This document shows positions 1-64,000 of a DNA stretch of 64,000 bases, one piece after another (position 1 is the stretch's first letter; every line of letters begins with the position of its first letter). Under the pieces are notes generated by a model. The model worked only from the letters and a program-made list of their open reading frames with translations. It was not told the origin of the DNA and ran no database searches. The position numbers were made by a program, and so were the translations under genes. The DNA is taken from assembly GCF_008079445.1 (NCBI RefSeq), contig NZ_VRYH01000002.1:558001-622000 (forward strand), read 5' to 3'. The stretch is from Aidingimonas lacisalsi. Its GTDB lineage: Bacteria > Pseudomonadota > Gammaproteobacteria > Pseudomonadales > Halomonadaceae.

Positions 1-2
1 CC

Positions 3-1229
3 GAAGCGTTGGGGCTGGCTCTACCGGGTAATGGCACCATGCTGGCCACTCATGCCGACCGCCGTCGGCTGTTCGAAAGTGCAGGGGCACGCATCGTCGA
101 ATTGGCCAGACGCTATTACGAGGGTGACGAAGCACATCTGCTGCCACGGGCGATCGGCTCGAAAGATGCCTTCAAGAATGCCATGACGCTGGATATTGCC
201 ATGGGCGGATCGACCAATACGATTCTCCATTTGCTGGCAGCGGCACAGGAAGGTGACATCGATTTTCGCATGAGCGATATCGATGCCATGTCACGCGAAG
301 TGCCGCAGCTATGCAAGCTGGCGCCCAATACCCAGCAGTATCACATCGAGGACTGTCATCGGGCGGGCGGCATCATGGCTATCCTCGGCGAACTCGACCG
401 CGCCGGCGTGCTCAATACCTCCGTACCCACTGTCTATGGCGACACACTGGGACAGGCGCTCGATGAATGGGACATCATGCGTTCGCCGAGTCCCGAAGTC
501 ATCGAGTTCTATAAGGCCGGGCCGGGCGGCACTCCTACTCAGGAGGCATTTTCGCAGAGTGCCCGCTGGCCGAGTCTCGATGGTGATCGCGCCACAGGGT
601 GCATTCGTGACCTGACCCATGCCTTCTCTCGCGAGGGGGGATTGGCCGTGCTGCATGGCAATATCGCGCTTGATGGGTGCGTGGTCAAAACTGCCGGTGT
701 CGACGAGTCGATTCTGGTGTTCGAAGGGCCGGCTCATGTGGTCGAATCCCAGGACCAGGCCGTGGAGCACATTCTGGCGGGCCAGGTGAACGAAGGCGAT
801 GTCGTCGTCATTCGCTATGAAGGACCGAAGGGCGGACCGGGCATGCAGGAGATGCTGTATCCGACGTCCTATCTGAAATCCAAGGGGTTGGGCAAGGCGT
901 GTGCATTGATGACCGATGGCCGGTTTTCCGGGGGAACGTCGGGACTCTCGATCGGTCATGTGTCACCGGAAGCTGCTGCCGGGGGAGCGATTGGTCTGAT
1001 CGAGACCGGAGATAGCATACGCATCGATATCCCCAATCGGCGTATCGACGTCCAACTCTCTGACGACGCGCTTGCGCGCCGGCGTGAAATAATGGAAGCG
1101 CGTGGTGCCGCTGCCTGGAAACCGGGCATCGAGCGAGTGCGCAAGGTGTCGGGTGCGCTAAGGGCGTATGCGTCGTTGGCCACTTCGGCGGACAAGGGCG
1201 CCGTTCGCGACTTGTCGAAACTCGACTAA
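3..1229 (+). CDS. ilvD: Dihydroxy-acid dehydratase, 3' part
   Basis: This is the C-terminal two thirds (408 residues visible) of dihydroxy-acid dehydratase. The enzyme is a cytoplasmic Fe-S protein that converts 2,3-dihydroxy acids to 2-keto acids in valine, leucine and isoleucine synthesis. The reading frame is open at the left edge, so the start and the N-terminal cluster cysteines lie outside the window. The visible part carries the family motifs [37 protein letters not shown] and [11 protein letters not shown] and ends in [19 protein letters not shown], as in the 616-residue E. coli enzyme. The fit to IlvD is close along its whole length, so the related Edd dehydratase is unlikely. No terminator is obvious in the 125 bases before the next gene. 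Confidence 0.96.
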
Positions 1230-1354
1230 GGGCATCGTTGCCAGAGCCAATGCAGCGTTGATGTTGGCCATCTGGCACCACCGTCGTGGAAACCACGTCG
1301 TCCTGGACGGTTAAAGAGACGACGAGATTACATCCGGGATAGTCAAGGATCATC

Positions 1355-2428
1355 ATGAAGGAAGTATTCACTGTAGGCGTGGTCGGTTACGGCTTCGCCA
1401 GCAAGACATTTCACATTCCATTGATTCAAGCGACCGAGGGATTCGAACTGCGAGCCATCGTGTCCAGTGATGCGGCCAGAGTACAGGCGGATCTGCCGGA
1501 CATGGATGTGGAGGCCAAGGCACAGACGCTTTTCGCGCGCCAGGATATCGATCTGGTGGTCATTCCGACGCCCAATGATACGCATTTCCCGTTGGCCAAG
1601 GCGGCCTTGGCGGCCGGCAAGCATGTGGTGCTGGACAAGCCATTCACGGTAACGATGTCCGAGGCCCGGATGCTCAAGCAGCATGCCGATGATGCTGAAC
1701 GGCTGCTGTCGGTGTTTCATAATCGTCGCTGGGACAGCGACTTCCTGACACTACGCGGCGTGCTCCAGGATGGAACGCTGGGGCGGGTGACCAATATCGA
1801 GTCCCGTTTCGACCGTTTCCGTCCCGATGTGCGGGATCGCTGGCGTGAACAACCCAAACCCGGAGGCGGCATCTGGTACGACCTGGGGCCGCATCTGCTG
1901 GATCAGGCCCGCGAGTTGTTCGGTATGCCGCGTTCCATTCTGCTCGATCTCGGCGTGCGTCGCGAGGGTGCGAAGGTCGATGATGATTTCCTCGCGCTGC
2001 TTGATTACGAAGGCATGCGCGTGTCGTTACAGGCCAGTACGCTGGTGGCTGAGCCTACGCCACGCTTCGCCGTGCACGGCACGCATGGCAGCTATGTCAA
2101 GTACGGTCTGGATCCGCAGGAAGATAGGCTCAAGGACGGCGAGGCACCGGCACCCCAATGGGGCGTCGATAATCGCGATGGCACCTTGACCGTGAGCGAG
2201 AACGGCGCCGAACTCGAGGTGCGTACTCACCCGACGATTCCCGGCGATTATCTGGCTTATTATCAAGGAATAGTGGCCGCTTTGCGTGGCGAGGCCGACG
2301 TCCCGGTGCCCGTGGATGAGGCCCTGGATGTCATGGTACTGATCGAGGCCGGCCTGGATAGCTATCGTCAAGGGCGTTGGGTGCGCTTGAAAGAAGGTAA
2401 CAGCCATCGACGCTCCGCCAAGGGATAG
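1355..2428 (+). CDS. Gfo/Idh/MocA family NAD(P)-dependent oxidoreductase
   Basis: This 357-residue cytoplasmic oxidoreductase resembles E. coli YdgJ. The N-terminal Rossmann fold begins at residue 6 with VGVVGYGFASKTFHIP. The family lysine motif appears as VVLDKPFTV near residue 93, and the C-terminal half has GGGIWYDLGPHLLDQA, whose Asp and His belong to the usual catalytic region. Length is normal for the family. It is transcribed away from ilvD and converges on nudE with 24 bases between them. The substrate, presumably a sugar or polyol derivative, cannot be read from the sequence. The family call is firm and the exact reaction is unknown. Confidence 0.88.
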   Translation: MKEVFTVGVVGYGFASKTFHIPLIQATEGFELRAIVSSDAARVQADLPDMDVEAKAQTLFARQDIDLVVIPTPNDTHFPLAKAALAAGKHVVLDKPFTVTMSEARMLKQHADDAERLLSVFHNRRWDSDFLTLRGVLQDGTLGRVTNIESRFDRFRPDVRDRWREQPKPGGGIWYDLGPHLLDQARELFGMPRSILLDLGVRREGAKVDDDFLALLDYEGMRVSLQASTLVAEPTPRFAVHGTHGSYVKYGLDPQEDRLKDGEAPAPQWGVDNRDGTLTVSENGAELEVRTHPTIPGDYLAYYQGIVAALRGEADVPVPVDEALDVMVLIEAGLDSYRQGRWVRLKEGNSHRRSAKG

Positions 2429-2452
2429 CGGATTCGTCGACGCGATGCCTGG

Positions 2453-3031
2453 TCACCAGAGCGAGAGTCGTTGATACTCATCGCGCAGTTTGTCACGCGC
2501 GATGTAGAGCGCGGCGATGGCTCTGGCCTCATGGAAGTCGTTGCGTGCCAACAGGGCAGGGAGGTCGTCGATGGCATGCGTCTCGACGATCAATGATTCC
2601 GGCTCGTCGCCCGGGAGCCGTTGTTCGTACAGCTCGCTGGCCAGCATCACCTGCATGCGATGCCGCATGTAGTTGGGTGCCAACGAGAGTTCGACCAGCG
2701 GTTCGATGTTGTGAGCGCCGAAACCGCACTCCTCCATGAGCTCGCGGTTGGCGGCGCCGACGATATCCTCGCCTGGGTCGACCAGTCCTTTGGGCAGGGT
2801 GAGCACATAGTCATCGAAGCCGGCGGCGTATTCCCTGATCAGGAGGACATGCTCCGGATCGGGCATGGCGACAATCATTACCGCACCGTGATCGCTTCCC
2901 ATCAGCCGCTCGAATGTGCGCTCGGCGCCGTTGGAGAAACGAAGTTCCAGCTCTTCGATGGCGAACAGGCGGCTTCTGGCGACCTCCCGTTGAGCCAGTA
3001 TGCGCGGTTTGTCGTGGGATGAGTGCCCCAT
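2453..3031 (-). CDS. nudE: ADP compounds hydrolase NudE
   Basis: This 192-residue Nudix hydrolase is predicted to split ADP-ribose, NADH and diadenosine polyphosphates in the cytoplasm. The Nudix box runs from GLVDPGEDIVGAAN into RELMEECGFG at about residues 81-104, with the conserved Gly, Arg-Glu and Glu-Glu residues present. The neighbourhood supports NudE: in E. coli nudE lies beside yrfG, hslR, hslO and pckA, and here the same genes follow on the other strand in that order, without igaA. It is divergent from yrfG, so the 83-base gap must hold both promoters. A TACAAT at 3073-3078 is a plausible -10 for the yrfG side. Confidence 0.92.
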   Translation of the reverse strand: MGHSSHDKPRILAQREVARSRLFAIEELELRFSNGAERTFERLMGSDHGAVMIVAMPDPEHVLLIREYAAGFDDYVLTLPKGLVDPGEDIVGAANRELMEECGFGAHNIEPLVELSLAPNYMRHRMQVMLASELYEQRLPGDEPESLIVETHAIDDLPALLARNDFHEARAIAALYIARDKLRDEYQRLSLW

Positions 3032-3114
3032 GCAGCCTCCTGCAGCTTATGTCGTCGGATCATTCGATCCCGTACAATAGCATGTCATCGACCTTTACTG
3101 TGGAGCTTGGGCCA

Positions 3115-3780
3115 ATGATCGATTGGCGAGCGATCGATACCGTACTGTTGGATATGGACGGTACCCTGCTGGATTTGCATTTCGACAGCCATTTCTGGCT
3201 TGAACACTTGCCACGTCGCTATGTCGAACTGCATCGTCTCGACGATTCGACCCAGCATGAAATTCGTGCGCGCATCATACGCGAGCAAGGCACGCTGAAC
3301 TGGTACAGCTTGGCCTATTGGAGCCGGGAACTGGGTATCGACGTCGTCGCGCTGAAGCGTGAAGTTCAGCACTTGATTGGACTGCGGAGTGATGCACTGG
3401 ATTTCCTGCAATGGCTCAAGCGTTCCCACCCACGTGTCGTGTTGGCGACCAATGCGGATCGCGAGAGCCTGGCATTGAAATTGCCGCTGACCGGTCTCGA
3501 GGATTATTTGGATGCCATCGTCTCCTCGGCGGATGTCGGCACTCCCAAAGAGGCGCCTGAGTTCTGGTTCGCGTTGCAGGAAGTCGAGCGTTTCGATCCG
3601 CAGCGTACCCTGTTCATCGATGACAACCCGGCGGTGCTGGAAAGCGCCCGCGAATATGGTATCCGCTATCTGCTCGGTATCAAGCAGCCCGATAGCCAGC
3701 GCCCCGAGCGTGAATTGGAGGAGTTCATCGCGCTCGATCATTTCGCCAGCATCCTGCCGGGGGAGCATCCACCGGTGTAA
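3115..3780 (+). CDS. yrfG: GMP/IMP nucleotidase YrfG (HAD family)
   Basis: This 221-residue HAD-superfamily phosphatase matches E. coli YrfG (222 residues), which dephosphorylates purine mononucleotides. HAD motif I is LLDMDGTLLD (nucleophile Asp in DMD), the Thr/Ser motif is VLATNADRES, and motif IV is LFIDDNPAVLE. The frame is open for another 67 codons upstream. I chose the ATG at 3115 because it gives family length, aligns with the MIDWRAIDTVLLDMDG start and has GGAG ten bases upstream. A second in-frame ATG at 3082 is possible. It is followed after 36 bases by hslR, as in enterics. Confidence 0.92.
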   Translation: MIDWRAIDTVLLDMDGTLLDLHFDSHFWLEHLPRRYVELHRLDDSTQHEIRARIIREQGTLNWYSLAYWSRELGIDVVALKREVQHLIGLRSDALDFLQWLKRSHPRVVLATNADRESLALKLPLTGLEDYLDAIVSSADVGTPKEAPEFWFALQEVERFDPQRTLFIDDNPAVLESAREYGIRYLLGIKQPDSQRPERELEEFIALDHFASILPGEHPPV

Positions 3781-3816
3781 CGCCATTTTTCACTCGGGAT
3801 ATTCATCGAGGTAAAC

Positions 3817-4221
3817 ATGGAGACAGTCAGGCTCGACAAGTGGCTGTGGGCCGCGCGCTTCTTCAAGACCCGCCAAGTCGCCAAGAAAGCTATCGAAGGC
3901 GGCAAGGTTCACTACAATGGGGCGCGTGCCAAGACCAGCAAGAATGTCGAAGTCGGTGCCTTGATCAAGGTGCCCCAGGGGTGGGACACCTGGGAAGTCG
4001 AGGTGCTGGCGCTCTCTGGGCAGCGCCGTGGTGCCCCCCAAGCTCGCGAGTTGTATCGCGAAACCCAACGTAGCGCGACAAATCGCCAACGCGAGGCGGA
4101 AAACCGCCGGCTCGCCAATCAGGCAATGCAGCATCCATTGAAGCGCCCGGATCGCAAGCAGCGACGTGAAATCAAGCAATTCATGCGCGGTGGCGGCATG
4201 GATAGCGGTGGTGAAGAGTGA
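3817..4221 (+). CDS. hslR: Ribosome-associated heat shock protein Hsp15
   Basis: This 134-residue basic protein has an N-terminal S4 RNA-binding domain: [16 protein letters not shown], then [14 protein letters not shown] at about residues 4-35. The C-terminal tail is rich in Arg, Lys and Gln. The family binds 50S subunits that carry a stalled nascent chain and helps to recycle them. Length equals the E. coli protein (133 residues). The stop codon overlaps the possible GTG start of hslO, and the two genes form the conserved hslR-hslO heat-shock pair. I saw no clear sigma-32 promoter. Confidence 0.95.
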
Positions 4222-4226
4222 GAACC

Positions 4227-5105
4227 ATGACGGATCAGATTCAACGTTTTCTTTTCGATAACACGGATGTGCGCGGCGAACTCGTGACTTTGGAGTCTGC
4301 CTACAAGGAAGTCCTGACAAGGCAGGCGCACCCGGAGCCCGTTACCCGGCTGTTGGGCGAGTTGCTGGCGGCAGTGGCCTTGCTGACGGAAACCGTCAAG
4401 CTTGATGGCACCCTGAGCATCGAAGTCAGAGGTCAGGGAGCGCTATCGTTGCTCATGGCGGAGTCCAATCCCGGTGGTGAACTACGCGCTATCGCGCGGC
4501 TTGCCGATGAACAGGCCCTGCCTGCCGACAATACCGACTTTCGCCATCTGGTCGGCGACGGCCAGATCGTCATCACTCTCGACCCCCGTGAAGGCAATCG
4601 CTATCAGGGCATCGTGGCGTTGGATGCCGATACCCTGGCCGGTTGCCTCGAAGCGTATTTCGCTCGCTCCGAACAGTTACCGACCCGTTTGTGGCTGGCG
4701 GCCGATGGCCAAATGGCGGGTGGCTTGCTGTTGCAACGGCTGCCACATGACGAGCGTTATCAACAGGATGCCGATGCCTGGAATCGATGCGTCAAGTTGG
4801 CGGAGACGCTGAGCGATGAGGAGTTGCTGACGCTGGAGCAGCGTGAGTTGCTCTTCCGGCTCTATCACGAGGAAACGACTCGTGTCTTTGACCCCAAACC
4901 GCTCCGTTTCGGCTGTACCTGTTCGCGTGAACGCATTGCGTCTGCCTTGCTTGGCCTGGGGGCCGAGGAACTGCGCGATATCCTTGAAGAACAGCGGGCC
5001 ATAGAGACCCAGTGCCATTTCTGTCACACCGCTTACCACTTCAGCGCGGCCGAGATCGAGTCGCTCATCGAGTCACCGGATTCGCCGTCCCCGACGATTC
5101 ATTGA
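4227..5105 (+). CDS. hslO: Redox-regulated molecular chaperone Hsp33
   Basis: This 292-residue holdase chaperone is activated by oxidative stress. The N-terminal substrate-binding region contains [10 protein letters not shown] and [11 protein letters not shown]. The C-terminal redox switch has the four zinc cysteines as CTC ([12 protein letters not shown], near residue 230) and CHFC (near residue 262), the standard CxC/CxxC arrangement. A GTG at 4218 would add three residues. I prefer the ATG at 4227 because GAGTGAG lies just upstream and the protein then starts [12 protein letters not shown]. It follows hslR immediately. The 272 bases after it form the pckA leader. Confidence 0.95.
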
Positions 5106-5136
5106 TGACGCCATTCGTCGCCAAATGATTCCATGT

Positions 5137-5151
5137 AGTAGTAAAACTACA
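5137..5151. promoter_or_regulatory. HexR-like operator upstream of pckA
   Basis: The 15-mer AGTAGTAAAACTACA has perfect GTAGT/ACTAC arms around AAA. It matches the published HexR palindrome, TGTARTNNNAYTACA, at every fixed position except the first. HexR is an RpiR-family regulator that senses 2-keto-3-deoxy-6-phosphogluconate and controls sugar catabolism and gluconeogenesis in gammaproteobacteria. The site lies 227 bases upstream of pckA, a gluconeogenic gene, which is a sensible target. The match is seen directly; binding is inferred. Confidence 0.6.
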
Positions 5152-5203
5152 AGAAAATCGGTGAATTACGGCGTTTCCCCCTGCTATTCTTTTTGTAATA
5201 ATG

Positions 5204-5224
5204 TCGGCCCCAGACAGGGGCCGA
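5204..5224 (+). other. Perfect 8-bp hairpin in the pckA leader
   Basis: TCGGCCCC and GGGGCCGA pair perfectly around the loop AGACA. There is no T-run after it, so it is not a standard intrinsic terminator. It lies about 150 bases before the pckA start and would sit in the 5' untranslated RNA if transcription begins near 5190-5200. It could stabilise the leader or trim hslO read-through. Confidence 0.45.
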
Positions 5225-5377
5225 GTCGTATCCGCCAAGACAACAGAAGTGAGTTCACTCACCCGCGGCTCGGCCTGCAATCCATGGAGTGTGTCGTACC
5301 AGCATCGCTGTCGCGTTGCTTGGACGACGATCTACGGGCTAACGAGAGAATCGGCCGCAAGGCCTTAGGACACCGAC

Positions 5378-6952
5378 ATGACTACGACTCAACCGGCAGT
5401 TGCCGATACCGGCGCCGCCCCATGCTTCACCAATCTCACCCAGGCAGAACTGATCGAACATGCCGTGCTGCGCGGCGAAGGCCGCCTGGCCTCCAACGGG
5501 GCGCTCGTGGTGAAAACAGGCAGGCGTACGGGGCGCTCCACCGCAGATCGCTTCATTGTCGATGAACCTACGACCAGTGGCAGCATCGATTGGGGCAGCG
5601 TCAATCGCCCCTTCGATGCCGACAGGTTCGATGCCTTGTGGTCACGAGTCGATGCCTATCTGGAGGCACGCGATCGTTTCGTTTCCGAGCTGCATGTCGG
5701 AGCGGATCCGACTCACTATCTGCCGATTCGTGTCACGACGGAAATGGCCTGGCACAATCTCTTCGGGCGCACCATGTTCGTGCGTCCCAGTGTCTACAAC
5801 AGCGCACGCAACGACGAGTGGCGGATACTCAACGCGCCACATTTCGTTTGCGATCCCGAACGGGATGGCACGCACTCGGAAGCGGCTGTGATCATCGACT
5901 TTGCCGGCCGCCGAGTCCTGCTTGCCGGATTGCACTATGCCGGCGAGATGAAAAAGGCCATGTTCTCGGTACAGAACTTCCTGCTGCCGGACGTCGATGT
6001 GCTTCCCATGCACTGCAGTGCCAATGTCGGTGAAGATGGCGAAACCACGTTGTTCTTTGGGCTCTCCGGGACCGGCAAGACGACGCTGTCCGCCGACCCG
6101 GCGCGTTACCTGATCGGTGATGATGAACATGGATGGGGAGAAGGCACCGTCTTCAACATCGAGGGAGGCTGCTATGCCAAATGCATCGATCTGTCGGAAA
6201 AGAATGAGCCGGTGATCTGGAACGCCATTCGTTTCGGTGCGGTGCTCGAGAATGTGGTACTCGATGATCGCCGGGAGCCGGACTATGCCGATGGCAGCCT
6301 GACTCAGAATTCGCGTGCGGCTTATCCCCTGGAGCATGTCGACAAGCGCGTACTGGAAAACCGTGCCGGTGAGCCCAATGCGATCATTTTCCTGACCTGC
6401 GACATGAACGGCGTGCTGCCCCCAGTGTCGGTGCTGTCCAAGGAGGCGGCAGCTTATCATTTTCTCTCCGGCTACACCGCCAAGGTCGGGTCGACGGAAA
6501 TGGGGGCTTCCAGCGGCCTGGAAGCTACCTTCTCGACCTGCTTCGGCGCTCCCTTCTTTCCGCGGCCCGCCAGCGAATACGCTGACTTGCTGATCAAGCG
6601 TGTAACGGCCTATGGATCTCGGGTCTATCTGGTCAACACCGGCTGGACGGGCGGTGCCTATGGCGAAGGTGGGTCACGTTTTTCGATTCCCACTACCCGG
6701 GCGATCATCAGTGCCATTCAGTCCGGTGTGCTGCGTGATGTGGAAACTCGGCGTATCGATGGTCTCAATCTCGACGTGCCCGTCGCCGTTCCCGGTGTCG
6801 ATTCCAGCTTGCTGGACCCCCGCCAGACCTGGGAGGACAGGCTGGCCTACGATCGGCAGATGCAGTCGCTGGTGGCCAAGTTCGTCGACAACTTCAAGAA
6901 ATTCTCCGGCGTCGATCCGGCCATCGTTGCAGCGGGACCGAGACTCAACTGA
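5378..6952 (+). CDS. pckA: Phosphoenolpyruvate carboxykinase (ATP)
   Basis: This 524-residue cytoplasmic enzyme converts oxaloacetate and ATP to phosphoenolpyruvate, the entry step of gluconeogenesis. The kinase P-loop [13 protein letters not shown] is at about residues 228-240. The substrate-binding TGRRTGRST is near the N-terminus and the metal site appears in [20 protein letters not shown]. Length fits the ATP-type family (about 510-540 residues). The ATG follows a long leader holding a HexR-like box and a strong hairpin, so expression probably answers to carbon supply. Its place after hslO is the same as in E. coli. Confidence 0.97.
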
Positions 6953-7044
6953 CAGCGCCGAGAACTGGAGTGCGCCAGTGCGGTCCAAACAAGAACGGCA
7001 TGACGAACGGGTTCCTATGCCGCTGGCGTATGGAGGTGGTTGGC

Positions 7045-7545
7045 ATGAAACGACGCTATTTTCTGAGTCTGCTTGGGGTCGGTGGGGTGATTGGCGTGCT
7101 GCCGAGCATGGTCAGCGCGCGCCCGAAGCCGGATGTGGAGCGGGCCAGTAATATCGAAGTGCTGGAGTTATCGGAAGAGGAATGGCGTGAGCGTCTGGAC
7201 GAAAAGCAGTATCGCATCCTGCGTGACAATGGGACCGAACCAGCGTCTTCCAGCGAACTCAACCAGGAAACCCGAGAGGGCGAATATCGCTGCGCCGGTT
7301 GCGATCTGCCCCTGTTCACCAGCGCCATGAAATACGACTCCGGCACCGGCTGGCCGAGCTTCTTCGATCATATCCATGGCCACCTGTTGACCGAAGCGGA
7401 CTACAAGATGATCTGGCCGCGTACCGAATATCACTGCGCCCGCTGCGGTGGTCACCAGGGGCATGTGTTCGACGATGGCCCTGAGCCGACAGGGCTGCGT
7501 TGGTGCAATAACGGGCTGGCGCTGACGTTCGTGCCGGCAGCATAG
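7045..7545 (+). CDS. msrB: Peptide-methionine (R)-S-oxide reductase, exported MsrB
   Basis: This 166-residue protein has an MsrB domain that reduces methionine-R-sulfoxide in proteins. The zinc cysteines are in CAGC and CARC, the substrate motif is SGTGWPSFF, and the catalytic Cys is in RWCNNGLAL near the C-terminus. The N-terminus MKRRYFLSLLGVGG, followed by a hydrophobic stretch and VSA before RPKP, is a signal peptide with a twin-arginine look, so a periplasmic location is likely. The start at 7045 is chosen because GGAGGT lies seven bases upstream. Longer in-frame starts would hide the signal peptide. Confidence 0.92.
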   Translation: MKRRYFLSLLGVGGVIGVLPSMVSARPKPDVERASNIEVLELSEEEWRERLDEKQYRILRDNGTEPASSSELNQETREGEYRCAGCDLPLFTSAMKYDSGTGWPSFFDHIHGHLLTEADYKMIWPRTEYHCARCGGHQGHVFDDGPEPTGLRWCNNGLALTFVPAA

Positions 7546-7647
7546 CGCTGGGCAACGGCAGTCGCCCTGCCACTCGTAGCTCGTGGCTCGCCGCGCCATT
7601 TGTGATACCTTGTCGCGATCTTATGTCGGTCTAACGTCAAGGATTTC

Positions 7648-9999
7648 ATGGACGCACACGCCCAAATTACCGCTCGCCTCGCTGCAGAACTCGAGGTTCG
7701 TCCCCAGCAAGTGAACGCCACGGTAGCATTGCTCGATGACGGTGCTACCGTGCCTTTCATCTCCCGCTACCGTAAGGAAGTGACCGGTGGTCTCGATGAT
7801 ACGCAACTACGCCGGCTCGAAGAGCGGTTGCGCTATCTCCGCGAACTCGAAGAGCGCCGTGCGATGGTCATTGCCACCATCGACGAGCAGGGCAAGCTGA
7901 CCGAATCGCTGGCGGCGCAATTACGTGAGGCCGATACCAAGCAGCGTCTGGAGGATCTGTATCGTCCCTACAAGAAGAAGCGTCGCACCAAAGCCCAGAT
8001 TGCTCGTGAAGCAGGGCTGGAGCCGTTGGCTGACGCACTGCTGACTGACCCGGGGCTCGATCCTGAGAGCGAAGCCGAGCAGTACTTGCGTGCTGCAGAG
8101 GGCGACACTCCGGCCATCGACGATGCCAAGGCAGCGCTCGATGGTGCCAAGCAGATTCTCATGGAACGGTTTGCCGAAGATGCCGAATTGGTCGGCCGCT
8201 TGCGCGAACGGCTCTGGCAAGAGGGCGAGCTCAGGTCACGCGTCACCGACGGCAAACAGCAGGAAGGCGCCAAGTTCGCCGACTATTTCGAGCACGACGA
8301 ACGACTGGCACGCGTTCCCTCTCATCGGGCGCTGGCGATGTTCCGTGGGCGTAACGAAGGCGTACTGGCACTGAGCTTGAGACTGCCGGGCGAGGATGAG
8401 GCGCCAATGCATCCGATGGAGTCGGCCATCGCCAAGCATTTCGGGATTCACGATGCAGGCCGCCCCGCTGATCGCTGGCTCGCCGAAGTCGTGCGCTGGT
8501 CCTGGCGGGTCAAGCTCTATACTCACCTGGAGACCGAATTGATGGCTCGGCTGCGCGAGCGTGCCGAAACCGAAGCCATCGGCGTCTTCGCCGCCAATCT
8601 GAAGGACCTTTTGCTGGCCGCTCCCGCCGGCGCCAAACCGACCCTGGCCATCGATCCCGGTCTGCGCACCGGCTGCAAGGTAGTGGTGATCGATGCGACC
8701 GGTCAGTTCCTGGATCATGACACCATATACCCGCATGCGCCCCAGAAACGCTGGGACGATGCGCTGGGCGTGCTGGCCAGACTGGTCGAGACGCACGCGG
8801 TCGAATTGATCGCGGTGGGTAACGGCACGGCGAGTCGGGAAACCGACAAGCTGGCCGGCGAGCTGGTCAAAGCACTGTCCGGCAAACGGCGGCTATCCAA
8901 GGTCATGGTCAGCGAGGCGGGCGCCTCCGTCTATTCGGCGTCGGAGTATGCCGCGCGTGAATTTCCCGATCTCGATGTGACGTTGCGTGGCGCGGTATCC
9001 ATCGCTCGCCGTCTGCAGGATCCGCTGGCCGAGCTGGTCAAGATCGAACCCAAGTCGATCGGCGTTGGCCAGTATCAGCATGACGTCTCCCAGTTGCAGC
9101 TTTCCAAGAGTCTGGAAACGGTCATCGAGGATTGTGTCAACGCGGTAGGTGTCGATCTCAATACGGCATCGCCGGCATTGCTGTCACGTGTCGCGGGGCT
9201 GAATCCGGGCCTGGCGGACAACATCGTGGCGCGTCGTAACAGCGAAGGGCCGTTCAACAATCGGCGGGCGTTGCTTGAGGTCAGCCGGTTGGGGCCGCGG
9301 ACCTACGAGCAGTGTGCGGGCTTCCTGCGCATCATGAACGGTGGCAATCCGCTCGATGCCAGTGCCGTACACCCTGAAGCCTATCCCGTCGTCGAGCGGA
9401 TCGCCGCACGCAGTGAACGTGATCTTGCCAGCTTGATCGGGGATAGCGGCACACTCAAGGCGCTGGATCCAGCGGATTTCGCCGATGATCGCTTCGGTGT
9501 CCCCACGATCAAGGATATCCTCGCGGAGCTCGACAAACCGGGGCGCGACCCCCGTCCGGCCTTTCAGGCGGCTGAATTCCGCGAAGGCGTGGAGGACATC
9601 AAGGACCTCGAACCCTCGATGATCCTGGAAGGGTCGGTCACGAACGTGACGCACTTCGGCGCCTTCGTCGATATCGGTGTCCATCAGGATGGGCTGGTAC
9701 ATATCTCGGCGCTGTCGGACAGCTTCGTCAAGGACCCGCGAACCGTGGTCAAGGCCGGCGATATCGTCAAGGTCAAGGTGATGAACGTGGACCGGGAGCG
9801 GTCTCGCATCGGCCTTTCCATGCGCCTGACCGACGACCCCGATGCAGAACGTTCCGGCGCTAGCCAACGGGCGGAACGACACGACACGGGAGCTCGCAAG
9901 GCGCGTTCCAAATCCGGCAAGGGGGAGCAGCGTCAGCAGGATGACAAGCCTATGGGGGCACTCGGTGAAGCCTTGAAGCAGGCTCGTAAGGGGAAATGA
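7648..9999 (+). CDS. tex: Transcription accessory protein Tex
   Basis: This 783-residue cytoplasmic nucleic-acid-binding protein matches Tex/YhgF end to end. The N-terminal helical region contains [17 protein letters not shown] YqgF-like RNase-H fold contains [18 protein letters not shown]. Helix-hairpin-helix segments include [21 protein letters not shown]-terminal S1 RNA-binding domain at about residues 655-725 includes [20 protein letters not shown]. The last 60 residues are a basic, disordered tail. The gene stands alone, with about 100 bases before it and the gshA promoter after it. The exact cellular role of Tex is unsettled. Confidence 0.96.
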
Positions 10000-10058
10000 C
10001 GGTGACGAGCAACGGCAGCAATCTGGCAGTGACCTGCTCGGAGCTCGCCGCTTATACC

Positions 10059-10086
10059 TTGAAACCCCGGTCATAAGCACCATAAT
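10059..10086 (+). promoter_or_regulatory. Sigma-70-type promoter of gshA
   Basis: TTGAAA (10059-10064) and CATAAT (10081-10086) are separated by 16 bases. Each hexamer differs from consensus at one position. Transcription would begin near 10093, about 80 bases before the likely gshA start. Confidence 0.6.
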
Positions 10087-10175
10087 CTGACCACATTCGC
10101 GCCAGCGCCTTGCGCTCGCTAATCAAGATCGAGACGCCGCACCAGTGGCTGTCTCCACGACATGGGGTGTTGACC

Positions 10176-11780
10176 TTGTCCGAGCAACTCGAAAGCGTCA
10201 TCGATCGGCTCAAGGGGCCGGCCCGAAAGGGATTGATAGGCCGCTTGCGGCGCGGCATCGAGAAAGAGGGACTGCGTGTCGATCCACGCGGGCATATCGC
10301 TCAGACGCCGCATCCGCGTAGCCTGGGGTCCAAACTGACGCATCCGCATATCACGACCGACTATTCGGAAGCACTGTTGGAATACATCACGCCAGTGTAC
10401 TGCCGTCCTCAGGATGCCATGGCGTTTCTCGGTGATCTGCATCGCTTCAGCAATCAGCGTCTCGGCGACGAGTTGCTCTGGCCCGCCAGTATGCCGTCTC
10501 GTCTGAACGGCAACGACAGCATACCGATCGCCGATTATGGCCACTCGAATGTGGGCACCATGAAGCATGTCTATCGTAAGGGACTGGATGTGCGCTATGG
10601 GCGCATCATGCAGGCGATTGCCGGTGTCCACTACAATGTTTCCCTTCCGGACGACCTGTGGCGGTTGCTGCATGAATTGGACGGGCAGGGCAATATCTCG
10701 TTGAATGACTATCGCTCGTCGCGCTATTTCGGTCTGATTCGCCATTTCCGTCGCAATAGCTGGTTGTTGATGTACCTTTTCGGAGCCTCGCCGGCACTCG
10801 ATGACAGCTTTCTGGAGGGCAAATCCACTCCCGACAAGCTGGAGACGCATGGTCGGCGTACCCTGTTATCACCACATGCCACGACATTACGCATGTCCGA
10901 TCTCGGCTATCAGAACAAGGTACAGGCCCAACTCAAGATCTGTTTCAACTCCTTGTCGAACTATGTCGGCACCCTGCGTCATGCCATTTCGACACCCTGG
11001 CCCGCCTATCAGACCATGGGAGTCAACGAGGACAATGAATGGCGTCAGCTCAATGCCAATATCCTGCAGATCGAGAACGAGTACTATAGTGACATTCGTC
11101 CCAAGCGGGTCGCGCGTCATGACGAGACGCCCAGCCAGGCACTGGAGGCGCGTGGCGTCGAGTATATCGAAGTGCGCTGTCTGGACCTGAATCCATTCTT
11201 GCCGCTGGGCATCGACGAAACCCAGATGCGCTTCCTCGATACCTTCCTGATGTGGTGCCTGCTGGCCGACAGTCCATGGATTCCCGATGACGAGTGCGAC
11301 CGTCTCGATGACAATCGTGCCCTGGTGGTCGAACATGGACGCGATCCGGCACTCAAGCTGATGTTTGACGACGGTCAGCGCCCCCTGGCCGAACGTGGTC
11401 GGGAAATCTTTGCCGAACTGCGTCGTGTGGCCGAGCTGCTGGATATCATCGAGGGCGACGACCTGCATCAGCAGGCGTTGACGGAACTCGAGCCACGTCT
11501 GGACAACCCCGGTATGACGCCGGCGGGGCAGGTCGAGGCCCTGCTGCGGGAGTCGGGTCAGGAGTTCGTTGAATCCACGCTCGAATTGGCTCGCCGGCAA
11601 GCCGCCGAGCTGGGGGAAACCCCGATCAGTCGGGCACGTGAGACGCTTTTCGATGAATTATCGTCAACCTCGCATCAGCAGCAGCGTGAAATCGAGGAAG
11701 CCGATAGGGAATCGTTCGACGCCTTTCTGGAAACCTATTTCGCGCGCGCCCGCGAACAGCGCGCCGCCAAGGCAATGTGA
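10176..11780 (+). CDS. gshA: Glutamate-cysteine ligase
   Basis: This 534-residue ATP-dependent ligase joins glutamate and cysteine in the first step of glutathione synthesis. Motifs shared with E. coli GshA include GIEKEGLRVD near the N-terminus, ITTDYSEALLEYITP, IAGVHYNVSLP and RCLDLNPFLPLGID. The frame has no ATG near the expected start. I chose the TTG at 10176 because GGGGTG lies six bases upstream and the protein then begins at the same point as the E. coli enzyme. GTG 10167 and TTG 10170 are alternatives. dsbB follows after 14 bases, so the two may be co-transcribed. Confidence 0.93.
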   Translation: MSEQLESVIDRLKGPARKGLIGRLRRGIEKEGLRVDPRGHIAQTPHPRSLGSKLTHPHITTDYSEALLEYITPVYCRPQDAMAFLGDLHRFSNQRLGDELLWPASMPSRLNGNDSIPIADYGHSNVGTMKHVYRKGLDVRYGRIMQAIAGVHYNVSLPDDLWRLLHELDGQGNISLNDYRSSRYFGLIRHFRRNSWLLMYLFGASPALDDSFLEGKSTPDKLETHGRRTLLSPHATTLRMSDLGYQNKVQAQLKICFNSLSNYVGTLRHAISTPWPAYQTMGVNEDNEWRQLNANILQIENEYYSDIRPKRVARHDETPSQALEARGVEYIEVRCLDLNPFLPLGIDETQMRFLDTFLMWCLLADSPWIPDDECDRLDDNRALVVEHGRDPALKLMFDDGQRPLAERGREIFAELRRVAELLDIIEGDDLHQQALTELEPRLDNPGMTPAGQVEALLRESGQEFVESTLELARRQAAELGETPISRARETLFDELSSTSHQQQREIEEADRESFDAFLETYFARAREQRAAKAM

Positions 11781-11794
11781 GTGGAGAATCGCCA

Positions 11795-12322
11795 ATGATG
11801 GCCGTATTCAAGCAAGGGACGTTGCGTCACTGGAGTCTGGCGGGCCTGGCCTTCTGCATTGCGATGATGGGAGTCGCCCTCGGGCTGGAGCATGTCGTTG
11901 GCCTCGATCCCTGCCCGTTGTGCATCTTTCAGCGGGTTGCGGTGATGTCGGCGGCGGCCGTGTTCGTGCTGGCGGCGCTACACAATCCGCGTGGCCGAGG
12001 CGGCCTGGTCTATGCCGGTGTGTCTGCCCTGGCCGTCCTGGTCGGAATCGGTCTTGCCGGTCGTCATATCTGGTTACAATCGCTGCCTGCCGATCAGGTG
12101 CCGACTTGCGGCCCTGGTCTTGACTACATGATGGATGTCATGCCTTTGCGTGAGGTGCTCTCTCAGGTGTTGACCAGTTCCGGTGAATGCGCCGAGATCG
12201 ATTTTCTGTTTCTCGGCGTCTCCCTGCCGGGGTGGACCTTGCTGGGATTCCTCATACTTTTGCTCGTACCGTTAGGCATGGCAACACGTGCGTTGGTAGC
12301 ACCAGCGAAGAATCAACCATGA
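11795..12322 (+). CDS. dsbB: Disulfide bond formation protein DsbB
   Basis: This 175-residue inner-membrane quinone reductase reoxidises the periplasmic oxidase DsbA. Four hydrophobic segments are visible. The first periplasmic cysteine pair is CPLC at residues 40-43, and the second is split between VPTCGPG and SSGECAEID, as in E. coli DsbB. The ATG at 11795 is preferred over a GTG at 11777 because GTGGAG is eight bases upstream. Confidence 0.94.
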   Translation: MMAVFKQGTLRHWSLAGLAFCIAMMGVALGLEHVVGLDPCPLCIFQRVAVMSAAAVFVLAALHNPRGRGGLVYAGVSALAVLVGIGLAGRHIWLQSLPADQVPTCGPGLDYMMDVMPLREVLSQVLTSSGECAEIDFLFLGVSLPGWTLLGFLILLLVPLGMATRALVAPAKNQP

Positions 12323-12419
12323 GTGGGATTGACAGCGACTCCTGGTAGCGTGAGTCTGACAGTCCGCAATGGAAACCGGGCATCGTGTTCGGGGTATGCG
12401 GTTGAGCGAGGAGGTGCCC

Positions 12420-12929
12420 ATGCTGGAAGATTGCAAGTCAGCGTTGGAACGCTGGGGTGGCGTGCACGAGCTGATCGACCGTTGGCTCGGCCAACGTCGT
12501 GAGATGCTGGTGAATTTCGTCGAGTTGCAGGAAGCATGCGAGTCCGAACTGGAGGCGGTCGAGAAAGCGCGTATCGACGCATTCAGTGAGCTATTGATGG
12601 ATTACATCAGCGCCGGTCATTTCGAGATCTACCCTCAACTTCGCGAAGAAGCCAAGGCGTTCGATGATGCCGAAGCTCTGGTCCTGGCCGACAGGCTGTT
12701 GGAGCGGTTGGATATGTCCACCGAACTCGTTCTGTCGTTCGATGCCGATTACGCGACATCCAGTCGCTGCCAGCATTACATCGCACGGCTCCCGGCCTGG
12801 CTGGATCGTTTGTCGAAAGGGCTGAACGAACGTTTTGCGCTGGAAGATCAACTGATCGGTAGGCTCCATGCCGCACATTCACCACCGCCGGGAGCCGCGC
12901 AGACCCCCCGGGCATCGCCGGCATCTTGA
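12420..12929 (+). CDS. rsd: Rsd/AlgQ family anti-sigma-70 regulator
   Basis: This 169-residue cytoplasmic protein resembles Pseudomonas AlgQ and E. coli Rsd, which bind sigma-70 in stationary phase. Diagnostic stretches are CKSALERWGGVHELIDRWLG at the start and LLMDYISAGHFEIYPQLREE in the middle, followed by helices ending in ERFALEDQLIGRL. The ATG at 12420 has a near-perfect GGAGGTG just upstream; an earlier ATG at 12369 lacks a good site. The last 15 residues are proline- and alanine-rich. It converges on the RND permease gene. Confidence 0.9.
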   Translation: MLEDCKSALERWGGVHELIDRWLGQRREMLVNFVELQEACESELEAVEKARIDAFSELLMDYISAGHFEIYPQLREEAKAFDDAEALVLADRLLERLDMSTELVLSFDADYATSSRCQHYIARLPAWLDRLSKGLNERFALEDQLIGRLHAAHSPPPGAAQTPRASPAS

Positions 12930-12948
12930 GGCGGGCTAACCCGTTACC

Positions 12949-15900
12949 CTAGCGAGCGCGCCCTCTGCCAAGTACCAGCATGCAGGGCGTCAAGAGCAGT
13001 GTCAGCAGGGTGGCGAACGTGAGCCCGCCGGCGATAGCGCTCGACAATTGCGTCCACCACTGAGTCGAGGGCGCGCCGATACCGAGACTTGGTGCCAGCA
13101 GGTTGACGTTGACGCCCAACACCATCGGCATCAATCCAAGCACCGTGGTGATGGCGGTAAGCAGAACGGGGCGCAAACGCAGCCCACCCGCTTCCAGAGC
13201 CGCATCCCGTGGTGCCATGCCGTCGCCGCGTAGCTGATTGTAGGTATCGATCAGAACGATATTGTTGTTGACCACGATGCCCGCCAGGGCAATGATGCCC
13301 ATGCCCACCATGACGATACCGAATGGCTGAGCATTGATCAGCAGACCCAACAGGATGCCGGCGGTCGAGAAGACGATGGCCGATAACACCAGCATGGCCT
13401 GGTACAGGCTGTTGAATTGAGTCACCAGAATCATTGCCATCAGGAAAATGGCCACCATGAAGGCGGTGACCAGGAAGTCGGCGGTTTCCTGTTGGTCCTC
13501 CTGTTCACCGGCCACCTCCAGCTGCACCCCCTCGGGGAGGTCGTCGAGCGATGTCAGCAGCGTCTGAATACGCTCATTGGCTTGATAGCCGCTAGCGACG
13601 TCCGACTCGACGGTAATGGCGCGCCGGCCATCGATACGATGCAGGGTACCGACCTTGTGCGCCGATTCCAGTTCCACGAAGTGGCTGATCGGAACCTGGC
13701 CGCGCTCACTGGCCAGCGTCAGCCGGCCGAGTTGGTCGAGATTGCGCCAAGCCTCCGGTAAGCGGACTCGTATATCGACCTCGTCATTGGCCCGTTCCGG
13801 CCGGTATTCGGCGACAAGCAAACCATTCGTCGTCAGTTGTACGGCGTTGCCGACGCTGGCAACGTCGGCACCGAAGCGGGCGGCGGCCTCGCGATCGACA
13901 TGAACTCGCCACTCGACGCCGGGCAGGCTCCGGTTGTCTTCGATATCCCGGAAACCGCCCAGTTCGGTCATCTGGCGGCGTATCTGCTCGACAGCCTGGT
14001 GGGTCGCTGATGGGTCCGTGGAACTGAGTTCCAGTTGGACGGGTTTGCCGGTTACGGGGCCTTGTTCCTGTTCGCGAAATTCCAGGTCGATCCCTGGCAG
14101 GTCGCTGGTGCGCTCTCGCATCTCGTTCAGAATCGTCGAGGCGGGGCGTCGGGTCTGCCAATCATCCAAGCGGAAACTCAGTTGCCCGATGACGTCCGCC
14201 CCGAGCTGCTCACTGCTGATCGCGAACGAACGGGCGTAGAGGTTGTTCACCTCACTCATGCCGATCAGACGCTTTTCGACGCGCCGAACAATGGCATCAC
14301 GCTCTGCGGCGGAGAAGTCGCCACGCGAGCGAACCAGTACCTGAGCGTTGTCCGGTTCGACGCTCGGGAAGAATTCCACACCGTGATTGAAGCGGGCATA
14401 GCTACCATAGATCAGTCCCATGACGACCAGTGCACCGAGCAACGTCAGGCCGGGACGAGTCAGCAGCGTGGCCAGTAGACGACGATAGAGACGCCCGCCG
14501 GCCGAGGTGAGTACTGCATGACGCGGCGCACTACGGCTGAAGACACCGCCCAGCGTGGGAAGAAAGATCAAGGCCATGGCCAACGATGCCAACAGGCACA
14601 GAATGACGGTGGCCGGGAGGTATTTCATGAACTCGCCGACCACACCTGGCCAGAACAGCAGCGGGACGAACACCGATACGGTGGTCGCCGTCGAAGCGAT
14701 GATCGGCCAGGACATGCGTGATGCTGCATCGATCCAGGCCTGGCGAGCTGAACGGCCCTCACGCAAATGGCGGTCGGCCAGTTCGCTGACCACAATGGCG
14801 CCATCCACCAGCATGCCGGCCACCAGAATCAGTGCAAACAACACGACGATATTGAGGGTGTAGCCAAACGACCAGATCAGCAGAATACCGGTCAGGAACG
14901 CACCGGGAATCGTCAGGCCCACCATTAACGCCGATCTCGGTCCCATGCTGGCCAGAATCACGATCAGGACCAGCACCACTGCCGTCAGCACATTGTTCAA
15001 CAACTCCGACAGCATGTCCTCGACGGTTTCGGACTGATCCATGATGGTGGTGGTATCGAGTTCCTCCGGCAACATGGCGCCGGCCTCTTCGAACAGGGCC
15101 TCGATGGAATCGATGGTCTCGATGATATTGGCGCCGGCCCGCTTGGAAATCTCCAGAACGACCGCTGGAGCTTCATTGATCCGGGCGAAGCCGGTGGGAT
15201 CCTTGAAGGTAGGGCGGATGTACGCCACATCGCCGAACGTCACGACCTGGTCGCCATCGACCTTGACCGGCATGCTCATGACGTCATTGAGGTCTTCGAT
15301 GACCCCCGGCACCTTGAGTGCCTGGCGGCCGGCGCCGGTATCCAGACTTCCGGCAGCGACCAACCGATTGTTGCGGGAGACCCGATTGAATAGCGTTTCG
15401 AAGTCCACGCTGTAGCTGTCGAGCACCACCGGGTCGACGATGATTTCGAGCAACTCCTCGCGCTCGCCGCCGATCTCCGCTTCCAGCACTTCGGGGATCC
15501 CTTCGATTTCCTGCTGGAGCCGTCGAGCAATGGTTTGCAGTTGGCTCTGTTCCAGTTCTCCCGACAAGCCGATGGACAACACGGGAAACTCCGACACATT
15601 GACCTCGATGACGCGTGGATCCTCGGCTTCATCCGGCAGGTCGGTCCGCGCGATATCGACACGTTCGCGAACGTCGGCGAGCGCCTGACGGGGATCGAAC
15701 CCGGCATCGAATTCCAGCGTCACCGAGGCGTGCCCCTCACTGGATTGCGAGGTCATGCGATCGACCCCGACGATCGTGCGCAGTTCCTGTTCCATCGGGC
15801 GCACTAGCAAGCGTTCCGCATCCTCCGGGCTGACTCCCTCGAGGCTCATCGAGACATAGATCATCGGGATCGGCACGTCGGGATTGGCTTCCTTGGGAAT

Positions 15901-15996
15901 CGCCTGGTATGCCATGGCGCCGGCCAGCAGCAGGAATATCAGCAGCAGCAGGGTGGTCCGGGAACGATCCAGTGCTGCTTCGATCAGCGCCCGCAT
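12949..15996 (-). CDS. RND efflux transporter permease
   Basis: This 1015-residue inner-membrane pump of the resistance-nodulation-division superfamily exports a compound using the proton gradient. It begins with a membrane helix (LLLLIFLLLAGAMAYQAIP) and has the two large periplasmic loops and 12-helix pattern of the family. In membrane helix 4 the usual Asp-Asp pair is Asp-Gly (GMLVDGAIVV). In helix 10 the usual lysine region reads VVNNNIVLID. Both resemble the heavy-metal-efflux branch more than AcrB. It starts one base after the adaptor gene stops. No outer-membrane factor is encoded nearby. The substrate is unknown. Confidence 0.92.
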   Translation of the reverse strand: MRALIEAALDRSRTTLLLLIFLLLAGAMAYQAIPKEANPDVPIPMIYVSMSLEGVSPEDAERLLVRPMEQELRTIVGVDRMTSQSSEGHASVTLEFDAGFDPRQALADVRERVDIARTDLPDEAEDPRVIEVNVSEFPVLSIGLSGELEQSQLQTIARRLQQEIEGIPEVLEAEIGGEREELLEIIVDPVVLDSYSVDFETLFNRVSRNNRLVAAGSLDTGAGRQALKVPGVIEDLNDVMSMPVKVDGDQVVTFGDVAYIRPTFKDPTGFARINEAPAVVLEISKRAGANIIETIDSIEALFEEAGAMLPEELDTTTIMDQSETVEDMLSELLNNVLTAVVLVLIVILASMGPRSALMVGLTIPGAFLTGILLIWSFGYTLNIVVLFALILVAGMLVDGAIVVSELADRHLREGRSARQAWIDAASRMSWPIIASTATTVSVFVPLLFWPGVVGEFMKYLPATVILCLLASLAMALIFLPTLGGVFSRSAPRHAVLTSAGGRLYRRLLATLLTRPGLTLLGALVVMGLIYGSYARFNHGVEFFPSVEPDNAQVLVRSRGDFSAAERDAIVRRVEKRLIGMSEVNNLYARSFAISSEQLGADVIGQLSFRLDDWQTRRPASTILNEMRERTSDLPGIDLEFREQEQGPVTGKPVQLELSSTDPSATHQAVEQIRRQMTELGGFRDIEDNRSLPGVEWRVHVDREAAARFGADVASVGNAVQLTTNGLLVAEYRPERANDEVDIRVRLPEAWRNLDQLGRLTLASERGQVPISHFVELESAHKVGTLHRIDGRRAITVESDVASGYQANERIQTLLTSLDDLPEGVQLEVAGEQEDQQETADFLVTAFMVAIFLMAMILVTQFNSLYQAMLVLSAIVFSTAGILLGLLINAQPFGIVMVGMGIIALAGIVVNNNIVLIDTYNQLRGDGMAPRDAALEAGGLRLRPVLLTAITTVLGLMPMVLGVNVNLLAPSLGIGAPSTQWWTQLSSAIAGGLTFATLLTLLLTPCMLVLGRGRAR

Positions 15997-15997
15997 A

Positions 15998-17128
15998 TCA
16001 CGAGTCCCGAATGTTGGCTGAGAAACTGTCGAGATCGTCGGCGGATGACGGCGAGTCGTCCAGCGTCACGGCGTCGACGCGCTCTCCGGGGTCGACGAGC
16101 CCGCCGCCCAGGGTAATCAGCCGTACCTGCTCGGGCAGCCCGGTGACCCAGGCGCGGTCACTGTTGGTCGCCAGGCGCGTGACGGGCTGGAAGACGACGC
16201 GATCGTCATCATCGACGGCTTTGACACCCAGCCGGCCCTCGTCGTTGAGGGCCAGCAGTGCCGGCGAGATTGCATGGGCCTGACGCTCGGGAAGGGCAAT
16301 GGATAAGGTGGCGCTCGCGCCGGCAATGCGCAGGTCGTCAGGGTTATCGAGTCGGGCCTCGATCGCGAAACTGCGCGTGCTCTCATCGGCACGGCTCGAC
16401 ACATGACTGAGCTCGCCCTCCAATCGGTTGCCGTTGAGTAGCGTCACGGTGACCGGCAGCCCTGGTTCCAACGACAGTACATCCCGCTGGGCGACATGCG
16501 CCTGTGCCTCGAGCTGACGGTTATCGATCATCAACGCGTAGGTTTCACCCACCTGCAACAGGTCGCCTACTTCGACATCCAGGCGGTCGACGGTGCCCGC
16601 GAACGGCGCCTTGGGTCGTGTATGGGACAGCGCTTGCTCGAGGCTGGCGACTTCCGCTACGGCCTGTGCCAGCGCAGCTGCCAGGTTGAGTTGCTCATTG
16701 CGTGATATCAGCTCGCGTTCGCGCAGGCGTTCGGCGCCGTCCAGCTCCGCCTGGGCACTCTCCAGCTCTGCCTGAGCGCGTTCGAGTTGCGCGGGAAGGT
16801 CCTCCTGGTCGAGCCGCAAGAGTTCGCTGCCGGCCTCGACGACGTCGCCTTCGGCAACGGACAGCGATTCCACGGTACCGGCTTCCCGGGCACGTAGTTC
16901 GACTTCCCGGCTAGCGACCAGTTGTCCTTGGGTAACCAAGCGGGGGGCATAGGCGTCTGCCTGACTGGTGACGACTTCCACACGGGTCAATGAATCGCTG
17001 GGGGCGCGCGTTGCGTCGGGGGCCTCGCTACGAAACCGCTGGAGATCGCCAAACGCCAACCACAAGGCCAGCAGCAGCGCTAGCACCAAGGCCAGCAACA
17101 CAGGCGTCGAAGGGCGTTTGATGGACAT
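15998..17128 (-). CDS. RND efflux periplasmic adaptor (membrane fusion protein)
   Basis: This 376-residue periplasmic adaptor is anchored by an N-terminal helix (VLLALVLALLLALWLAFG). A split lipoyl/barrel-sandwich domain (ARRAGTVESLSVAEGDVV-like, then FAGTVDRLDVEVGDL) flanks a coiled coil of Ala, Glu and Leu heptads at about residues 110-165. A beta-barrel region with LEPGLPVTVTLLNG follows. It bridges the RND permease to an outer-membrane channel. It is the first gene of a two-gene operon with the permease. The last 30 residues are acidic and Ser/Asp-rich. Confidence 0.9.
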   Translation of the reverse strand: MSIKRPSTPVLLALVLALLLALWLAFGDLQRFRSEAPDATRAPSDSLTRVEVVTSQADAYAPRLVTQGQLVASREVELRAREAGTVESLSVAEGDVVEAGSELLRLDQEDLPAQLERAQAELESAQAELDGAERLRERELISRNEQLNLAAALAQAVAEVASLEQALSHTRPKAPFAGTVDRLDVEVGDLLQVGETYALMIDNRQLEAQAHVAQRDVLSLEPGLPVTVTLLNGNRLEGELSHVSSRADESTRSFAIEARLDNPDDLRIAGASATLSIALPERQAHAISPALLALNDEGRLGVKAVDDDDRVVFQPVTRLATNSDRAWVTGLPEQVRLITLGGGLVDPGERVDAVTLDDSPSSADDLDSFSANIRDS

Positions 17129-17224
17129 GAGAAGCCTTCCTTGGGCTAGTCGCTAATCAAGCATTACCAGGTCAGTCGACAGCATAACGCACGTCATGCA
17201 TCTTGCCACGCTGGCCGCGAAACG

Positions 17225-17256
17225 AAAAACGCCGCCCGGCGAAAACCGAAGCGGCG
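17225..17256 (-). terminator. Intrinsic terminator of mqo
   Basis: On the minus strand CGCCGC and GCGGCG (6 bp) enclose a loop and are followed directly by TTTTT. It lies about 35 bases after the mqo stop and so should end mqo transcription before the efflux operon. Confidence 0.7.
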
Positions 17257-17291
17257 ATGCGAGCATGACGGAAAATGGTAAGCGGCTCGGC

Positions 17292-18692
17292 TTACATGAG
17301 TGAACTGGCTTCTGGCCGTTCCAGCTCGGTCAGGGGAATCTCGCCCGTCAGCAGATCCTCTGCAAAGGTTTCCTCGTCAATCGTGAAGCCAAGGAATTCC
17401 TGCGCCAGATACATGTCCTTCTCGGCATTGCCCAGGCAACTGGTGCCACCGGGCGATGGCGTCATGTTGAATACGATGCCTGTGCCGGGATTGATCTTGG
17501 CCTCGCCCATGACCAGCTTCTGCTTTTCCTTATCGATCAACTGCGGACGCACGCCGCCGAACCCTTTGGCGAAGCTGACATCCTTGACCGTCAGGCTCGG
17601 AACGATCTTCTTGATGTCCTTGAGGAAGAGTCGCTCGCGCAACCAGGGCACCTCGAACATGAAGTTCTTGATGATGTAACGGCGAATGTCACGGACCTTC
17701 ATCAGATCCCACAGTGCCTTGATGACACGCTTATCCAGGCGCAGTACACGCAGGAACTCACCGAAGGTGCGCATGTTGTAGCGCTCCAGCAACGGCAACA
17801 TCAGGGCGGTCGGGCCGAAACGGGTCTTGTCCTCGACCAGTACATCGGGGTCACCGTGTACGGCAGCGAATGGCAGGTTCTCGTTCTGCACGGTATAGAC
17901 CTTGCCATTGAGCACCTTGGGGGTGAAATAGAAGGAGCCGGCCATCGGCAGGCAGGACTTGTCCAGTCCATAGCCCATCTGGTGGGCGAATAGCAGCGAG
18001 TGACCACCGGCACTGACCACGACGTAACGTGCGCTGAGAGTGCCCTTGTTGGGGGTCTTGATCTTGAACAGATCGCCCTCTTTCTCGATCTTTTCCACCG
18101 CCGTCGAGAGGTGCAGATCGCACGTGGCATCTTTCTCTTCAGCGTTCTTCTGGGCCTGGTCGACGAACGCTTCCGATAGCGTGGTGTAGTTGACCGCGGA
18201 GTATTCGTCGGTGGAGCCGAGGGCGACGATGGGCTCTTCCGGACGACGTCCCTCGACCAACTTGGGTTCGAGTTCGGCGATGTCGTCGCGTTCGAGGAGC
18301 CGCATCTTCGGGTACAGTTCCTGGAATCTCGTGAAGCGGTTACGCAGGAAATCGCATTCATGTTCTCCCACGCCAAGTACCATCTTGGGATACTTGTAGA
18401 TGATCCGGTCACGAATCTCCGGCGCCAGCTTGGAGGCAAAATTGACCACCATGCCGGCCGTACGCTTGGTGACCTTGGCCTTCTCCAGCGTGTAGTTGGT
18501 CTCTATATCACCACAATGGATGGTCTGGCTGTTGTTGCGCCCATGCGAATTCACGATGGCCACATGATCGTATTTCTCGATCAAGCCGATGGCCTTGAGG
18601 TCGGTATAGCGGGCCAGTTCGTAGAGAAGCGCAGTGCCGGAAACGCCGCCTCCCACGATCAGGACGTCATAGGTCGGTGATGATGTGGACAT
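17292..18692 (-). CDS. mqo: Malate:quinone oxidoreductase
   Basis: This 466-residue FAD enzyme of the inner membrane oxidises malate to oxaloacetate and passes electrons to quinone. The N-terminal dinucleotide fold is YDVLIVGGGVSGTALLYELA. The sequence has NSHGRNNSQTIHCGDIETNY, GVGEHECDFLRNRF and the C-terminal MTPSPGGTSCLGNAEKDM, all typical of the shorter Mqo type. The open frame extends 23 codons upstream, but the ATG at 18692 gives the standard MSTSSPTYDV start. It is a single gene with its own promoter and terminator. Confidence 0.96.
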   Translation of the reverse strand: MSTSSPTYDVLIVGGGVSGTALLYELARYTDLKAIGLIEKYDHVAIVNSHGRNNSQTIHCGDIETNYTLEKAKVTKRTAGMVVNFASKLAPEIRDRIIYKYPKMVLGVGEHECDFLRNRFTRFQELYPKMRLLERDDIAELEPKLVEGRRPEEPIVALGSTDEYSAVNYTTLSEAFVDQAQKNAEEKDATCDLHLSTAVEKIEKEGDLFKIKTPNKGTLSARYVVVSAGGHSLLFAHQMGYGLDKSCLPMAGSFYFTPKVLNGKVYTVQNENLPFAAVHGDPDVLVEDKTRFGPTALMLPLLERYNMRTFGEFLRVLRLDKRVIKALWDLMKVRDIRRYIIKNFMFEVPWLRERLFLKDIKKIVPSLTVKDVSFAKGFGGVRPQLIDKEKQKLVMGEAKINPGTGIVFNMTPSPGGTSCLGNAEKDMYLAQEFLGFTIDEETFAEDLLTGEIPLTELERPEASSLM

Positions 18693-19023
18693 GGAGATGC
18701 TCTCACTATGCTGTACGAACCTGTCTCCGAGGCGTGCCCGGAGGCCCGGACCTGTCGGCAATGATCGATCGCCGTTGGGGTCCTCGTCATTTGTCGAATA
18801 GCTGCATTATAGACGCTTTAGCGATAAATAAAATCCATGCAAAAGCTATACTTTATGTCTAAGCACTTGACCATAAGGAAAACCTTGGGCCAATGATTGG
18901 CGGAAAATACCTTTATGATCAATGAATTAATGAGCCATGTTGGCCGGTCTGCCGTGGTGCGTTGCAATATGAAAAAAAGCGATTTTACCGATAGCCCACG
19001 CATTGCCTGCATCGGTCCAGGCG
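18693..19023. other. Intergenic region between mqo and the HAD gene
   Basis: No gene is supported in these 331 bases. They hold the mqo leader and promoter. A perfect minus-strand TATAAT lies at 18806-18811. CGCT-TT-AGCG, a short inverted repeat, lies next to it at 18813-18822 and may be an operator. The part from about 18830 to 18990 is AT-rich compared with its surroundings. I see no terminator for the HAD gene. Confidence 0.5.
18806..18811 (-). promoter_or_regulatory. Likely -10 element of mqo
   Basis: The minus strand reads TATAAT here, about 115 bases upstream of the mqo start, after an AT-rich stretch. The -35 (TTTTAT-like) is poor, which suggests an activator or an UP element. Confidence 0.45.
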
Positions 19024-19677
19024 CTATCGCAAGCTCATGATGCGCCAGTCTCTGGCTTGTGCCGTCTCCCGCAGTCTCTCGTCAGGGTCGACGGCAACGG
19101 GGTGAGCGACTTGTTCCAGCAGCGGCAAGTCGTTATGGGAGTCGCTGTAGAACCAGGCCTCATCCAGCGTCTGTTCCCGATGCTTCAACCACTCGTTGAC
19201 ACGCTCCACCTTGCCCTCGCGATAGCTCGGTGTACCGGACACATGGCCGGTATAACGTCCGTCGACGATCTCCGGCTCGACGGCAATCAGGTCATCGACA
19301 CCCAGCCGACGTGCGATGGGGCCGGTGATGAAACGGTTGGTGGCAGTCACGATCAATAGCGTATCCCCCTGGATACGGTGACGGGCCAGCAACTCCTCTC
19401 CCTTGGCCAGAATATGAGGCTCGATCTTGTCGGCCATGAATTGCTGGTGCCAGGCCGCCAACTGTTCCGGCGAGTTTTCCGCCAGCGGCTTCAAGGCCAC
19501 TTCCAGAAACGCATGGATATCCAAGGTGCCGTTTTCATAGTCACGCAGGAAACGCTCATTGGCCTCACGATAAGCCACGGGATCCACGGCTCCCTGCTCG
19601 AGCAGGAACTCTCCCCAGGCATGATCGCTATCGATATCGATCAACGTATTATCCAGATCAAAAATGGCCAGACTCAC
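19024..19677 (-). CDS. HAD-IB family phosphatase (SerB-like)
   Basis: This 217-residue HAD hydrolase of subfamily IB is related to phosphoserine phosphatase. Motif I is LAIFDLDNTLIDIDSD, motif II is LLIVTATNRF, and the acidic motif is WFYSDSHNDLPLLE. The GTG at 19677 is chosen because a GGGAGGT site lies just upstream. The frame runs much further without a better site, and the ATG at 19692 is the alternative. The substrate is not known: these proteins are often annotated as SerB-like, but the serine pathway is not indicated here. It is divergent from rppH. Confidence 0.85.
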   Translation of the reverse strand: MSLAIFDLDNTLIDIDSDHAWGEFLLEQGAVDPVAYREANERFLRDYENGTLDIHAFLEVALKPLAENSPEQLAAWHQQFMADKIEPHILAKGEELLARHRIQGDTLLIVTATNRFITGPIARRLGVDDLIAVEPEIVDGRYTGHVSGTPSYREGKVERVNEWLKHREQTLDEAWFYSDSHNDLPLLEQVAHPVAVDPDERLRETAQARDWRIMSLR

Positions 19678-19825
19678 GCTACCTCCCTGCATCGCATGGT
19701 TATGTTGCAACGCCGCGGAGTATGGCAGAAACGGTGGACAGCGGCGAGTCGCTCGAAGCTCGTATTGATGCCCTTTCGAGCTTTGTGGAAGAATGGCTGC
19801 AATACTGGATTCAAAGGTGATGTCC

Positions 19826-20320
19826 GTGATCGACGCTGACGGCTTTCGCCCCAACGTTGGCATCATTATTGCCAACTGCGAGGGCCAGCTGCTATGGGCG
19901 CGTCGGGTAGGACAGAATGCGTGGCAATTTCCTCAGGGAGGCATCAAGTCTGACGAGACACCGCAACAGGCGCTGTTCCGCGAGCTTGAAGAAGAGATCG
20001 GTCTGACCGAGGCCGATGTCGAGGTGCTCGCCTGTACCCGGGGATGGCTGCGCTACCGTCTACCGAGACGCATGATAAGAACGCATTCGCGGCCGGTTTG
20101 TATCGGCCAGAAGCAGAAATGGTTTCTGCTCAGTATCCGGTGTCAGGAGAGCCGGATTTGCGTGGATACGACACCCAAGCCGGAGTTCGATGGCTGGCGA
20201 TGGGTGAGTTACTGGTATCCCCTTGGCCAGGTGGTGCCCTTCAAACGCGAGGTATATCGTCGCGCGTTGCGTGAATTGGCGCCTCGGGCACAACGCTTGG
20301 CGCTTGAGCGAAATGGTTAG
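19826..20320 (+). CDS. rppH: RNA pyrophosphohydrolase RppH
   Basis: This 164-residue Nudix enzyme removes pyrophosphate from mRNA 5' ends and so triggers RNase E decay. The start [12 protein letters not shown] and the stretch [17 protein letters not shown] match E. coli RppH, and the Nudix box continues through [23 protein letters not shown] and [15 protein letters not shown] are also conserved. The GTG at 19826 is chosen because AAGGTG is six bases upstream and it gives the E. coli start; ATG 19820 would add two residues. ptsP follows after 35 bases, the same pair as in E. coli. Confidence 0.95.
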
Positions 20321-20355
20321 ACACCGACAATAATGTAACGACAAGAAGACAATCT

Positions 20356-22617
20356 ATGCTTGAGGTTCTTCGCCGCATCGTCCAGGAGGTCAATAGCGCG
20401 CGCACGCTGAATGCGGCGTTGGCGACCATGGTTCGCCGCATTCGCAAGGCGATGCGTACCGATGTCTGCTCCTTCTATCTGTATGACACCGAACAGGATT
20501 GCCTGGTGTTGATGGAGACGATCGGGTTGCGGACCCAGGCCGTAGGGCATGTGACCATGGCGCTCGGCGAGGGGCTGGTCGGTTTGGTCGCCGAACGCGG
20601 AGAACCGCTCAACCTCGAGGATGCGCCGGCTCACTCGCATTTCCGCTACTTCGAGGAAACCGGCGAAGAGCGATTCTCGAGCTTTCTCGGGGTGCCCATC
20701 ATTCATCAGCGACGCATGCTTGGCGTGCTGGTCGTGCAGCAACAGGACAAGCGACGTTTCGACGAAGGCGACGAAGCCTTTCTGGTGACCATGGCGGCAC
20801 AGTTGGCCGGGGTGCTGGCCCATGCCCTGGCCACAGGCACCTTGAGCCGGCCGATGCAGACCGACGGTCAGGCGGTCTTCACAGGGGTGGCAGCCTCGCC
20901 GGGGATGGCGATCGGGGAGGCCTTGGTGATCGCGCCGCCTGCTGATCTCGACAATGTCCCCGATTTGATTCCCACCGATATCGATTACGAGATACAGCGC
21001 CTCAAGGAAGCCATCTATCGTGTGCGTGACGAGATTCGCGCCACCGGTGAGCGTTTGGCGAGCCGTATCAGTGCCCAGGAACTGGCGCTGTTCGAAGTTT
21101 ATCAACAGATGCTCAGCGAGGCGGCACTGGGCCAGGAGGTCGAGAAACGTATCCGCGAAGGGCAGTGGGCTCCAGGGGCGCTTGCCGATGTCGTGCGCCG
21201 CCACGTTCAGTATCTGGAACGGGTCGATGACAGCTACTTGCGTGAACGCGCGGCCGACGTTCGCGATTTGGGGCGCCGCGTACTCGCCCACCTTCAGGAG
21301 GAAGCGCCTCAGACACCGGATACCTTCCCTGACCGGGCGATTCTGGTCGGCGATGAGTTGAGTGTCGCCACGTTGGGCGAAGTGCCGCGTGGCAAGCTGG
21401 CCGGCCTGGTCGCGATACGTGGCTCCAGCACCTCGCATGTGGCAATCCTGGCGCGTGCCATGGGCATCCCCACCGTGCTCGGCATGGTCGATCTGCCGCT
21501 GCCGCGTCTCAATGGGGCTCCGGTGATTCTGGATGGCCACCGTGGCCGCTTGTTCGTACGGCCCAGCAATGAGCTGGAAAATCATTATCAGATGCTGATC
21601 GACGAGGAGCAGGCCCTGGCGGAAGTGCTCGAGCACGAGCAGGATCTGCCCTGCCGCACCCCGGATGGTCATGACATGCCGCTCATGGTCAATACCGGTC
21701 TGGCGGTGGATGCTGTCGCGTCGTTGAAGACACGTATCAGCGGTGTCGGTCTCTACCGTACCGAAGTGCCGTTCATGATCACCGATCGCTTTCCCGGCGA
21801 ACAGGAGCAGACACGGCTATATCGCGAACAGCTCGAAAGCTTCGCGCCACTACCGGTGATCATGCGCACCCTGGACATCGGTGGCGACAAGGATTTGCCC
21901 TATTTCCCCATCGAGGAGGCCAACCCCTTCCTCGGCTGGCGCGGCATCCGCGTCACGCGGGACCATCCGGAAGTGCTGATGGTCCAGTTGCGCGCCATGC
22001 TGCGCGCCTCACAAGGGCTGGATAACCTCCAGGTCATGCTGCCCATGGTCACCAACGTGGATGAGGTCGATGACGCACTCAAGCTGATGGACAGGGCGCG
22101 TGTCGAACTCGCCGAAGACGGCGTCAACGTCGATCGGCCCAAGGTCGGGATCATGCTCGAAGTGCCGGCGACGCTATACCAGCTGGAAGCGCTGGCGCAA
22201 CGATCCGACTTCTTTTCAGTGGGCAGCAATGACTTGACCCAGTATCTGCTGGCGGTGGACCGCAACAATCCGCGTGTCGCCGAACTCTACGATGCCTGCC
22301 ACCCGGCGGTGCTTGCCGCTTTGGCGCGTCTGGCCGATGAAGCCTCGGCATTGAACGTCCCCACATCGGTGTGTGGCGAACTGGCAGGCGATCCTGCCGG
22401 CGCCTTGCTGTTGATGGGAATGGGGTTCGAAACGCTATCGATGAACGCCCCCAGCCTGCCACGCGTACGCGCCGCCATTCGACGCGTTCCCATGAGTGCT
22501 GCCAAGTCGCTGGTGGAGGAAACCTTGTGTTTGCCCACCCCGAAAGCCGTCAGGGAACATCTGGAAACCCGCCTCGGAGAATGGCAGTTGACCCACCTGC
22601 TACCGCCGAAGGATTGA
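20356..22617 (+). CDS. ptsP: Phosphoenolpyruvate-protein phosphotransferase PtsP (EI-Ntr)
   Basis: This 753-residue enzyme starts the nitrogen-related phosphotransferase chain by passing phosphate from PEP to NPr. An N-terminal GAF domain (about residues 1-155) senses a small ligand such as glutamine. Next comes the EI N-domain with the phosphorylated His in GSSTSHVAILARAMG (His at about 361). The PEP-binding barrel carries DIGGDKDLPYF, NPFLGWRGIR and the signature FFSVGSNDLTQYLLAVDR. Length matches E. coli PtsP (748). It follows rppH closely and no terminator separates them. Confidence 0.96.
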   Translation: MLEVLRRIVQEVNSARTLNAALATMVRRIRKAMRTDVCSFYLYDTEQDCLVLMETIGLRTQAVGHVTMALGEGLVGLVAERGEPLNLEDAPAHSHFRYFEETGEERFSSFLGVPIIHQRRMLGVLVVQQQDKRRFDEGDEAFLVTMAAQLAGVLAHALATGTLSRPMQTDGQAVFTGVAASPGMAIGEALVIAPPADLDNVPDLIPTDIDYEIQRLKEAIYRVRDEIRATGERLASRISAQELALFEVYQQMLSEAALGQEVEKRIREGQWAPGALADVVRRHVQYLERVDDSYLRERAADVRDLGRRVLAHLQEEAPQTPDTFPDRAILVGDELSVATLGEVPRGKLAGLVAIRGSSTSHVAILARAMGIPTVLGMVDLPLPRLNGAPVILDGHRGRLFVRPSNELENHYQMLIDEEQALAEVLEHEQDLPCRTPDGHDMPLMVNTGLAVDAVASLKTRISGVGLYRTEVPFMITDRFPGEQEQTRLYREQLESFAPLPVIMRTLDIGGDKDLPYFPIEEANPFLGWRGIRVTRDHPEVLMVQLRAMLRASQGLDNLQVMLPMVTNVDEVDDALKLMDRARVELAEDGVNVDRPKVGIMLEVPATLYQLEALAQRSDFFSVGSNDLTQYLLAVDRNNPRVAELYDACHPAVLAALARLADEASALNVPTSVCGELAGDPAGALLLMGMGFETLSMNAPSLPRVRAAIRRVPMSAAKSLVEETLCLPTPKAVREHLETRLGEWQLTHLLPPKD

Positions 22618-22635
22618 TTATGCAGGATTGTCGGA

Positions 22636-22923
22636 GTTGTAGGCACGTTCTCAATCGTTACCTGCCGGATGTGCCACCGCCGGGTGCCTGACGGCGCCAA
22701 TCGCGACTGAAGTCGCTCCCACATGAACCCGTGCCACCTGGGTGGTAAGATTGTGGGGGTCGTAGGAGCGGTTTCAACCGCGATGCAGGGCGTTGAGCCC
22801 TGCTGGATGTTCCACCGCCGGGCGCCTGACGACGCCCATCGCGACTGACGTCGCTCCCACATGGAACCCGTGCCACCGGGATGGTGAGGTTGTGAGGGGC
22901 GTGGGAGCGGTTTCAACCGCGAT
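22636..22923. repeat. REP-like palindrome array
   Basis: Two imperfect copies of a unit of about 125 bases (22662-22784 and 22800-22923) lie in tandem. Each unit has a GCGACTGA-GTCGCTCCCAC palindrome at its left (22700-22722 and 22838-22860) and a GGAGCGGTTTCAACCGCGAT palindrome at its right (22761-22784 and 22901-22923). A decayed right-type copy lies at 22636-22659. The bases GGAGCG and CGCTCC of paired elements are complementary, so each unit can fold as a large cruciform, as in REP/BIME elements. It fills the 315-base gap between ptsP and the converging NRDE gene. No RAYT transposase is in the window. Confidence 0.75.
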
Positions 22924-22932
22924 AAGGCGGTG

Positions 22933-23715
22933 TCATGCGCGGTTATTCATGTCCAGCGAGAGTGCGGTTTCCCCCAGCCATTGACCGCCCGGCCCATAAC
23001 GGCGCTCGGCCATATCGATATGGCCGTCGGCATGCCATGTAAGCCAAGTCATTGCGCGTGTCCCGTAATCGTCACCGACGATAAAGAGGGGGGACAACTC
23101 CCGTTCCCGTGCAAGGCCGATGCCCGTCTCGGGGAGTCGTGAGTCATCACTCTCCTGGTGGCTGTCACCCATGACGTCCAGGGCATCGTCGGGCCAGCGG
23201 CCCGATGTCAGACACCAAGCCAGACCGCGTCTGGCGCGTTCGGTCTTCGGCCAGGGCGTATCGAGCGAGGCATTGGAGATGGCGTGTTGGCCGGGGGGCA
23301 CTCGCAAGAGTTGGGGAGTGCCGTGTCCATGGTGTAAGTGCCAGACATGCTCACCGTCGCTGGTCAGCAGGTTGAATCCCGCATATGCCGCCGCCCGGCG
23401 GGTGGCTAACTGATCCAGCCAGGCCGGCAGGTCGTCGCATTCGAGTGCGTCGCGGACGAGTTGGCCGCGGCTGGGTGGGTCGGCCGGGGGGACGAGTGCC
23501 GTGTCGCGAACATTGGTGACTGCCGCCAAGCGTCCACGACGGTGAACGGCCAACCACCCACCGCCGGCAACCAGGTCCCGGCCACCGACGATATCGGGTG
23601 TCTCTTGCCAGGGTGACAACGGTGCCGTGTCACGGGCATGGAATTCATCCCGATTGGCGATGAGACGCAGCCTGATGGCGGCCTCGGGGCGGAAGTCAAA
23701 AGCGATCAAGCACAT
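22933..23715 (-). CDS. NRDE/TANGO2 family protein
   Basis: This 260-residue protein begins MCLIAFDF and carries the name-giving LIANRDEFHAR motif at about residues 19-29. The N-terminal Met-Cys and the GGRDLVAGGGWLAV and LAAVTNVR stretches match the TANGO2 family, whose fold resembles N-terminal-nucleophile hydrolases. A free N-terminal Cys is therefore likely after Met removal. The family has been linked to haem and lipid metabolism in eukaryotes, but its bacterial role is not settled. It converges on ptsP across a REP array. Confidence 0.85.
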   Translation of the reverse strand: MCLIAFDFRPEAAIRLRLIANRDEFHARDTAPLSPWQETPDIVGGRDLVAGGGWLAVHRRGRLAAVTNVRDTALVPPADPPSRGQLVRDALECDDLPAWLDQLATRRAAAYAGFNLLTSDGEHVWHLHHGHGTPQLLRVPPGQHAISNASLDTPWPKTERARRGLAWCLTSGRWPDDALDVMGDSHQESDDSRLPETGIGLARERELSPLFIVGDDYGTRAMTWLTWHADGHIDMAERRYGPGGQWLGETALSLDMNNRA

Positions 23716-23812
23716 GAGGGAACCATAGCGTCAAAGGCGCTGCCATGCCATGACATCATCGTCGTCGCCAAGTACACTCAGGGATTCGATTCGACCGATA
23801 ACAGGGAAGCAT

Positions 23813-25192
23813 ATGCGCGTCGAGGCACGCACGGAAAGCCTCTGGCACCGGCTGGTATGGCCGATACTGTGGCGGTTGCTGCTAGCTGAAGGGGTGCTGA
23901 TCACGTTATGCGTCATCGGGTGGGGAGCGATCTGGATTGCTTCTATGCCTCCGGCGCTGGTCTGGCAGGCGCACACCTGGCTGGTTCTGGCCCTGTTGTC
24001 GGGCACCGGGACCATCGTTGCCATCTTTTTCGTGATGCTACGCCAACGCCTGAGGCACTGGGAAGCCGCTATCGATACCCCTTGTGATCGCCTTGAACAT
24101 CTGCTGCGCGAGGTACAGAAGGATCTCCCTTTCTGGCTGAAACCCCAGCGGTTGCTGCCGGTCAAAACCGAACCTCAGGGCCCCTTGTCCCGTTTCGAGA
24201 CCTTGCTGGATGGACTCGAAACGCTGCTGGACCGCCTTGGCAAACGCCCTCGGCTCGAGCAGATGCTGTCTGCGGCGAGTCAACCCGCCTTTATCGTGCG
24301 TCACGATACGCTGGTAGAAACCAACACAGCATTCGAGCAATTGGTCGGACGCACCCGAAGCGACCTGCGGGGTATCGGGCCGCATTATCTGTTGCGCCAT
24401 GACGAGCGTGATGAAGATGCCAATATCGTGCGGATTCACGATGCCCAGGGACAGTGGCACGTTTTCCGTCTGGTGACCTTGAAGGACGGGGAGGACTACC
24501 AGCTCGGTGTGCTTGAAGACGTGCAGGAGATTCGTCAGCGCATCTCTCAATTGACCCTCTCGCGTGACCATGCGCGCGAGGAGTCGCGGCTGAAATCGAA
24601 TTATCTGGAACTGTTGCAGCGTGAGCTGAACCCTTTGGTGGTCGAGCTCAACGAGCTCTTTGCCCGGCTCGACATGGCCGATGAAAACTTGCTGGTGCGC
24701 GAACGTCTGGCGGATATCGCAGTGCTGGTTGCCAATCTGGTCGATACGCCGGAGAGCCAGTCGCCGACGGTAGAGCCCGAACCAAAGCCGGTCGAGTACC
24801 GGATTCTGGTCGTCGATGACGGGCCAGTGAATACCATGCTGGCGCACAACGTGCTCGAATCACAGGGATTGACCGTCGACACGGCCGATAATGGTCGCAT
24901 TGCGCTGGAAAAAGCGCGCCAGATGCATTATGACCTGGTGTTCATGGATATCTTCATGCCCGACCCCGATGGCATTGAAACGAGCCGCCTCTGGCGTGCC
25001 AGAGAAGCGACGGGCGAGCAGACGAGGCGCAGTGTGCTGGTGGCACTGACCGCCAGTGCCACTGACGAGGACCGTCGGCGCTTCGCCGATGTCGGTATGG
25101 ATGACTGCATCGCCAAACCGTATCGGCCGAGTGAACTCGTCGACATGATCCAGCGCTGGTTACCGCAGGCACTGCAGGCTCGCTCGACATGA
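23813..25192 (+). CDS. Membrane sensor with degenerate kinase core and response-regulator domain
   Basis: This 459-residue protein has two N-terminal membrane helices (about residues 15-70) and a PAS-like segment (FIVRHDTLVETNTAFEQLVG, about 155-245). A helical region follows that aligns with a histidine-kinase dimerisation domain: SRLKSNYLELLQRELNPLVV replaces the usual SRAKSEFLANMSHELRTPL. The phospho-acceptor His is an Arg, and no ATPase domain follows. A complete receiver domain comes next (ILVVDDGPVNTML, acceptor Asp in DLVFMDIFMPDPDG, switch Thr in LTASA, Lys in IAKPYRPSEL). It probably receives phosphate from another kinase. It overlaps the next gene by four bases. Confidence 0.82.
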   Translation: MRVEARTESLWHRLVWPILWRLLLAEGVLITLCVIGWGAIWIASMPPALVWQAHTWLVLALLSGTGTIVAIFFVMLRQRLRHWEAAIDTPCDRLEHLLREVQKDLPFWLKPQRLLPVKTEPQGPLSRFETLLDGLETLLDRLGKRPRLEQMLSAASQPAFIVRHDTLVETNTAFEQLVGRTRSDLRGIGPHYLLRHDERDEDANIVRIHDAQGQWHVFRLVTLKDGEDYQLGVLEDVQEIRQRISQLTLSRDHAREESRLKSNYLELLQRELNPLVVELNELFARLDMADENLLVRERLADIAVLVANLVDTPESQSPTVEPEPKPVEYRILVVDDGPVNTMLAHNVLESQGLTVDTADNGRIALEKARQMHYDLVFMDIFMPDPDGIETSRLWRAREATGEQTRRSVLVALTASATDEDRRRFADVGMDDCIAKPYRPSELVDMIQRWLPQALQARST

Positions 25193-25989
25193 TGACGGCC
25201 GTGGTCATATGGGGTGCATACCTGGTGCTGGGCGCATTGGCGGGTACCATGGCCGGTCTGTTCGGTGTCGGGGGTGGCCTGATCATCGTGCCCGTTCTCG
25301 TCATGGGCTTTGGCCTGCAAGGGATCGACGAAGCGGTGATCATGCACCTGGCCGTGGGCACGTCGTTGGCGACCATCATGATCACGGGCGCCTCTTCCGC
25401 CTGGAGCCACTACCGGCGAGGGAGTCTGCACTGGCCCTGGTTTCTGGCGTTATTGCCGGGGTTGATACTCGGGGCGATTGCCGGTGTCTTCATCGCTGGG
25501 GCATTATCCAGTGGCTTGTTGGGCACCCTGTTCGGCGTGTTCGTCTGGCTGATGGCCATACGGTTGGCCGTGGGATTCACGCCGCGCGTCGGTCACCGTG
25601 CCCCGGGGCGGGCCGTCATGGTACTGGCCGGCGTCGTGATCGGGGCTATCTCATCGCTGTTCGGTATCGGCGGCGGGGCGCTGACCGTGCCCTGGTTGTC
25701 ACGTGCCGGCGCCTCCATGACCCGGGCGGTTGGAACATCCGCAACCTGCGGCTTGCCAATTGCCCTGTTCGGTACCCTGACATTCATGGCAATCGGCTGG
25801 GGCGAGGCCCGTCTGCCTGCCATCGCGACCGGATTCGTGATGTGGCCCGTGGTACTCTGCATTGCCATCACCAGCGTGCCTTTTGCCCGTTTGGGAGCGC
25901 GCCTGGCGCATCGTCTGCCGGCACGAGTCCTGCGCCTGGGGTTTGCCACACTGCTGGCGGTGGTCGGGACCAAGTTCTTGTTGTCATAA
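25189..25989 (+). CDS. TauE/SafE family sulfite/organosulfur exporter-like permease
   Basis: This 266-residue membrane protein has about eight hydrophobic segments and the two-fold repeat of the family. GTMAGLFGVGGGLIIVPVLV in the first half is echoed by GAISSLFGIGGGALTVPWLS in the second. Members move sulfite, sulfoacetate or related anions, but the substrate here is unknown. Its ATG overlaps the stop of the receiver-domain gene (ATGA), and lgt follows after nine bases, so the three are probably translated from one transcript. Confidence 0.88.
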   Translation: MMTAVVIWGAYLVLGALAGTMAGLFGVGGGLIIVPVLVMGFGLQGIDEAVIMHLAVGTSLATIMITGASSAWSHYRRGSLHWPWFLALLPGLILGAIAGVFIAGALSSGLLGTLFGVFVWLMAIRLAVGFTPRVGHRAPGRAVMVLAGVVIGAISSLFGIGGGALTVPWLSRAGASMTRAVGTSATCGLPIALFGTLTFMAIGWGEARLPAIATGFVMWPVVLCIAITSVPFARLGARLAHRLPARVLRLGFATLLAVVGTKFLLS

Positions 25990-25998
25990 GGATTCTCC

Positions 25999-26781
25999 AT
26001 GCTTGCTTACCCCAATATCGATCCTGTGGCCTTTTCTCTGGGGCCGTTGACTATCCACTGGTATGGCCTGATGTACGTCATCGGCTTCGTGGCGGCGTGG
26101 TGGTTGGGCCGTCGCCGTGCTGATCGCCTCGGTGTGAGCCAGGATGCGATTGGTGATCTGCTCTTTTACGGTGCCTTGGGGGTCGTCGTCGGCGGGCGTG
26201 TCGGTTACGTGCTGTTCTACGGCATGGGCCGATTCCTGGAAAATCCGCTTTGGCTGTTTCAGGTCTGGGATGGCGGCATGAGTTTCCATGGCGGCTTGCT
26301 CGGGGTGTTGCTGGCGGCACTGTTCTTCGCCCGACGGCACGGCCTGGCGTTCTTCACACTGACCGATTTCATCGCACCGCTGGTGCCTATCGGACTGGGG
26401 GCGGGGCGTATCGGCAATTTCATCAATCATGAACTGCCGGGGCGGGTCACCGACCTGCCCTGGGGCATGCCGTTTCCCGGTATGGGGCCGCAGCCCCGCC
26501 ACCCGTCGTCGCTGTATGAATTCCTGCTCGAAGGCGTCGTGCTGTTCATCATCCTGTGGTGGGTATCGGCGACGCCGCGTCGGCGTGGCATGATCTCGGG
26601 GCTGTTTCTGACACTCTATGGAGTGTTCCGCTTCGCCGTGGAGTTCGTGCGCATGCCCGATGCGCACATCGGCTTCCTGGCCGGGGGGTGGTTGACCATG
26701 GGCATGCTGCTCTCACTGCCCATGCTTGGCTTCGGCATCGTGCTGCTGGCCTGGTCACGTCGTCAGCCGATGACCAATTAG
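25999..26781 (+). CDS. lgt: Prolipoprotein diacylglyceryl transferase
   Basis: This 260-residue inner-membrane enzyme attaches diacylglycerol from phosphatidylglycerol to the cysteine of prolipoproteins, the first step of lipoprotein maturation. The Lgt signature [14 protein letters not shown] and the catalytic-region HGGLLG are present, with seven hydrophobic segments. [13 protein letters not shown] is also typical. lgt-thyA adjacency is conserved with E. coli, where both follow rppH-ptsP; here three extra genes and a REP array lie between. Confidence 0.96.
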
Positions 26782-26917
26782 CGTAAAGTGTTGGGGAGGA
26801 GTGACGATGCGAACAACCTGTGATGAGACGGATGAACAATGGCCAGTCCTGGCTTGTGCCGTTGGTGAAAAGTACACTACCTCTCCATTTTCCTAGACCG
26901 GAAACGACCTGACCGCA

Positions 26918-27730
26918 ATGGATTCTCCAGCACTCGAACAGCCTTATCTCGACCTGATGCGCCAGGTATTGGCGCAGGGCGTTGCAAAGCACGATCGTAC
27001 CGGCGTCGGTACGCGCAGCATTTTCGGCCATCAGATGCGTTTCGACCTGGCGCGCGGTTTTCCGCTGGTGACCACCAAGAAACTGCACTTGCGCTCGATC
27101 ATCCACGAATTGCTATGGTTTCTCTCCGGCGATACCAACATCCGTTATCTGCAGGATAACGGGGTGTCGATCTGGAACGAGTGGGCCGATGAGAACGGTG
27201 ACCTCGGCCCGGTCTACGGCTATCAGTGGCGTAGCTGGCCACGCCCGGATGGCGGTCATGTCGATCAGATCGCCAATGTCGTCGCGCAGATCAAGACGAA
27301 CCCGGATTCGCGGCGGCTGATCGTCTCTGCCTGGAACCCGGCGCTGGTCGAGAACATGGCCCTGCCACCGTGCCACTGCCTGTTCCAGTTCTATGTGGCC
27401 GAGGGGCGCCTGTCCTGTCAGCTTTACCAGCGCAGTGCCGATATCTTCCTGGGCGTGCCGTTCAACATCGCCAGCTATGCGTTGTTGACGCGCATGATCG
27501 CCCAGGTCTGCGGCCTGGCGCCGGGCGAGTTCATCCACACGCTGGGCGATGCCCATCTGTACGCCAATCATCTGGAGCAGGCCGAGCTGCAACTCTCGCG
27601 TACGCCGCAGTCGCAGCCTCGGCTCTGGCTGAATCCCGCGGTGAACGACCTGTTCGCCTTCCGCTTCGACGATATCCGCATCGAAGGGTATGACCCGCAT
27701 CCGGCGATCAAGGCAAAGGTGGCAGTATGA
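26918..27730 (+). CDS. thyA: Thymidylate synthase
   Basis: This 270-residue cytoplasmic enzyme methylates dUMP to dTMP using methylene-tetrahydrofolate. The catalytic Cys is in [12 protein letters not shown], the phosphate-binding motif is [11 protein letters not shown], and [19 protein letters not shown] near the start is typical. Length is close to E. coli ThyA (264). It lies 136 bases after lgt and is followed by a clear terminator. folA, which regenerates the folate consumed here, lies 4 kb further on the same strand. Confidence 0.97.
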
Positions 27731-27790
27731 TCTTTTGATCGTGTAGCACGTGTATGCTTTTCACGGTGTATAGAATTGCATCTGCATCAA

Positions 27791-27816
27791 TAAGCCGCCC
27801 TTTGAGGCGGTTTTTT
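27791..27816 (+). terminator. Intrinsic terminator of thyA
   Basis: CCGCC and GGCGG (extended by flanking A/G-T pairs) enclose CTTTGA and are followed by TTTTTT. It lies 60 bases after the thyA stop. Confidence 0.85.
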
Positions 27817-27840
27817 AAGTTTTATTACATGATTTTTATT

Positions 27841-27883
27841 ATTTAATTAAATCTAATGTAACATTAATGTTATGATTTCATAA
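27841..27883. promoter_or_regulatory. Three adjacent perfect palindromes upstream of the first porin
   Basis: Within an AT-rich stretch lie ATTTAATTAAAT (27841-27852), TAACATTAATGTTA (27859-27872) and TTATGATTTCATAA (27870-27883). The second and third share three bases. They end 124 bases before the porin start. They look like binding sites for one or two dimeric regulators, or an AT-rich upstream element. No Pho box was recognised, although a phosphonate-type transporter follows. Confidence 0.45.
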
Positions 27884-28007
27884 GAAATTATTAACTGCAT
27901 CGTCATATTTTCCCTGCAAAGTTACCGCCGAATCCATGGGGTTCTTCGGTTGCCTTTGGCAATATTTTCAGAATCTATTTTTGGTGACTTTTATGAGCAG
28001 GGTGACG

Positions 28008-29003
28008 ATGAAAACGGCGGTGGCATTGGGGGCCACTTTGGTTGCTGCTTCCGCTCAGGCTGAAGACTTTGAGGTCGGTGAGAACACCACGATGTCTCTC
28101 TTCGGCACGATCGAGCTGAAATACAATACCAGTCATGTTATTGACAATAATCAGGGTGACACAGAAAGCGAGTCCGGTTACGAAGATAATGGCTCCAGCA
28201 TCGGTGCGGGCGTTGAGCACCGCTTTGATAATGGCCTTACGGGTTACGCAATTGCCGAGTTCGAGCACGATGCCAACGAGTCCGATGGCTCGGTCAAAGA
28301 AGATGTCGCCTTTGCAGGGCTTCGTGGTGATTTTGGTGAGGTGCGTGCAGGGTCTTTCGACAACATCTATACCGCAGCCATTTACGACCTGATCGATCCG
28401 TTCGAGACGGCTAGCCTGGGTGAGGAGGTCGTCAGCGAAGAGGACAACCAGATCGCCTATTACAGCCCGAGTTTCGATGGTTTCAGTTTCGAGCTGATGG
28501 CGCGTATCAAGGGCGACAAAGAGTCGGAAACCGGGGATAACGATCAGGGCATCGCCGGGGTCGTCAAGTACGCCGCCGATACCTGGGCGATCCATGCCGG
28601 TTTCGATGATCGTGGCGCCAACGCAGTCGAGGGGCCTAATGGTGAGTTTACGACGCAAGACCCGGTGTATGGGGTAGGTGGCCTGGTCAGCCTGACCGAT
28701 GATCTCGGCCTGGCTGCCCGCTATTCCGTGCAGGAAAATCTCGAAGGCTCCAGCGATGGCGATGAAACGGCATTCTATGGTGCATCGCTCAGCTATGATT
28801 ATGGCCAAGGCACCGTTTACGGCGCGGTACAGGAAGTCGATCCCGATCAAGGGGATAGCGACACTCAGTTCGCCGCCGGGGTGAACTACTCCATCGTCGA
28901 CAACCTGTACGTCTACAGCGAGTACGGCAGTTATGACCCGGCCGATAGCGAGGTCGGTGAGATCGACACCCAATACGAAGTGGGTGCCGTCTACGAATTC
29001 TGA
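28008..29003 (+). CDS. Outer-membrane porin
   Basis: This 331-residue beta-barrel porin of the Gram-negative general type has a signal peptide MKTAVALGATLVAASAQA before EDFEV. Acidic repeats of amphipathic strands follow, for example GLTGYAIAEFEHD and FGEVRAGSFDNIY. It ends in an aromatic C-terminal strand (YEVGAVYEF) recognised by the BAM complex. It is strongly acidic, as expected in a halophile. The ATG at 28008 gives a clean signal peptide with CAGGGTG upstream; ATG 27993 would add five residues. It lies 85 bases upstream of phnD with no terminator, so it may serve that transporter. Confidence 0.9.
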   Translation: MKTAVALGATLVAASAQAEDFEVGENTTMSLFGTIELKYNTSHVIDNNQGDTESESGYEDNGSSIGAGVEHRFDNGLTGYAIAEFEHDANESDGSVKEDVAFAGLRGDFGEVRAGSFDNIYTAAIYDLIDPFETASLGEEVVSEEDNQIAYYSPSFDGFSFELMARIKGDKESETGDNDQGIAGVVKYAADTWAIHAGFDDRGANAVEGPNGEFTTQDPVYGVGGLVSLTDDLGLAARYSVQENLEGSSDGDETAFYGASLSYDYGQGTVYGAVQEVDPDQGDSDTQFAAGVNYSIVDNLYVYSEYGSYDPADSEVGEIDTQYEVGAVYEF

Positions 29004-29088
29004 TCCTGACCCAGGCGCTCACGGAGGCGATCCGCCCCTACCACGCCAGGGACACGGCTTTACAGAAACTTGTTGGAAGGAATGCAAG

Positions 29089-29979
29089 ATGCATATGTCC
29101 ATGAAACGACTGCCTGCCGCGATGGTGGCTGCAAGTACCTTGATGATGACGGCCGGCGTTTCCGCCAATGACGACTTGACCGATGTCTGTCCGTCACCCA
29201 TCAAAATGGCCGACACCGGTATCGAAGGCATGGGGCCGCTGGATGAGGCATTCGGCCCGTTTGCCGAGGAATTCGAGGCCACGACCGGGCTGGAATTGGA
29301 AATGTTCAGCCTGAGTAACCGCACGGCAGCCGGCAATGCCCTGCAATACGATGATGTCGACCTGGTGTTTGCCGGTCCCTCCGAGTTCGTGCTTTTCGAC
29401 GGGCTCAGTGATATCGAGATTCTGTTTGCCATTGAGCGTCCTCATTACGGCAGCAGCTTCTTCGTGCCGGAAGACAGTGATATCGAGTCTCTCGAGGATC
29501 TGGAAGGCAAGCATGTGGCGCTGAAGGATACCGGCTCGACCAGTGGCCATATCATTCCTAGCAAGATGCTGGTGGAAGCCGGTCTTGACCTCGATAAGGA
29601 CCTCGAGATCACCATGGCCGGTGATGCTCGGGTAGCGGCGCTCGTCAATGGTGATGTCGACGCCATGGGTGGTGGCAATCGCGATATCGAAGAGATCGAA
29701 GCCTCGGATCCCGATGGCGACTATCGAGTGATTGCCAAGAGCGATGTACTGCCCGGCGACCCCGTGATCATGCGCGGCAATCTCCCGGAAGACTGCAAGA
29801 GCGGTTTGCGTGACTCGCTCCGGGCCAATGACGATGCGCTATGGGAAGCCCTGGTAGCGACTGATCGCAATGAGGACAAGTTCCTCAATCGTGACTCGTC
29901 CATGGGCTTCGATCGCACTGCCGAAGACTATGAAGTCATCGAGCAGGCCTACGATGCGGCAGGCATCGAGCTCGAGTAA
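29089..29979 (+). CDS. phnD: Phosphonate-type ABC transporter substrate-binding protein
   Basis: This 296-residue periplasmic protein of the PhnD/PtxB family delivers phosphate, phosphite, phosphonate or a similar anion to the membrane complex. A signal peptide (MHMSMKRLPAAMVAASTLM, cleaved near VSA-ND) precedes the mature protein. DVDLVFAGPSEFVLF and the anion-binding loop DTGSTSGHIIPSKML match the family. The start at 29089 has GGAAGGA about eight bases upstream. The ligand cannot be decided, since related proteins bind very different phosphorus compounds. phnC and phnE follow. Confidence 0.85.
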   Translation: MHMSMKRLPAAMVAASTLMMTAGVSANDDLTDVCPSPIKMADTGIEGMGPLDEAFGPFAEEFEATTGLELEMFSLSNRTAAGNALQYDDVDLVFAGPSEFVLFDGLSDIEILFAIERPHYGSSFFVPEDSDIESLEDLEGKHVALKDTGSTSGHIIPSKMLVEAGLDLDKDLEITMAGDARVAALVNGDVDAMGGGNRDIEEIEASDPDGDYRVIAKSDVLPGDPVIMRGNLPEDCKSGLRDSLRANDDALWEALVATDRNEDKFLNRDSSMGFDRTAEDYEVIEQAYDAAGIELE

Positions 29980-30029
29980 TCACCTTCATCGCTGATCGTT
30001 TCTTTCTTGCCATAGTGGACGTGGAATTC

Positions 30030-30056
30030 GGCACAAGGACGTGCCTGTTTCCTGTT
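30030..30056 (+). terminator. Weak hairpin after phnD (possible attenuator)
   Basis: GGCAC and GTGCC enclose AAGGAC and are followed by the U-rich TGTTTCCTGTTTTG. It lies 50 bases after phnD and 93 bases before phnC. Partial termination here would keep the binding protein more abundant than the ATPase and permease. Confidence 0.45.
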
Positions 30057-30148
30057 TTGTCATTATCCATTCATATTCTTTGATCAAGGTCACGGGAAAG
30101 TACGTGGCGGTGCGCCTCACGTTGTTTCCTTTTTCCCGGAGTTCTCAA

Positions 30149-30952
30149 GTGACAGCCATTCAGGTCCAGGACCTTCACAAGTCGTTCGATTCTCTTCATG
30201 TACTGCGTGGTATCGATTTCGAGATCGCTCAGGGCGAATGCGTCATCCTGTTGGGGGCCAACGGGTGTGGCAAGTCGACACTGATGCGTTGCCTCAACGG
30301 ATTGGAGCGGCCCGACCGGGGGAATGCGTACATGCATGGCACTGACATTGCGACTGCCGACGCCAGGCAACTATGTCAGCTACGTAGACAGGTTGGTGTC
30401 GTCTTCCAGCAATTCAATCTGGTGCAAAATCTTAGTGTCTTTCAGAACGTTCTCTATGGCGCGATGGGGGAGCAGCGTTTCGGCCTGCTCGCCACACTGT
30501 CCCCTCTGGCTAACGACGCCCTGCGCGAGCGTGCCATGTACTGTCTGGAGCGGGTATCGCTGGCGGATAAAGCGAAACATAAATGTCGTGAGATCTCAGG
30601 TGGTCAACAGCAGCGGGTTGCTATCGCACGTACGTTGATGCAAGAGCCATCCGTGCTGATCGCCGATGAACCTGTTGCCAGCCTCGACCCGAGCGCCGGA
30701 CGCAATGTCATGAATCTGTTGATGGCCATTGTGGAAGAGCAACGCATGACCGTGCTGTGCTCGTTGCATCAATTGGAACTGGCTAGCGAGTATGGCGATC
30801 GGCTGATCGGCATGAAAGCCGGCCGGATCGAATTGGATGCCAGTCGCGACACTGTCGACCATCAGCGTATGGCATCGCTGTATCAAGGTGACGTCAGAGT
30901 AGATCACGTACCGACCACACACCACGAACGCCCAGTGACAGCCAGCGTATAA
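30149..30952 (+). CDS. phnC: Phosphonate-type ABC transporter ATP-binding protein
   Basis: This 267-residue cytoplasmic ATPase powers the importer. Walker A is GANGCGKST, the Q-loop is FQQFNLVQNLSVFQNVL, the signature is SGGQQQRVAIARTL, and Walker B is VLIADEPVASLDP. The frame is open from 30041, but the GTG at 30149 is chosen because GGAG is seven bases upstream and it starts at the family position (TAIQVQDLHKSF). LAT-type PhnC motifs and the neighbouring phnE support the assignment. Confidence 0.92.
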   Translation: MTAIQVQDLHKSFDSLHVLRGIDFEIAQGECVILLGANGCGKSTLMRCLNGLERPDRGNAYMHGTDIATADARQLCQLRRQVGVVFQQFNLVQNLSVFQNVLYGAMGEQRFGLLATLSPLANDALRERAMYCLERVSLADKAKHKCREISGGQQQRVAIARTLMQEPSVLIADEPVASLDPSAGRNVMNLLMAIVEEQRMTVLCSLHQLELASEYGDRLIGMKAGRIELDASRDTVDHQRMASLYQGDVRVDHVPTTHHERPVTASV

Positions 30953-30968
30953 AGCGAGTGCCATCCTG

Positions 30969-31781
30969 ATGAGTCAAGTGAAACGTCCTGCAGCACCAAC
31001 GACACCTCCACCTACCCGTTTCAAATCACCGCCCGTCTTCGCCTGGCTCTTGATAGTGACGTTTCTTGCCCTCTTTCTGCAGGGTGTCGTCGCGACCGAG
31101 ATCAGTGTGGAGCGGTTGTTGAGGGGGGCGGTCAATCTCGTTCATTTCATCGGCAGAGCCTTTCCGCCGGACCCCACGGATATCAACACCATCGGTTGGG
31201 CCATGCTCGAGACCATGAATATTGCTGTCGTTGGTGTAACGGTCGGCGTATTGCTGAGCATCCCGTTCGCACTGCTGTCGGCGCGTAATACCACTCCCTG
31301 GCCCTGGGTACGCGTAATGAGCCGACTGATGATTGCCGCCATGCGGACAGTGCCCGACCTGATCTGGGCCTTGATCTTCGTCGTTGCCGTCGGGCTCGGG
31401 CCCATGGCAGGCGTTCTGGCGATCATCATGGACACGATCGGTTTCGCCGCTCGCTTTTTCTCCGAGCGTATCGAAGAAGTGCACCCAGGTCCCTCCGATG
31501 CGCTTACGGCGACGGGCGCCGGGCGGCTATCCGTCATCGGTGGCGCCATTCTGCCGGAGACGCTGGCCTCGATGACGGCCACCAGCCTCTATAGCGTGGA
31601 AAAGTCCATACGCTCCGCCGTCACCCTGGGTCTAGTCGGCGCCGGAGGCGTAGGTGTCGAATTGGCGGCCGCGATGCGGCTATTCAATTATGACGAAGCG
31701 TTGATGATCATACTGGTCATACTGGTCGTCGTGATCGGCTTTGAACAACTCTCTTCCGCGATCAGGAAACGCGTCATTTGA
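30969..31781 (+). CDS. phnE: Phosphonate-type ABC transporter permease
   Basis: This 270-residue inner-membrane permease has about six membrane segments after a proline-rich cytoplasmic N-terminus. The coupling-helix motif for contact with the ATPase is SDALTATGAGRLSVIGGAILP, close to the EAA-loop consensus. AMLETMNIAVVGVTVGVLLS and MRTVPDLIWALIFV are typical of PhnE. It follows phnC by 16 bases. No lyase or phosphonatase genes follow, so use of the imported compound is not encoded here. Confidence 0.92.
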   Translation: MSQVKRPAAPTTPPPTRFKSPPVFAWLLIVTFLALFLQGVVATEISVERLLRGAVNLVHFIGRAFPPDPTDINTIGWAMLETMNIAVVGVTVGVLLSIPFALLSARNTTPWPWVRVMSRLMIAAMRTVPDLIWALIFVVAVGLGPMAGVLAIIMDTIGFAARFFSERIEEVHPGPSDALTATGAGRLSVIGGAILPETLASMTATSLYSVEKSIRSAVTLGLVGAGGVGVELAAAMRLFNYDEALMIILVILVVVIGFEQLSSAIRKRVI

Positions 31782-31877
31782 GAGGTGGCAAACCGTAGGC
31801 TCGGCCATGCTCGGTCCTGTTTCTCGGCTGTCGATTGCGCTAGGATGCGCTTGTTCGCAATGATAGCTGGAAAACTC

Positions 31878-32405
31878 ATGTTAGAGAGCTCTCTGCAGAC
31901 CCCCATCGCCATGATCGCCGCCATGTCGCGCAACCGCGTGATCGGCATCGACGGCAAGTTGCCCTGGTACCTGCCCGAAGACCTGAAGTTCTTCAAGGCC
32001 ATTACCCTGGGCAAGCCACTGGTGATGGGGCGCAAGACGTTCGCCTCGATCGGCCGGCCGCTACCGGGGCGGCTCAATATCGTCGTCACCCGTGACGAGT
32101 CGTTCAGCCATGACGGCGTGAGCGTCTGCCATGACCTGCCCAGTGCCCTAAAGCTGGCCGATGCACAGGCGATCATCGATGATACGGAAGAGATCATGGT
32201 GATGGGCGGTGCCCAGATCTACACCCAGGCCCTGCCGTATGCCGAGCGGCTGTATCTGACCGAGGTCGACACCGAGTTGACCGGGGATACCTACTTCCCG
32301 CAGCGTTCGGATGCCGAGTGGCAGGAAGTGCAGCGCGTGGCGGGCACCCCACGGGAAGGGCAGCCGGCTTACGATTTCGTTGCCTATCAGCGGCGTGCAG
32401 GGTGA
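31878..32405 (+). CDS. folA: Dihydrofolate reductase
   Basis: This 175-residue cytoplasmic enzyme reduces dihydrofolate to tetrahydrofolate using NADPH. Conserved motifs are AAMSRNRVIGIDGKLPWYLP, the active-site Asp in PEDLKFFK, and VMGRKTFASIGRPLPGR. The ATG at 31878 gives family length; earlier in-frame starts lack a good ribosome site. It lies 96 bases after phnE without a visible terminator, so read-through is possible. It regenerates the cofactor used by ThyA. Confidence 0.96.
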   Translation: MLESSLQTPIAMIAAMSRNRVIGIDGKLPWYLPEDLKFFKAITLGKPLVMGRKTFASIGRPLPGRLNIVVTRDESFSHDGVSVCHDLPSALKLADAQAIIDDTEEIMVMGGAQIYTQALPYAERLYLTEVDTELTGDTYFPQRSDAEWQEVQRVAGTPREGQPAYDFVAYQRRAG

Positions 32406-32586
32406 TCGCCGGCCCAGCCGATGAGGGCGTGGTGGCGGAGAATGGGCGGCCTGAATTTGTCAGAACGGCCAACCTGGCACACACTGATTTATCAACATCT
32501 TCATAGCGCGGGTTCTCGGCTCAGTCGGAAACGTCGGCGGCGGGTGCCGGTTTTCGAAAATGCCTAGTCAGGGAGGGGCTTGGTCC

Positions 32587-33396
32587 ATGCTCGAACAACG
32601 CGTCAATGCGCTATTTGAAGCGCTGGAACAGCAACTCGAGCGTCATCGTCATGAATGGCTGGCGGTGCAGGAGCGGTTGGCGGAACTCGCCGCCCGCAAC
32701 CGCGAGCTGCAAGCCAGCCAGAGCGAACTGCAGACGCAACTCGACGCTGCGAAGGCCGCGCCGGAGTCGGCACCGAAACATCGCAGCCAAGGCCTGGCCG
32801 CCTTGATGGCGCGGCGTGGTCATCCGCGCGTGGCAACGAACGACACATCTGACGATACGCCCGTGGCGTCCGCCAGTGATGAGGCGCCCGAGCGGGAACC
32901 CGCCGGTGCCGAGCAAGACAGTGAAACGCGCGCCGAGCAGGCGCCCAGCCATGCAGACGATACCGACGATGCCCAGAGCCGCCTGCCGATCGGTGAGGCC
33001 CCCGGGCCGCAGGCGCTGCTCGATCAGTGGTACCAGCGCTATACCGAGACGTTCTTCAAGGGCCATACCCGGCCACTCAAGGTCGGTATCCACAAGGATC
33101 TGATGGCGCGTGAGCCGTGGCCGGAAAAACTGGTGAGGCGGGCGCTGGCGTGTTATGTCCATCTGCCGCGTTATCTCAAGGCCGTGCGTACCGGTGCGGA
33201 ACGGGTCGATCTCGATGGCAACAATGCCGGGCAGGTGACGGAAGGCGAGGCCAAGTACGCGCGCCGCCAGCTCGAGGAACTGCGCGCCCAGGATCGGAGC
33301 CGCCAGGCCCGCCAGCAGCAGCGCCAACAACAGCAGGACAGGGCGGACCGCCTGGAGCGCAAGATCGGCGAACTGCTGGCCAAGCACGAGCGTTGA
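32587..33396 (+). CDS. ProQ/FinO-domain RNA chaperone
   Basis: This 269-residue protein has an N-terminal coiled coil (about residues 1-60, EALEQQLERHRHEWLAVQER) and an acidic low-complexity linker (about 80-135). A ProQ/FinO domain follows at about 140-225: WYQRYTETFFKGHTRPLKVG, then IHKDLM and LACYVHLPRYLKAV. A basic, Gln-rich tail (RQARQQQRQQQQDRADR) ends it. FinO-domain proteins bind structured RNAs and stabilise or match sRNAs and mRNAs. The domain order differs from E. coli ProQ, where the FinO domain is N-terminal. The start at 32587 has GGAGGGG eight bases upstream. Confidence 0.85.
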   Translation: MLEQRVNALFEALEQQLERHRHEWLAVQERLAELAARNRELQASQSELQTQLDAAKAAPESAPKHRSQGLAALMARRGHPRVATNDTSDDTPVASASDEAPEREPAGAEQDSETRAEQAPSHADDTDDAQSRLPIGEAPGPQALLDQWYQRYTETFFKGHTRPLKVGIHKDLMAREPWPEKLVRRALACYVHLPRYLKAVRTGAERVDLDGNNAGQVTEGEAKYARRQLEELRAQDRSRQARQQQRQQQQDRADRLERKIGELLAKHER

Positions 33397-33411
33397 TAAG
33401 CAGGTCTTGCA

Positions 33412-33439
33412 TTAACACCTTGCGTTGAATCATTATATC
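33412..33439 (+). promoter_or_regulatory. Promoter-like element of the candidate small RNA
   Basis: TTAACA (33412-33417) and TATATC (33434-33439) are 16 bases apart and match sigma-70 elements at 4-5 of 6 positions each. It lies just after the ProQ-domain gene. Confidence 0.35.
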
Positions 33440-33445
33440 GTACGC

Positions 33446-33545
33446 CAATGTCGGTCATGTGCCTGTCACAAGGTGCTGGCAAGCTTCACGGCGTTGCCAG
33501 GGTGGTGGCACGACCTTGGGGCCAAGGGAAAGTTCCCGGGTTTTT
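33446..33545 (+). ncRNA. Candidate small RNA between the ProQ gene and the porin
   Basis: CTGGCAA (33476-33482) pairs perfectly with TTGCCAG (33494-33500). CCTTGG/CCAAGG (33514-33527) and GGGA/TCCC (33526-33537) form further stems, and the last is followed by GGG and TTTTT (33541-33545). With the promoter-like element upstream this predicts a transcript of about 100 bases. The terminator stem is short and some stems compete, so the call is tentative. No known sRNA family was recognised. Confidence 0.3.
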
Positions 33546-33578
33546 GCGTATCGAGATTGAAAACGGTGTTTTTTCTTC

Positions 33579-33607
33579 TTGCACTCTCGAAAATCCCGGT
33601 ATATGGT
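33579..33607 (+). promoter_or_regulatory. Likely promoter of the second porin
   Basis: TTGCAC (33579-33584) and TATGGT (33602-33607) are spaced by 17 bases. An AT-rich TTTTTTCTTC tract lies directly upstream and could act as an UP element. Confidence 0.45.
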
Positions 33608-33775
33608 TTCCCTGCGAGCATTGGATTATAACAAGGCTTCGCAGCGGCAGAAGGTGTCGGGCAACTGTCGAACAGTGTTTGTTCACTTGGGTTGCTCAAG
33701 CCCTCGATGCCAGGCAAGCCAACTGCATACTGCAGAAACGATCGAAACAGAAAGCTAGTGAAAGGAACAATCGCG

Positions 33776-34897
33776 ATGAAAAAGACGCTGTTAGCCACTG
33801 CTATTGCCGGTGCCCTGGGCGCCTCCGCTGCTCAGGCCGCAACAACCGTTTACGACCAGGACGGCACCAAGCTGGACGTCTATGGCCGTCTGGCACTCGC
33901 TGTCACTACTGGCGGTGAGCAAGTCGAAGGCGCTGCCAAGTCTGATGGCTCTGAGTTTGTCGATCTTGGTTCACGTTTCGGCTTTATCGCCGAAGAGCAG
34001 GTCAGCCAGGACTTCTCCGTCTTCGGCCGCATGGAGTTCCGTGCCCCGATGGACGAGCAGTCCTTCCAGGAATTCAACGTCCGCAATACCTATGCGGGTG
34101 TGCGTAGCGAAACCTACGGTCAAGTCTGGGCCGGTAACTTCGATTCCATCTATTACCAGGCCGGCTCCGTATTGTTCGATGTGCCGGAAAACCTCGGTTG
34201 GGAATCGATCGGCAGCGTGAGTAACCAGTCTCACGGCGATTCCATCGCCTACAAGTCGCCGGAATTCGCTGGCTTCACCACCTGGCTGCAGGCCAAGCAC
34301 CATTCCGGCAACGGCAGTGACCAGATGGTTGATACTGACGGCGATGGAATGGAAGACACCTCCGTCGGTCGCGAATCCTCGACTCTGAGTGCCCAGGCGG
34401 CCGTTTCCTACGAGCAAGGGCCATTCTACGGCGCCCTGGTCTGGGATCAGGACAAGCGTGCCTTCGACGGTACTTCTGAAGAGCGTGTCACTAGCGGGAA
34501 TCAGCGTACTGTCGCTGAGTACGAAGGTACCGACGAAGACATCATCGGCGCTTTCGCCAGCTATCAGGTGCTGCCAGCGCTGAGCCTGCGCGCCGGCTAT
34601 GAAACCCAGGATCAGAACGAAGAGCTGGGTACCATCGGTCAGGACATCGCCAGCGTTGGCTTCTCCTTCGACTACATGGATAACGCCGGTATCTATGGCC
34701 AGTATTCCCATATCGATATGGAGCAGGGCGACGAAGACGAGACCATGAATCGTTGGATGCTCGGTACCAACTACTTCTTCAGCGACCAGATGTACGGTTT
34801 CGCCGAAGTTTATGACGGTGACTTCGACACCGATGAACAGATCAACGAAATCGACGATGAGTTGATCACTACCGTGGGTGTCCGCTACGACTTCTAA
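33776..34897 (+). CDS. Outer-membrane porin (OmpC/OmpF-like)
   Basis: This 373-residue porin has the signal peptide MKKTLLATAIAGALGASAAQA followed by ATTVYDQDGTKLDVYGRLAL. That opening strand, and SRFGFIAEEQVSQDFSVFGR, resemble enterobacterial-type trimeric porins. ETYGQVWAGNFDSIYY corresponds to the loop-3 region, and the final strand ends in VGVRYDF with the terminal Phe. The mature protein is very acidic (for example EYEGTDEDI, EQGDEDE), fitting high external salt. GAAAGGAA precedes the ATG. A strong terminator follows. Confidence 0.93.
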   Translation: MKKTLLATAIAGALGASAAQAATTVYDQDGTKLDVYGRLALAVTTGGEQVEGAAKSDGSEFVDLGSRFGFIAEEQVSQDFSVFGRMEFRAPMDEQSFQEFNVRNTYAGVRSETYGQVWAGNFDSIYYQAGSVLFDVPENLGWESIGSVSNQSHGDSIAYKSPEFAGFTTWLQAKHHSGNGSDQMVDTDGDGMEDTSVGRESSTLSAQAAVSYEQGPFYGALVWDQDKRAFDGTSEERVTSGNQRTVAEYEGTDEDIIGAFASYQVLPALSLRAGYETQDQNEELGTIGQDIASVGFSFDYMDNAGIYGQYSHIDMEQGDEDETMNRWMLGTNYFFSDQMYGFAEVYDGDFDTDEQINEIDDELITTVGVRYDF

Positions 34898-34937
34898 GTC
34901 GAGCCCGACTCACGAACTATACGACACGCTCGTAAAG

Positions 34938-34963
34938 AAGCCGGCCTTCGGGCCGGCTTTGTC
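34938..34963. terminator. Strong intrinsic terminator after the porin
   Basis: AAGCCGGCC and GGCCGGCTT form a perfect 9-bp stem around the stable TTCG loop and are followed by TTG. The minus strand also reads T-rich after the stem (CTTCTTTA), so it may end transcription of both the porin and the converging GGDEF-EAL gene. Confidence 0.85.
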
Positions 34964-35008
34964 GTGTCTGGCATGTTTCCTTCCCCTACTTATTGATGAC
35001 CGCGGGCC

Positions 35009-36781
35009 TTACTCGCGCGAAGCCAGCCAACGCTCCAGTTCATCGGCCGCCATCGGATGAGCGAAGTGGTAGCCCTGGGCATGCTGGATGCCCTGATCGG
35101 TGAGGGCGGTGAGCCCGGCTTGATTCTCCACGCCGACGACCATGCAGTCGATGCCGAGGTTGGTCAGCAACTGAGCGATGCCGGAAAGCAACTGCTGGCC
35201 GCGTGCGTCTTCGCCGACCCCGGCAATCAATGCACCGTTGATCTTCGCCTGGGTGATCGGTAGCCGCGCCAGGTAGGAAAAATTGACATGGCCCTCGCCG
35301 AGTTCGTCGATCGCCAGGTTGACGCCCAGACGCTTGAGTCGATGGAGCAGATCCGGTGTCGTGCTGGGTTCATGGGTCAGGCTGTCGCTGGCGATTTCCA
35401 GGGTCAGCCACTGGGCATCGTCGAGCTGCTCTTCGAGAAAGCGGTCGAGGGAGGCGTGGTGGTCCGGGTGATCGAAGAGATGATCGGCGACGATATTCAC
35501 CGCGATAGGCAAGTCGCCCAGGGGCGAGCCTTGCTCTCGCCAGCGGCGATGCTGCTCGATCACCTGGCGGATGATCCAGCGGTCGAGCGGTACGGCCAGC
35601 CCCAGGCTGCGAGCCAGGGCCATGAATTCCCGCGGGCCGTGCTGGTCGTTCGGCGACTGCCGGCGTACCAGCGCTTCGAGGCCGAGCGGCTGTTGCGTAT
35701 GAATATCCATCTGTGGCTGATAGACCACACTGAAGTGTTGCGACGGGTCCGTCAGCGCCTGACGCAATGTCAGTTCATCGCTGAGTTGCGACTGCATCTG
35801 ACGGCTCAGGCGCTTATCGACGAAGGCGTGACGCGATGCACCGGCACGCTTGGCGCGGTACATTGCCGCATCGGCGTTGCGCAGCAACTCTTCCTGACTG
35901 TCGCCGTCACTGGGATACAGCGCGATGCCGATACTGGCCGATAACGGCATGGTGCCGTCATGTACCTGGAAAGGCGCCTCGAGCGCTTCCAGCAGACGCA
36001 TGGCTACGGTCTGCGCCGACTCGACGCTGACGTCATGATCCAACAGGGCGACGAATTCGTCGCCGCCGAAGCGGGCCAGCGTGTCGTTGGCGCGCAGCAC
36101 CTGAGAAAGCCGCCGACTGGCTTGCTTGAGCAAGTTGTCGCCGACGGCATGCCCCTTCGAATCATTGATGGCCTTGAAATGATCGAGATCGATGAATAGC
36201 AGGGCCAGCATCGTGTCATGCCGTTCCGCGTGCTTGAGCGCATGCTCGAGCCGATCACTGAACAACAAGCGATTGGCTAGCCCGGTCAGCGGGTCATGGT
36301 GAGCCTTGATCTGCAGCCGTGTCTGGTCTTCCTTGAGTTCGGAGATATCGATGAAGGTGCGGACGTAGTGGGTGACCTGCCCCTCGTCATCGATCACGGC
36401 GTCGATATTGAGTAGCTCGGGGTAGAACTCGCCGGTCTTGCGTTGGCACAGCACTTCACCTCGCCAGTGATGGTCGCGGGTGAGCTGTTCGCGTTGCTGA
36501 TAGTATTCCGGTTTCTGTTCGCGGCTATGAAAACGGGCGATATCCCAGCCCAGCACTTCCTCGCAACCATAGCCGGTAATCTTCGAGAACGCATGGTTGG
36601 CGATCAGGACCCGGTGGTCGGCATCGGTGACGAGAATGCCGACACGGCTGTGGCTGAATGCCATGAGCGCCAATGTCTGCGAATGCTGGCCCTCTCCGTC
36701 GATGCGCCCTTGAGCCATCAGGCACGGGGGCAGGGAGGCGAGGATATCGGAGATGGATTGCAGATCGTCAGACATAGGCAC
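35009..36781 (-). CDS. PAS-GGDEF-EAL protein with degenerate EAL domain
   Basis: This 590-residue soluble cyclic-di-GMP protein has a PAS domain (about residues 40-155, GILVTDADHRVLIANHAFSK). A GGDEF domain follows with intact RFGGDEF and the inhibitory RxxD site (RAND) just before it. The C-terminal EAL domain keeps EAL, VNIV, LEIAS and QGYHF, but the catalytic DDFG is DELG and the AEGVE glutamate is replaced (VVGVEN). Diguanylate cyclase activity is therefore likely, while phosphodiesterase activity is doubtful. It lies 121 bases after a related gene on the same strand. Confidence 0.9.
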   Translation of the reverse strand: MPMSDDLQSISDILASLPPCLMAQGRIDGEGQHSQTLALMAFSHSRVGILVTDADHRVLIANHAFSKITGYGCEEVLGWDIARFHSREQKPEYYQQREQLTRDHHWRGEVLCQRKTGEFYPELLNIDAVIDDEGQVTHYVRTFIDISELKEDQTRLQIKAHHDPLTGLANRLLFSDRLEHALKHAERHDTMLALLFIDLDHFKAINDSKGHAVGDNLLKQASRRLSQVLRANDTLARFGGDEFVALLDHDVSVESAQTVAMRLLEALEAPFQVHDGTMPLSASIGIALYPSDGDSQEELLRNADAAMYRAKRAGASRHAFVDKRLSRQMQSQLSDELTLRQALTDPSQHFSVVYQPQMDIHTQQPLGLEALVRRQSPNDQHGPREFMALARSLGLAVPLDRWIIRQVIEQHRRWREQGSPLGDLPIAVNIVADHLFDHPDHHASLDRFLEEQLDDAQWLTLEIASDSLTHEPSTTPDLLHRLKRLGVNLAIDELGEGHVNFSYLARLPITQAKINGALIAGVGEDARGQQLLSGIAQLLTNLGIDCMVVGVENQAGLTALTDQGIQHAQGYHFAHPMAADELERWLASRE

Positions 36782-36902
36782 GTGGCTGTTCCATCGGTCA
36801 AGGTTCCGTGTGCGAGGGGGCCGCCAGCGAATCTCACGCTTTCCCGTCGTTATGCGTTTTACCTACCTGAGCCTCTCACTATTGTTTGAGTGTCGGCATT
36901 CG

Positions 36903-38618
36903 TCAACTCGTAGGCATTTGATACCGTTCGAGCCAGATAGGTAATGCATCGACACTGAGGGCCCTGGAATAATGAAACCCCTGGGCCGATGCCACGCCGA
37001 GCTGGGCGAGTTTGGCAGCCAGGGCCGCATCCTCCACTCCCTCGGCGATACAGGACATATCCAGCCCGCAAAGCAAACGGTTGAGACCTTCGACCAGAAT
37101 TTCACTGCGTCGTTCATTGGCGACACCCTGAACCAGGGTCATATCCAGCTTGACCTTGTTGATAGGAAGCCGCGCTATATAGGCGAAATTGGCGTAGCCG
37201 ACCCCGAAGTCATCGATCGCGAGCCCGATACCGAGCCGGCGCAGCCGTTTGAGCATCGCTAACGTGATGTCGGACTCCGAGATCAACCCTTCTTCCGTGA
37301 TTTCCAGAGTCAACCAATCGAGCGGGGTGTGGTAGGCGGTGAGGAAGGCATCCAGCGGTGTCTGCCGGCACTGTTCGGGCTGCAGTTGCTCGGGCATGAT
37401 GTTGACGGCGATACCGTAGCGGGCCAATGGTGAGCCTTGTTCATGCCATCGGTGGTGCTGAGCGATGGCGGTATCCAGTGCCCAACGGTCCAGTTGCTGC
37501 CCCAGGCCCATGGTCCTGACCAACGGCAGGAAGCGAGCAGGAGGCAAACGCCCCAATGTCGGATGTTGCCAGCGCACCAGCGCCTCGAAACTGGTGACTT
37601 GACCGTTGCGCAGATCGATCTGTGGCTGATACTCGAGAAGCAGTTCGTGGGTATGGGTTTCCAGCGCGCGGCATAGCGCGCTCTCCATGGCCAACTGTTC
37701 GCGTAGCCGATGAGACAGTCCGGGATCGACGAAGGCAAACTGGCCGACGCCGACCCGCTTGGCGTCGTACATGGCGCCATCGGCATGGCGCATCAAGGTA
37801 TCGGCATTGGTGCCATCATCAGGATAGAGGGCGATGCCGGTGCTGATGCTGATACGCAGTTGATGCCCCTGCACGACAATGGGCGATTCCAGGGCGGCGC
37901 CGAGCCGTAGTGCGGCGGATCGGGCTCCCTGGATATCGATGTCATGTTCGAGCAACACGACGAATTCGTCGCCGCCGAGACGCGCCAGGGTATCCTCCTG
38001 ACGAATCACGGTACGCAGCCGGTCGGCAACGGCCTTGAGCAAGTCATCGCCGATGCCGTGACCCAGGGATTCGTTGATGCGTTTGAAATTGTCGAGATCC
38101 ATGAACAGGACGGCCAGGCGGGTACCGCGTCGTTGCGACCAATCTAGTGCGTTATCGAGCCGCTCGTTGAACAGCAACCGGTTGGCCAGCCCCGTCAAGG
38201 GATCGAAATGTGTGGCTCTTTCCAGCAAGCGCTGTTCGAACCAGTCCAGGTGCTCCTCGGCAGCGTCGCGTTTCAGGAACAGGAGCGTCCCCTGGGTGCG
38301 CCCTTCATGGTCAAGGTAGGGATGGATCATGAGTCGGCCGGGCGGGTGGCCTTCAAGGACGATATCTCTGACGTTGCCATCCCGGCTGACGTCATCGAGC
38401 CGGTTGATCAGATCCCCTACGGCGAGCATGTGATTCAGCGCATCGACGGGCTGTCCCAGATGGGTCTGATCGACACCCAGTTGCTGATGGGCGGCGGGGT
38501 TGAAGCGTCGTAGCCGCTGTTGTGCGTCGAGCATCAGCAAGGGGAAGGGCAGGGCTCGCTGGATGTTCTCCAGGTCCAATGCGAGCTGTTGGTTGTCGAT
38601 ACTGCAATGTGTCGGCAT
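36903..38618 (-). CDS. PAS-GGDEF-EAL cyclic-di-GMP turnover protein
   Basis: This 571-residue soluble protein has a PAS-like N-terminus (LPFPLLMLDAQQRLRRFNPA) and a GGDEF domain with RLGGDEF and an RxxD site (RQED). Its EAL domain has a full catalytic set: FEALVRW, VNIMPEQ, LEITEEG, IDDFGVGY, KLD, AEGVED and QGFHY. Both making and breaking cyclic-di-GMP are possible. The frame extends 91 codons further upstream, but the ATG at 38618 starts a normal-looking protein (MPTHCSIDNQQLALDLENI). Together with its neighbours it forms a run of three cyclic-di-GMP genes. Confidence 0.9.
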   Translation of the reverse strand: MPTHCSIDNQQLALDLENIQRALPFPLLMLDAQQRLRRFNPAAHQQLGVDQTHLGQPVDALNHMLAVGDLINRLDDVSRDGNVRDIVLEGHPPGRLMIHPYLDHEGRTQGTLLFLKRDAAEEHLDWFEQRLLERATHFDPLTGLANRLLFNERLDNALDWSQRRGTRLAVLFMDLDNFKRINESLGHGIGDDLLKAVADRLRTVIRQEDTLARLGGDEFVVLLEHDIDIQGARSAALRLGAALESPIVVQGHQLRISISTGIALYPDDGTNADTLMRHADGAMYDAKRVGVGQFAFVDPGLSHRLREQLAMESALCRALETHTHELLLEYQPQIDLRNGQVTSFEALVRWQHPTLGRLPPARFLPLVRTMGLGQQLDRWALDTAIAQHHRWHEQGSPLARYGIAVNIMPEQLQPEQCRQTPLDAFLTAYHTPLDWLTLEITEEGLISESDITLAMLKRLRRLGIGLAIDDFGVGYANFAYIARLPINKVKLDMTLVQGVANERRSEILVEGLNRLLCGLDMSCIAEGVEDAALAAKLAQLGVASAQGFHYSRALSVDALPIWLERYQMPTS

Positions 38619-39030
38619 TCGCCCAGTATCCTTGTTTGACGAGCCTGTGAACTCGCTGGCTATCGTGGGATTGTAGCGTGTCCAGCATGTATCATACCTG
38701 CGGCTTGGGTATGTGCTGAATCCCCCGCAGACAGCATGATCAAAACGGTTAAGTATAAGCTCATAAAAGCGCACCCGCCAAAAAGGCGGGTGCGTGTATG
38801 GGGTCACAAGCGTTCGAGGTGTTGAATAAGAGACGTTTTTTGACCCATGTGAATGAACGTCTGCGATGGCCTGAAGTGATAATCTTGGCAATGGCTCTTC
38901 AACAGATGTAATGGATGGCTCGTCGATGGGAGCGTGATGGGCACTTGATGCAGTCTTTCAGCAGATATCGGTTTGACGACGATATTGCATGGGACATGGA
39001 AATCGGGCGGCACTGCCTAGGTCGGGTCGT
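38619..39030. other. Intergenic region with strong hairpins
   Basis: These 412 bases lie between two divergent cyclic-di-GMP genes and must hold both promoters. No convincing protein is encoded. They contain a perfect 10-bp hairpin (38770-38794) with a minus-strand T-run, and an imperfect inverted repeat GGGTCA...TGACCC (38801-38846). A minus-strand ORF reaching 39013 has poor composition. Confidence 0.4.
38762..38794 (-). terminator. Intrinsic terminator of an unidentified minus-strand transcript
   Basis: CGCACCCGCC and GGCGGGTGCG form a perfect 10-bp stem with an A5/T5 loop. On the minus strand it is followed by CTTTTATG. No recognised gene ends just before it on that strand, which hints at a small RNA or a very small protein. 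Confidence 0.6.
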
Positions 39031-40974
39031 ATGAAATGGTTACTTGGAACACTGCAGTCGCGTTTGATGCTGGGACTAGGCCTGGGCTGGTTGGTGCTTT
39101 TCGCTGTCGGCTTGGCGGGAGCATTGGTGTCCGGGTCCGGCATGCTGACTGATGCGACACGCGAACATCTGGAGTATGAAGCCACACTGATCGCCCAGCA
39201 TGTCGAGCGGGCCGTGGATGTGCGTAAACGGGCCCTGCGCCGGTTGTCCAGCGAGGTGCAATGGGATGCTCCCGACCTGCATGAGGTATTGTCGAGTCAG
39301 GATGGCATGCTGGAGCTGTTCGATGCGCTGGCGGTCATTTCGCCCCAGGGGCGTGTGGTGTCGGACGAACCCGCCAAGCCGGGCAGAGTCGGCCTGGATG
39401 TATCCGATCGGGAGTATTTCAAACACCTTCGACATTTCGGCACGCCCTACGTGAGTAAGCCCTTCATCGGCAGAGCGAGCCGCATGCCCTTGGTGATGAT
39501 CGCCGTACCGTTGGAAACGGACGACGGTGAGTTCGATGGGGTGCTGGGAGGCGTCGTCAGTATCGAAAGCGGCAAGCTCATCTCCAAGCTACGTGCGATG
39601 CGCATTGGTGATGAAGGTTACGCCACATTGATGACGGCATCAGGCACCATCCTCGCTCATCCCGACACGTCGCTGGTCATGGAAAGCGTGCCGGGCATGG
39701 AGACTCACCCGGCGCTGGATCTGGCGTTGTCCGGCTGGTCGGGCACGGCTGAGGGAACGCTGCTCGATGGGCAACATGCCATGCAGGCTTACCAACAGGT
39801 TTGGTCGGCGGATTGGGTCGTCGGGGTCTTCCTGCCGGAGAGCCAACTCGATGTGCTGATTGGAGCCTTCATCGATGAACTGTGGTGGATCGGGATGATC
39901 ACCATGGGCTTGATGATTCCCGTGTTATGGGGGCTGATCCGTGGCTTGTTGGCGCCGCTGGGGCGCTTGGAACGTCAGATCGCGGGCTTGGGGCGCGGTG
40001 AACGCGAGTCGATCGCACTCGACACCGGCATGCGTGAATTGCAGGAAGTCGCCGGCACGATCAACTATTTCGTGCACGAGCGACGTCAGGCAGATTCACT
40101 GATCAAGAATCGTCAGGCATTCCTGGATGCGGTGCTGGCGTCGTCTCCGGTCGGCATGTTCGTCTGCGATTTGAGCGGGCGCATCGACTATATCAATCCC
40201 GCCCTGGCCCATCTGACCGGGCGCGAGCTCGATGACTATCGACAGGAGGGTGTCGCTGGGCATTTACATACCAATGAACTGAGCGATATTCGCGATCTAT
40301 GGCAGGATACGCTGGCGACGGGCCGCGATTTCCAGCGCCAGTTCCGCTACTTTACCGCTGCAGGCGAAATGTTATGGGTGGAAGTGCATGTCAGCCTGGT
40401 GCGCGATGGCGAGCAGCCGCGTGGGTATGTCGGCACCGTCAAAGACATCACGCAGCGCCGTGAACAGGAAGCCATGCATCGCTGGGAAGCGGAACACGAC
40501 CCCTTGACCGGCCTGCTCAACCGGCGAGGCTTCGAGCGCCGGCTGGAGGAGTCATTGGTTGCCTGGCGTAAGGCGGCAACGCCGGCGGTGCTACTGATGT
40601 TCGATCTCGATCGCTTCAAGCCGATCAATGACGAAGGCGGCCATGCCCTGGGCGATGAGATGTTGCAGCGTATCGCCAAGGCGCTGGGCGAGCGGGTCCG
40701 CACCAGCGATGTCATCGCCCGCCAAGGAGGCGACGAATTCGCGGTTCTAATGCCCGGCTGTACCCTGGAGCTGGCACACCGTGTTGCCCATGAACTGCAA
40801 CGGGCGGTCTCCGACGTCACGGTCATCCATAATGGCAAGGCCTATCGTGTGACACTCAGTATGGGCATGACCGAGTTTCTCGATGGCGACTGCGACATCG
40901 ACACCGTCATGGAACGTGCCGATGCGGCGAGCTATAAGGCCAAGGCGCAAGGGCGCAACATGATCGTCCATTGA
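39031..40974 (+). CDS. Membrane diguanylate cyclase with dCache-like sensor and PAS domain
   Basis: This 647-residue inner-membrane protein has a first membrane helix (about residues 12-38), then a large periplasmic sensor domain similar to double Cache (SDREYFKHLRHFGTPYVSKP, MRIGDEGYATLMTASGTILA). A second membrane helix (about 285-310) leads to a linker, a PAS domain (VGMFVCDLSGRIDYINPALA) and a GGDEF domain with RQGGDEF and an RxxD site (RTSD). It should synthesise cyclic-di-GMP in response to a small periplasmic ligand. ATG 39031 is chosen because the membrane anchor follows at once; ATG 38989 is possible. Confidence 0.9.
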   Translation: MKWLLGTLQSRLMLGLGLGWLVLFAVGLAGALVSGSGMLTDATREHLEYEATLIAQHVERAVDVRKRALRRLSSEVQWDAPDLHEVLSSQDGMLELFDALAVISPQGRVVSDEPAKPGRVGLDVSDREYFKHLRHFGTPYVSKPFIGRASRMPLVMIAVPLETDDGEFDGVLGGVVSIESGKLISKLRAMRIGDEGYATLMTASGTILAHPDTSLVMESVPGMETHPALDLALSGWSGTAEGTLLDGQHAMQAYQQVWSADWVVGVFLPESQLDVLIGAFIDELWWIGMITMGLMIPVLWGLIRGLLAPLGRLERQIAGLGRGERESIALDTGMRELQEVAGTINYFVHERRQADSLIKNRQAFLDAVLASSPVGMFVCDLSGRIDYINPALAHLTGRELDDYRQEGVAGHLHTNELSDIRDLWQDTLATGRDFQRQFRYFTAAGEMLWVEVHVSLVRDGEQPRGYVGTVKDITQRREQEAMHRWEAEHDPLTGLLNRRGFERRLEESLVAWRKAATPAVLLMFDLDRFKPINDEGGHALGDEMLQRIAKALGERVRTSDVIARQGGDEFAVLMPGCTLELAHRVAHELQRAVSDVTVIHNGKAYRVTLSMGMTEFLDGDCDIDTVMERADAASYKAKAQGRNMIVH

Positions 40975-41125
40975 GTCACTCCGTCGATGGGTTCGGCGGA
41001 AATTCGACATCGAAGGCCCTGATCAGGCCACACTTGTAAGGAATCGTTGTCAACGCCGCAGCCGCCTCTGTCGCTGAGGGCCGGTCTGGGGCATGATGGC
41101 GGCATCCGTTCCCGGGGAGTTCGAC

Positions 41126-42199
41126 ATGGCCGCTACTGCACCTGCCATCGATACCGATTATCTCGTTGAATGCCTGACTGCCATGCTGGATATCGCCTCG
41201 CCATCGCTGCATGGCGAGGCGATGGCGGAGTGGCTGACGCCACGGCTGGAAGCGTATGGGTTGGAGGTGACCACGACGGTGCGTGGCGACCTGATGGCGG
41301 CGTTGCCGAATGATGGCCCGCGGCGCGCGATTACCGCACACCTCGATACCCTGGGCGCCATGGTGGTCGGGCAGCGTGCCGATGGACGTCTGGCCGTGCG
41401 GCCCATCGGCCATTGGAATGCTCGCTTTGCCGGCGGTGCGCGGGTGAGGCTTCATGACGAAACGGGTCGTGTGACGGCGGTCGGTACCCTGTTGCCCGAG
41501 AAAGCGTCCGGCCATGTCTATAACGAGGCGGTGGACGCCCAGCCCTCGGATTGGGCACATATCGCGCTGCGACTCGATGTCAACGATACGTCGCAGACGG
41601 GCCTGGCGTCGCTCGGCATTGGCGTGGGCAGCCTGGTCAGCATCGAATCCCAGACCGTGATCACCGACAGCGGCTTCATCAATGCCCGGCATCTCGATAA
41701 CAAGGCAGCGATCGCTTGCGTGCTGGCGGCGTTGCAGTCGGGGGCTGCCACACCGGGGACGCGGCTCTTGTTCTCGTGTGCCGAGGAACTGGGAGTGGGA
41801 TTGACCGCGCCGATGGTCGAAGGAATCGAAGAAGTGCTCAATCTCGATATTGCTGCGCAAGGCGAGGGGCAGAACGTGTGCCACGATGGCGTGACCGTGG
41901 CCATGATGGATTCGCTGGGTCCGCTCCACCCGGTGGCGACACAACGCGTGTTGCAACTGTGCCGGCGTCACGCCATTCCCCACGCGCGTGATTGTTTTCC
42001 GTTCTATTACTGCGATGGCGATTCGGCCACGAAGGCGGGGAGCGACCTACGCAATGCGTTGGCGTGTTTCGGGGCCGATGCATCCCATGGCTGGGAACGT
42101 GTGCACATCGATTCACTGATCGCGCTGGCACGCTTGATCGCTCTATGGTGGCAACATGGCGAGTCGTCGGCGCCTAGTTCTTCTCGTCGGTGCGGGTAA
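41126..42199 (+). CDS. M42-family peptidase of the osmoprotectant (NAGGN) type
   Basis: This 357-residue metallo-aminopeptidase-like protein has metal ligands in ITAHLDTLGAMV, RHLDNKAAI, SCAEELG and LNLDIAA, plus a C-terminal GWERVHIDSL. The THLDTLGAMV pattern and overall form match the M42 members found with N-acetylglutaminylglutamine amide synthesis genes. Those synthesis genes are absent here. The ATG at 41126 has GGGGAG seven bases upstream. Its 3' end overlaps the converging GntR gene by 26 bases. A role in recycling an osmolyte dipeptide is inferred from the family only. Confidence 0.8.
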   Translation: MAATAPAIDTDYLVECLTAMLDIASPSLHGEAMAEWLTPRLEAYGLEVTTTVRGDLMAALPNDGPRRAITAHLDTLGAMVVGQRADGRLAVRPIGHWNARFAGGARVRLHDETGRVTAVGTLLPEKASGHVYNEAVDAQPSDWAHIALRLDVNDTSQTGLASLGIGVGSLVSIESQTVITDSGFINARHLDNKAAIACVLAALQSGAATPGTRLLFSCAEELGVGLTAPMVEGIEEVLNLDIAAQGEGQNVCHDGVTVAMMDSLGPLHPVATQRVLQLCRRHAIPHARDCFPFYYCDGDSATKAGSDLRNALACFGADASHGWERVHIDSLIALARLIALWWQHGESSAPSSSRRCG

Positions 42200-43004
42200 A
42201 CAGCCCGCTCAGGGCCAGATATTCGTGACTGGGGCCGGCCTCGTCGGCGTCGGCCTTGAAGAAGGCCTTGTCCAGCATCGCTTCGCGCTCTTCCATTAAC
42301 GCCTGGGCGGCTTGCATGTGTTCCGCCATGATGTCACTGGCCGTTTCGACCTGGCCGCGACGCAGGGCATCGACGAGTCGGCGTTGGTAGTCATGACCCT
42401 GGCGCCGTAGTTCCGGATAGGGTTGGTCGTAGATGCGCTGGCAGGTGGTCAGGCTCATCAGCAAACGAATCGGAAAACGGCACATCAGTGCCAACAAGGG
42501 ATTCGGGCAATGGTCGACCAGCAGCAGGTGGAACTCCAGCTCCTTGATACGCTGTTGACGCTCTTCCTCGAGTGACGCCGGCGGATGATCATAGAAGGAC
42601 ATGACCGATTCCAGACGTTGAAAGTCAGCGTCGTCCAACCGGCCATCGAGGCTGGCCACCAGTGTCGGTTCGAGCTGTTTCCTGACCTGGTAGATATCGT
42701 GAATGGTCGGCGGTCGGAAGAAGAAATAATTGCTCAGTAACTCCATGGCCCGGTCATCGGTGACTTCGGTAATGAAGGCGCCACCACCAGGGCCGGTACG
42801 CGTATGGATCAGTCCTTGCGATTCCAGGCCGCGCAGGGCTTCCCGAATCGTGCCTTTAGAGGCGTCGAGCACATCGATCAAGTGGGACTCCTGGGGGAGC
42901 CGGTCACCGGGGCCGAGGCCATGACTGGCAATATACTCCTTGATCGCGTCACCGATGACGGCAGTCCGCTTACGGCGCTGATTACGCGGTGTCGATGAAG
43001 TCAT
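42174..43004 (-). CDS. GntR/FadR-type transcriptional regulator
   Basis: This 276-residue repressor-type protein has an N-terminal winged helix (about residues 15-85, GDRLPQESHLIDVLDASKGT, then IREALRGLESQGLI). A C-terminal FCD ligand domain is all helical, with possible metal-binding His residues (EFHLLLVDH, AEHMQAA). It starts two bases after the ATPase gene of the peptide transporter stops, so it is the last gene of that operon and probably controls it. A likely target is the inverted repeat at 48610-48625. The ligand is unknown. Confidence 0.88.
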   Translation of the reverse strand: MTSSTPRNQRRKRTAVIGDAIKEYIASHGLGPGDRLPQESHLIDVLDASKGTIREALRGLESQGLIHTRTGPGGGAFITEVTDDRAMELLSNYFFFRPPTIHDIYQVRKQLEPTLVASLDGRLDDADFQRLESVMSFYDHPPASLEEERQQRIKELEFHLLLVDHCPNPLLALMCRFPIRLLMSLTTCQRIYDQPYPELRRQGHDYQRRLVDALRRGQVETASDIMAEHMQAAQALMEEREAMLDKAFFKADADEAGPSHEYLALSGLFTRTDEKN

Positions 43005-43006
43005 CC

Positions 43007-44023
43007 TTAACGTTCCTGAGCCGACTGAGTGGCGATGCGCTGCCATGGGCCTTCGATGGGATGGAAGCAGGCAGCCAGATGATCCTTGCCGGCAACCAGG
43101 TTGTCCAGAGGCGGTACCGTGTGTCGACAGTCGTCCTGAGCGCGTGGACAGCGTGGCGCAAAGGCGCAGCCGGGGGGCGGAGATAACGGGTCGGGCAGTT
43201 CGGCCTCTCCCTCTTCGGCCTTGATCGGCGGGCCGCCGGGAATCGGCGCACTGTCGAGCAACACGCGTGTGTAAGGGTGTGCCGGGGCGTGAAAAAGCTG
43301 CCGGGTAGGCGCTTGTTCGATCAGCCGGCCGAAATACATCACCGCAATGCGGTTACTGATGGTTTCCACGACCGACAGGTCGTGGCTGATGAAGAGGTAG
43401 GTAAGGTCGAACTCCGCTTTCAGGCGTCGCAGCAGCTGGAGCACTTGTGCCTGAATGGAGACGTCCAGCGCCGATACTGGTTCATCGAGAACCAGCAGTT
43501 CGGGATCGGCGGCCAACGCTCGAGCGATGCCGATGCGTTGGGCCTGGCCACCGGAAAACTCATGGGGATACCGAGCGATGAACTCCGGACGCAGATTGAC
43601 CACTTCCATGAGCTCGCCCAACCGGTATTCCAGTGCCTGGCCTTCCAGGCCGCGCAGGTAGCGAAGCGGGGCGGCGAGGATATCGCGGATACGCTTACGG
43701 GGATTGAGCGAACTCAACGGGTCCTGGAAAACGTACTGAATGCGTCGGGCCAGTGCATGCCGGTCCTGTGCCCGCAGTTGCTGCAGGTCGTCGCCGGCAT
43801 AGTGAATGGTGCCGCCTGACGGGGTGTCGAGACCGACTAACAATCGGGCGAGTGTCGACTTGCCGCAACCGGACTCGCCGACGATGCCCAGGGTATCGCC
43901 GCGCGCCACGTCCAGGTTGATGCCTTGCACGGCATGCACGCCGGCTCGATCGGGGCCGAACCAGCGTCGGCCGCCACCGAAGGTGCGGGTGAGCCCGCGG
44001 ATGTCGAGAAGCGGCGTACTCAT
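43007..44023 (-). CDS. Peptide-type ABC transporter ATP-binding protein (DppF/OppF-like)
   Basis: This 338-residue cytoplasmic ATPase has Walker [10 protein letters not shown], signature [14 protein letters not shown] and Walker [13 protein letters not shown]. The C-terminal oligopeptide-transporter extension contains [16 protein letters not shown], a cysteine pattern often linked to an Fe-S cluster in this group. The open frame runs far upstream, but the ATG at 44023 ([10 protein letters not shown]) is chosen because it overlaps the previous gene's stop as ATGA. It works with the fused permease-ATPase upstream. Confidence 0.93.
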
Positions 44024-45924
44024 CGGGTGACTCCTTGCGGACTGGGCGTGGGGATACCGAGAGGCTTGATGCAGCGCACCTGGCGGTCGGTGTCGGTCGC
44101 GATCAGCTCGATATTGCCCTGGCGGCAGGCATCCTCGGCCAGATCGCACCGCTCGGCAAAGGCACAACCCTCGGGCAGAGCATCGGCGGCGGGAGGCAGA
44201 CCAGGAATGGCCACCGGCTCGTTGTCCGGCTCGCCGAGTCGCGGCACGCAGTCGATCAAGCGTCGCGTATAAGGATGCCGAGGCGTCTCGAGGATCGTCT
44301 TGGTGGGGCCGATTTCGACGATGCGTCCAGCGTACATCACCGCGACGCGATCGCAAATCTGCGAGACGACACCGAAATCGTGCGTGATGAACAGCACGGC
44401 CGTGCCTTTCTCCCGACGCAGGTTCTGAATCAATGCCAGGATCTGTGCCTGGACGGTGACATCCAGGGCCGTGGTCGGTTCGTCGGCGATGATCAGTTGC
44501 GGATCGTTGGCCAATGCCATGGCGATGCCGACGCGCTGGCGCATTCCCCCGGAGAGCTCATGGGGGTATTGTTCGGCACGGTGTGCCGGGTTGGGGATGC
44601 GGACCTGGCCGAGCAGTGAGACAGCACGCGTTCTGGCATCGGCGCGAGACATCGGTTGGTGTTGACGGATCGCTTCCACGAGTTGGTCGCCGACCCGAAA
44701 CAGCGGGTGTAGCGTCGCGAGCGGGTCCTGGAAAACGTAGGACACATCCCGGCCCCGTAAGCGACGGATATCGCCGTGTGGCAGATCGAGCAGGTCACGC
44801 CCTGCCAATGCCACGCGGCCATCGGTGATCACGCCCGGCGGGGAGGCCACGAGCCCCAGCAATGAGAGCGCCGTGACCGATTTACCGGAACCGGATTCCC
44901 CTACCAGGCCCAGACACTCATTGGGTTGAATGGCAAAACTGACGCCGTTCACGGCTTGATAGGTGTCATGTCCGACTTCGAAATCGGTTTGCAGGTTTTC
45001 CACCGAGAGCAGCGCGTCATCGTTCGTGGGGTCGGGGAGAGGCTTATGCCGCCGGCGAATGCGGGTGAACGGTGCCGGTCGCGACAGGGCACCGGATTTC
45101 AGGCGCGGATCCAGCGCGTCACGAATCCCGTCGCCAAGCAGGTTGATGCTCATCACCACCAGAAAGATCATCAGGCCCGGTACGGTGGCGACGTGTGGTG
45201 CGTTGAGCATCATCTTGCGTCCTTCGCCGAGCATGGATCCCAGATCCGCCTGGGGCGGCTGGGCGCCCAGGCCGAGGAAGCTCAGCCCCGCGGTTTCCAG
45301 GATCATCCAGCCGACGGTGGTGGACATGGTGATGACGATGACCGGGAGCACATTGGGAAGTATCTCGCTGGCGAGAATGCGCAGGTTGCCCTTACCGGAA
45401 AGACGCGCGGCATCGATGAACTCGCGATGCGCGATGCCCACGGTCACGCCGCGAATGTTGCGGGCGAAGAAAGGGATGTTGACGATGGCGATGGCGTACA
45501 GCGCATTCATCAGTCCCGGGCCCAGCACGGCAACGATGGCGAGTGCCAGCAGGATATAGGGGAATGCCATGAGCATGTCGATGCCGCGCATCAGGGTGTT
45601 GTCGGTGCGGCCACCGAAATAGCCGGCAACGATGCCGATCATGGAGCCGATCAGGGCGGCTACCAGCGACGCGGCGACACCCACGGCCAGGCTGATGCGG
45701 GTGCCCCATAGCAGTCGCGATAGGATGTCACGGCCCAGCGCATCGGTTCCCAATGGATGGCCGTCGCTCAAGGGGGGCATCAATCGGTTGGCGGTCTCGG
45801 TGATGTTGGGATCGGCCAGTGGCAGCCAGGGCGTGATCAGCACCAGCAGCACGATCAACAGGAGCATCACTCCCCCGAAAGCGGCCAGACGGTTGCGAGC
45901 GATCAGTGTGATGAAGGTCATCAT
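44020..45924 (-). CDS. Fused permease and ATPase of a peptide-type ABC transporter (DppC-DppD)
   Basis: This 634-residue protein joins two usual subunits. Residues 1 to about 285 are a DppC-like permease with five or six membrane helices and the coupling motif [18 protein letters not shown]. After a basic linker, residues about 305-634 are a DppD-like ATPase with Walker A GESGSGKS, signature [14 protein letters not shown], Walker [13 protein letters not shown] and the C-terminal cysteines ([15 protein letters not shown]). No stop or frameshift separates the parts. It overlaps both neighbours by four bases (ATGA), so translation is coupled. Confidence 0.93.
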
Positions 45925-46868
45925 GCCTGGATCCTCGGGTCGAGCCAGTGCTGGAGCAGGTCAGCAAGCAGGTTGAAGAGTACGTAGCTGGCGGCGACCA
46001 CCAGTACGCCGCCCTGAACCAGCATCAGGTCGCGGGTGGAAATGGCATTGACCAGCATTCGGCCGATACCGGGCCATTGGAAGACGGTCTCGATGTAGAC
46101 GGCGCCGCCGATCACGAAGCCGGCCTGAACGCCGATCACGGGAATGAGATTGACCAGCGCTACCTTGAAGGCGTGTCGCATCACCACTCGGCCTTCACCG
46201 AGCCCCTTGGCGCGTGCGGTACGGATGTAATCCTGGCGTAGCACTTCAAGCATGTTGGAACGGGTCAAGCGCGCAATGACGCCGGCAGCGACGACGGCCA
46301 GGGCAATGGCGGGCAGGACGAGATGATTGAGAATGTCCAGTAGGCCGCCACCGCCATAGGCGGCTGTCATGCCGCTGGCGGGAAACCAGCGCAGCCCGAC
46401 CGAAAATGCCATGATCATCAACATGCCAAGCCAGAAGGCGGGTACCGAGATGCCGATCAATACCAGCAGGGTGATCACCCGGTCGCTCCAGCCGTATTGG
46501 CGCACGGCCGAGACGATCCCGGCGGCCACACCGATCAGAATACAGATCACCAGTGAGCTACCGGCCAGCAGCAGTGTAGCGCCGAAGCGCTCGAGCACTT
46601 CGTCAAGAACGGGACGGTTGAGCGCATAGGAGCGGCCCAGATCGCCCTGCAGGATATTGCCGAGCCAGACGAGATACTGCTGGGGCAATGGCAGATCGAG
46701 ACCCAGATCGGCGCGTAGCCGCTCCAGGTTTTCGGGGGTCGCGTAGGAGCCGAGGATCGCCTGGGCCGGATCGCCAGGGATCAGCGACATGATCAGGAAG
46801 ACGATCAACGACAGCCCGAGCAGCACCGGCACGGTCAGCAGCAGGCGGCGCAATGCATAGCGGAACAT
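45921..46868 (-). CDS. Peptide-type ABC transporter permease (DppB-like)
   Basis: This 315-residue inner-membrane permease has six hydrophobic segments. The N-terminus RRLLLTVPVLLGLSLIVFLI and the coupling motif VLRQDYIRTARAKGLGEGRV are diagnostic of DppB/OppB. It forms the second half of the translocation channel with the fused DppC-DppD protein. It lies 66 bases downstream of the binding-protein gene and overlaps the next gene by four bases. Confidence 0.94.
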   Translation of the reverse strand: MFRYALRRLLLTVPVLLGLSLIVFLIMSLIPGDPAQAILGSYATPENLERLRADLGLDLPLPQQYLVWLGNILQGDLGRSYALNRPVLDEVLERFGATLLLAGSSLVICILIGVAAGIVSAVRQYGWSDRVITLLVLIGISVPAFWLGMLMIMAFSVGLRWFPASGMTAAYGGGGLLDILNHLVLPAIALAVVAAGVIARLTRSNMLEVLRQDYIRTARAKGLGEGRVVMRHAFKVALVNLIPVIGVQAGFVIGGAVYIETVFQWPGIGRMLVNAISTRDLMLVQGGVLVVAASYVLFNLLADLLQHWLDPRIQA

Positions 46869-46934
46869 GATGATGCGTCCAGGTTGGCAGTGGTGACTCG
46901 GCGCCGCCCTGAGGCCGCGCCGATGCCTTTCGGA

Positions 46935-48512
46935 TCAGTTCTTGACGACGTCATGCAGGAGCAGAAAGAAGGATGGCTGAAGTCGGAAATTCTCGACATT
47001 CGCGCCGGCAACGGCGTTCTGCTTCCAGTTGGCGACGAACGCCCAGGGGGCTTCCTCATGGACGATGGTCTGCATCTGGCGATACAGCTCGGCGCGTTCG
47101 TCCTGATCGACGCTCCGGCGCGCTTGCTCGAGCAATTCATCGACTTCCTCGTTGCTGTAATAGCCGGAATTGAAACCGCCTTCATCCGGCATGGCATCAG
47201 TACGCAGGGCGAGGAAGGGCAGCGTATCGGGATCGTTGGTCATCCAGGCCATTTGCGCCATGTCCGCCTTGCCCTCGAGTCCCGGATTCACGCGATCGAG
47301 GAAGGTATTCCATTCATAGGTTTCGATCTCGACCTCGAGACCCACTTCGGCCAGGTCGGCCTGAATGGCGGAACCCATGGGGACGGGATCGAGCATGCCG
47401 GAGCCGCCTTCCGTGACGTAGAAGGTCAGTTCGGCACCCTCATGCCCGGCTTCGGCGATCAATTCGCGGGCCTTGTCGGGATCGTGGGGATAGGGCTCCA
47501 GTTCGTCGTTGTAGGCCCATTCGAACGCTGGCGGAATCGGTCCTGCGGCGACTTCTGCGGTGCCTTGCAGCACATCGTCGACCAGCGACTGTTTATCGAT
47601 CGCATAGTTGACTGCCTGGCGCATGGCCTTGTCCTGGAAGGGCCCTTCGCGCGTATTGAGGATCAGGAACCAGAGGTGTGGACCGGCCTGTTCGTAGACC
47701 TCGAACATCTCGTCTTCGGCCAGATCGGCGACGTTGTCCGGCGGCACTTCCACCATCAGATCGATACCGCCTGACAGCATCTCGGCGACCCGGGTATTGG
47801 CATCGGTAATGGGCCGGAACACGACGGCTTCCAGCGCGGGCGGGCCGTCCCAGTAGTCGTCGTTGCGACTGACGACGACGCGGCTATTGCTTTCCCACTC
47901 TTCGAACGTGAAGGGGCCTGTGCCGGATGGGTGGCGGCCGATGTCCTGGCCGTGTTCTTCCACGGCGGCGGGCGAGACCATCAGTCCCGTCGGGTAAGCA
48001 AGGTTGGAGAGGAAGGGGGCATAGGGTTCGTCGAGTGTAAAGGTCACCTCGTATTCGCCGGTGGCTTCGACGTCATCGATGGCATCGAAGAAAAAGGCCA
48101 GCGGGAAGGGCCCCGTATCGTGGTAAGGATGGTCTTCGTCGAGCATGCGCTCGAAATTGAATACGACGGCCTCGGCGTCGAAACCACTCCCGTCGTGGAA
48201 GGTGACGTCGTCGCGCAGAGTGAAGGTGTAGACGGTCCCGTCATCACTGATGTCCCACTCGGTGGCCAGTGACGGCTCCACTTCGAGACTGCCGTCGGCG
48301 TAACGGACCAGTCCATCGTAGAGGTTCATCATGATACGGAAGTCGTTGACGGCGGTGACCTGGGCCGGGTCGAGGGCCTTGGGCTCCGCAATCTGTCCGA
48401 CGACCAGCACATTGGGGGGCGTCTGTGCCGAGACGGCGGGGCTGATAGCCAGTGTGGCCGTGGCAATGACGGGGAGCAGCCAGCGGGGCGACCCGGAAAG
48501 CGTGGATGTCAT
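46935..48512 (-). CDS. Peptide-type ABC transporter substrate-binding protein
   Basis: This 525-residue periplasmic protein of family 5 (DppA/OppA/NikA type) has a signal peptide ending at PAVSA-QT. SLATEWDISDDGTVYTFTLR, then DDVTFHDGSGF, is the family signature, and QAVNYAIDKQSLVDDVLQG is also typical. Similar proteins bind peptides, nickel chelates, opines or amides, so the ligand is open. The context (DUF1028 protein and M20 amidohydrolase on the divergent strand) suggests an N-acylated or carbamoylated amino acid. It is the first gene of the operon. Confidence 0.93.
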   Translation of the reverse strand: MTSTLSGSPRWLLPVIATATLAISPAVSAQTPPNVLVVGQIAEPKALDPAQVTAVNDFRIMMNLYDGLVRYADGSLEVEPSLATEWDISDDGTVYTFTLRDDVTFHDGSGFDAEAVVFNFERMLDEDHPYHDTGPFPLAFFFDAIDDVEATGEYEVTFTLDEPYAPFLSNLAYPTGLMVSPAAVEEHGQDIGRHPSGTGPFTFEEWESNSRVVVSRNDDYWDGPPALEAVVFRPITDANTRVAEMLSGGIDLMVEVPPDNVADLAEDEMFEVYEQAGPHLWFLILNTREGPFQDKAMRQAVNYAIDKQSLVDDVLQGTAEVAAGPIPPAFEWAYNDELEPYPHDPDKARELIAEAGHEGAELTFYVTEGGSGMLDPVPMGSAIQADLAEVGLEVEIETYEWNTFLDRVNPGLEGKADMAQMAWMTNDPDTLPFLALRTDAMPDEGGFNSGYYSNEEVDELLEQARRSVDQDERAELYRQMQTIVHEEAPWAFVANWKQNAVAGANVENFRLQPSFFLLLHDVVKN

Positions 48513-48609
48513 GATGCCTCTCCTGATTCTTGTTGACTCCCGACGGTGTGCCGTCGTGGATTGAGTTGTCTTTCGTGAGCGAGAGCGGCTAAGCTGAACG
48601 GAGTGTTTT

Positions 48610-48625
48610 ATTTATAATGATAAAT
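48610..48625. promoter_or_regulatory. Inverted repeat in the divergent promoter region
   Basis: ATTTAT-AATG-ATAAAT has perfect 6-base arms and includes a plus-strand TATAAT (48613-48618). It lies between the divergent ABC-transporter operon and the DUF1028 gene. This is a good position for the operon's GntR regulator to control both sides. Confidence 0.45.
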
Positions 48626-48699
48626 TGTCCCTTATATATATGGCACAGCTGCGCTGGCCATGCAAGTCGTCTGGAAGCGCTGATGCCAAGGAGAATACG

Positions 48700-49368
48700 G
48701 TGACCTTTAGCCTGATCGCTCTTGAGCCGAGTAGCCGCACGCTGGGCATCGCCTGTGCGACGGGAGGACCCGCACTGGGTGGCTTCGTGCCGCACTTGCT
48801 GCCGGGTATCGGCGCGGCCATCACCCAGGGATACAGTACTCATGTCGCGGCGGCGGAACGTGCGCTGGTCTGGTTGGCCGAGGGGTGGCAGGTCGACGAT
48901 GTCATCGCGCGATTGCGCGACGAGGATCGCGGGCAGGCTTGGCGCCAATTGGGCCTGCTGGACATCGATGGACGCAGTGCGGGGTGGAGCGGCGAAGCCA
49001 ATGAAGCGGAAGTCGCCATGCAACTGGAGTCGGGGCTGGTGGTAGCCGGCAACATGTTGGCCAGCGATACTGTCGTCCCCGCCATGGTTGCGGCTTTTCA
49101 TCGTGCGATGCGTCGATCGGCCACGCTGGCCGATGCGTTGCTGGCAGCGTTGAGCGACGGGCAAAGAGCCGGTGGCGACCGGCGCGGTGAGTTCTCGGCC
49201 GCGCTCAAGGTGCGCTCCCCTGGAGGCGTACCTCTGGACCTGCGTATCGACGATGCCGCCGATGCCGTCACCGCGCTGGTGGACCTGCATCGGCGGATTC
49301 GTGACGACACCGCGTTTCAGGCGTTTCTGGGGCGCTTGCCTACGGCCGACGATCCCCATCGCCATTGA
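48700..49368 (+). CDS. DUF1028 family protein (Ntn-hydrolase-like)
   Basis: This 222-residue protein begins with VTFSLIALEPSSRTLG and has GIACATGGPALGGFVPHLLP, VVAGNMLASDTVVPAM and GQRAGGDRRGEFSAAL, all marks of DUF1028. The fold is related to N-terminal-nucleophile hydrolases, and the gene often sits with peptide or amidohydrolase genes. The GTG at 48700 is chosen because AAGGAG lies six bases upstream. The hydrolase gene follows after 25 bases. Function is not established; amide hydrolysis of the imported compound is a fair guess. Confidence 0.85.
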   Translation: MTFSLIALEPSSRTLGIACATGGPALGGFVPHLLPGIGAAITQGYSTHVAAAERALVWLAEGWQVDDVIARLRDEDRGQAWRQLGLLDIDGRSAGWSGEANEAEVAMQLESGLVVAGNMLASDTVVPAMVAAFHRAMRRSATLADALLAALSDGQRAGGDRRGEFSAALKVRSPGGVPLDLRIDDAADAVTALVDLHRRIRDDTAFQAFLGRLPTADDPHRH

Positions 49369-49393
49369 CTGTCTTGATCATAGGAGCCAAGCC

Positions 49394-50665
49394 ATGACCG
49401 TCTCTGCCGAGACTGCTTCCCTGGGGGAGCGGCTGCTGTCCCGGCTCGACCAGGCGGCAACGTATTCACGCCCCGGACCGGGGGTGACGCGTCTTTACTG
49501 TTCCGAAGAGCACCGTCGCCTGTTGCTATTGTTGGAAGAGTGGATGACGCTTGCCGGTCTCGAGGTCACTCTGGATGCCGCAGGTACTCTGGTCGGCCGT
49601 TGCCCCAGAGCCCGCGCCGGTGAACCGACGCTGATACTCGGGTCGCATCAGGATAGTGTGATCGAAGGCGGCAAGTACGATGGCATGCTGGGGGTCGCTT
49701 TGCCGTTACTGGCGCTGGAAACGCTGCGAGAACGGAACATCGACTTGCCCTTCGGAGTGGAAGTGGTGGCCTTCGGCGACGAGGAGGGCGTGCGTTTCCC
49801 CTCGACCCTGGTGGGTAGCCGGGCGCTGGCCGGGTCGTTCGATCCGGCGATGCTGGATGGTCGTGACGCTGATGGCATCAGTCTGCGCGAGGCGTTGACC
49901 GGCCTGGGGGTCGACCCTACGCGTATCACCGAGCTGGCCCGCGATCCGGCGCGAGTCCTGGGCTTTGTCGAAGTGCACATCGAGCAGGGGCCGGTACTGG
50001 AACAAGAGGATCTGGCCGTAGGGGTGGTGACGTCACTGACCGGGATCGAGCGCCATCATATACGGGTGACCGGCAAGGCCGGCCATGCCGGGACCACGCC
50101 GATGAAAGGACGCCACGACGCCCTGGTGGGGGCGGCCGAGATGGTCGTCGAGATCGACCGTCAGCTCAACGCGCGCGACGATATGGTCGGTGTCGTCGGG
50201 CAACTCGAGGTACGTCCCAATGCCGTGAACGTCATTCCCGCACAAGTCACGTTCTCCCTGGAATTGCGTTCACCGCAGCGGGTAACTCGCCATGACGCAC
50301 GTCGCCATATCCTGGCGGCTCTCGAACCGATCGCTGCTGCGCGCGGCCTGCAATGCGACATCTCGCTGGCCTACGAAGCCGAAGGCGTCGAGTGCGCGCC
50401 GTGGCTGATCGAATCGCTGGAACGGGCCTGCCGGGAGTGCGGCGAGCCCTCGAAGCGGCTGTTCAGCGGCGCGGGGCACGACGGCCTGGCCATGTGTGAC
50501 TTGACCGATATCGGCATGCTGTTCGTGCGCTGCCGAGACGGCTTGAGCCATCATCCTGACGAAGCCATCACTGCCGATGATGCGGATGTCGCCATCCGGG
50601 TGATCATGACGTGGCTGTCTCGGTTGGACAGGTTCAGCGACCCAGTTGGCGCGCCCAGCGACTGA
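49394..50665 (+). CDS. M20-family amidohydrolase (N-carbamoyl-amino-acid hydrolase/allantoate amidohydrolase type)
   Basis: This 423-residue zinc or manganese hydrolase splits an N-carbamoyl or ureido group. The metal and catalytic residues are in GSHQDSV, GGKYDGMLGV, GDEEGVRF, EVHIEQGPVLE and GAGHDGLAMC. GKAGHAGTTPMKGRHDAL belongs to the dimerisation domain. It could act on N-carbamoyl amino acids, allantoate or ureidoglycine. No other purine genes are nearby, which makes allantoate less likely. AGGAG lies seven bases before the ATG. Its 3' end overlaps the converging araC-type gene by 32 bases. Confidence 0.92.
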   Translation: MTVSAETASLGERLLSRLDQAATYSRPGPGVTRLYCSEEHRRLLLLLEEWMTLAGLEVTLDAAGTLVGRCPRARAGEPTLILGSHQDSVIEGGKYDGMLGVALPLLALETLRERNIDLPFGVEVVAFGDEEGVRFPSTLVGSRALAGSFDPAMLDGRDADGISLREALTGLGVDPTRITELARDPARVLGFVEVHIEQGPVLEQEDLAVGVVTSLTGIERHHIRVTGKAGHAGTTPMKGRHDALVGAAEMVVEIDRQLNARDDMVGVVGQLEVRPNAVNVIPAQVTFSLELRSPQRVTRHDARRHILAALEPIAAARGLQCDISLAYEAEGVECAPWLIESLERACRECGEPSKRLFSGAGHDGLAMCDLTDIGMLFVRCRDGLSHHPDEAITADDADVAIRVIMTWLSRLDRFSDPVGAPSD

Positions 50666-51650
50666 GTGACGGTGTATCGGCGGACATCCCCAACTGGGCT
50701 TGATGATGTGCTATATGCCGCCAGTCGCGCGGTGACATACCGTATAGCTGTTTGAAACGCCGCGAGAAGTGCGGCGGGCTGTCAAAGCCGTAACGTAACG
50801 CGAGTTCATGAATGCTGCGATATTCCCGGGGATCTTCCAGACTGCGCCGAATCGCGGCCATGCGCCGATATTGAATGTAACGCACTACGCCCCCTTCATT
50901 ACGGAACAGACGATAAAGGTTGGCTCTCGATACCCCGGCGGTGCGACATAGCCAATCGGGCGTTAACGTGGGCGCTGTCAGATGCTGTTCGACGATCTGC
51001 TGGATTCGTTGTTTCGCGACGGTTTTCAGGTCCGGCCCGATACGTTCCTGCGCCTGAGCGTCCCAATAGGCACAGCTCAGGATCATGTCGCGGGTTACCC
51101 CAGCGACATCCGGCGCTTCGCACTGCGAGAGATGTGGCAAGCGGCCCATCAAGGCTTTGAGGTACTCTGCCAGAAAGGCACCGCGTCCCGGTGATAACAC
51201 CATGCCATGCAAGTTGTTCAGAAAGTCGGGGTGGGTATCGAAATGTTCGCGAGGTAGAACCACATTGGCGATATGCGTATCGCTGGCGGTTGTCTTCAGT
51301 GGGCGTGACAAGTCGATGAGCGATACGCACCCCGGCATGACATGTACGTTGTCGCCGTCCATATCGCCTCGATAGCCGCCTGAAAGGTGGAGCTGTATCA
51401 GGATGTGGTCGGTTCTTTCCGAGATATGGGCCTGACGAAAACGTTGAGCTTGAGTGAAGACGGTACCGGCAACGATGTCGTCCAACTGATACATCTCGGC
51501 TTGAGACTTGAACGGGCTACCACTCTGCCGGTCCGGTAGAGCCACATCGAATAGCGGCATGACGCTTTCTCGCCAGGCACTGAAGCGATCCGCGGGGTCG
51601 AGATAATCACTGTCAAACTGGGTGACGGGAAGGGGGCCTGTCGATTGCAT
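50634..51650 (-). CDS. AraC-family transcriptional regulator
   Basis: This 338-residue regulator has an N-terminal AraC-binding-like domain (SAWRESVMPLFDVALP, HILIQLHLSGGYRG, CVSLIDLSRPLKT). Its C-terminal AraC/XylS DNA-binding domain contains CRTAGVSRANLYRLFRNEGG and YRSIHELALRYGFDSPPHFS, then RRFKQLYGMSPRDWR. The form resembles FeaR and related activators. Its target is not evident; the neighbouring amidohydrolase locus and the SAF/Tct locus are both candidates. About 200 bases separate it from the next gene. Confidence 0.9.
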   Translation of the reverse strand: MQSTGPLPVTQFDSDYLDPADRFSAWRESVMPLFDVALPDRQSGSPFKSQAEMYQLDDIVAGTVFTQAQRFRQAHISERTDHILIQLHLSGGYRGDMDGDNVHVMPGCVSLIDLSRPLKTTASDTHIANVVLPREHFDTHPDFLNNLHGMVLSPGRGAFLAEYLKALMGRLPHLSQCEAPDVAGVTRDMILSCAYWDAQAQERIGPDLKTVAKQRIQQIVEQHLTAPTLTPDWLCRTAGVSRANLYRLFRNEGGVVRYIQYRRMAAIRRSLEDPREYRSIHELALRYGFDSPPHFSRRFKQLYGMSPRDWRHIAHHQAQLGMSADTPSLSRWARQLGR

Positions 51651-51858
51651 GATGCATTCCCTACTGACGTGATCGTTGTTTGCGTATTATCGTCAGGTTG
51701 GGTCGTAAACTTGAACGTTGACCGTCATTACCTGTTTGCCTCCATGCTACGCAACCCAGCGTCGAGCCGATACGCTGGTGAATATAATCGTCATGCTTCC
51801 GAGTCAGTAGGGTATACGTCCTGCTCAGGCTGGTTGCATGCAATGATGGGGATCTCGA

Positions 51859-52575
51859 TCAGGCATCCGGGAGTACGCTGCTGGAGCTCCTGTTGTCTTC
51901 CTGAAGATTCGTCTCTGCATCTTCATCGCCATTGGCATATTTAAGCCAGGTCTTGCCCAGGTGATTGCGGAGCTCACTGCCCATGCGTGAGGCATCCCTC
52001 GCTTCCAGCGCCGCCATGATGGCTTCGTGTTCCGTCATGGCTGTGGTCCATTTATCGGTCTTCTGGTTGGAAAGATAGCGAACGCGATAGAGTTGGCGGC
52101 TCAAGTAGCCATGCATCTCGATCAAGGAGGCATTGCCGGAAAGGGCGACGATGCGGTTGTGTATTTCCTGATTGATACGGAAGTAGTTCTGGCGGTCTCG
52201 TCGCAGAAATGCCGCTTTCATTTCGTAGTGGAGCGCCTGCAATTCGGAAATATCCTGGTCGGTTGCCAATTGACAGGCCAGCTCGGCGGCGGCCTGTTCC
52301 AGGATACTCAGCACATAGGCCTTTTCCTTGACATCGGATGGGCTGACATCGGCAACCACGGCCCCTTTATTGGGCAATATCTCCACTAACCCCTCGGTCG
52401 CCAGAATCTTCAAGGCCTCGCGCATCGGGGTGCGTGAGACTTGCAGCTCATCGGCGAGCGAACGCTCGGGCAGTCGCTGTCCGGGCTGGAAGTGATCCAT
52501 CACGATATGTTCGCGAAGGTAATTGGCGACTTTTTCGACCAGGCCGGGTCGGGAGAGTTGATCGTCTTCGTCCAT
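51859..52575 (-). CDS. GntR/FadR-type transcriptional regulator of the SAF/Tct locus
   Basis: This 238-residue regulator has an N-terminal winged helix with PGQRLPERSLADELQVSRTP, then MREALKILATEGLVEIL, and a helical FCD domain with metal-type residues (INQEIHNRIVAL, MTEHEAIMAALEARD). It is divergent from the SAF-domain dehydrogenase gene. TGGTATACCA-like palindromes lie 40 bases before its own start and within the opposite promoter, so autoregulation and repression of the catabolic operon are likely. The ATG at 52575 is chosen because it gives family length; an in-frame ATG at 52620 is an alternative. Confidence 0.9.
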   Translation of the reverse strand: MDEDDQLSRPGLVEKVANYLREHIVMDHFQPGQRLPERSLADELQVSRTPMREALKILATEGLVEILPNKGAVVADVSPSDVKEKAYVLSILEQAAAELACQLATDQDISELQALHYEMKAAFLRRDRQNYFRINQEIHNRIVALSGNASLIEMHGYLSRQLYRVRYLSNQKTDKWTTAMTEHEAIMAALEARDASRMGSELRNHLGKTWLKYANGDEDAETNLQEDNRSSSSVLPDA

Positions 52576-52614
52576 CGGAGTCTTCGTGTTGTGCCGTATT
52601 CCGGATGGTAATAA

Positions 52615-52624
52615 TGGCATACCA
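52615..52624. promoter_or_regulatory. GntR-type operator, site 1
   Basis: TGGCATACCA matches the palindrome TGGTATACCA at 9 of 10 positions. It lies 40-49 bases upstream of the GntR gene start and could mediate autoregulation. Confidence 0.5.
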
Positions 52625-52736
52625 CCACTGTCCACTCAAATCTTCGGTTACCGGTATCCCGATGTCTACGTCCCAGAAATTCGCTGATTACGTATGGCCT
52701 GGAGTGGTGGGTGACTAAAGTCGAATGATATCTCCA

Positions 52737-52766
52737 TTGACCGTCAAAATGGTATACCACTAGTCT
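52737..52766 (+). promoter_or_regulatory. Promoter with embedded GntR operator, site 2
   Basis: A -35 of TTGACC (52737-52742) is followed after 18 bases by a weak -10, TAGTCT (52761-52766). The perfect palindrome TGGTATACCA (52750-52759) fills the spacer, the classic place for a repressor. The promoter would serve the SAF-domain dehydrogenase gene about 90 bases downstream. Confidence 0.6.
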
Positions 52767-52856
52767 TTGGATCATGCTGCTTTCGTCAGCGGACGAATAT
52801 GGATACGCGGAGCGAGCGTGACGTCGCCTCTTCCGCCCTGGGACTAAGCGAGACAC

Positions 52857-54245
52857 ATGAATTATTTACAACACTTTGATTCCTATGACGTTGTTGAGGT
52901 TTGCGTTGCCGGAGCAGGGGATTTCGGTACAGGGATCCTGCGGCAATCGAGTGACATGAAAGCGCTATCTGCGCGTGTTGCTGTCGACATCAGTGCCGAT
53001 GCCGCACACCAGGCACTGGTTCGTTCGGGGGTGCCGAATTCTCGAATTATGGTATGCCATTCGCCGAATGATGCTGAAAAAGCTTGGGATTCCGGCTATT
53101 TCATTGCATCCGGCTCGCTTGATGCAGTCATTGATCTGCCATTCCATATTCTCGTCGAGTCTACTGGTATACCAGAGGTGGGAGCGAGGCACGCATACGA
53201 TGCCATCATGGCGGGTAAGCATGTTGGCATCGCGACCAAGGAAACCGAGTCCGTCGTGGGCCCGTACCTGACCCATCTGGCCAGGAGCAAGGGGCGTATC
53301 TTCACGCCGTTGGACGGTGACCAGCCGAGCTTGTTGGTCGGTTTAGTGACATGGGCGAAAACGCTGGGATTCGAGATCATCGCTGCCGGCAAGAGCAGTG
53401 AATACGACTTCGTCTGGGATGCCAGAGCTCGGCAGATCGAGTGCAATGGCAGCCGCTATCCCGCACCGGCCATGGACGAGTTGTGGTCGCTCCCGGAAGG
53501 GGCGGAAAGCGATAGCGTCATGGATCGGTCGACGTCGCTGGCGTCCATACCGCTGATTTCCGTTCCGGACCTGTGCGAAATGACCAATGTGGCCAATGCG
53601 ACGGGGCTACTTCCGGATCGCCCCGATTTCCATGCCGCGGTGTTGCGCATCCCTGAAGTTCCGACCGTACTGGACACCGTCGGCAACGGTGGGCTGCTGG
53701 AAGGCTGTGAGCGACTCGAGGTATTCAACTGCCTTCGCCAACCCGATGAGGTCAGCTTTGCCGGCGGTGTCTTCGTCGTGGTGCGTTGCAAGGATGCCGA
53801 GGCTTGGGAGTTGCTGCGCGGCAAGGGGCATATCCTCAGCCGTAGCGGGCAAAGCGCGATGATTTATCTGCCCCGACACTTGCTGGGCCTGGAAGCGCCC
53901 ATATCGCTGCTCGACATCGTGATCAATGGGCTGAGCTCCGGTGGCGATGAGGCCACGGCGCCCAGGGTCGATTTGGTGGCTCGTTCCTCCTGCGCGCTTG
54001 CTGCCGGGCATACGTTCGAGATGAGAGGACATCATCGTCATATCGAAGGACTCCGGCCGGAAGTGCATTCGGCTCAGCCGCTGGATCGGGGGGGAGCCGC
54101 ACCGTTTTATCTGCTGCCTGGCGCCCGGTTGACGAGGGCGGTTGCAGCGCATGAGGTCATCCCGTTTTCCGCCCTGGAGGTCGCTGACTCCATGCTGCTG
54201 CGTTTGCGCCGTGAGCAGGACAGGATGTTCCAGCGGGAGATGTGA
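52857..54245 (+). CDS. NAD(P)-dependent dehydrogenase-like protein with C-terminal SAF domain
   Basis: This 462-residue cytoplasmic protein has a Rossmann-type N-terminus (VCVAGAGDFGTGILRQ) and a homoserine-dehydrogenase-like nucleotide domain (LVESTGIPEVGARHAYDAIM, GKHVGIATKE). A SAF domain lies at about residues 375-450 (ALAAGHTFEMRGH, GARLTRAVAAHEVIPFSAL). Such proteins occur in sugar-acid and polyol catabolic operons, and some databases name them FlgA-like because of the SAF domain. The reaction is not known to me. It leads an operon with the tctC, tctB and tctA genes and is probably repressed by the divergent GntR protein. Confidence 0.8.
   Translation: MNYLQHFDSYDVVEVCVAGAGDFGTGILRQSSDMKALSARVAVDISADAAHQALVRSGVPNSRIMVCHSPNDAEKAWDSGYFIASGSLDAVIDLPFHILVESTGIPEVGARHAYDAIMAGKHVGIATKETESVVGPYLTHLARSKGRIFTPLDGDQPSLLVGLVTWAKTLGFEIIAAGKSSEYDFVWDARARQIECNGSRYPAPAMDELWSLPEGAESDSVMDRSTSLASIPLISVPDLCEMTNVANATGLLPDRPDFHAAVLRIPEVPTVLDTVGNGGLLEGCERLEVFNCLRQPDEVSFAGGVFVVVRCKDAEAWELLRGKGHILSRSGQSAMIYLPRHLLGLEAPISLLDIVINGLSSGGDEATAPRVDLVARSSCALAAGHTFEMRGHHRHIEGLRPEVHSAQPLDRGGAAPFYLLPGARLTRAVAAHEVIPFSALEVADSMLLRLRREQDRMFQREM
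53050..53059. promoter_or_regulatory. GntR-type operator, site 3 (inside the dehydrogenase gene)
   Basis: TGGTATGCCA matches TGGTATACCA at 9 of 10 positions and is flanked by A and T to give ATGGTATGCCAT. It lies about 195 bases inside the coding region. Confidence 0.35.
53165..53174. promoter_or_regulatory. GntR-type operator, site 4 (inside the dehydrogenase gene)
   Basis: TGGTATACCA is a perfect copy of site 2 and extends to the 12-base palindrome CTGGTATACCAG. It lies about 310 bases inside the coding region and 415 bases from site 2. It could support looping or act as a roadblock. Confidence 0.45.
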
Positions 54246-54457
54246 TGCGAGCAAACGTTAGCGTGACACCCATGTCATGGGCGGCATGTCGGTCGTATCT
54301 CGGTGCTGCCTGTCTCCAGACCCTGTGGTGCGAGACGACCTGATCGATACGGCAAGGAGGTGGGGTTAACCGCAAAGAAAACAAGTCGCCAACACATTGC
54401 GGCGCTGATACGAGGCGCCAAAGTGAAGTGACAACAATGAATTGAAAGGAGCACATT

Positions 54458-55426
54458 ATGTCTAGCAAGAACAACATCGTCGTCCTTACGTCCCTCGGCG
54501 TTGCCATGATGATGGGCGCGTTTCAGGTATCTGCCAGCGATGAAGCTGAGGACTACCCGAGTGGCGATCTCGAATTTCTGGTCGCTGCAGGGGCCGGTGG
54601 CGGGACCGACAACTTCACCCGCACGGTCAAGCCGATGCTGGAAGAGCGATTGGATACGTCGATCAAGGTCGTCAATCTGCCTTCAGCGTCAGGCGCGTTG
54701 GCGCATCAGCGTACGGCCAACAGCGAGCCGGATGGCCATACTCTCGATTTTGCATCGTCGACGCTGGTGACATCCTTGGCAGCGGGGCAGAACCCGACGG
54801 GGCTGGATCAACTGACCCCGGTGGCGCGCATGCAATCCGATGTCATGACACTGATCGTCAATCCCGATAAGCACGAGGATTTCGAGGCGTTCAAGACGTA
54901 TGCCGAGAACAATCCTGGCGAAGTGGTCATTGGTGGCACGCACGCCGCGAGCCCTGACAAGATGGCTTTCCTCTCATTCCGCGATGCGAGCGGATTGGAT
55001 ATCAGCTTCATCCCCTATGATGAAGAGGGCAGTGTGTCATCCAATGTGCTGGGCGGAAACATCGATGGTATGTTCGGCGAAATCAGCTCGACGCTCAGTT
55101 ATATTGAATCCGGTGATATGAAGCCAATTCTGGTGTTTGCCGAAGAGCGTCTGGAGAACTTTCCCGAGATTCCGACCACCGTCGAAAAGGGCTGGGATCT
55201 GACCGATGGCAATGAGCGCGGTGTGTTCGTTAACGCCGAGACACCAGCGGAAATCGTCAGTCAGATTGAACAGGCACTGAAGGCGGTTTATGACTCGGAT
55301 GAGTATCAGTCTTATGAAGAGAAGGTGAACCTTCATTATCGCGAAGGCTGGATGGGAAGTGAGGAATATCAGCAGAAGCTGGAAGAAAACCTGGAACTGT
55401 ATAGCCGTCTGATCGAACAGACCTGA
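54458..55426 (+). CDS. tctC: Tripartite tricarboxylate transporter substrate-binding protein (TctC/Bug)
   Basis: This 322-residue periplasmic binding protein of the TctC/Bug family has a signal peptide cleaved near VSA-SDE. LEFLVAAGAGGGTDNFTRTV is the family opening, and KVVNLPSASGALAHQ and SFIPYDEEGSVSSNVLGG line the ligand cleft. These proteins bind carboxylates and related acids. It lies 212 bases after the SAF-domain gene and before tctB. The binding pocket cannot be assigned. Confidence 0.92.
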   Translation: MSSKNNIVVLTSLGVAMMMGAFQVSASDEAEDYPSGDLEFLVAAGAGGGTDNFTRTVKPMLEERLDTSIKVVNLPSASGALAHQRTANSEPDGHTLDFASSTLVTSLAAGQNPTGLDQLTPVARMQSDVMTLIVNPDKHEDFEAFKTYAENNPGEVVIGGTHAASPDKMAFLSFRDASGLDISFIPYDEEGSVSSNVLGGNIDGMFGEISSTLSYIESGDMKPILVFAEERLENFPEIPTTVEKGWDLTDGNERGVFVNAETPAEIVSQIEQALKAVYDSDEYQSYEEKVNLHYREGWMGSEEYQQKLEENLELYSRLIEQT

Positions 55427-55459
55427 ACATCGGGTATCACGTCATACCTGTTCCAATGT

Positions 55460-55482
55460 GGCTGGTCCAGGAAGGGCCAGCC
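55460..55482 (+). other. Hairpin between tctC and tctB (possible attenuator)
   Basis: GGCTGGTCC pairs with GGGCCAGCC (9 bp with one G-T pair) around AGGAA, 33 bases after tctC. There is no T-run. It may protect the tctC 3' end from nucleases or slow transcription, which would keep the binding protein in excess. Confidence 0.5.
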
Positions 55483-55565
55483 TATACTCCGAATCGGCAA
55501 TGATCCATACCATACTTCGCGGTGTCGACGGTTAGCGACTCACTCGCGTTGAAACGAGCTGAATC

Positions 55566-56081
55566 ATGAGCAGACACATCTATATTTTTTCATGCACATT
55601 GATTGCCGTATCACTGGCCTATCTCATACCAACGGTTCAGTTGCCTGGTGCTGAAGAAGTTTCGACATTCATTGGCCCTCGCCTATGGCCACTTGTCCTG
55701 TTGATCCTGTTACTGGTACTGACCGTTTCACTCATGATTACCACATTGGTGCAAGATAGGAAACGCAAGGATGCGCAGGAACCAGGCGATATAGAAGAGA
55801 ATGATTCCTCGCATGAGGGATACGAGGATCACGCTGTACCGTCGAATGGTCTTTTGTCATTGCTGTTTACTTACCGCCATTGGATCGTCTTGGTTCTCAC
55901 CGTCATCTATACGGTGATGATACAAATTATCGGATTCCTGGTGGCCACCGTCATGTTCTCTTTCTTGTGCACCATGCTGTTGGGTGCCAGAGGGAAGGTG
56001 GCAATCGTGAGTACGACGGTCATTGCAACGATGCTGGTCCAGATCGGCTTCGTTTACCTGTTGAGTATTCCATTGCCTTGA
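55566..56081 (+). CDS. tctB: Tripartite tricarboxylate transporter small permease (TctB)
   Basis: This 171-residue inner-membrane protein has four hydrophobic segments (at about residues 8-22, 40-60, 105-125 and 140-165). A charged, acidic cytoplasmic loop lies between the second and third (RKRKDAQEPGDIEENDSSHE). Sequence conservation in TctB is low, so the call rests on topology, GPRLWPLVLLILLL and position between tctC and tctA. Confidence 0.85.
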   Translation: MSRHIYIFSCTLIAVSLAYLIPTVQLPGAEEVSTFIGPRLWPLVLLILLLVLTVSLMITTLVQDRKRKDAQEPGDIEENDSSHEGYEDHAVPSNGLLSLLFTYRHWIVLVLTVIYTVMIQIIGFLVATVMFSFLCTMLLGARGKVAIVSTTVIATMLVQIGFVYLLSIPLP

Positions 56082-56136
56082 CCCACCGCAGTCTTGAAAC
56101 TCGGTGGCTCTTTCCCAGTATCTCTTGGAGATAACG

Positions 56137-57639
56137 ATGCTAGATGGTTTCCTGAGTGGACTGTCCGTTGTCCTGCAACCCATGAACCTGCTGATTTTGA
56201 TGTCAGCCGTGTTCATTGGCTTCGTCGGTGGTGCATTGCCAGGGATCAGCGGCGTCATCCTTGTCGTCATTCTGCTACCCGTCACTTATGGCATGGATGC
56301 GACGTCGGCGTTCATGCTGCTGACGGCGATTTATGGATCGACTGTGTTCTCAGGGCTGATTACCGCGATTCTCTATCGCGCGCCGGGTACGCCGGAAGCG
56401 GTAATGACCTCGTTCGATGGTTATCCGATGACGCAACGAGGCGAAGCTGGCAAGGCGTTGGGAATCGGTGTGTTGAGTTCTGCGATTGGCGGATTGGTCG
56501 GCACGATTGCGTTGATCGTGTTCACGCCTTTACTGGCGTCCGTGGCATTGAAATTTTCCTCCCCTGAATATTTTGCTCTGGCAATACTTGGCCTGACAGT
56601 GGTCGCGTCGCTGGGTGGCAAGCTGATGTATGGCCTGATCGGTGCCGGCATGGGCTTGTTCATTGCCACGATCGGTATCGATCCGCTGACGGGGACGAGT
56701 CGTTATACGTTTGGCAGCTTGAATCTGGCTGAAGGGATCGGGCTGATTCCCATGATCGTCGGTCTTTTTGCCATTTCCGAGGTGATGAAGCGCGCAACGG
56801 GTGGGCATGTTCATCAGCCATTGACGAAGGTCAACGTGAAGATATTCGATTCCACCATCATGCGGAAGATAGCTGCCACGCTTTCCCGGTCATCCATCCT
56901 GGGGGTTGCCATCGGCATATTACCAGGTATTGGGGCCAGTACCGCTGCGATGGTGAGCTATAGTGAAGCCGTTCGCTGGTCGAAGCACCCTGAAGACTTT
57001 GGCAAGGGCATTCCAGAAGGGATCGCGGCTCCTGAAGCAGCGAACAATGCGGCGGCAATGGGGGCTTTGGTACCGCTATTCGCTTTGGGCATTCCCGGTA
57101 GTGGTACAACAGCGATCATCCTGGGGGCCTTTATCATGCATGGCCTGCAGCCAGGTCCGATGTTCATGGCTAGTAGTAGCGAGCTGATTTATGCCGTGTT
57201 CGCTGGGTTGTTCATCGTCAATTTCATGATCTTGCTATTTTCGAAACCCTTCATCACGCTGTTTACCAAACTGTTGAATATCCCTTATTCGGCCTTGGGC
57301 CCCATTATCATCATGTGCTGCATCGTGGGGACTTATTCGGTTCGTAACTCGATGTTCGACGTGTGGTTGATGCTCGGTTTCGGTGTGCTAGGGTTCTTGT
57401 TGGAAAAACTCAGATTTCCCCTGGTCGCGATTATTCTTGGCTTAGTTCTTGGGCCGATTGCCGAAAGCGAATTGCGTCGTTCACTTGCAATGTCTCAGGG
57501 CGATATGACGATATTTATGTCAAGGCCAATCAGTGCAACGTTGATAGGTATTGCATGTGCATTACTGACGGTCTCAATCTTGGTTCCTTTATACAAAAGG
57601 TACAAGAAAAGACGTTTGTATAGTGAAAGTGCAAGTTGA
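56137..57639 (+). CDS. tctA: Tripartite tricarboxylate transporter large permease (TctA)
   Basis: This 500-residue inner-membrane permease has about twelve membrane segments. Family motifs are GFVGGALPGISGVILVVILL, then SGLITAILYRAPGTPEAVMT and the mirrored ILPGIGASTAAMVSYSEA with ALGIPGSGTTAIILGA. The ATG at 56137 has GGAGAT seven bases upstream. Energy comes from the ion gradient rather than ATP. It ends the plus-strand operon, and no clear terminator follows. Confidence 0.94.
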   Translation: MLDGFLSGLSVVLQPMNLLILMSAVFIGFVGGALPGISGVILVVILLPVTYGMDATSAFMLLTAIYGSTVFSGLITAILYRAPGTPEAVMTSFDGYPMTQRGEAGKALGIGVLSSAIGGLVGTIALIVFTPLLASVALKFSSPEYFALAILGLTVVASLGGKLMYGLIGAGMGLFIATIGIDPLTGTSRYTFGSLNLAEGIGLIPMIVGLFAISEVMKRATGGHVHQPLTKVNVKIFDSTIMRKIAATLSRSSILGVAIGILPGIGASTAAMVSYSEAVRWSKHPEDFGKGIPEGIAAPEAANNAAAMGALVPLFALGIPGSGTTAIILGAFIMHGLQPGPMFMASSSELIYAVFAGLFIVNFMILLFSKPFITLFTKLLNIPYSALGPIIIMCCIVGTYSVRNSMFDVWLMLGFGVLGFLLEKLRFPLVAIILGLVLGPIAESELRRSLAMSQGDMTIFMSRPISATLIGIACALLTVSILVPLYKRYKKRRLYSESAS

Positions 57640-57706
57640 GTGTGAATAATGACCAGTGATAATTAAAGACAGGTTGGCTTGCGTTGTATCGATAGTCGTT
57701 TACGGG

Positions 57707-57850
57707 TCACATCGTCCTGATGTGATTGGAGGTGCTAAGTTTGCGAGGTTTTCCGAAATAGAACCTCTGTAGGTGTGAACATCCGTCCAGCTTGAGAATG
57801 TCGATTTGTTCCGAGTATTCGACACCTTCGGCGGTGATGTTGATGCCTAT
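57707..57850 (-). pseudogene. Remnant of an EAL (cyclic-di-GMP phosphodiesterase) domain
   Basis: Read from 57850 on the minus strand, one frame gives 47 residues that match the C-terminal end of EAL domains: INITAEGVEYSEQIDILK, followed by LDGCSHLQRFYFGKPRKL, then a stop at 57707. The catalytic AEGVE and the Leu-Gln of the last motif are recognisable. Just upstream the frame meets a TAG stop and similarity ends, and no start or GGDEF part is present. It is a decayed gene end stranded between two convergent operons. Confidence 0.75.
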
Positions 57851-57885
57851 CTATGACGGGTCCGCCTTCGGTTCGTTGGAACCAG

Positions 57886-57912
57886 ACACACCCTGGCCGA
57901 TCCAGGGTGTGT
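57886..57912. terminator. Perfect 11-bp hairpin between convergent operons
   Basis: ACACACCCTGG and CCAGGGTGTGT pair perfectly around CCGAT, 18 bases after the stop of the minus-strand phosphatase gene. There is no T-run on either side, so it may act with Rho or as an RNA-end barrier. Confidence 0.5.
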
Positions 57913-57930
57913 ACAACCAAGCGGTCAGTA

Positions 57931-59733
57931 TCAGGTGTTTTCTATTTCCAGGAGCGCGTTCAGCGGCATGCCGTCGAGCGTGGTGGTATCCAAGCCTAGC
58001 AGGCGCGCGAACGTGGCCCCGGTATTGTCCATTCGCTGGATCCCGCGTTGAGTATCGAATGGCAGCCAGGAGCCGGGCCGTACTCCCTCACCGTGAAGGA
58101 TCGCCAAGCCATGGTTAGAGGCGAACGTAGTGCTGGCGGACGGTACCTGGGGGCCATGGTTGGCTCCGGCACTTTCCACGGCAGCGACGGTATCGCCACG
58201 CCGGTTGACGCCCCACACGAACCCCGAGGCGTAGGCGAACAGCACATCGCCGGCGGCGTCGCCCCAGTAACCCAGCACGCTGGCGTCCTGCTTCTTGAGG
58301 GCGAAAGCGACCACGTTGCGTTCGCCGTGCGGGGTATCGATGTACCATGTGCTCAAGGCCTTGTGGATGCGCGTCTGCACCTCAGCCACGTCAGTCTCGG
58401 GGACAATGCCACCTTCCAGTGTGTCTCGATTGACGAAGATTTCCAGGCCGCCGCGCTCATCCTTGAGAAAGGCCTGGCTGCATTGATGTATCGGTCGGCC
58501 GTGCTCGTCGAGCGCGCAGAGTCCGAACTCGGCTAGCCGTCGATGGATGTCGCACAGGTAATGGTTCGGTACGTCGCCATGGTCCGAGGCGAGCACGATC
58601 ACGGTATCGTCACGTCGCCCGGCCAGCAGGCGGCCTACCGCGTCGTCGAGCACCTGGTATCCGCGGCGGATGGTGTCCAGGTAACGTTCCTGCTGTTCGG
58701 GGGTGTAAAAGGGGGATTCCGGGTCGCAATAGGCCAGGCAGGTGTGGTGGGTCTCGTCGTTGAGACGGAACACCGTGGCGAACAGCCGAAAGTTCTCTTC
58801 GTTGAGCAGGGTCAAGGCGCTGTCGACGAGCCACTCCAGTTGATAGCGGCCCTCTTCGAAACTGGTCTCGAAATAGCGAGTGTCCGGATCCGCCGACACG
58901 GCCCACTTGGAAATGAACGGCCCGTGACGCTGAATCAGCTTTTCGGCCAAGGTCGGGTGATTACTCAGCCGTTCGGGAATGGTGACCTGCGATTGCAGCA
59001 GATCCACGTGCCATCGCTCGGCATCGTAGGCCAGCAGCTTGAAGCGCACGTATCCTCGCTCATTTCCCGCCTCGACGGGCAACCAGTCGCTCCACTCACC
59101 TACACCCAGTGTCGCTGTGCTCTCCCTGACTGTCAGGCGCAGCCGCGCATCGGCTGCCGGACTCAATGTCATCGCCAAGGTGTCGCCACCATTGAGCCGG
59201 ATCGCGGTATGATAGTGAGTCTCCGAGCGTTCGATCGCGTGGCGATTGTGCTTCTGGTGATGGGCGAGGCTACCGCTCGGTGGCCAGCCCAACGCCTCGT
59301 TCTGAGGGACGTCGGGCCACTGCGAGAGGTCGGTGCTGTGTAGGCTGGCGGAGGCCATTTCCATCGGTGCCGGGCCTTTGCCGCTCCAGAACGGCGCCAG
59401 GCAGAGATCGTCCCTACCGTTGGGCTTGAGGGACTCGGGAAAGTGTACCAAGGCACACTTTTGTCCCGCTTCGGCCATTAATTCCAGCAAGTGCCGCGTC
59501 CCGCTGGGCGAGAGGCGTTGCCCTACCCAACTGTTCCCCGGTGCCTGCCCGGTGAGAAAGTTGACGAAGTTGGTATCTCCCCAGGTCGAGATGTAAGGCA
59601 TCAGTCGCGTCGTTCCCCCCTCATGACGCAATCGCTCGATATTGGGCAGCACCCCTTCGTGGCAGAAACGATCGACCAGCTCGGGGATCAGACCGTCGAC
59701 ACCCAGCACCAATACCTTTTTCGCATTATGCAT
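57931..59733 (-). CDS. Alkaline-phosphatase-superfamily phosphodiesterase/pyrophosphatase-like protein
   Basis: This 600-residue protein has no signal peptide, so it acts in the cytoplasm. Metal-binding motifs of the superfamily are visible: VLVLGVDGLIPELVDRF (first Asp), the nucleophile region ISTWGDTNFVNFLTG, FRLNDETHHTCLAY (Asp and His), VLASDHGDVPNHY and ASNHGLAILHG. The central part (about residues 130-290) is an insertion without recognised motifs. It is the last gene of an operon with an enolase-superfamily enzyme and a tripartite transporter, so it may free a phosphate ester or a phosphonate. The substrate is unknown. Confidence 0.82.
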   Translation of the reverse strand: MHNAKKVLVLGVDGLIPELVDRFCHEGVLPNIERLRHEGGTTRLMPYISTWGDTNFVNFLTGQAPGNSWVGQRLSPSGTRHLLELMAEAGQKCALVHFPESLKPNGRDDLCLAPFWSGKGPAPMEMASASLHSTDLSQWPDVPQNEALGWPPSGSLAHHQKHNRHAIERSETHYHTAIRLNGGDTLAMTLSPAADARLRLTVRESTATLGVGEWSDWLPVEAGNERGYVRFKLLAYDAERWHVDLLQSQVTIPERLSNHPTLAEKLIQRHGPFISKWAVSADPDTRYFETSFEEGRYQLEWLVDSALTLLNEENFRLFATVFRLNDETHHTCLAYCDPESPFYTPEQQERYLDTIRRGYQVLDDAVGRLLAGRRDDTVIVLASDHGDVPNHYLCDIHRRLAEFGLCALDEHGRPIHQCSQAFLKDERGGLEIFVNRDTLEGGIVPETDVAEVQTRIHKALSTWYIDTPHGERNVVAFALKKQDASVLGYWGDAAGDVLFAYASGFVWGVNRRGDTVAAVESAGANHGPQVPSASTTFASNHGLAILHGEGVRPGSWLPFDTQRGIQRMDNTGATFARLLGLDTTTLDGMPLNALLEIENT

Positions 59734-59764
59734 ATCATGCTCCCTTGATGAGTACGTGCGCGCT

Positions 59765-60910
59765 TCAGAGTCGGTAACGGTCGATGACGTTGCGGTCGAT
59801 CTCGATGCCCAGCCCCGGTTTGTCGGGCACCTCCACGCAACCCCGGGCGTTGAGCGCGAACTGCCCGCCGATCAGCTCCTGACGGAAGGGGTGCGCCGAC
59901 TGGTCGTATTCGAGCATCGGCTCGTCCGGGTTTAGCGACAGCGGTTGCGGTGGTAGCGTGGCAATGAACTGTACGGCGGCGGCGAGTCCGATGCCGGTGC
60001 CCCACACATGGGGAATCAGCGGCACGTGCCACGCCTGGGCAAGTGCGGCGATCCTGCGGCACTCGGTAAAGCCACCGGCGGCCCCCAGGTCGGGTTGGAC
60101 GATATCCAGCGCCCCTTCGCTGATCAGCCCTCGATAGCCGATCTTGGAATACTCGTTTTCGCCGGCGGCCACATAAGTGCGCGACACGCCCTTGAGTTCA
60201 CGGTAACCGGGATGGTTCTCCGGGCTGAGTGGCTCCTCGAAGAAGTGCACCCGCGTATCTTCCAGTTCCATGAGGATCCGCCGTGCCGCCGGCACGCTAT
60301 AGGCGCAGTTGGCGTCCATCATTAGCTGCACGTCGTCACCGACCGCCTCTCTCACCGCGCGCATGTCGTGAATGTCCGAGTCGACACCGAAACCGGTCTT
60401 GATCTTCATCGCGCGGTAGCCGTTGGCCTGGTGACGCAGTGCCTCTTCCACGATGTCCTCGGGATAGCACCCGTCTTCGCGGCGGTAGAAGCCGGTTGCA
60501 TAGGGGCGGATCTCGCGCCGAAACGCGCCGCCCATGAGCCGATGGATCGGCTGGCCCAGCGCCTTGCCGAAAAGGTCCCATAGCGCAATGTCTACCGCTG
60601 CTATTCCAAATAGTGCTGCACCTTTCTGGCCGTAGGGGCGGGTGTGGTTGTACATCTCCTCCCATAGAACTTCGCGATCGAATGCCGAGCGGCCGATGAG
60701 CAACGGCTTGAGGGCGTACTCGACGACGGCCTGGGCGACCTGGGGTGGCTGAAGGCCATGATTGATCGATTCCCCCCAGCCGATCAGCCCATCCTCTGTG
60801 TGGACCTCGACCAGCATGGCGGTGCGCTGATGCACCCACCCTTGGGAGAAGGCGAAGGCCCGCTCGAGCGGTGCGGCCAGAATGTGCGTCTTGATGTCGG
60901 TAATGATCAT
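59765..60910 (-). CDS. Enolase-superfamily (mandelate racemase type) acid-sugar dehydratase-like enzyme
   Basis: This 381-residue cytoplasmic enzyme abstracts a proton alpha to a carboxylate with the help of Mg. Visible catalytic parts are MKIKTGFGVD (Lys-x-Lys), the metal ligands in LMMDANCAYS, HFFEEPLSP and AAGENEY, and the His base in PHVWGTGIGLAAAVQ. This set fits the mandelate-racemase subgroup, which includes sugar-acid dehydratases. It lies between the tctA and phosphatase genes on the same strand, so the likely substrate is a hydroxy acid brought in by that transporter. Confidence 0.88.
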   Translation of the reverse strand: MIITDIKTHILAAPLERAFAFSQGWVHQRTAMLVEVHTEDGLIGWGESINHGLQPPQVAQAVVEYALKPLLIGRSAFDREVLWEEMYNHTRPYGQKGAALFGIAAVDIALWDLFGKALGQPIHRLMGGAFRREIRPYATGFYRREDGCYPEDIVEEALRHQANGYRAMKIKTGFGVDSDIHDMRAVREAVGDDVQLMMDANCAYSVPAARRILMELEDTRVHFFEEPLSPENHPGYRELKGVSRTYVAAGENEYSKIGYRGLISEGALDIVQPDLGAAGGFTECRRIAALAQAWHVPLIPHVWGTGIGLAAAVQFIATLPPQPLSLNPDEPMLEYDQSAHPFRQELIGGQFALNARGCVEVPDKPGLGIEIDRNVIDRYRL

Positions 60911-60947
60911 GATGTCGCGTATCCAGTAACGAATGCGGGAAAAGGGA

Positions 60948-62468
60948 TTATTTGGCAGCGTCGGTTTCGACGTGCCGGGTGTTCACTGATGACCGCCTTC
61001 GTTGGGCGATGGCCGACCACACGGCCCAGACGATGACCAGCACGAGTAACGAGAACAGCGTCATGGAAATGGTGCTATGGGTGAAAAAGCCGAGGAACTC
61101 GCCGCGCTCGATCAGCAGGCCGCGACGTAGCGAGCTTTCCAGCTCCGGACCCAGCACCATCCCGATCACCAGCGGCGCCAGTGGATAATCCGCGCGGCGC
61201 AGTGCATAGGCAAAGATGCCAGTCACGGCAGCGACCACCAGATCGAGCGGATTGCCGCGCACCGTCGCGGCGCCGATGAAACTGAACATGATGATGGCGG
61301 CCATCACATAGCCTTGATGCAGCCGGAACAAGTAGCGAAATAGGCTGATGGAAGGCTTGCTCAAGATCAGCATGGCGACGTTGACGATGATCAGCACGAC
61401 GAACAGTGAGTAGACCGTTTCTGCCTGGTCGACCATCAAGCGCACACCCGGGGTAATGCCATGGATGACCATCGCGCCCATCATCATTGCCGTCACGACA
61501 TCGCCTGGAATGCCAAGAGCTAGCGTAGGGATGAAGGAACTACCGGTCACCGCATTGTTGGAGGACTCCGACGCGATGAGGCCATCCGGCTCGCCCTGGC
61601 CAAGGCGATCGCGGCGCGGTGATAGCTTCTGCGCAGTGGCATAGCTCATGAACGCTGCAGCCGCTGCCCCGGTACCCGGCAACGCCCCGACGAAACTGCC
61701 GATGAACGAGCCGCGGATCAGTTCGATCAGGCGCTTGAAACACTCGCCCGGACCGGGAAAGCGCAACTTGGCTTCCGGTATTGTCGCGCCGGGATCGTTG
61801 CGCGAGGAAAAGCGCACGAAGACTTCCGATAGTGCGAAGGCACCGACGACGACCGGAATTAGCGTAAAGCCTGACGATAATGTGTAGCTACCAAAGGTGA
61901 AACGATCGCCTCCGGTGATCGGGTCCGAGCCGACCATGGCGAGAAAGAAGCCGATCATGCCGCATATCAGTCCCTTCATGACACTGCCCTTGGAAACGCC
62001 CACGATGCACATCATCGCCAGGCAGATGAGGGCGAAGACTTCGATCGAGCCGAAGTTGACGGCGAACTTGGCGAGCTGCGGCGCGCATAAGATCAGTATC
62101 ACGCAGGAGAGCACGCCGCCGAAGAAGGATGCGAACGTTGCCCAGCCCAGCGCTTCGTCGACGCGGCCCTGCTGGGTCATGGGGTAGCCGTCGAACGTGG
62201 TTGCCGCCGATTGGGGCGTGCCGGGCGTGTTGATGAGAATGGCGGTAATCGAGCCACCGTAGACCGAGCCGCAATAGACACCGATCAGCAGCGCCATGCT
62301 GGTAATGGTATCCATGCCGAAGGTGAAGGGAAGAAAGATGGTTAGCCCCACCACTGACCCGAGGCCCGGCAGCCCTCCGATGATGATACCGGTCCAGGTA
62401 CCGACGACGATGGCGAGCAACGCCTGCCAGGTGAACGCATTGCCTACCGCGGCAAGAATGATATCCAT
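60948..62468 (-). CDS. tctA: Tripartite tricarboxylate transporter large permease (TctA), second system
   Basis: This 506-residue inner-membrane permease has about twelve membrane helices. Motifs are IIIGGLPGLGSVVGLTIFLP, GSITAILINTPGTPQSAATT, FVGALPGTGAAAAAFMSYA and ALGIPGDVVTAMMMGAMV. It is clearly diverged from the TctA encoded at 56137-57639, so the two are not a recent duplication. The ATG at 62468 begins one base after the tctB stop codon; a GTG at 62483 would overlap tctB. The C-terminus is basic then acidic (QRRRSSVNTRHVETDAAK). Confidence 0.93.
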   Translation of the reverse strand: MDIILAAVGNAFTWQALLAIVVGTWTGIIIGGLPGLGSVVGLTIFLPFTFGMDTITSMALLIGVYCGSVYGGSITAILINTPGTPQSAATTFDGYPMTQQGRVDEALGWATFASFFGGVLSCVILILCAPQLAKFAVNFGSIEVFALICLAMMCIVGVSKGSVMKGLICGMIGFFLAMVGSDPITGGDRFTFGSYTLSSGFTLIPVVVGAFALSEVFVRFSSRNDPGATIPEAKLRFPGPGECFKRLIELIRGSFIGSFVGALPGTGAAAAAFMSYATAQKLSPRRDRLGQGEPDGLIASESSNNAVTGSSFIPTLALGIPGDVVTAMMMGAMVIHGITPGVRLMVDQAETVYSLFVVLIIVNVAMLILSKPSISLFRYLFRLHQGYVMAAIIMFSFIGAATVRGNPLDLVVAAVTGIFAYALRRADYPLAPLVIGMVLGPELESSLRRGLLIERGEFLGFFTHSTISMTLFSLLVLVIVWAVWSAIAQRRRSSVNTRHVETDAAK

Positions 62469-62469
62469 G

Positions 62470-62907
62470 TCACACCGCTCCACTGGTCAAGAGTGTCGGC
62501 AGCCGAATCAGCAGCACGTGGTGGAACAAGAACCACAGGCCACCGGCGATTACGAGCGTGCCCACCGCCAACGGCAGTGGGCGGCGCAGGCGAAACAGCC
62601 ACAGTGTCAAGGCGACGAGTGGCAGCGAGGGAAGCAGAAATCCCAGGCTGGCCACTGCGATGGCGGCGATGAGTACGGCCGCCATCAGCACGGGCAACGG
62701 CGACAGCGACCTGCTGCTCATCGCCGTGGCGTGCGACAACTCGACGAGAGTGATCGCCAGGGCGACCCCACACCACAGCGTCAGTACGACACGTGGTACC
62801 AGCATGGCATCGGTCGGGCCGCGCCAGGCATGGAACGCCAGCACGATGCCGACAAGGAACAAGGCCAGGCCCAGCAACACCCTGGGGTTGGCCAATCTCG
62901 CAATCAT
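62470..62907 (-). CDS. tctB: Tripartite tricarboxylate transporter small permease (TctB), second system
   Basis: This 145-residue protein has four predicted membrane helices (VLLGLALFLVGIVLAF, VVLTLWCGVALAITL, VLMAAVLIAAIAVASL and LAVGTLVIAGGLWFLF). TctB proteins vary greatly, so topology, length and the position between tctC and tctA decide the call. The ATG at 62907 has GAGGTAAG five to six bases upstream; the frame could start 14 codons earlier. Confidence 0.82.
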   Translation of the reverse strand: MIARLANPRVLLGLALFLVGIVLAFHAWRGPTDAMLVPRVVLTLWCGVALAITLVELSHATAMSSRSLSPLPVLMAAVLIAAIAVASLGFLLPSLPLVALTLWLFRLRRPLPLAVGTLVIAGGLWFLFHHVLLIRLPTLLTSGAV

Positions 62908-62941
62908 GACGCTTACCTCGCTGAATGATGGGGTTGCGGGC

Positions 62942-63871
62942 TTATTCAATCAGGCCGACATCGCGTAATACTTGCTTGTTGGCGTCGTAACGCTGCTTCA
63001 CGAAGGCTTCGAAGTCTTCCGGTCCGAGATAGGCGATGCCGGCCTTGGCATTCTCGGCGAAAGACTTGAATCGATCAGATTCAAGCGTGGCCTTGCATGC
63101 GTCGGAATACTGGGTCTTCCGCTCTTGCGAAATACCCTTGGGGGCCACTAAGCCCTGCCAGACGGCGAATTCCATCTCCGGAAGGCCCAGTTCATCGATG
63201 GTCGGCACATCCTCGTAGCCCTCGATGCGATGGTCGGCAAAGACCGCCAACGGCCGGAGATCATAGTTCGCGAGAATGGTCTCGGTATCGGCCATGATCT
63301 GGATCTCGTCGCCCGCTAGCGCATTCATGGCCGGCCCGGAACCGCTGTAGGGAATGTGTGAGGCCTCGAGGTCGCTTTCGCCCACCAGGGCGGCGACCGC
63401 CAGTTGCGGCAGCGTGCCAGGCCCCGAGGAGCCATAGAGCAGCGGCTCCTCTTGGGAGGCTGCGACGAGCTGGTCGAAGTTTTCGATGTCGGACGACTGG
63501 GACACCATCAAGAACATCGGGTTGGACGTGGTCCGACAGATGTAGGTGAAACTGTCCGGCCCGTAGGGGAGCTGTTTCAGCGACGGCTGGATGCTGAGCG
63601 CGCCGGCCGGCTCGTAGCCGATAATGTTGGGGTTGCCTTCGCTGTTGGCGACCTCGGCGGTTCCTTCCGTTGCACTGGCGCCAGCCACGTTACGCACTAC
63701 CGAAGTGACACCGAGATTGTCGGAGAAGGGCGGCTCGAAACTACGTGCGACGATGTCCGTTGCACCACCTGCAGCAAAGGGCACGATGATGTCTAAAGTG
63801 TCCTGGGCAAACGCAGAATGCGAGGTGCCAGCGAGCATCAGCAGGATCAGAGAACGACGTACAGGCTTCAT
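62942..63871 (-). CDS. tctC: Tripartite tricarboxylate transporter substrate-binding protein (TctC/Bug), second system
   Basis: This 309-residue periplasmic binding protein has a signal peptide MKPVRRSLILLMLAGTSHSAFA cut before QDTLD in shorter form. DIIVPFAAGGATDIVARSFE is the Bug-family opening, VVRNVAGASATEGTAEVA follows, and SHIPYSGSGPAMNALAGDEI is in the second half. The ATG at 63871 has GAGGAAAT upstream; longer frames run into AT-rich promoter DNA. It leads the five-gene operon tctC-tctB-tctA-dehydratase-phosphatase. Confidence 0.92.
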   Translation of the reverse strand: MKPVRRSLILLMLAGTSHSAFAQDTLDIIVPFAAGGATDIVARSFEPPFSDNLGVTSVVRNVAGASATEGTAEVANSEGNPNIIGYEPAGALSIQPSLKQLPYGPDSFTYICRTTSNPMFLMVSQSSDIENFDQLVAASQEEPLLYGSSGPGTLPQLAVAALVGESDLEASHIPYSGSGPAMNALAGDEIQIMADTETILANYDLRPLAVFADHRIEGYEDVPTIDELGLPEMEFAVWQGLVAPKGISQERKTQYSDACKATLESDRFKSFAENAKAGIAYLGPEDFEAFVKQRYDANKQVLRDVGLIE

Positions 63872-63882
63872 TGTTAATTTCC

Positions 63883-63896
63883 TCGTATCGCTACGA
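63883..63896. promoter_or_regulatory. Operator-like palindrome next to the second tctC, proximal site
   Basis: TCGTA-TCGC-TACGA has perfect 5-base arms. It lies 12-25 bases before the tctC start codon and touches its ribosome-binding site. It shares both arms with the distal site at 63970-63983. Confidence 0.55.
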
Positions 63897-63969
63897 AATT
63901 TAATGAATTTATAAAAAATCATTATTAACAATAACTTAATATATTTTATTAAGGTATATTGCTTGTATA

Positions 63970-63983
63970 TCGTAGCGCTACGA
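63970..63983. promoter_or_regulatory. Operator-like palindrome upstream of the second tctC, distal site
   Basis: TCGTAGCGCTACGA is a perfect palindrome and extends to 16 bases (63969-63984). It is centred 87 bases from the proximal copy. The DNA between them is very AT-rich and must hold the tctC promoter, so looping by one regulator is plausible. Confidence 0.6.
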
Positions 63984-64000
63984 TTTTTGAGGTACAATGT

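Follow-up and report, generated by a model that had tools for sequence, protein, structure and literature searches.

The question raised by this locus of the halophilic bacterium Aidingimonas lacisalsi is what an enzyme of the phosphatase fold does beside an acid-sugar dehydratase, in an operon that also encodes a TTT transporter. The window analysed was the whole 64,000-nucleotide stretch of contig NZ_VRYH01000002.1. Its ORF list contains five minus-strand ORFs in the order tctC-tctB-tctA-DHT-ALP, spanning bp 57931 to 63871, and the compact, one-directional operon (tctC-tctB-tctA-dehydratase-phosphodiesterase) proposed in the initial annotation was found with all five ORFs. The TTT transporter is complete by family, as Pfam recognised all three components: the 309-aa substrate-binding protein TctC (bp 62942 to 63871; PF03401, 110.8 bits, cut-off 27), the small membrane subunit TctB (bp 62470 to 62949; PF07331, 33.1 bits, cut-off 29.1), and the large membrane subunit TctA (bp 60948 to 62483; PF01970, 461 bits, cut-off 28.9). 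For tctC the ATG at 63871 was taken, as in the initial annotation; the ORF list has an earlier TTG. DHT (bp 59765 to 60910, 381 aa; PF13378 and PF02746) is predicted to be a sugar-acid dehydratase or cycloisomerase of the enolase superfamily, close to Gci and DauB, and ALP (bp 57931 to 59733, 600 aa; PF01663, 50.9 bits, cut-off 23) has the NPP fold and belongs to the alkaline phosphatase superfamily; we propose that it is a lactonase. Each assigned family (TctC, TctB, TctA, MR_MLE_N with MR_MLE_C, and Phosphodiest) exceeded its Pfam cut-off. The genes overlap by 8 bp (tctC/tctB) and 14 bp (tctB/tctA), followed by gaps of 37 bp and 31 bp. The gene after ALP is convergent and 291 bp distant, and no terminator-like site was found in this gap.

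The model of ALP had a mean pLDDT of 87, and a fold search gave Z scores of 28.8 against ENPP6 and 28.7 to 28.8 against XaNPP. In the ten best rows the model aligned with NPP enzymes of 373 to 393 residues over 338 to 349 of its 600 residues. The large insertion pointed out in the initial annotation is therefore real, and model and alignment place in it a beta-rich block of about 170 residues (residues ~125 to 292; bp 58858 to 59361, minus strand). This block, with the motif GVGEWSDW, is common to distant homologues that retain the catalytic Thr; modelled alone it had a mean pLDDT of 73.8, and it had no PDB match at E <= 0.001. The metal ligands D13, D326, H330, D384, H385 and H526 were invariant in 17/17 aligned ALP rows. 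At the catalytic-Thr position of NPP enzymes, which the family profile aligns with the Thr of XaNPP 2gsn, ALP has Gly52 (codon at bp 59578 to 59580, minus strand) in a W-G-D motif. All 35 close homologues have lost the Thr at this position (34 W-G-D and one W-S-D); 26 of these were aligned, and nine (L015, L025, L113, L118, L134-L137 and L142) were read by motif only, L015 and L025 being split by frame breaks and a stretch of L118 reading as N. The Thr motif is present in 20 of 23 distant ALP loci, among which L053, L054 and L056 gave no match; L053 starts inside the ALP gene at a contig end, and its row in the further alignment of the 26 close ALPs is partial. L119 retains the Thr in the alignment. 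ALP thus shares its fold and metal ligands with XaNPP, ENPP6 and phosphonoacetate hydrolase (alkaline phosphatase superfamily, PF01663), but differs from them in its missing Thr nucleophile and its insertion. Because the nucleophile is missing, a plain phosphatase or phosphodiesterase reading was set back, and ALP is probably no ordinary phosphatase.

The solved structures nearest to DHT were 4ggb and 5olc, and DHT is 40% identical to Gci, the Agrobacterium galactarolactone cycloisomerase, and 38% identical to DauB. In an alignment of 21 rows, the counterparts of Gci K166, H296, D194, E220 and E246 were conserved in DHT, so that base, acid and metal ligands are those of Gci (D-galactaro-1,4-lactone cycloisomerase, 4ggb/4hpn) and DauB (3,6-anhydro-D-galactonate cycloisomerase, 5olc), members of the same family. 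Asp87, which is common to Gci and DauB according to the published comparison (PMC5698469), is instead Pro in the DHT rows of the window, Halomonadaceae, Bacillota and Photobacterium; it is retained in the Enterobacteriaceae-type, Pantoea, Caballeronia and Rhizobium rows. The DHT tree, built on the 21 rows, has weak inner support and leaves the grouping of window-type with Enterobacteriaceae-type DHT unsettled. DHT matched 17 NCBIfam families, every score falling below cut-off, and thus fits none of these isofunctional models; its initial reading as an acid-sugar dehydratase is supported. With 208.4 bits on the D-galactonate dehydratase model NF010624 (cut-off 311) and a true DgoD elsewhere in the genome, DHT was rejected as a plain D-galactonate dehydratase.

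ALP and DHT are adjacent or one gene apart in 22/22 close named loci, and this gene order is therefore more than chance; the pairing that the initial annotation had singled out as unusual is supported, and literature searches returned no description of an ALP-DHT sugar-acid route. Of 97 relatives, seven have a close ALP, and it is these seven that have a close DHT; the pair is present in Halomonadaceae, in Bacillota, and in a family taken to be Enterobacteriaceae (together in 7/11 loci of the latter). In L117 and L134 ALP occurs with an SDR and without DHT, no DHT being found in their genomes at E <= 1e-60. Photobacterium has the order TRAP-DHT-DgoK-DgoA, with no ALP found on the DHT replicon. 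The order in L135 is ALP(+)-GntR(-)-DHT(+), and in Pantoea SO10 (L146) it is a beta-propeller-family protein (+), GntR (-, 65% identical) and DHT (+, 75%, one stop); this beta-propeller-family protein matches PF03022, with SGL below cut-off. Its N-terminus is TAT-like, and its gene may be part of a neighbouring ABC operon. At E <= 0.001 ALP was found in 8/398 of the window's phylum, with one new strong match, G132, which was also the only match in its own order (1/315). The phylum of Alicyclobacillus gave 27/398, none better than 8e-36 besides Alicyclobacillus itself; the order of Alicyclobacillus gave 2/59 (itself and G1447), and the family of Pullulanibacillus 1/26 (itself). Plasmids yielded three ALP records, from Mesorhizobium (25-29%), and four records with L065 as the query, as well as 93 records of DHT relatives, five of which were inspected. 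The annotation of the Mesorhizobium gene sets includes aminotransferase, transketolase and radical SAM genes. The L065 ALP-DHT stretch had no match in E. coli genomes, and ALP had none in viral contigs.

Gene neighbourhoods also suggest what DHT may produce. L136 and L137, two of the seven Enterobacteriaceae-type loci with the pair, have the order galactonate-type MFS-GntR-ALP-DHT-DgoK-DgoA, in which the MFS proteins score 431.5 and 431.8 on TIGR00893 (cut-off 395), DgoK is recognised by PF05035, and DgoA by NF006600 (295 and 292, cut-off 207). As DgoK and DgoA come after ALP-DHT in these two loci, the DHT product is suggested to be 2-keto-3-deoxygalactonate. In Pullulanibacillus the neighbouring aldolase scores 173.8 on the Eda model (cut-off 156) and 161.7 on the DgoA model (cut-off 207), so a galacto product is not favoured there. 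A canonical dgo operon lies on the window's own contig, about 20 kb past the window's other end, and the genome encodes DgoD (654.9, cut-off 311), DgoA (261, cut-off 207) and DgoK, all outside the ALP-DHT operon; DHT is thus not needed for plain D-galactonate. The De Ley-Doudoroff (dgo) D-galactonate pathway therefore resembles the ALP-DHT loci in the MFS, GntR, DgoK and DgoA that surround the pair in L136 and L137, and its downstream enzymes occur in the window's genome, but it has no counterpart of ALP, and DHT is not the DgoD which this genome already has.

A motif search located a LacI-type operator, TCGTAGCGCTACGA, as an exact palindrome at bp 63970 to 63983, and a second copy with one mismatch just 5' of the tctC start (bp 63883 to 63896; no strand is assigned to either). 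These are the two matches within the window at <=2 mismatches, against 0.12 expected, and the operator is also kept upstream of relatives' operons. A LacI regulator gene flanks the operon beyond the window edge. Its product shares 41-44% identity with the LacI of three sulfo-ED-like clusters, against 26-30% with four further LacI proteins encoded in the loci. The operator core TAGCGCTA occurs both in the window operon and in the same three clusters. Gluconate-type LacI regulators use a similar operator core, so the core was read as pointing no further than to an aldonate-like effector, and the LacI and operator likeness was set aside as sulfosugar evidence. The lost nucleophile, the flanking LacI regulator and the dgo operon beyond the window had all been missed in the initial annotation.

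An SDR related to sulfoquinovose dehydrogenase is present in six ALP loci, directly after ALP in L013, L027, L117 and L134 and in the same locus in L118 and L135; it is absent from the window operon, one of the 18/20 halomonad operons that retain ALP without an adjoining SDR. The best NCBIfam model for these SDRs was D-xylose 1-dehydrogenase, below cut-off. Among 18 plasmid records of SDR relatives four were inspected, and the ALP-linked SDRs share 53-59% identity with those encoded in four alphaproteobacterial clusters which, by our reading of their annotation, have sulfo-ED gene content. Position 152, the sulfonate-binding position, is basic in 6/6 ALP-linked SDRs (two, L013 and L027, have Arg, and the other four, L117, L118, L134 and L135, have Lys); it is Leu in 4lvu and Ala in a Shinella glucose-dehydrogenase-like SDR, and Arg152 is also found in a Pantoea SDR without the other sulfonate contacts. 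An SMP-30 lactonase immediately precedes the SDR in each of the four clusters, and no SMP-30 (PF08450) or MRJP homologue, the families searched for, was found in the fetched ALP loci (tblastn, E < 1e-3). By analogy, ALP seems to take the slot of this lactonase. A likely desulfating enzyme is encoded by a gene separate from ALP in four loci: a sulfatase in L033 (PF00884, 151 bits), whose C-V-P-A-R we take to be the formylglycine motif, and AtsK-like dioxygenases in L117 (368 bits to 1oij), L118 and L134, all three under the NCBIfam taurine dioxygenase cut-off. The initially suggested phosphorylated or sulfated substrate thus keeps a link to sulfo- or sulfate-sugars through relatives only (SDR, dioxygenase and sulfatase), while ALP as the phosphate- or sulfate-cleaving step is not supported, given these separate genes and the lost Thr.

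Sulfo-ED, as described for P. putida SQ1 and Rhizobium leguminosarum (PMC9594981, PMC12890257), resembles these loci in the relatives' SDRs, LacI and the operator core, and possibly in the basic residue at position 152, but has an SMP-30 lactonase and an IlvD/Edd-type dehydratase where the ALP loci have ALP and an enolase-type dehydratase. No sulfo-ED-type PF03328 aldolase was recognised among the ALP-locus neighbours scanned. The sulfofucose ED of Paracoccus, in which a galacto-configured sulfosugar is taken up by an ABC transporter, is described with an enolase-superfamily dehydratase and an SDR; its characterised lactonase is of SMP-30 type, unlike ALP, the authors note that no obvious lactonase is encoded in several of the candidate clusters, and the main text mentions "phosphatase" twice, both times as a reagent (PMC12421959).

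Our best reading, possible rather than probable, is an Entner-Doudoroff-type sugar-acid route with ALP as a nucleophile-less metal lactonase. Genes, families, residue conservation, co-occurrence and operators make up its sequence basis; the activities, the step order, the substrate and the lactonase role we infer. The TTT transporter would import a sugar acid or its lactone, and the acid would enter a De Ley-Doudoroff or Entner-Doudoroff-type route. ALP, as a di-metal enzyme without a covalent nucleophile, would open an aldono-lactone with metal-bound hydroxide, and DHT (Mg2+, Lys/His pair) would dehydrate the acid to 2-keto-3-deoxygalactonate or a C6-substituted analogue, with the kinase DgoK and aldolase DgoA supplied by the contig's own dgo operon. 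The lactone may arise, in some relatives, from a sugar with an anionic group through an SDR acting as aldose dehydrogenase. Counting for the lactonase role are the change of Thr to Gly or Ser with the metal ligands kept, the SDR beside ALP where SMP-30 adjoins the SDR in sulfo-ED-like clusters, the ALP loci without SMP-30 or MRJP, and the positions of ALP in L135 and the beta-propeller-family protein in L146, each next to GntR-DHT; DgoK and DgoA after DHT in L136, L137 and Photobacterium count for the route. The main objection is the halomonad operons with ALP and no SDR, where a lactone would need to be imported, whereas acids are the expected substrates of TTT and DgoT-type carriers. ALP with SDR and no DHT in L117 and L134, DHT without ALP in Photobacterium, the Eda-type aldolase in Pullulanibacillus, the SDR matches to 4lvu and to the xylose dehydrogenase model, and the possible ABC-operon membership of the L146 beta-propeller-family protein also count against it, and a literature search of titles and abstract openings revealed no apparent lactonase of the alkaline phosphatase superfamily. 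A further reading, which we regard as unlikely, is that the ALP clade gave up its covalent nucleophile and evolved into metal-hydroxide lactonases acting on anionic aldonolactones, those with a sulfo group or a sulfate. ALP would then supply the lactonase that is missing from a galacto-configured route for a sulfosugar or sugar acid ending in KDGal.

ALP may instead still be an ester hydrolase, in which metal-bound water attacks directly to release sulfate or phosphate, either from the sugar acid itself or from what DHT makes of it, with DHT specific for the esterified acid. It belongs to a phosphatase/sulfatase superfamily, its nearest folds are phosphodiesterases, and the sulfatase and dioxygenases lie in related loci; such an activity would account for the need for ALP without SDR, and for DgoK, which would need a free 6-OH, in L136 and L137. 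However, no Ser, Thr or Cys nucleophile is conserved at the ALP site, desulfation, in the four loci where an enzyme for it is likely, has a gene of its own, and removal of a phosphate that DgoK then re-adds would be wasteful, so we consider ester hydrolysis somewhat unlikely. Quite unlikely, in our view, is a metal-dependent isomerase or epimerase preparing the DHT substrate, by lactone isomerisation as with the lactone isomerase Gli before Gci, or by C2/C3 epimerisation. DHT is nearest to Gci, whose pathway is described with Gli as a further enzyme beside Udh (PMC5507952). Loss of the nucleophile with the metals kept would also suit non-hydrolytic chemistry. The downstream products nevertheless resemble the monoacid KDGal (DgoK/DgoA) rather than those of a diacid route, KdgD being absent from the five genes, and we know of no precedent for such chemistry in this fold. 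It is very improbable that this is an ordinary D-galactonate operon with ALP as an accessory or non-catalytic passenger: L136 and L137 do resemble dgo operons with DgoD replaced, and DHT gets its 208 bits on the galactonate dehydratase model, but it stays under the cut-off in a genome with a full-scoring DgoD, the metal ligands of ALP are invariant, and close ALP and close DHT occur in the same relatives.

Even if the lactone reading is wrong, the conserved pairing of ALP with DHT marks a sugar-acid route that the literature searches did not find described. If the lactonase reading is true, ALP would be a candidate enzyme for a lactonase step of the type that, by the authors' account, several sulfofucose clusters lack (PMC12421959), and a phosphatase fold would have been turned to carbonyl (lactone) chemistry just by losing its covalent nucleophile.

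The initial annotation was right in describing a compact operon: five minus-strand genes, with overlaps or short gaps between them, occupy positions 57931-63871. Open reading frames and Pfam matches give the order tctC-tctB-tctA-DHT-ALP, where DHT is an enolase-superfamily sugar-acid dehydratase/cycloisomerase (59765-60910, minus strand) and ALP a 600-residue NPP-fold enzyme (57931-59733, minus strand). A LacI-family gene in divergent orientation is found immediately beyond the window (8166-9224 of L067, the fetched locus of the window's own genome), and between it and tctC are an exact copy of the palindrome TCGTAGCGCTACGA (63970-63983) and a copy with one mismatch (63883-63896), against a chance expectation of 0.12 in the window. 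A LacI gene adjoins the operon in all 20 named halomonad loci (L012-L029, L031, L033), each with at least two operator sites (two mismatches or fewer) near the operon, although one L026 site falls outside the intergenic stretch. The ALP of Aidingimonas halophila, a near relative, is 90% identical to that of the window. A second operon for a TctA/TctB/TctC (TTT) transporter, on the plus strand at 52857-57639, converges on the ALP operon; it begins with a DRL-family oxidoreductase gene (PF21135, 76.6 bits), followed by tctC, tctB and tctA, and in L012 and L025 it likewise lies close to that operon.

Scanning the genome collection for ALP gave 45 loci, 22 at 47% identity or more (L012-L033) and 23 distant ones at 24-30%. 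DHT is present in all 22 close loci, directly before ALP in the 20 halomonads and separated from it by one MFS transporter gene in Alicyclobacillus (L030) and Pullulanibacillus (L032), while a DHT relative (31% identical) was found in the fetched stretch of a single distant locus (L039). The distant branch (L034-L056) comes mostly from metagenome genomes of Poribacteria, Latescibacterota, Gemmatimonadota and Dehalococcoidia. Close versions of ALP and of DHT coincide in the same seven of 97 relatives. ALP also occurs in 11 of 295 genomes of another gammaproteobacterial family, taken to be Enterobacteriaceae; DHT is intact and adjacent or one gene off in seven of these, fragmented in one (L116), and was not found in three fetched loci (L113, L117, L134), nor at E <= 1e-60 anywhere in the genomes holding L117 and L134 (G941 and G1136). 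Some loci appear to be decaying, with a stop within ALP in L113 and L142 besides the broken DHT of L116. The full gene of Salinicola corii is followed, some 2.7 kb further downstream, by a C-terminal ALP piece 73% identical to residues 553-596 (L018:14455-14586, the fragment also listed as L011), a partial duplication.

The accompanying transporter varies. TTT is found in 19 of the 20 halomonad loci, with an additional SSF transporter in five, and L026 has an MFS transporter. Eight Enterobacteriaceae-type loci (L065, L113-L116, L118, L136, L137) carry an MFS transporter of the L065 type, L135 a sugar-porter MFS, and L117, L118 and L134 a sugar ABC transporter.

ALP matches Pfam Phosphodiest and no NCBIfam model. 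The nearest structures to its AlphaFold model (mean pLDDT 87, pTM 0.90) are ENPP6 and XaNPP, at Z 28.8 and an rmsd of 2.9-3.2 across some 340 residues, and the metal ligands D13, D326, H330, D384, H385 and H526 are unchanged in 17 of 17 aligned rows. The nucleophile site (Gly52) reads W-G-D in 34 of 35 close homologues, 26 collected by alignment and nine by motif search, and W-S-D in the other (L116). The family profile pairs this site with a Thr of XaNPP (2gsn), which we take to be the catalytic nucleophile, and with Ala in entry 7mw8; entries 6c02 and 5veo carry the label of inactive Thr-to-Ala variants of sister enzymes. A P-T-x-T-P motif is present in 20 of the 23 distant loci, the other three giving no motif match, and Thr stands at the site in L119 of Bacillota. 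Three clade-only residues (D53, E327, H329) adjoin nucleophile or metal positions in sequence. The beta-rich insertion (residues ~125-292) is not linked to nucleophile loss, since Thr-bearing homologues have it too. By the membership tests ALP belongs to the NPP fold family and is probably no working NPP-type phosphodiesterase; of the phosphodiesterase proposed initially, for a perhaps new route for a phosphorylated or sulfated hydroxy acid, the fold stands and the activity, with its nucleophile Thr lost, is not supported.

Relatives provide a possible link to sulfosugars. Six ALP loci (L013, L027, L117, L118, L134, L135) contain an SDR, whose best PDB match is sulfoquinovose 1-dehydrogenase (L117, 233 bits; L013, 246 bits, close to its 241 bits against the uncharacterised 4lvu); among NCBIfam models both score highest against D-xylose 1-dehydrogenase, under its cut-off (282 and 301 of 400). 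All six have Arg or Lys at position 152, which portions of PMC12133307 describe as sulfonate-binding for the enzyme of P. putida; in 4lvu this residue is Leu, and a glucose-dehydrogenase-like SDR of Shinella has Ala. A Pantoea SDR has Arg as well, yet other contacts differ. Plasmid relatives of the SDR (4 of 18 records examined) are 53-59% identical, lie directly after an SMP-30 lactonase gene, and belong to clusters whose annotation agrees with sulfo-ED, as which we infer them from gene content. An AtsK-like dioxygenase is found in L117 (368 bits to 1oij), L118 and L134, none of the three reaching the NCBIfam taurine dioxygenase cut-off. Together with the sugar ABC transporter and SDR it accompanies ALP in these three genomes, two of which have no DHT, and the set looks like a separate sulfur-scavenging or sulfosugar system. 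The L033 locus, from Halomonas sp. EAR18, encodes a sulfatase with a C-x-P-x-R motif, and a KdgM-type porin gene (PF06178; L033:11874-12629) follows its ALP.

In the sulfo-ED and sulfofucose pathways, as far as excerpts of their descriptions go (PMC12421959 for the latter, in Paracoccus), an SQ-dehydrogenase-type SDR makes a lactone that is opened ahead of the dehydratase step. A search limited to the SMP-30 and MRJP lactonase families found no homologue in the ALP loci, and in L013, L027, L117 and L134 ALP occupies the lactonase slot in the gene order. The same may hold for L135 when compared with L146. As a lactonase, ALP would open the ring with a metal-bound hydroxide and would not require a covalent nucleophile. 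We put this reading at somewhat below even chances, because ALP persists without the SDR in 18 of 20 halomonad operons and in that of the window, and DHT also occurs without ALP; its chief rival is that ALP hydrolyses an ester without a covalent intermediate.

DHT is 40% identical to galactarolactone cycloisomerase (Gci) and 38% to 3,6-anhydro-D-galactonate cycloisomerase (DauB), and conserves the base, acid and metal ligands of both, but their Asp87 is Pro in DHT (residue roles as given in parts of PMC5698469). Its 17 NCBIfam matches all fall under their own cut-offs, which leaves the acid-sugar dehydratase of the initial annotation outside every isofunctional NCBIfam model; membership tests on sequence put it in the Gci/DauB neighbourhood, with its function unassigned by models. 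Genes for 2-keto-3-deoxygalactonate kinase (DgoK) and aldolase (DgoA) continue ALP-DHT in L136 and L137, follow TRAP and DHT (56% identical) in Photobacterium, and lie in the cluster of a DHT relative (45% identical) in Pantoea At-9b. These neighbours suggest that the DHT product may be 2-keto-3-deoxygalactonate. The galacto product fits less well in Pullulanibacillus, where, besides a PfkB kinase, there is an aldolase scoring above the cut-off of the Eda model (173.8 against 156) and below that of the DgoA model. Co-occurrence is weak, since a DGOK gene is present in 7 of 7 relatives with ALP and DHT but also in 42 of 90 others. Plasmid relatives of DHT, about 45% identical, in Pantoea (L144) and Caballeronia (L145) stand beside a 'C-terminal binding protein' dehydrogenase and RraA-family proteins, possibly another sugar-acid route.

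The window genome has its DgoK in a canonical dgo operon about 20 kb past the window's low end, where DgoD and DgoA score 654.9 and 261.2 bits. By stereochemistry, 2-keto-3-deoxygalactonate would be the product from acids such as D-galactonate, D-talonate, D-gulonate and D-idonate. Because DgoD already handles D-galactonate, the substrate of DHT is likely an acid other than D-galactonate, or a substituted acid.
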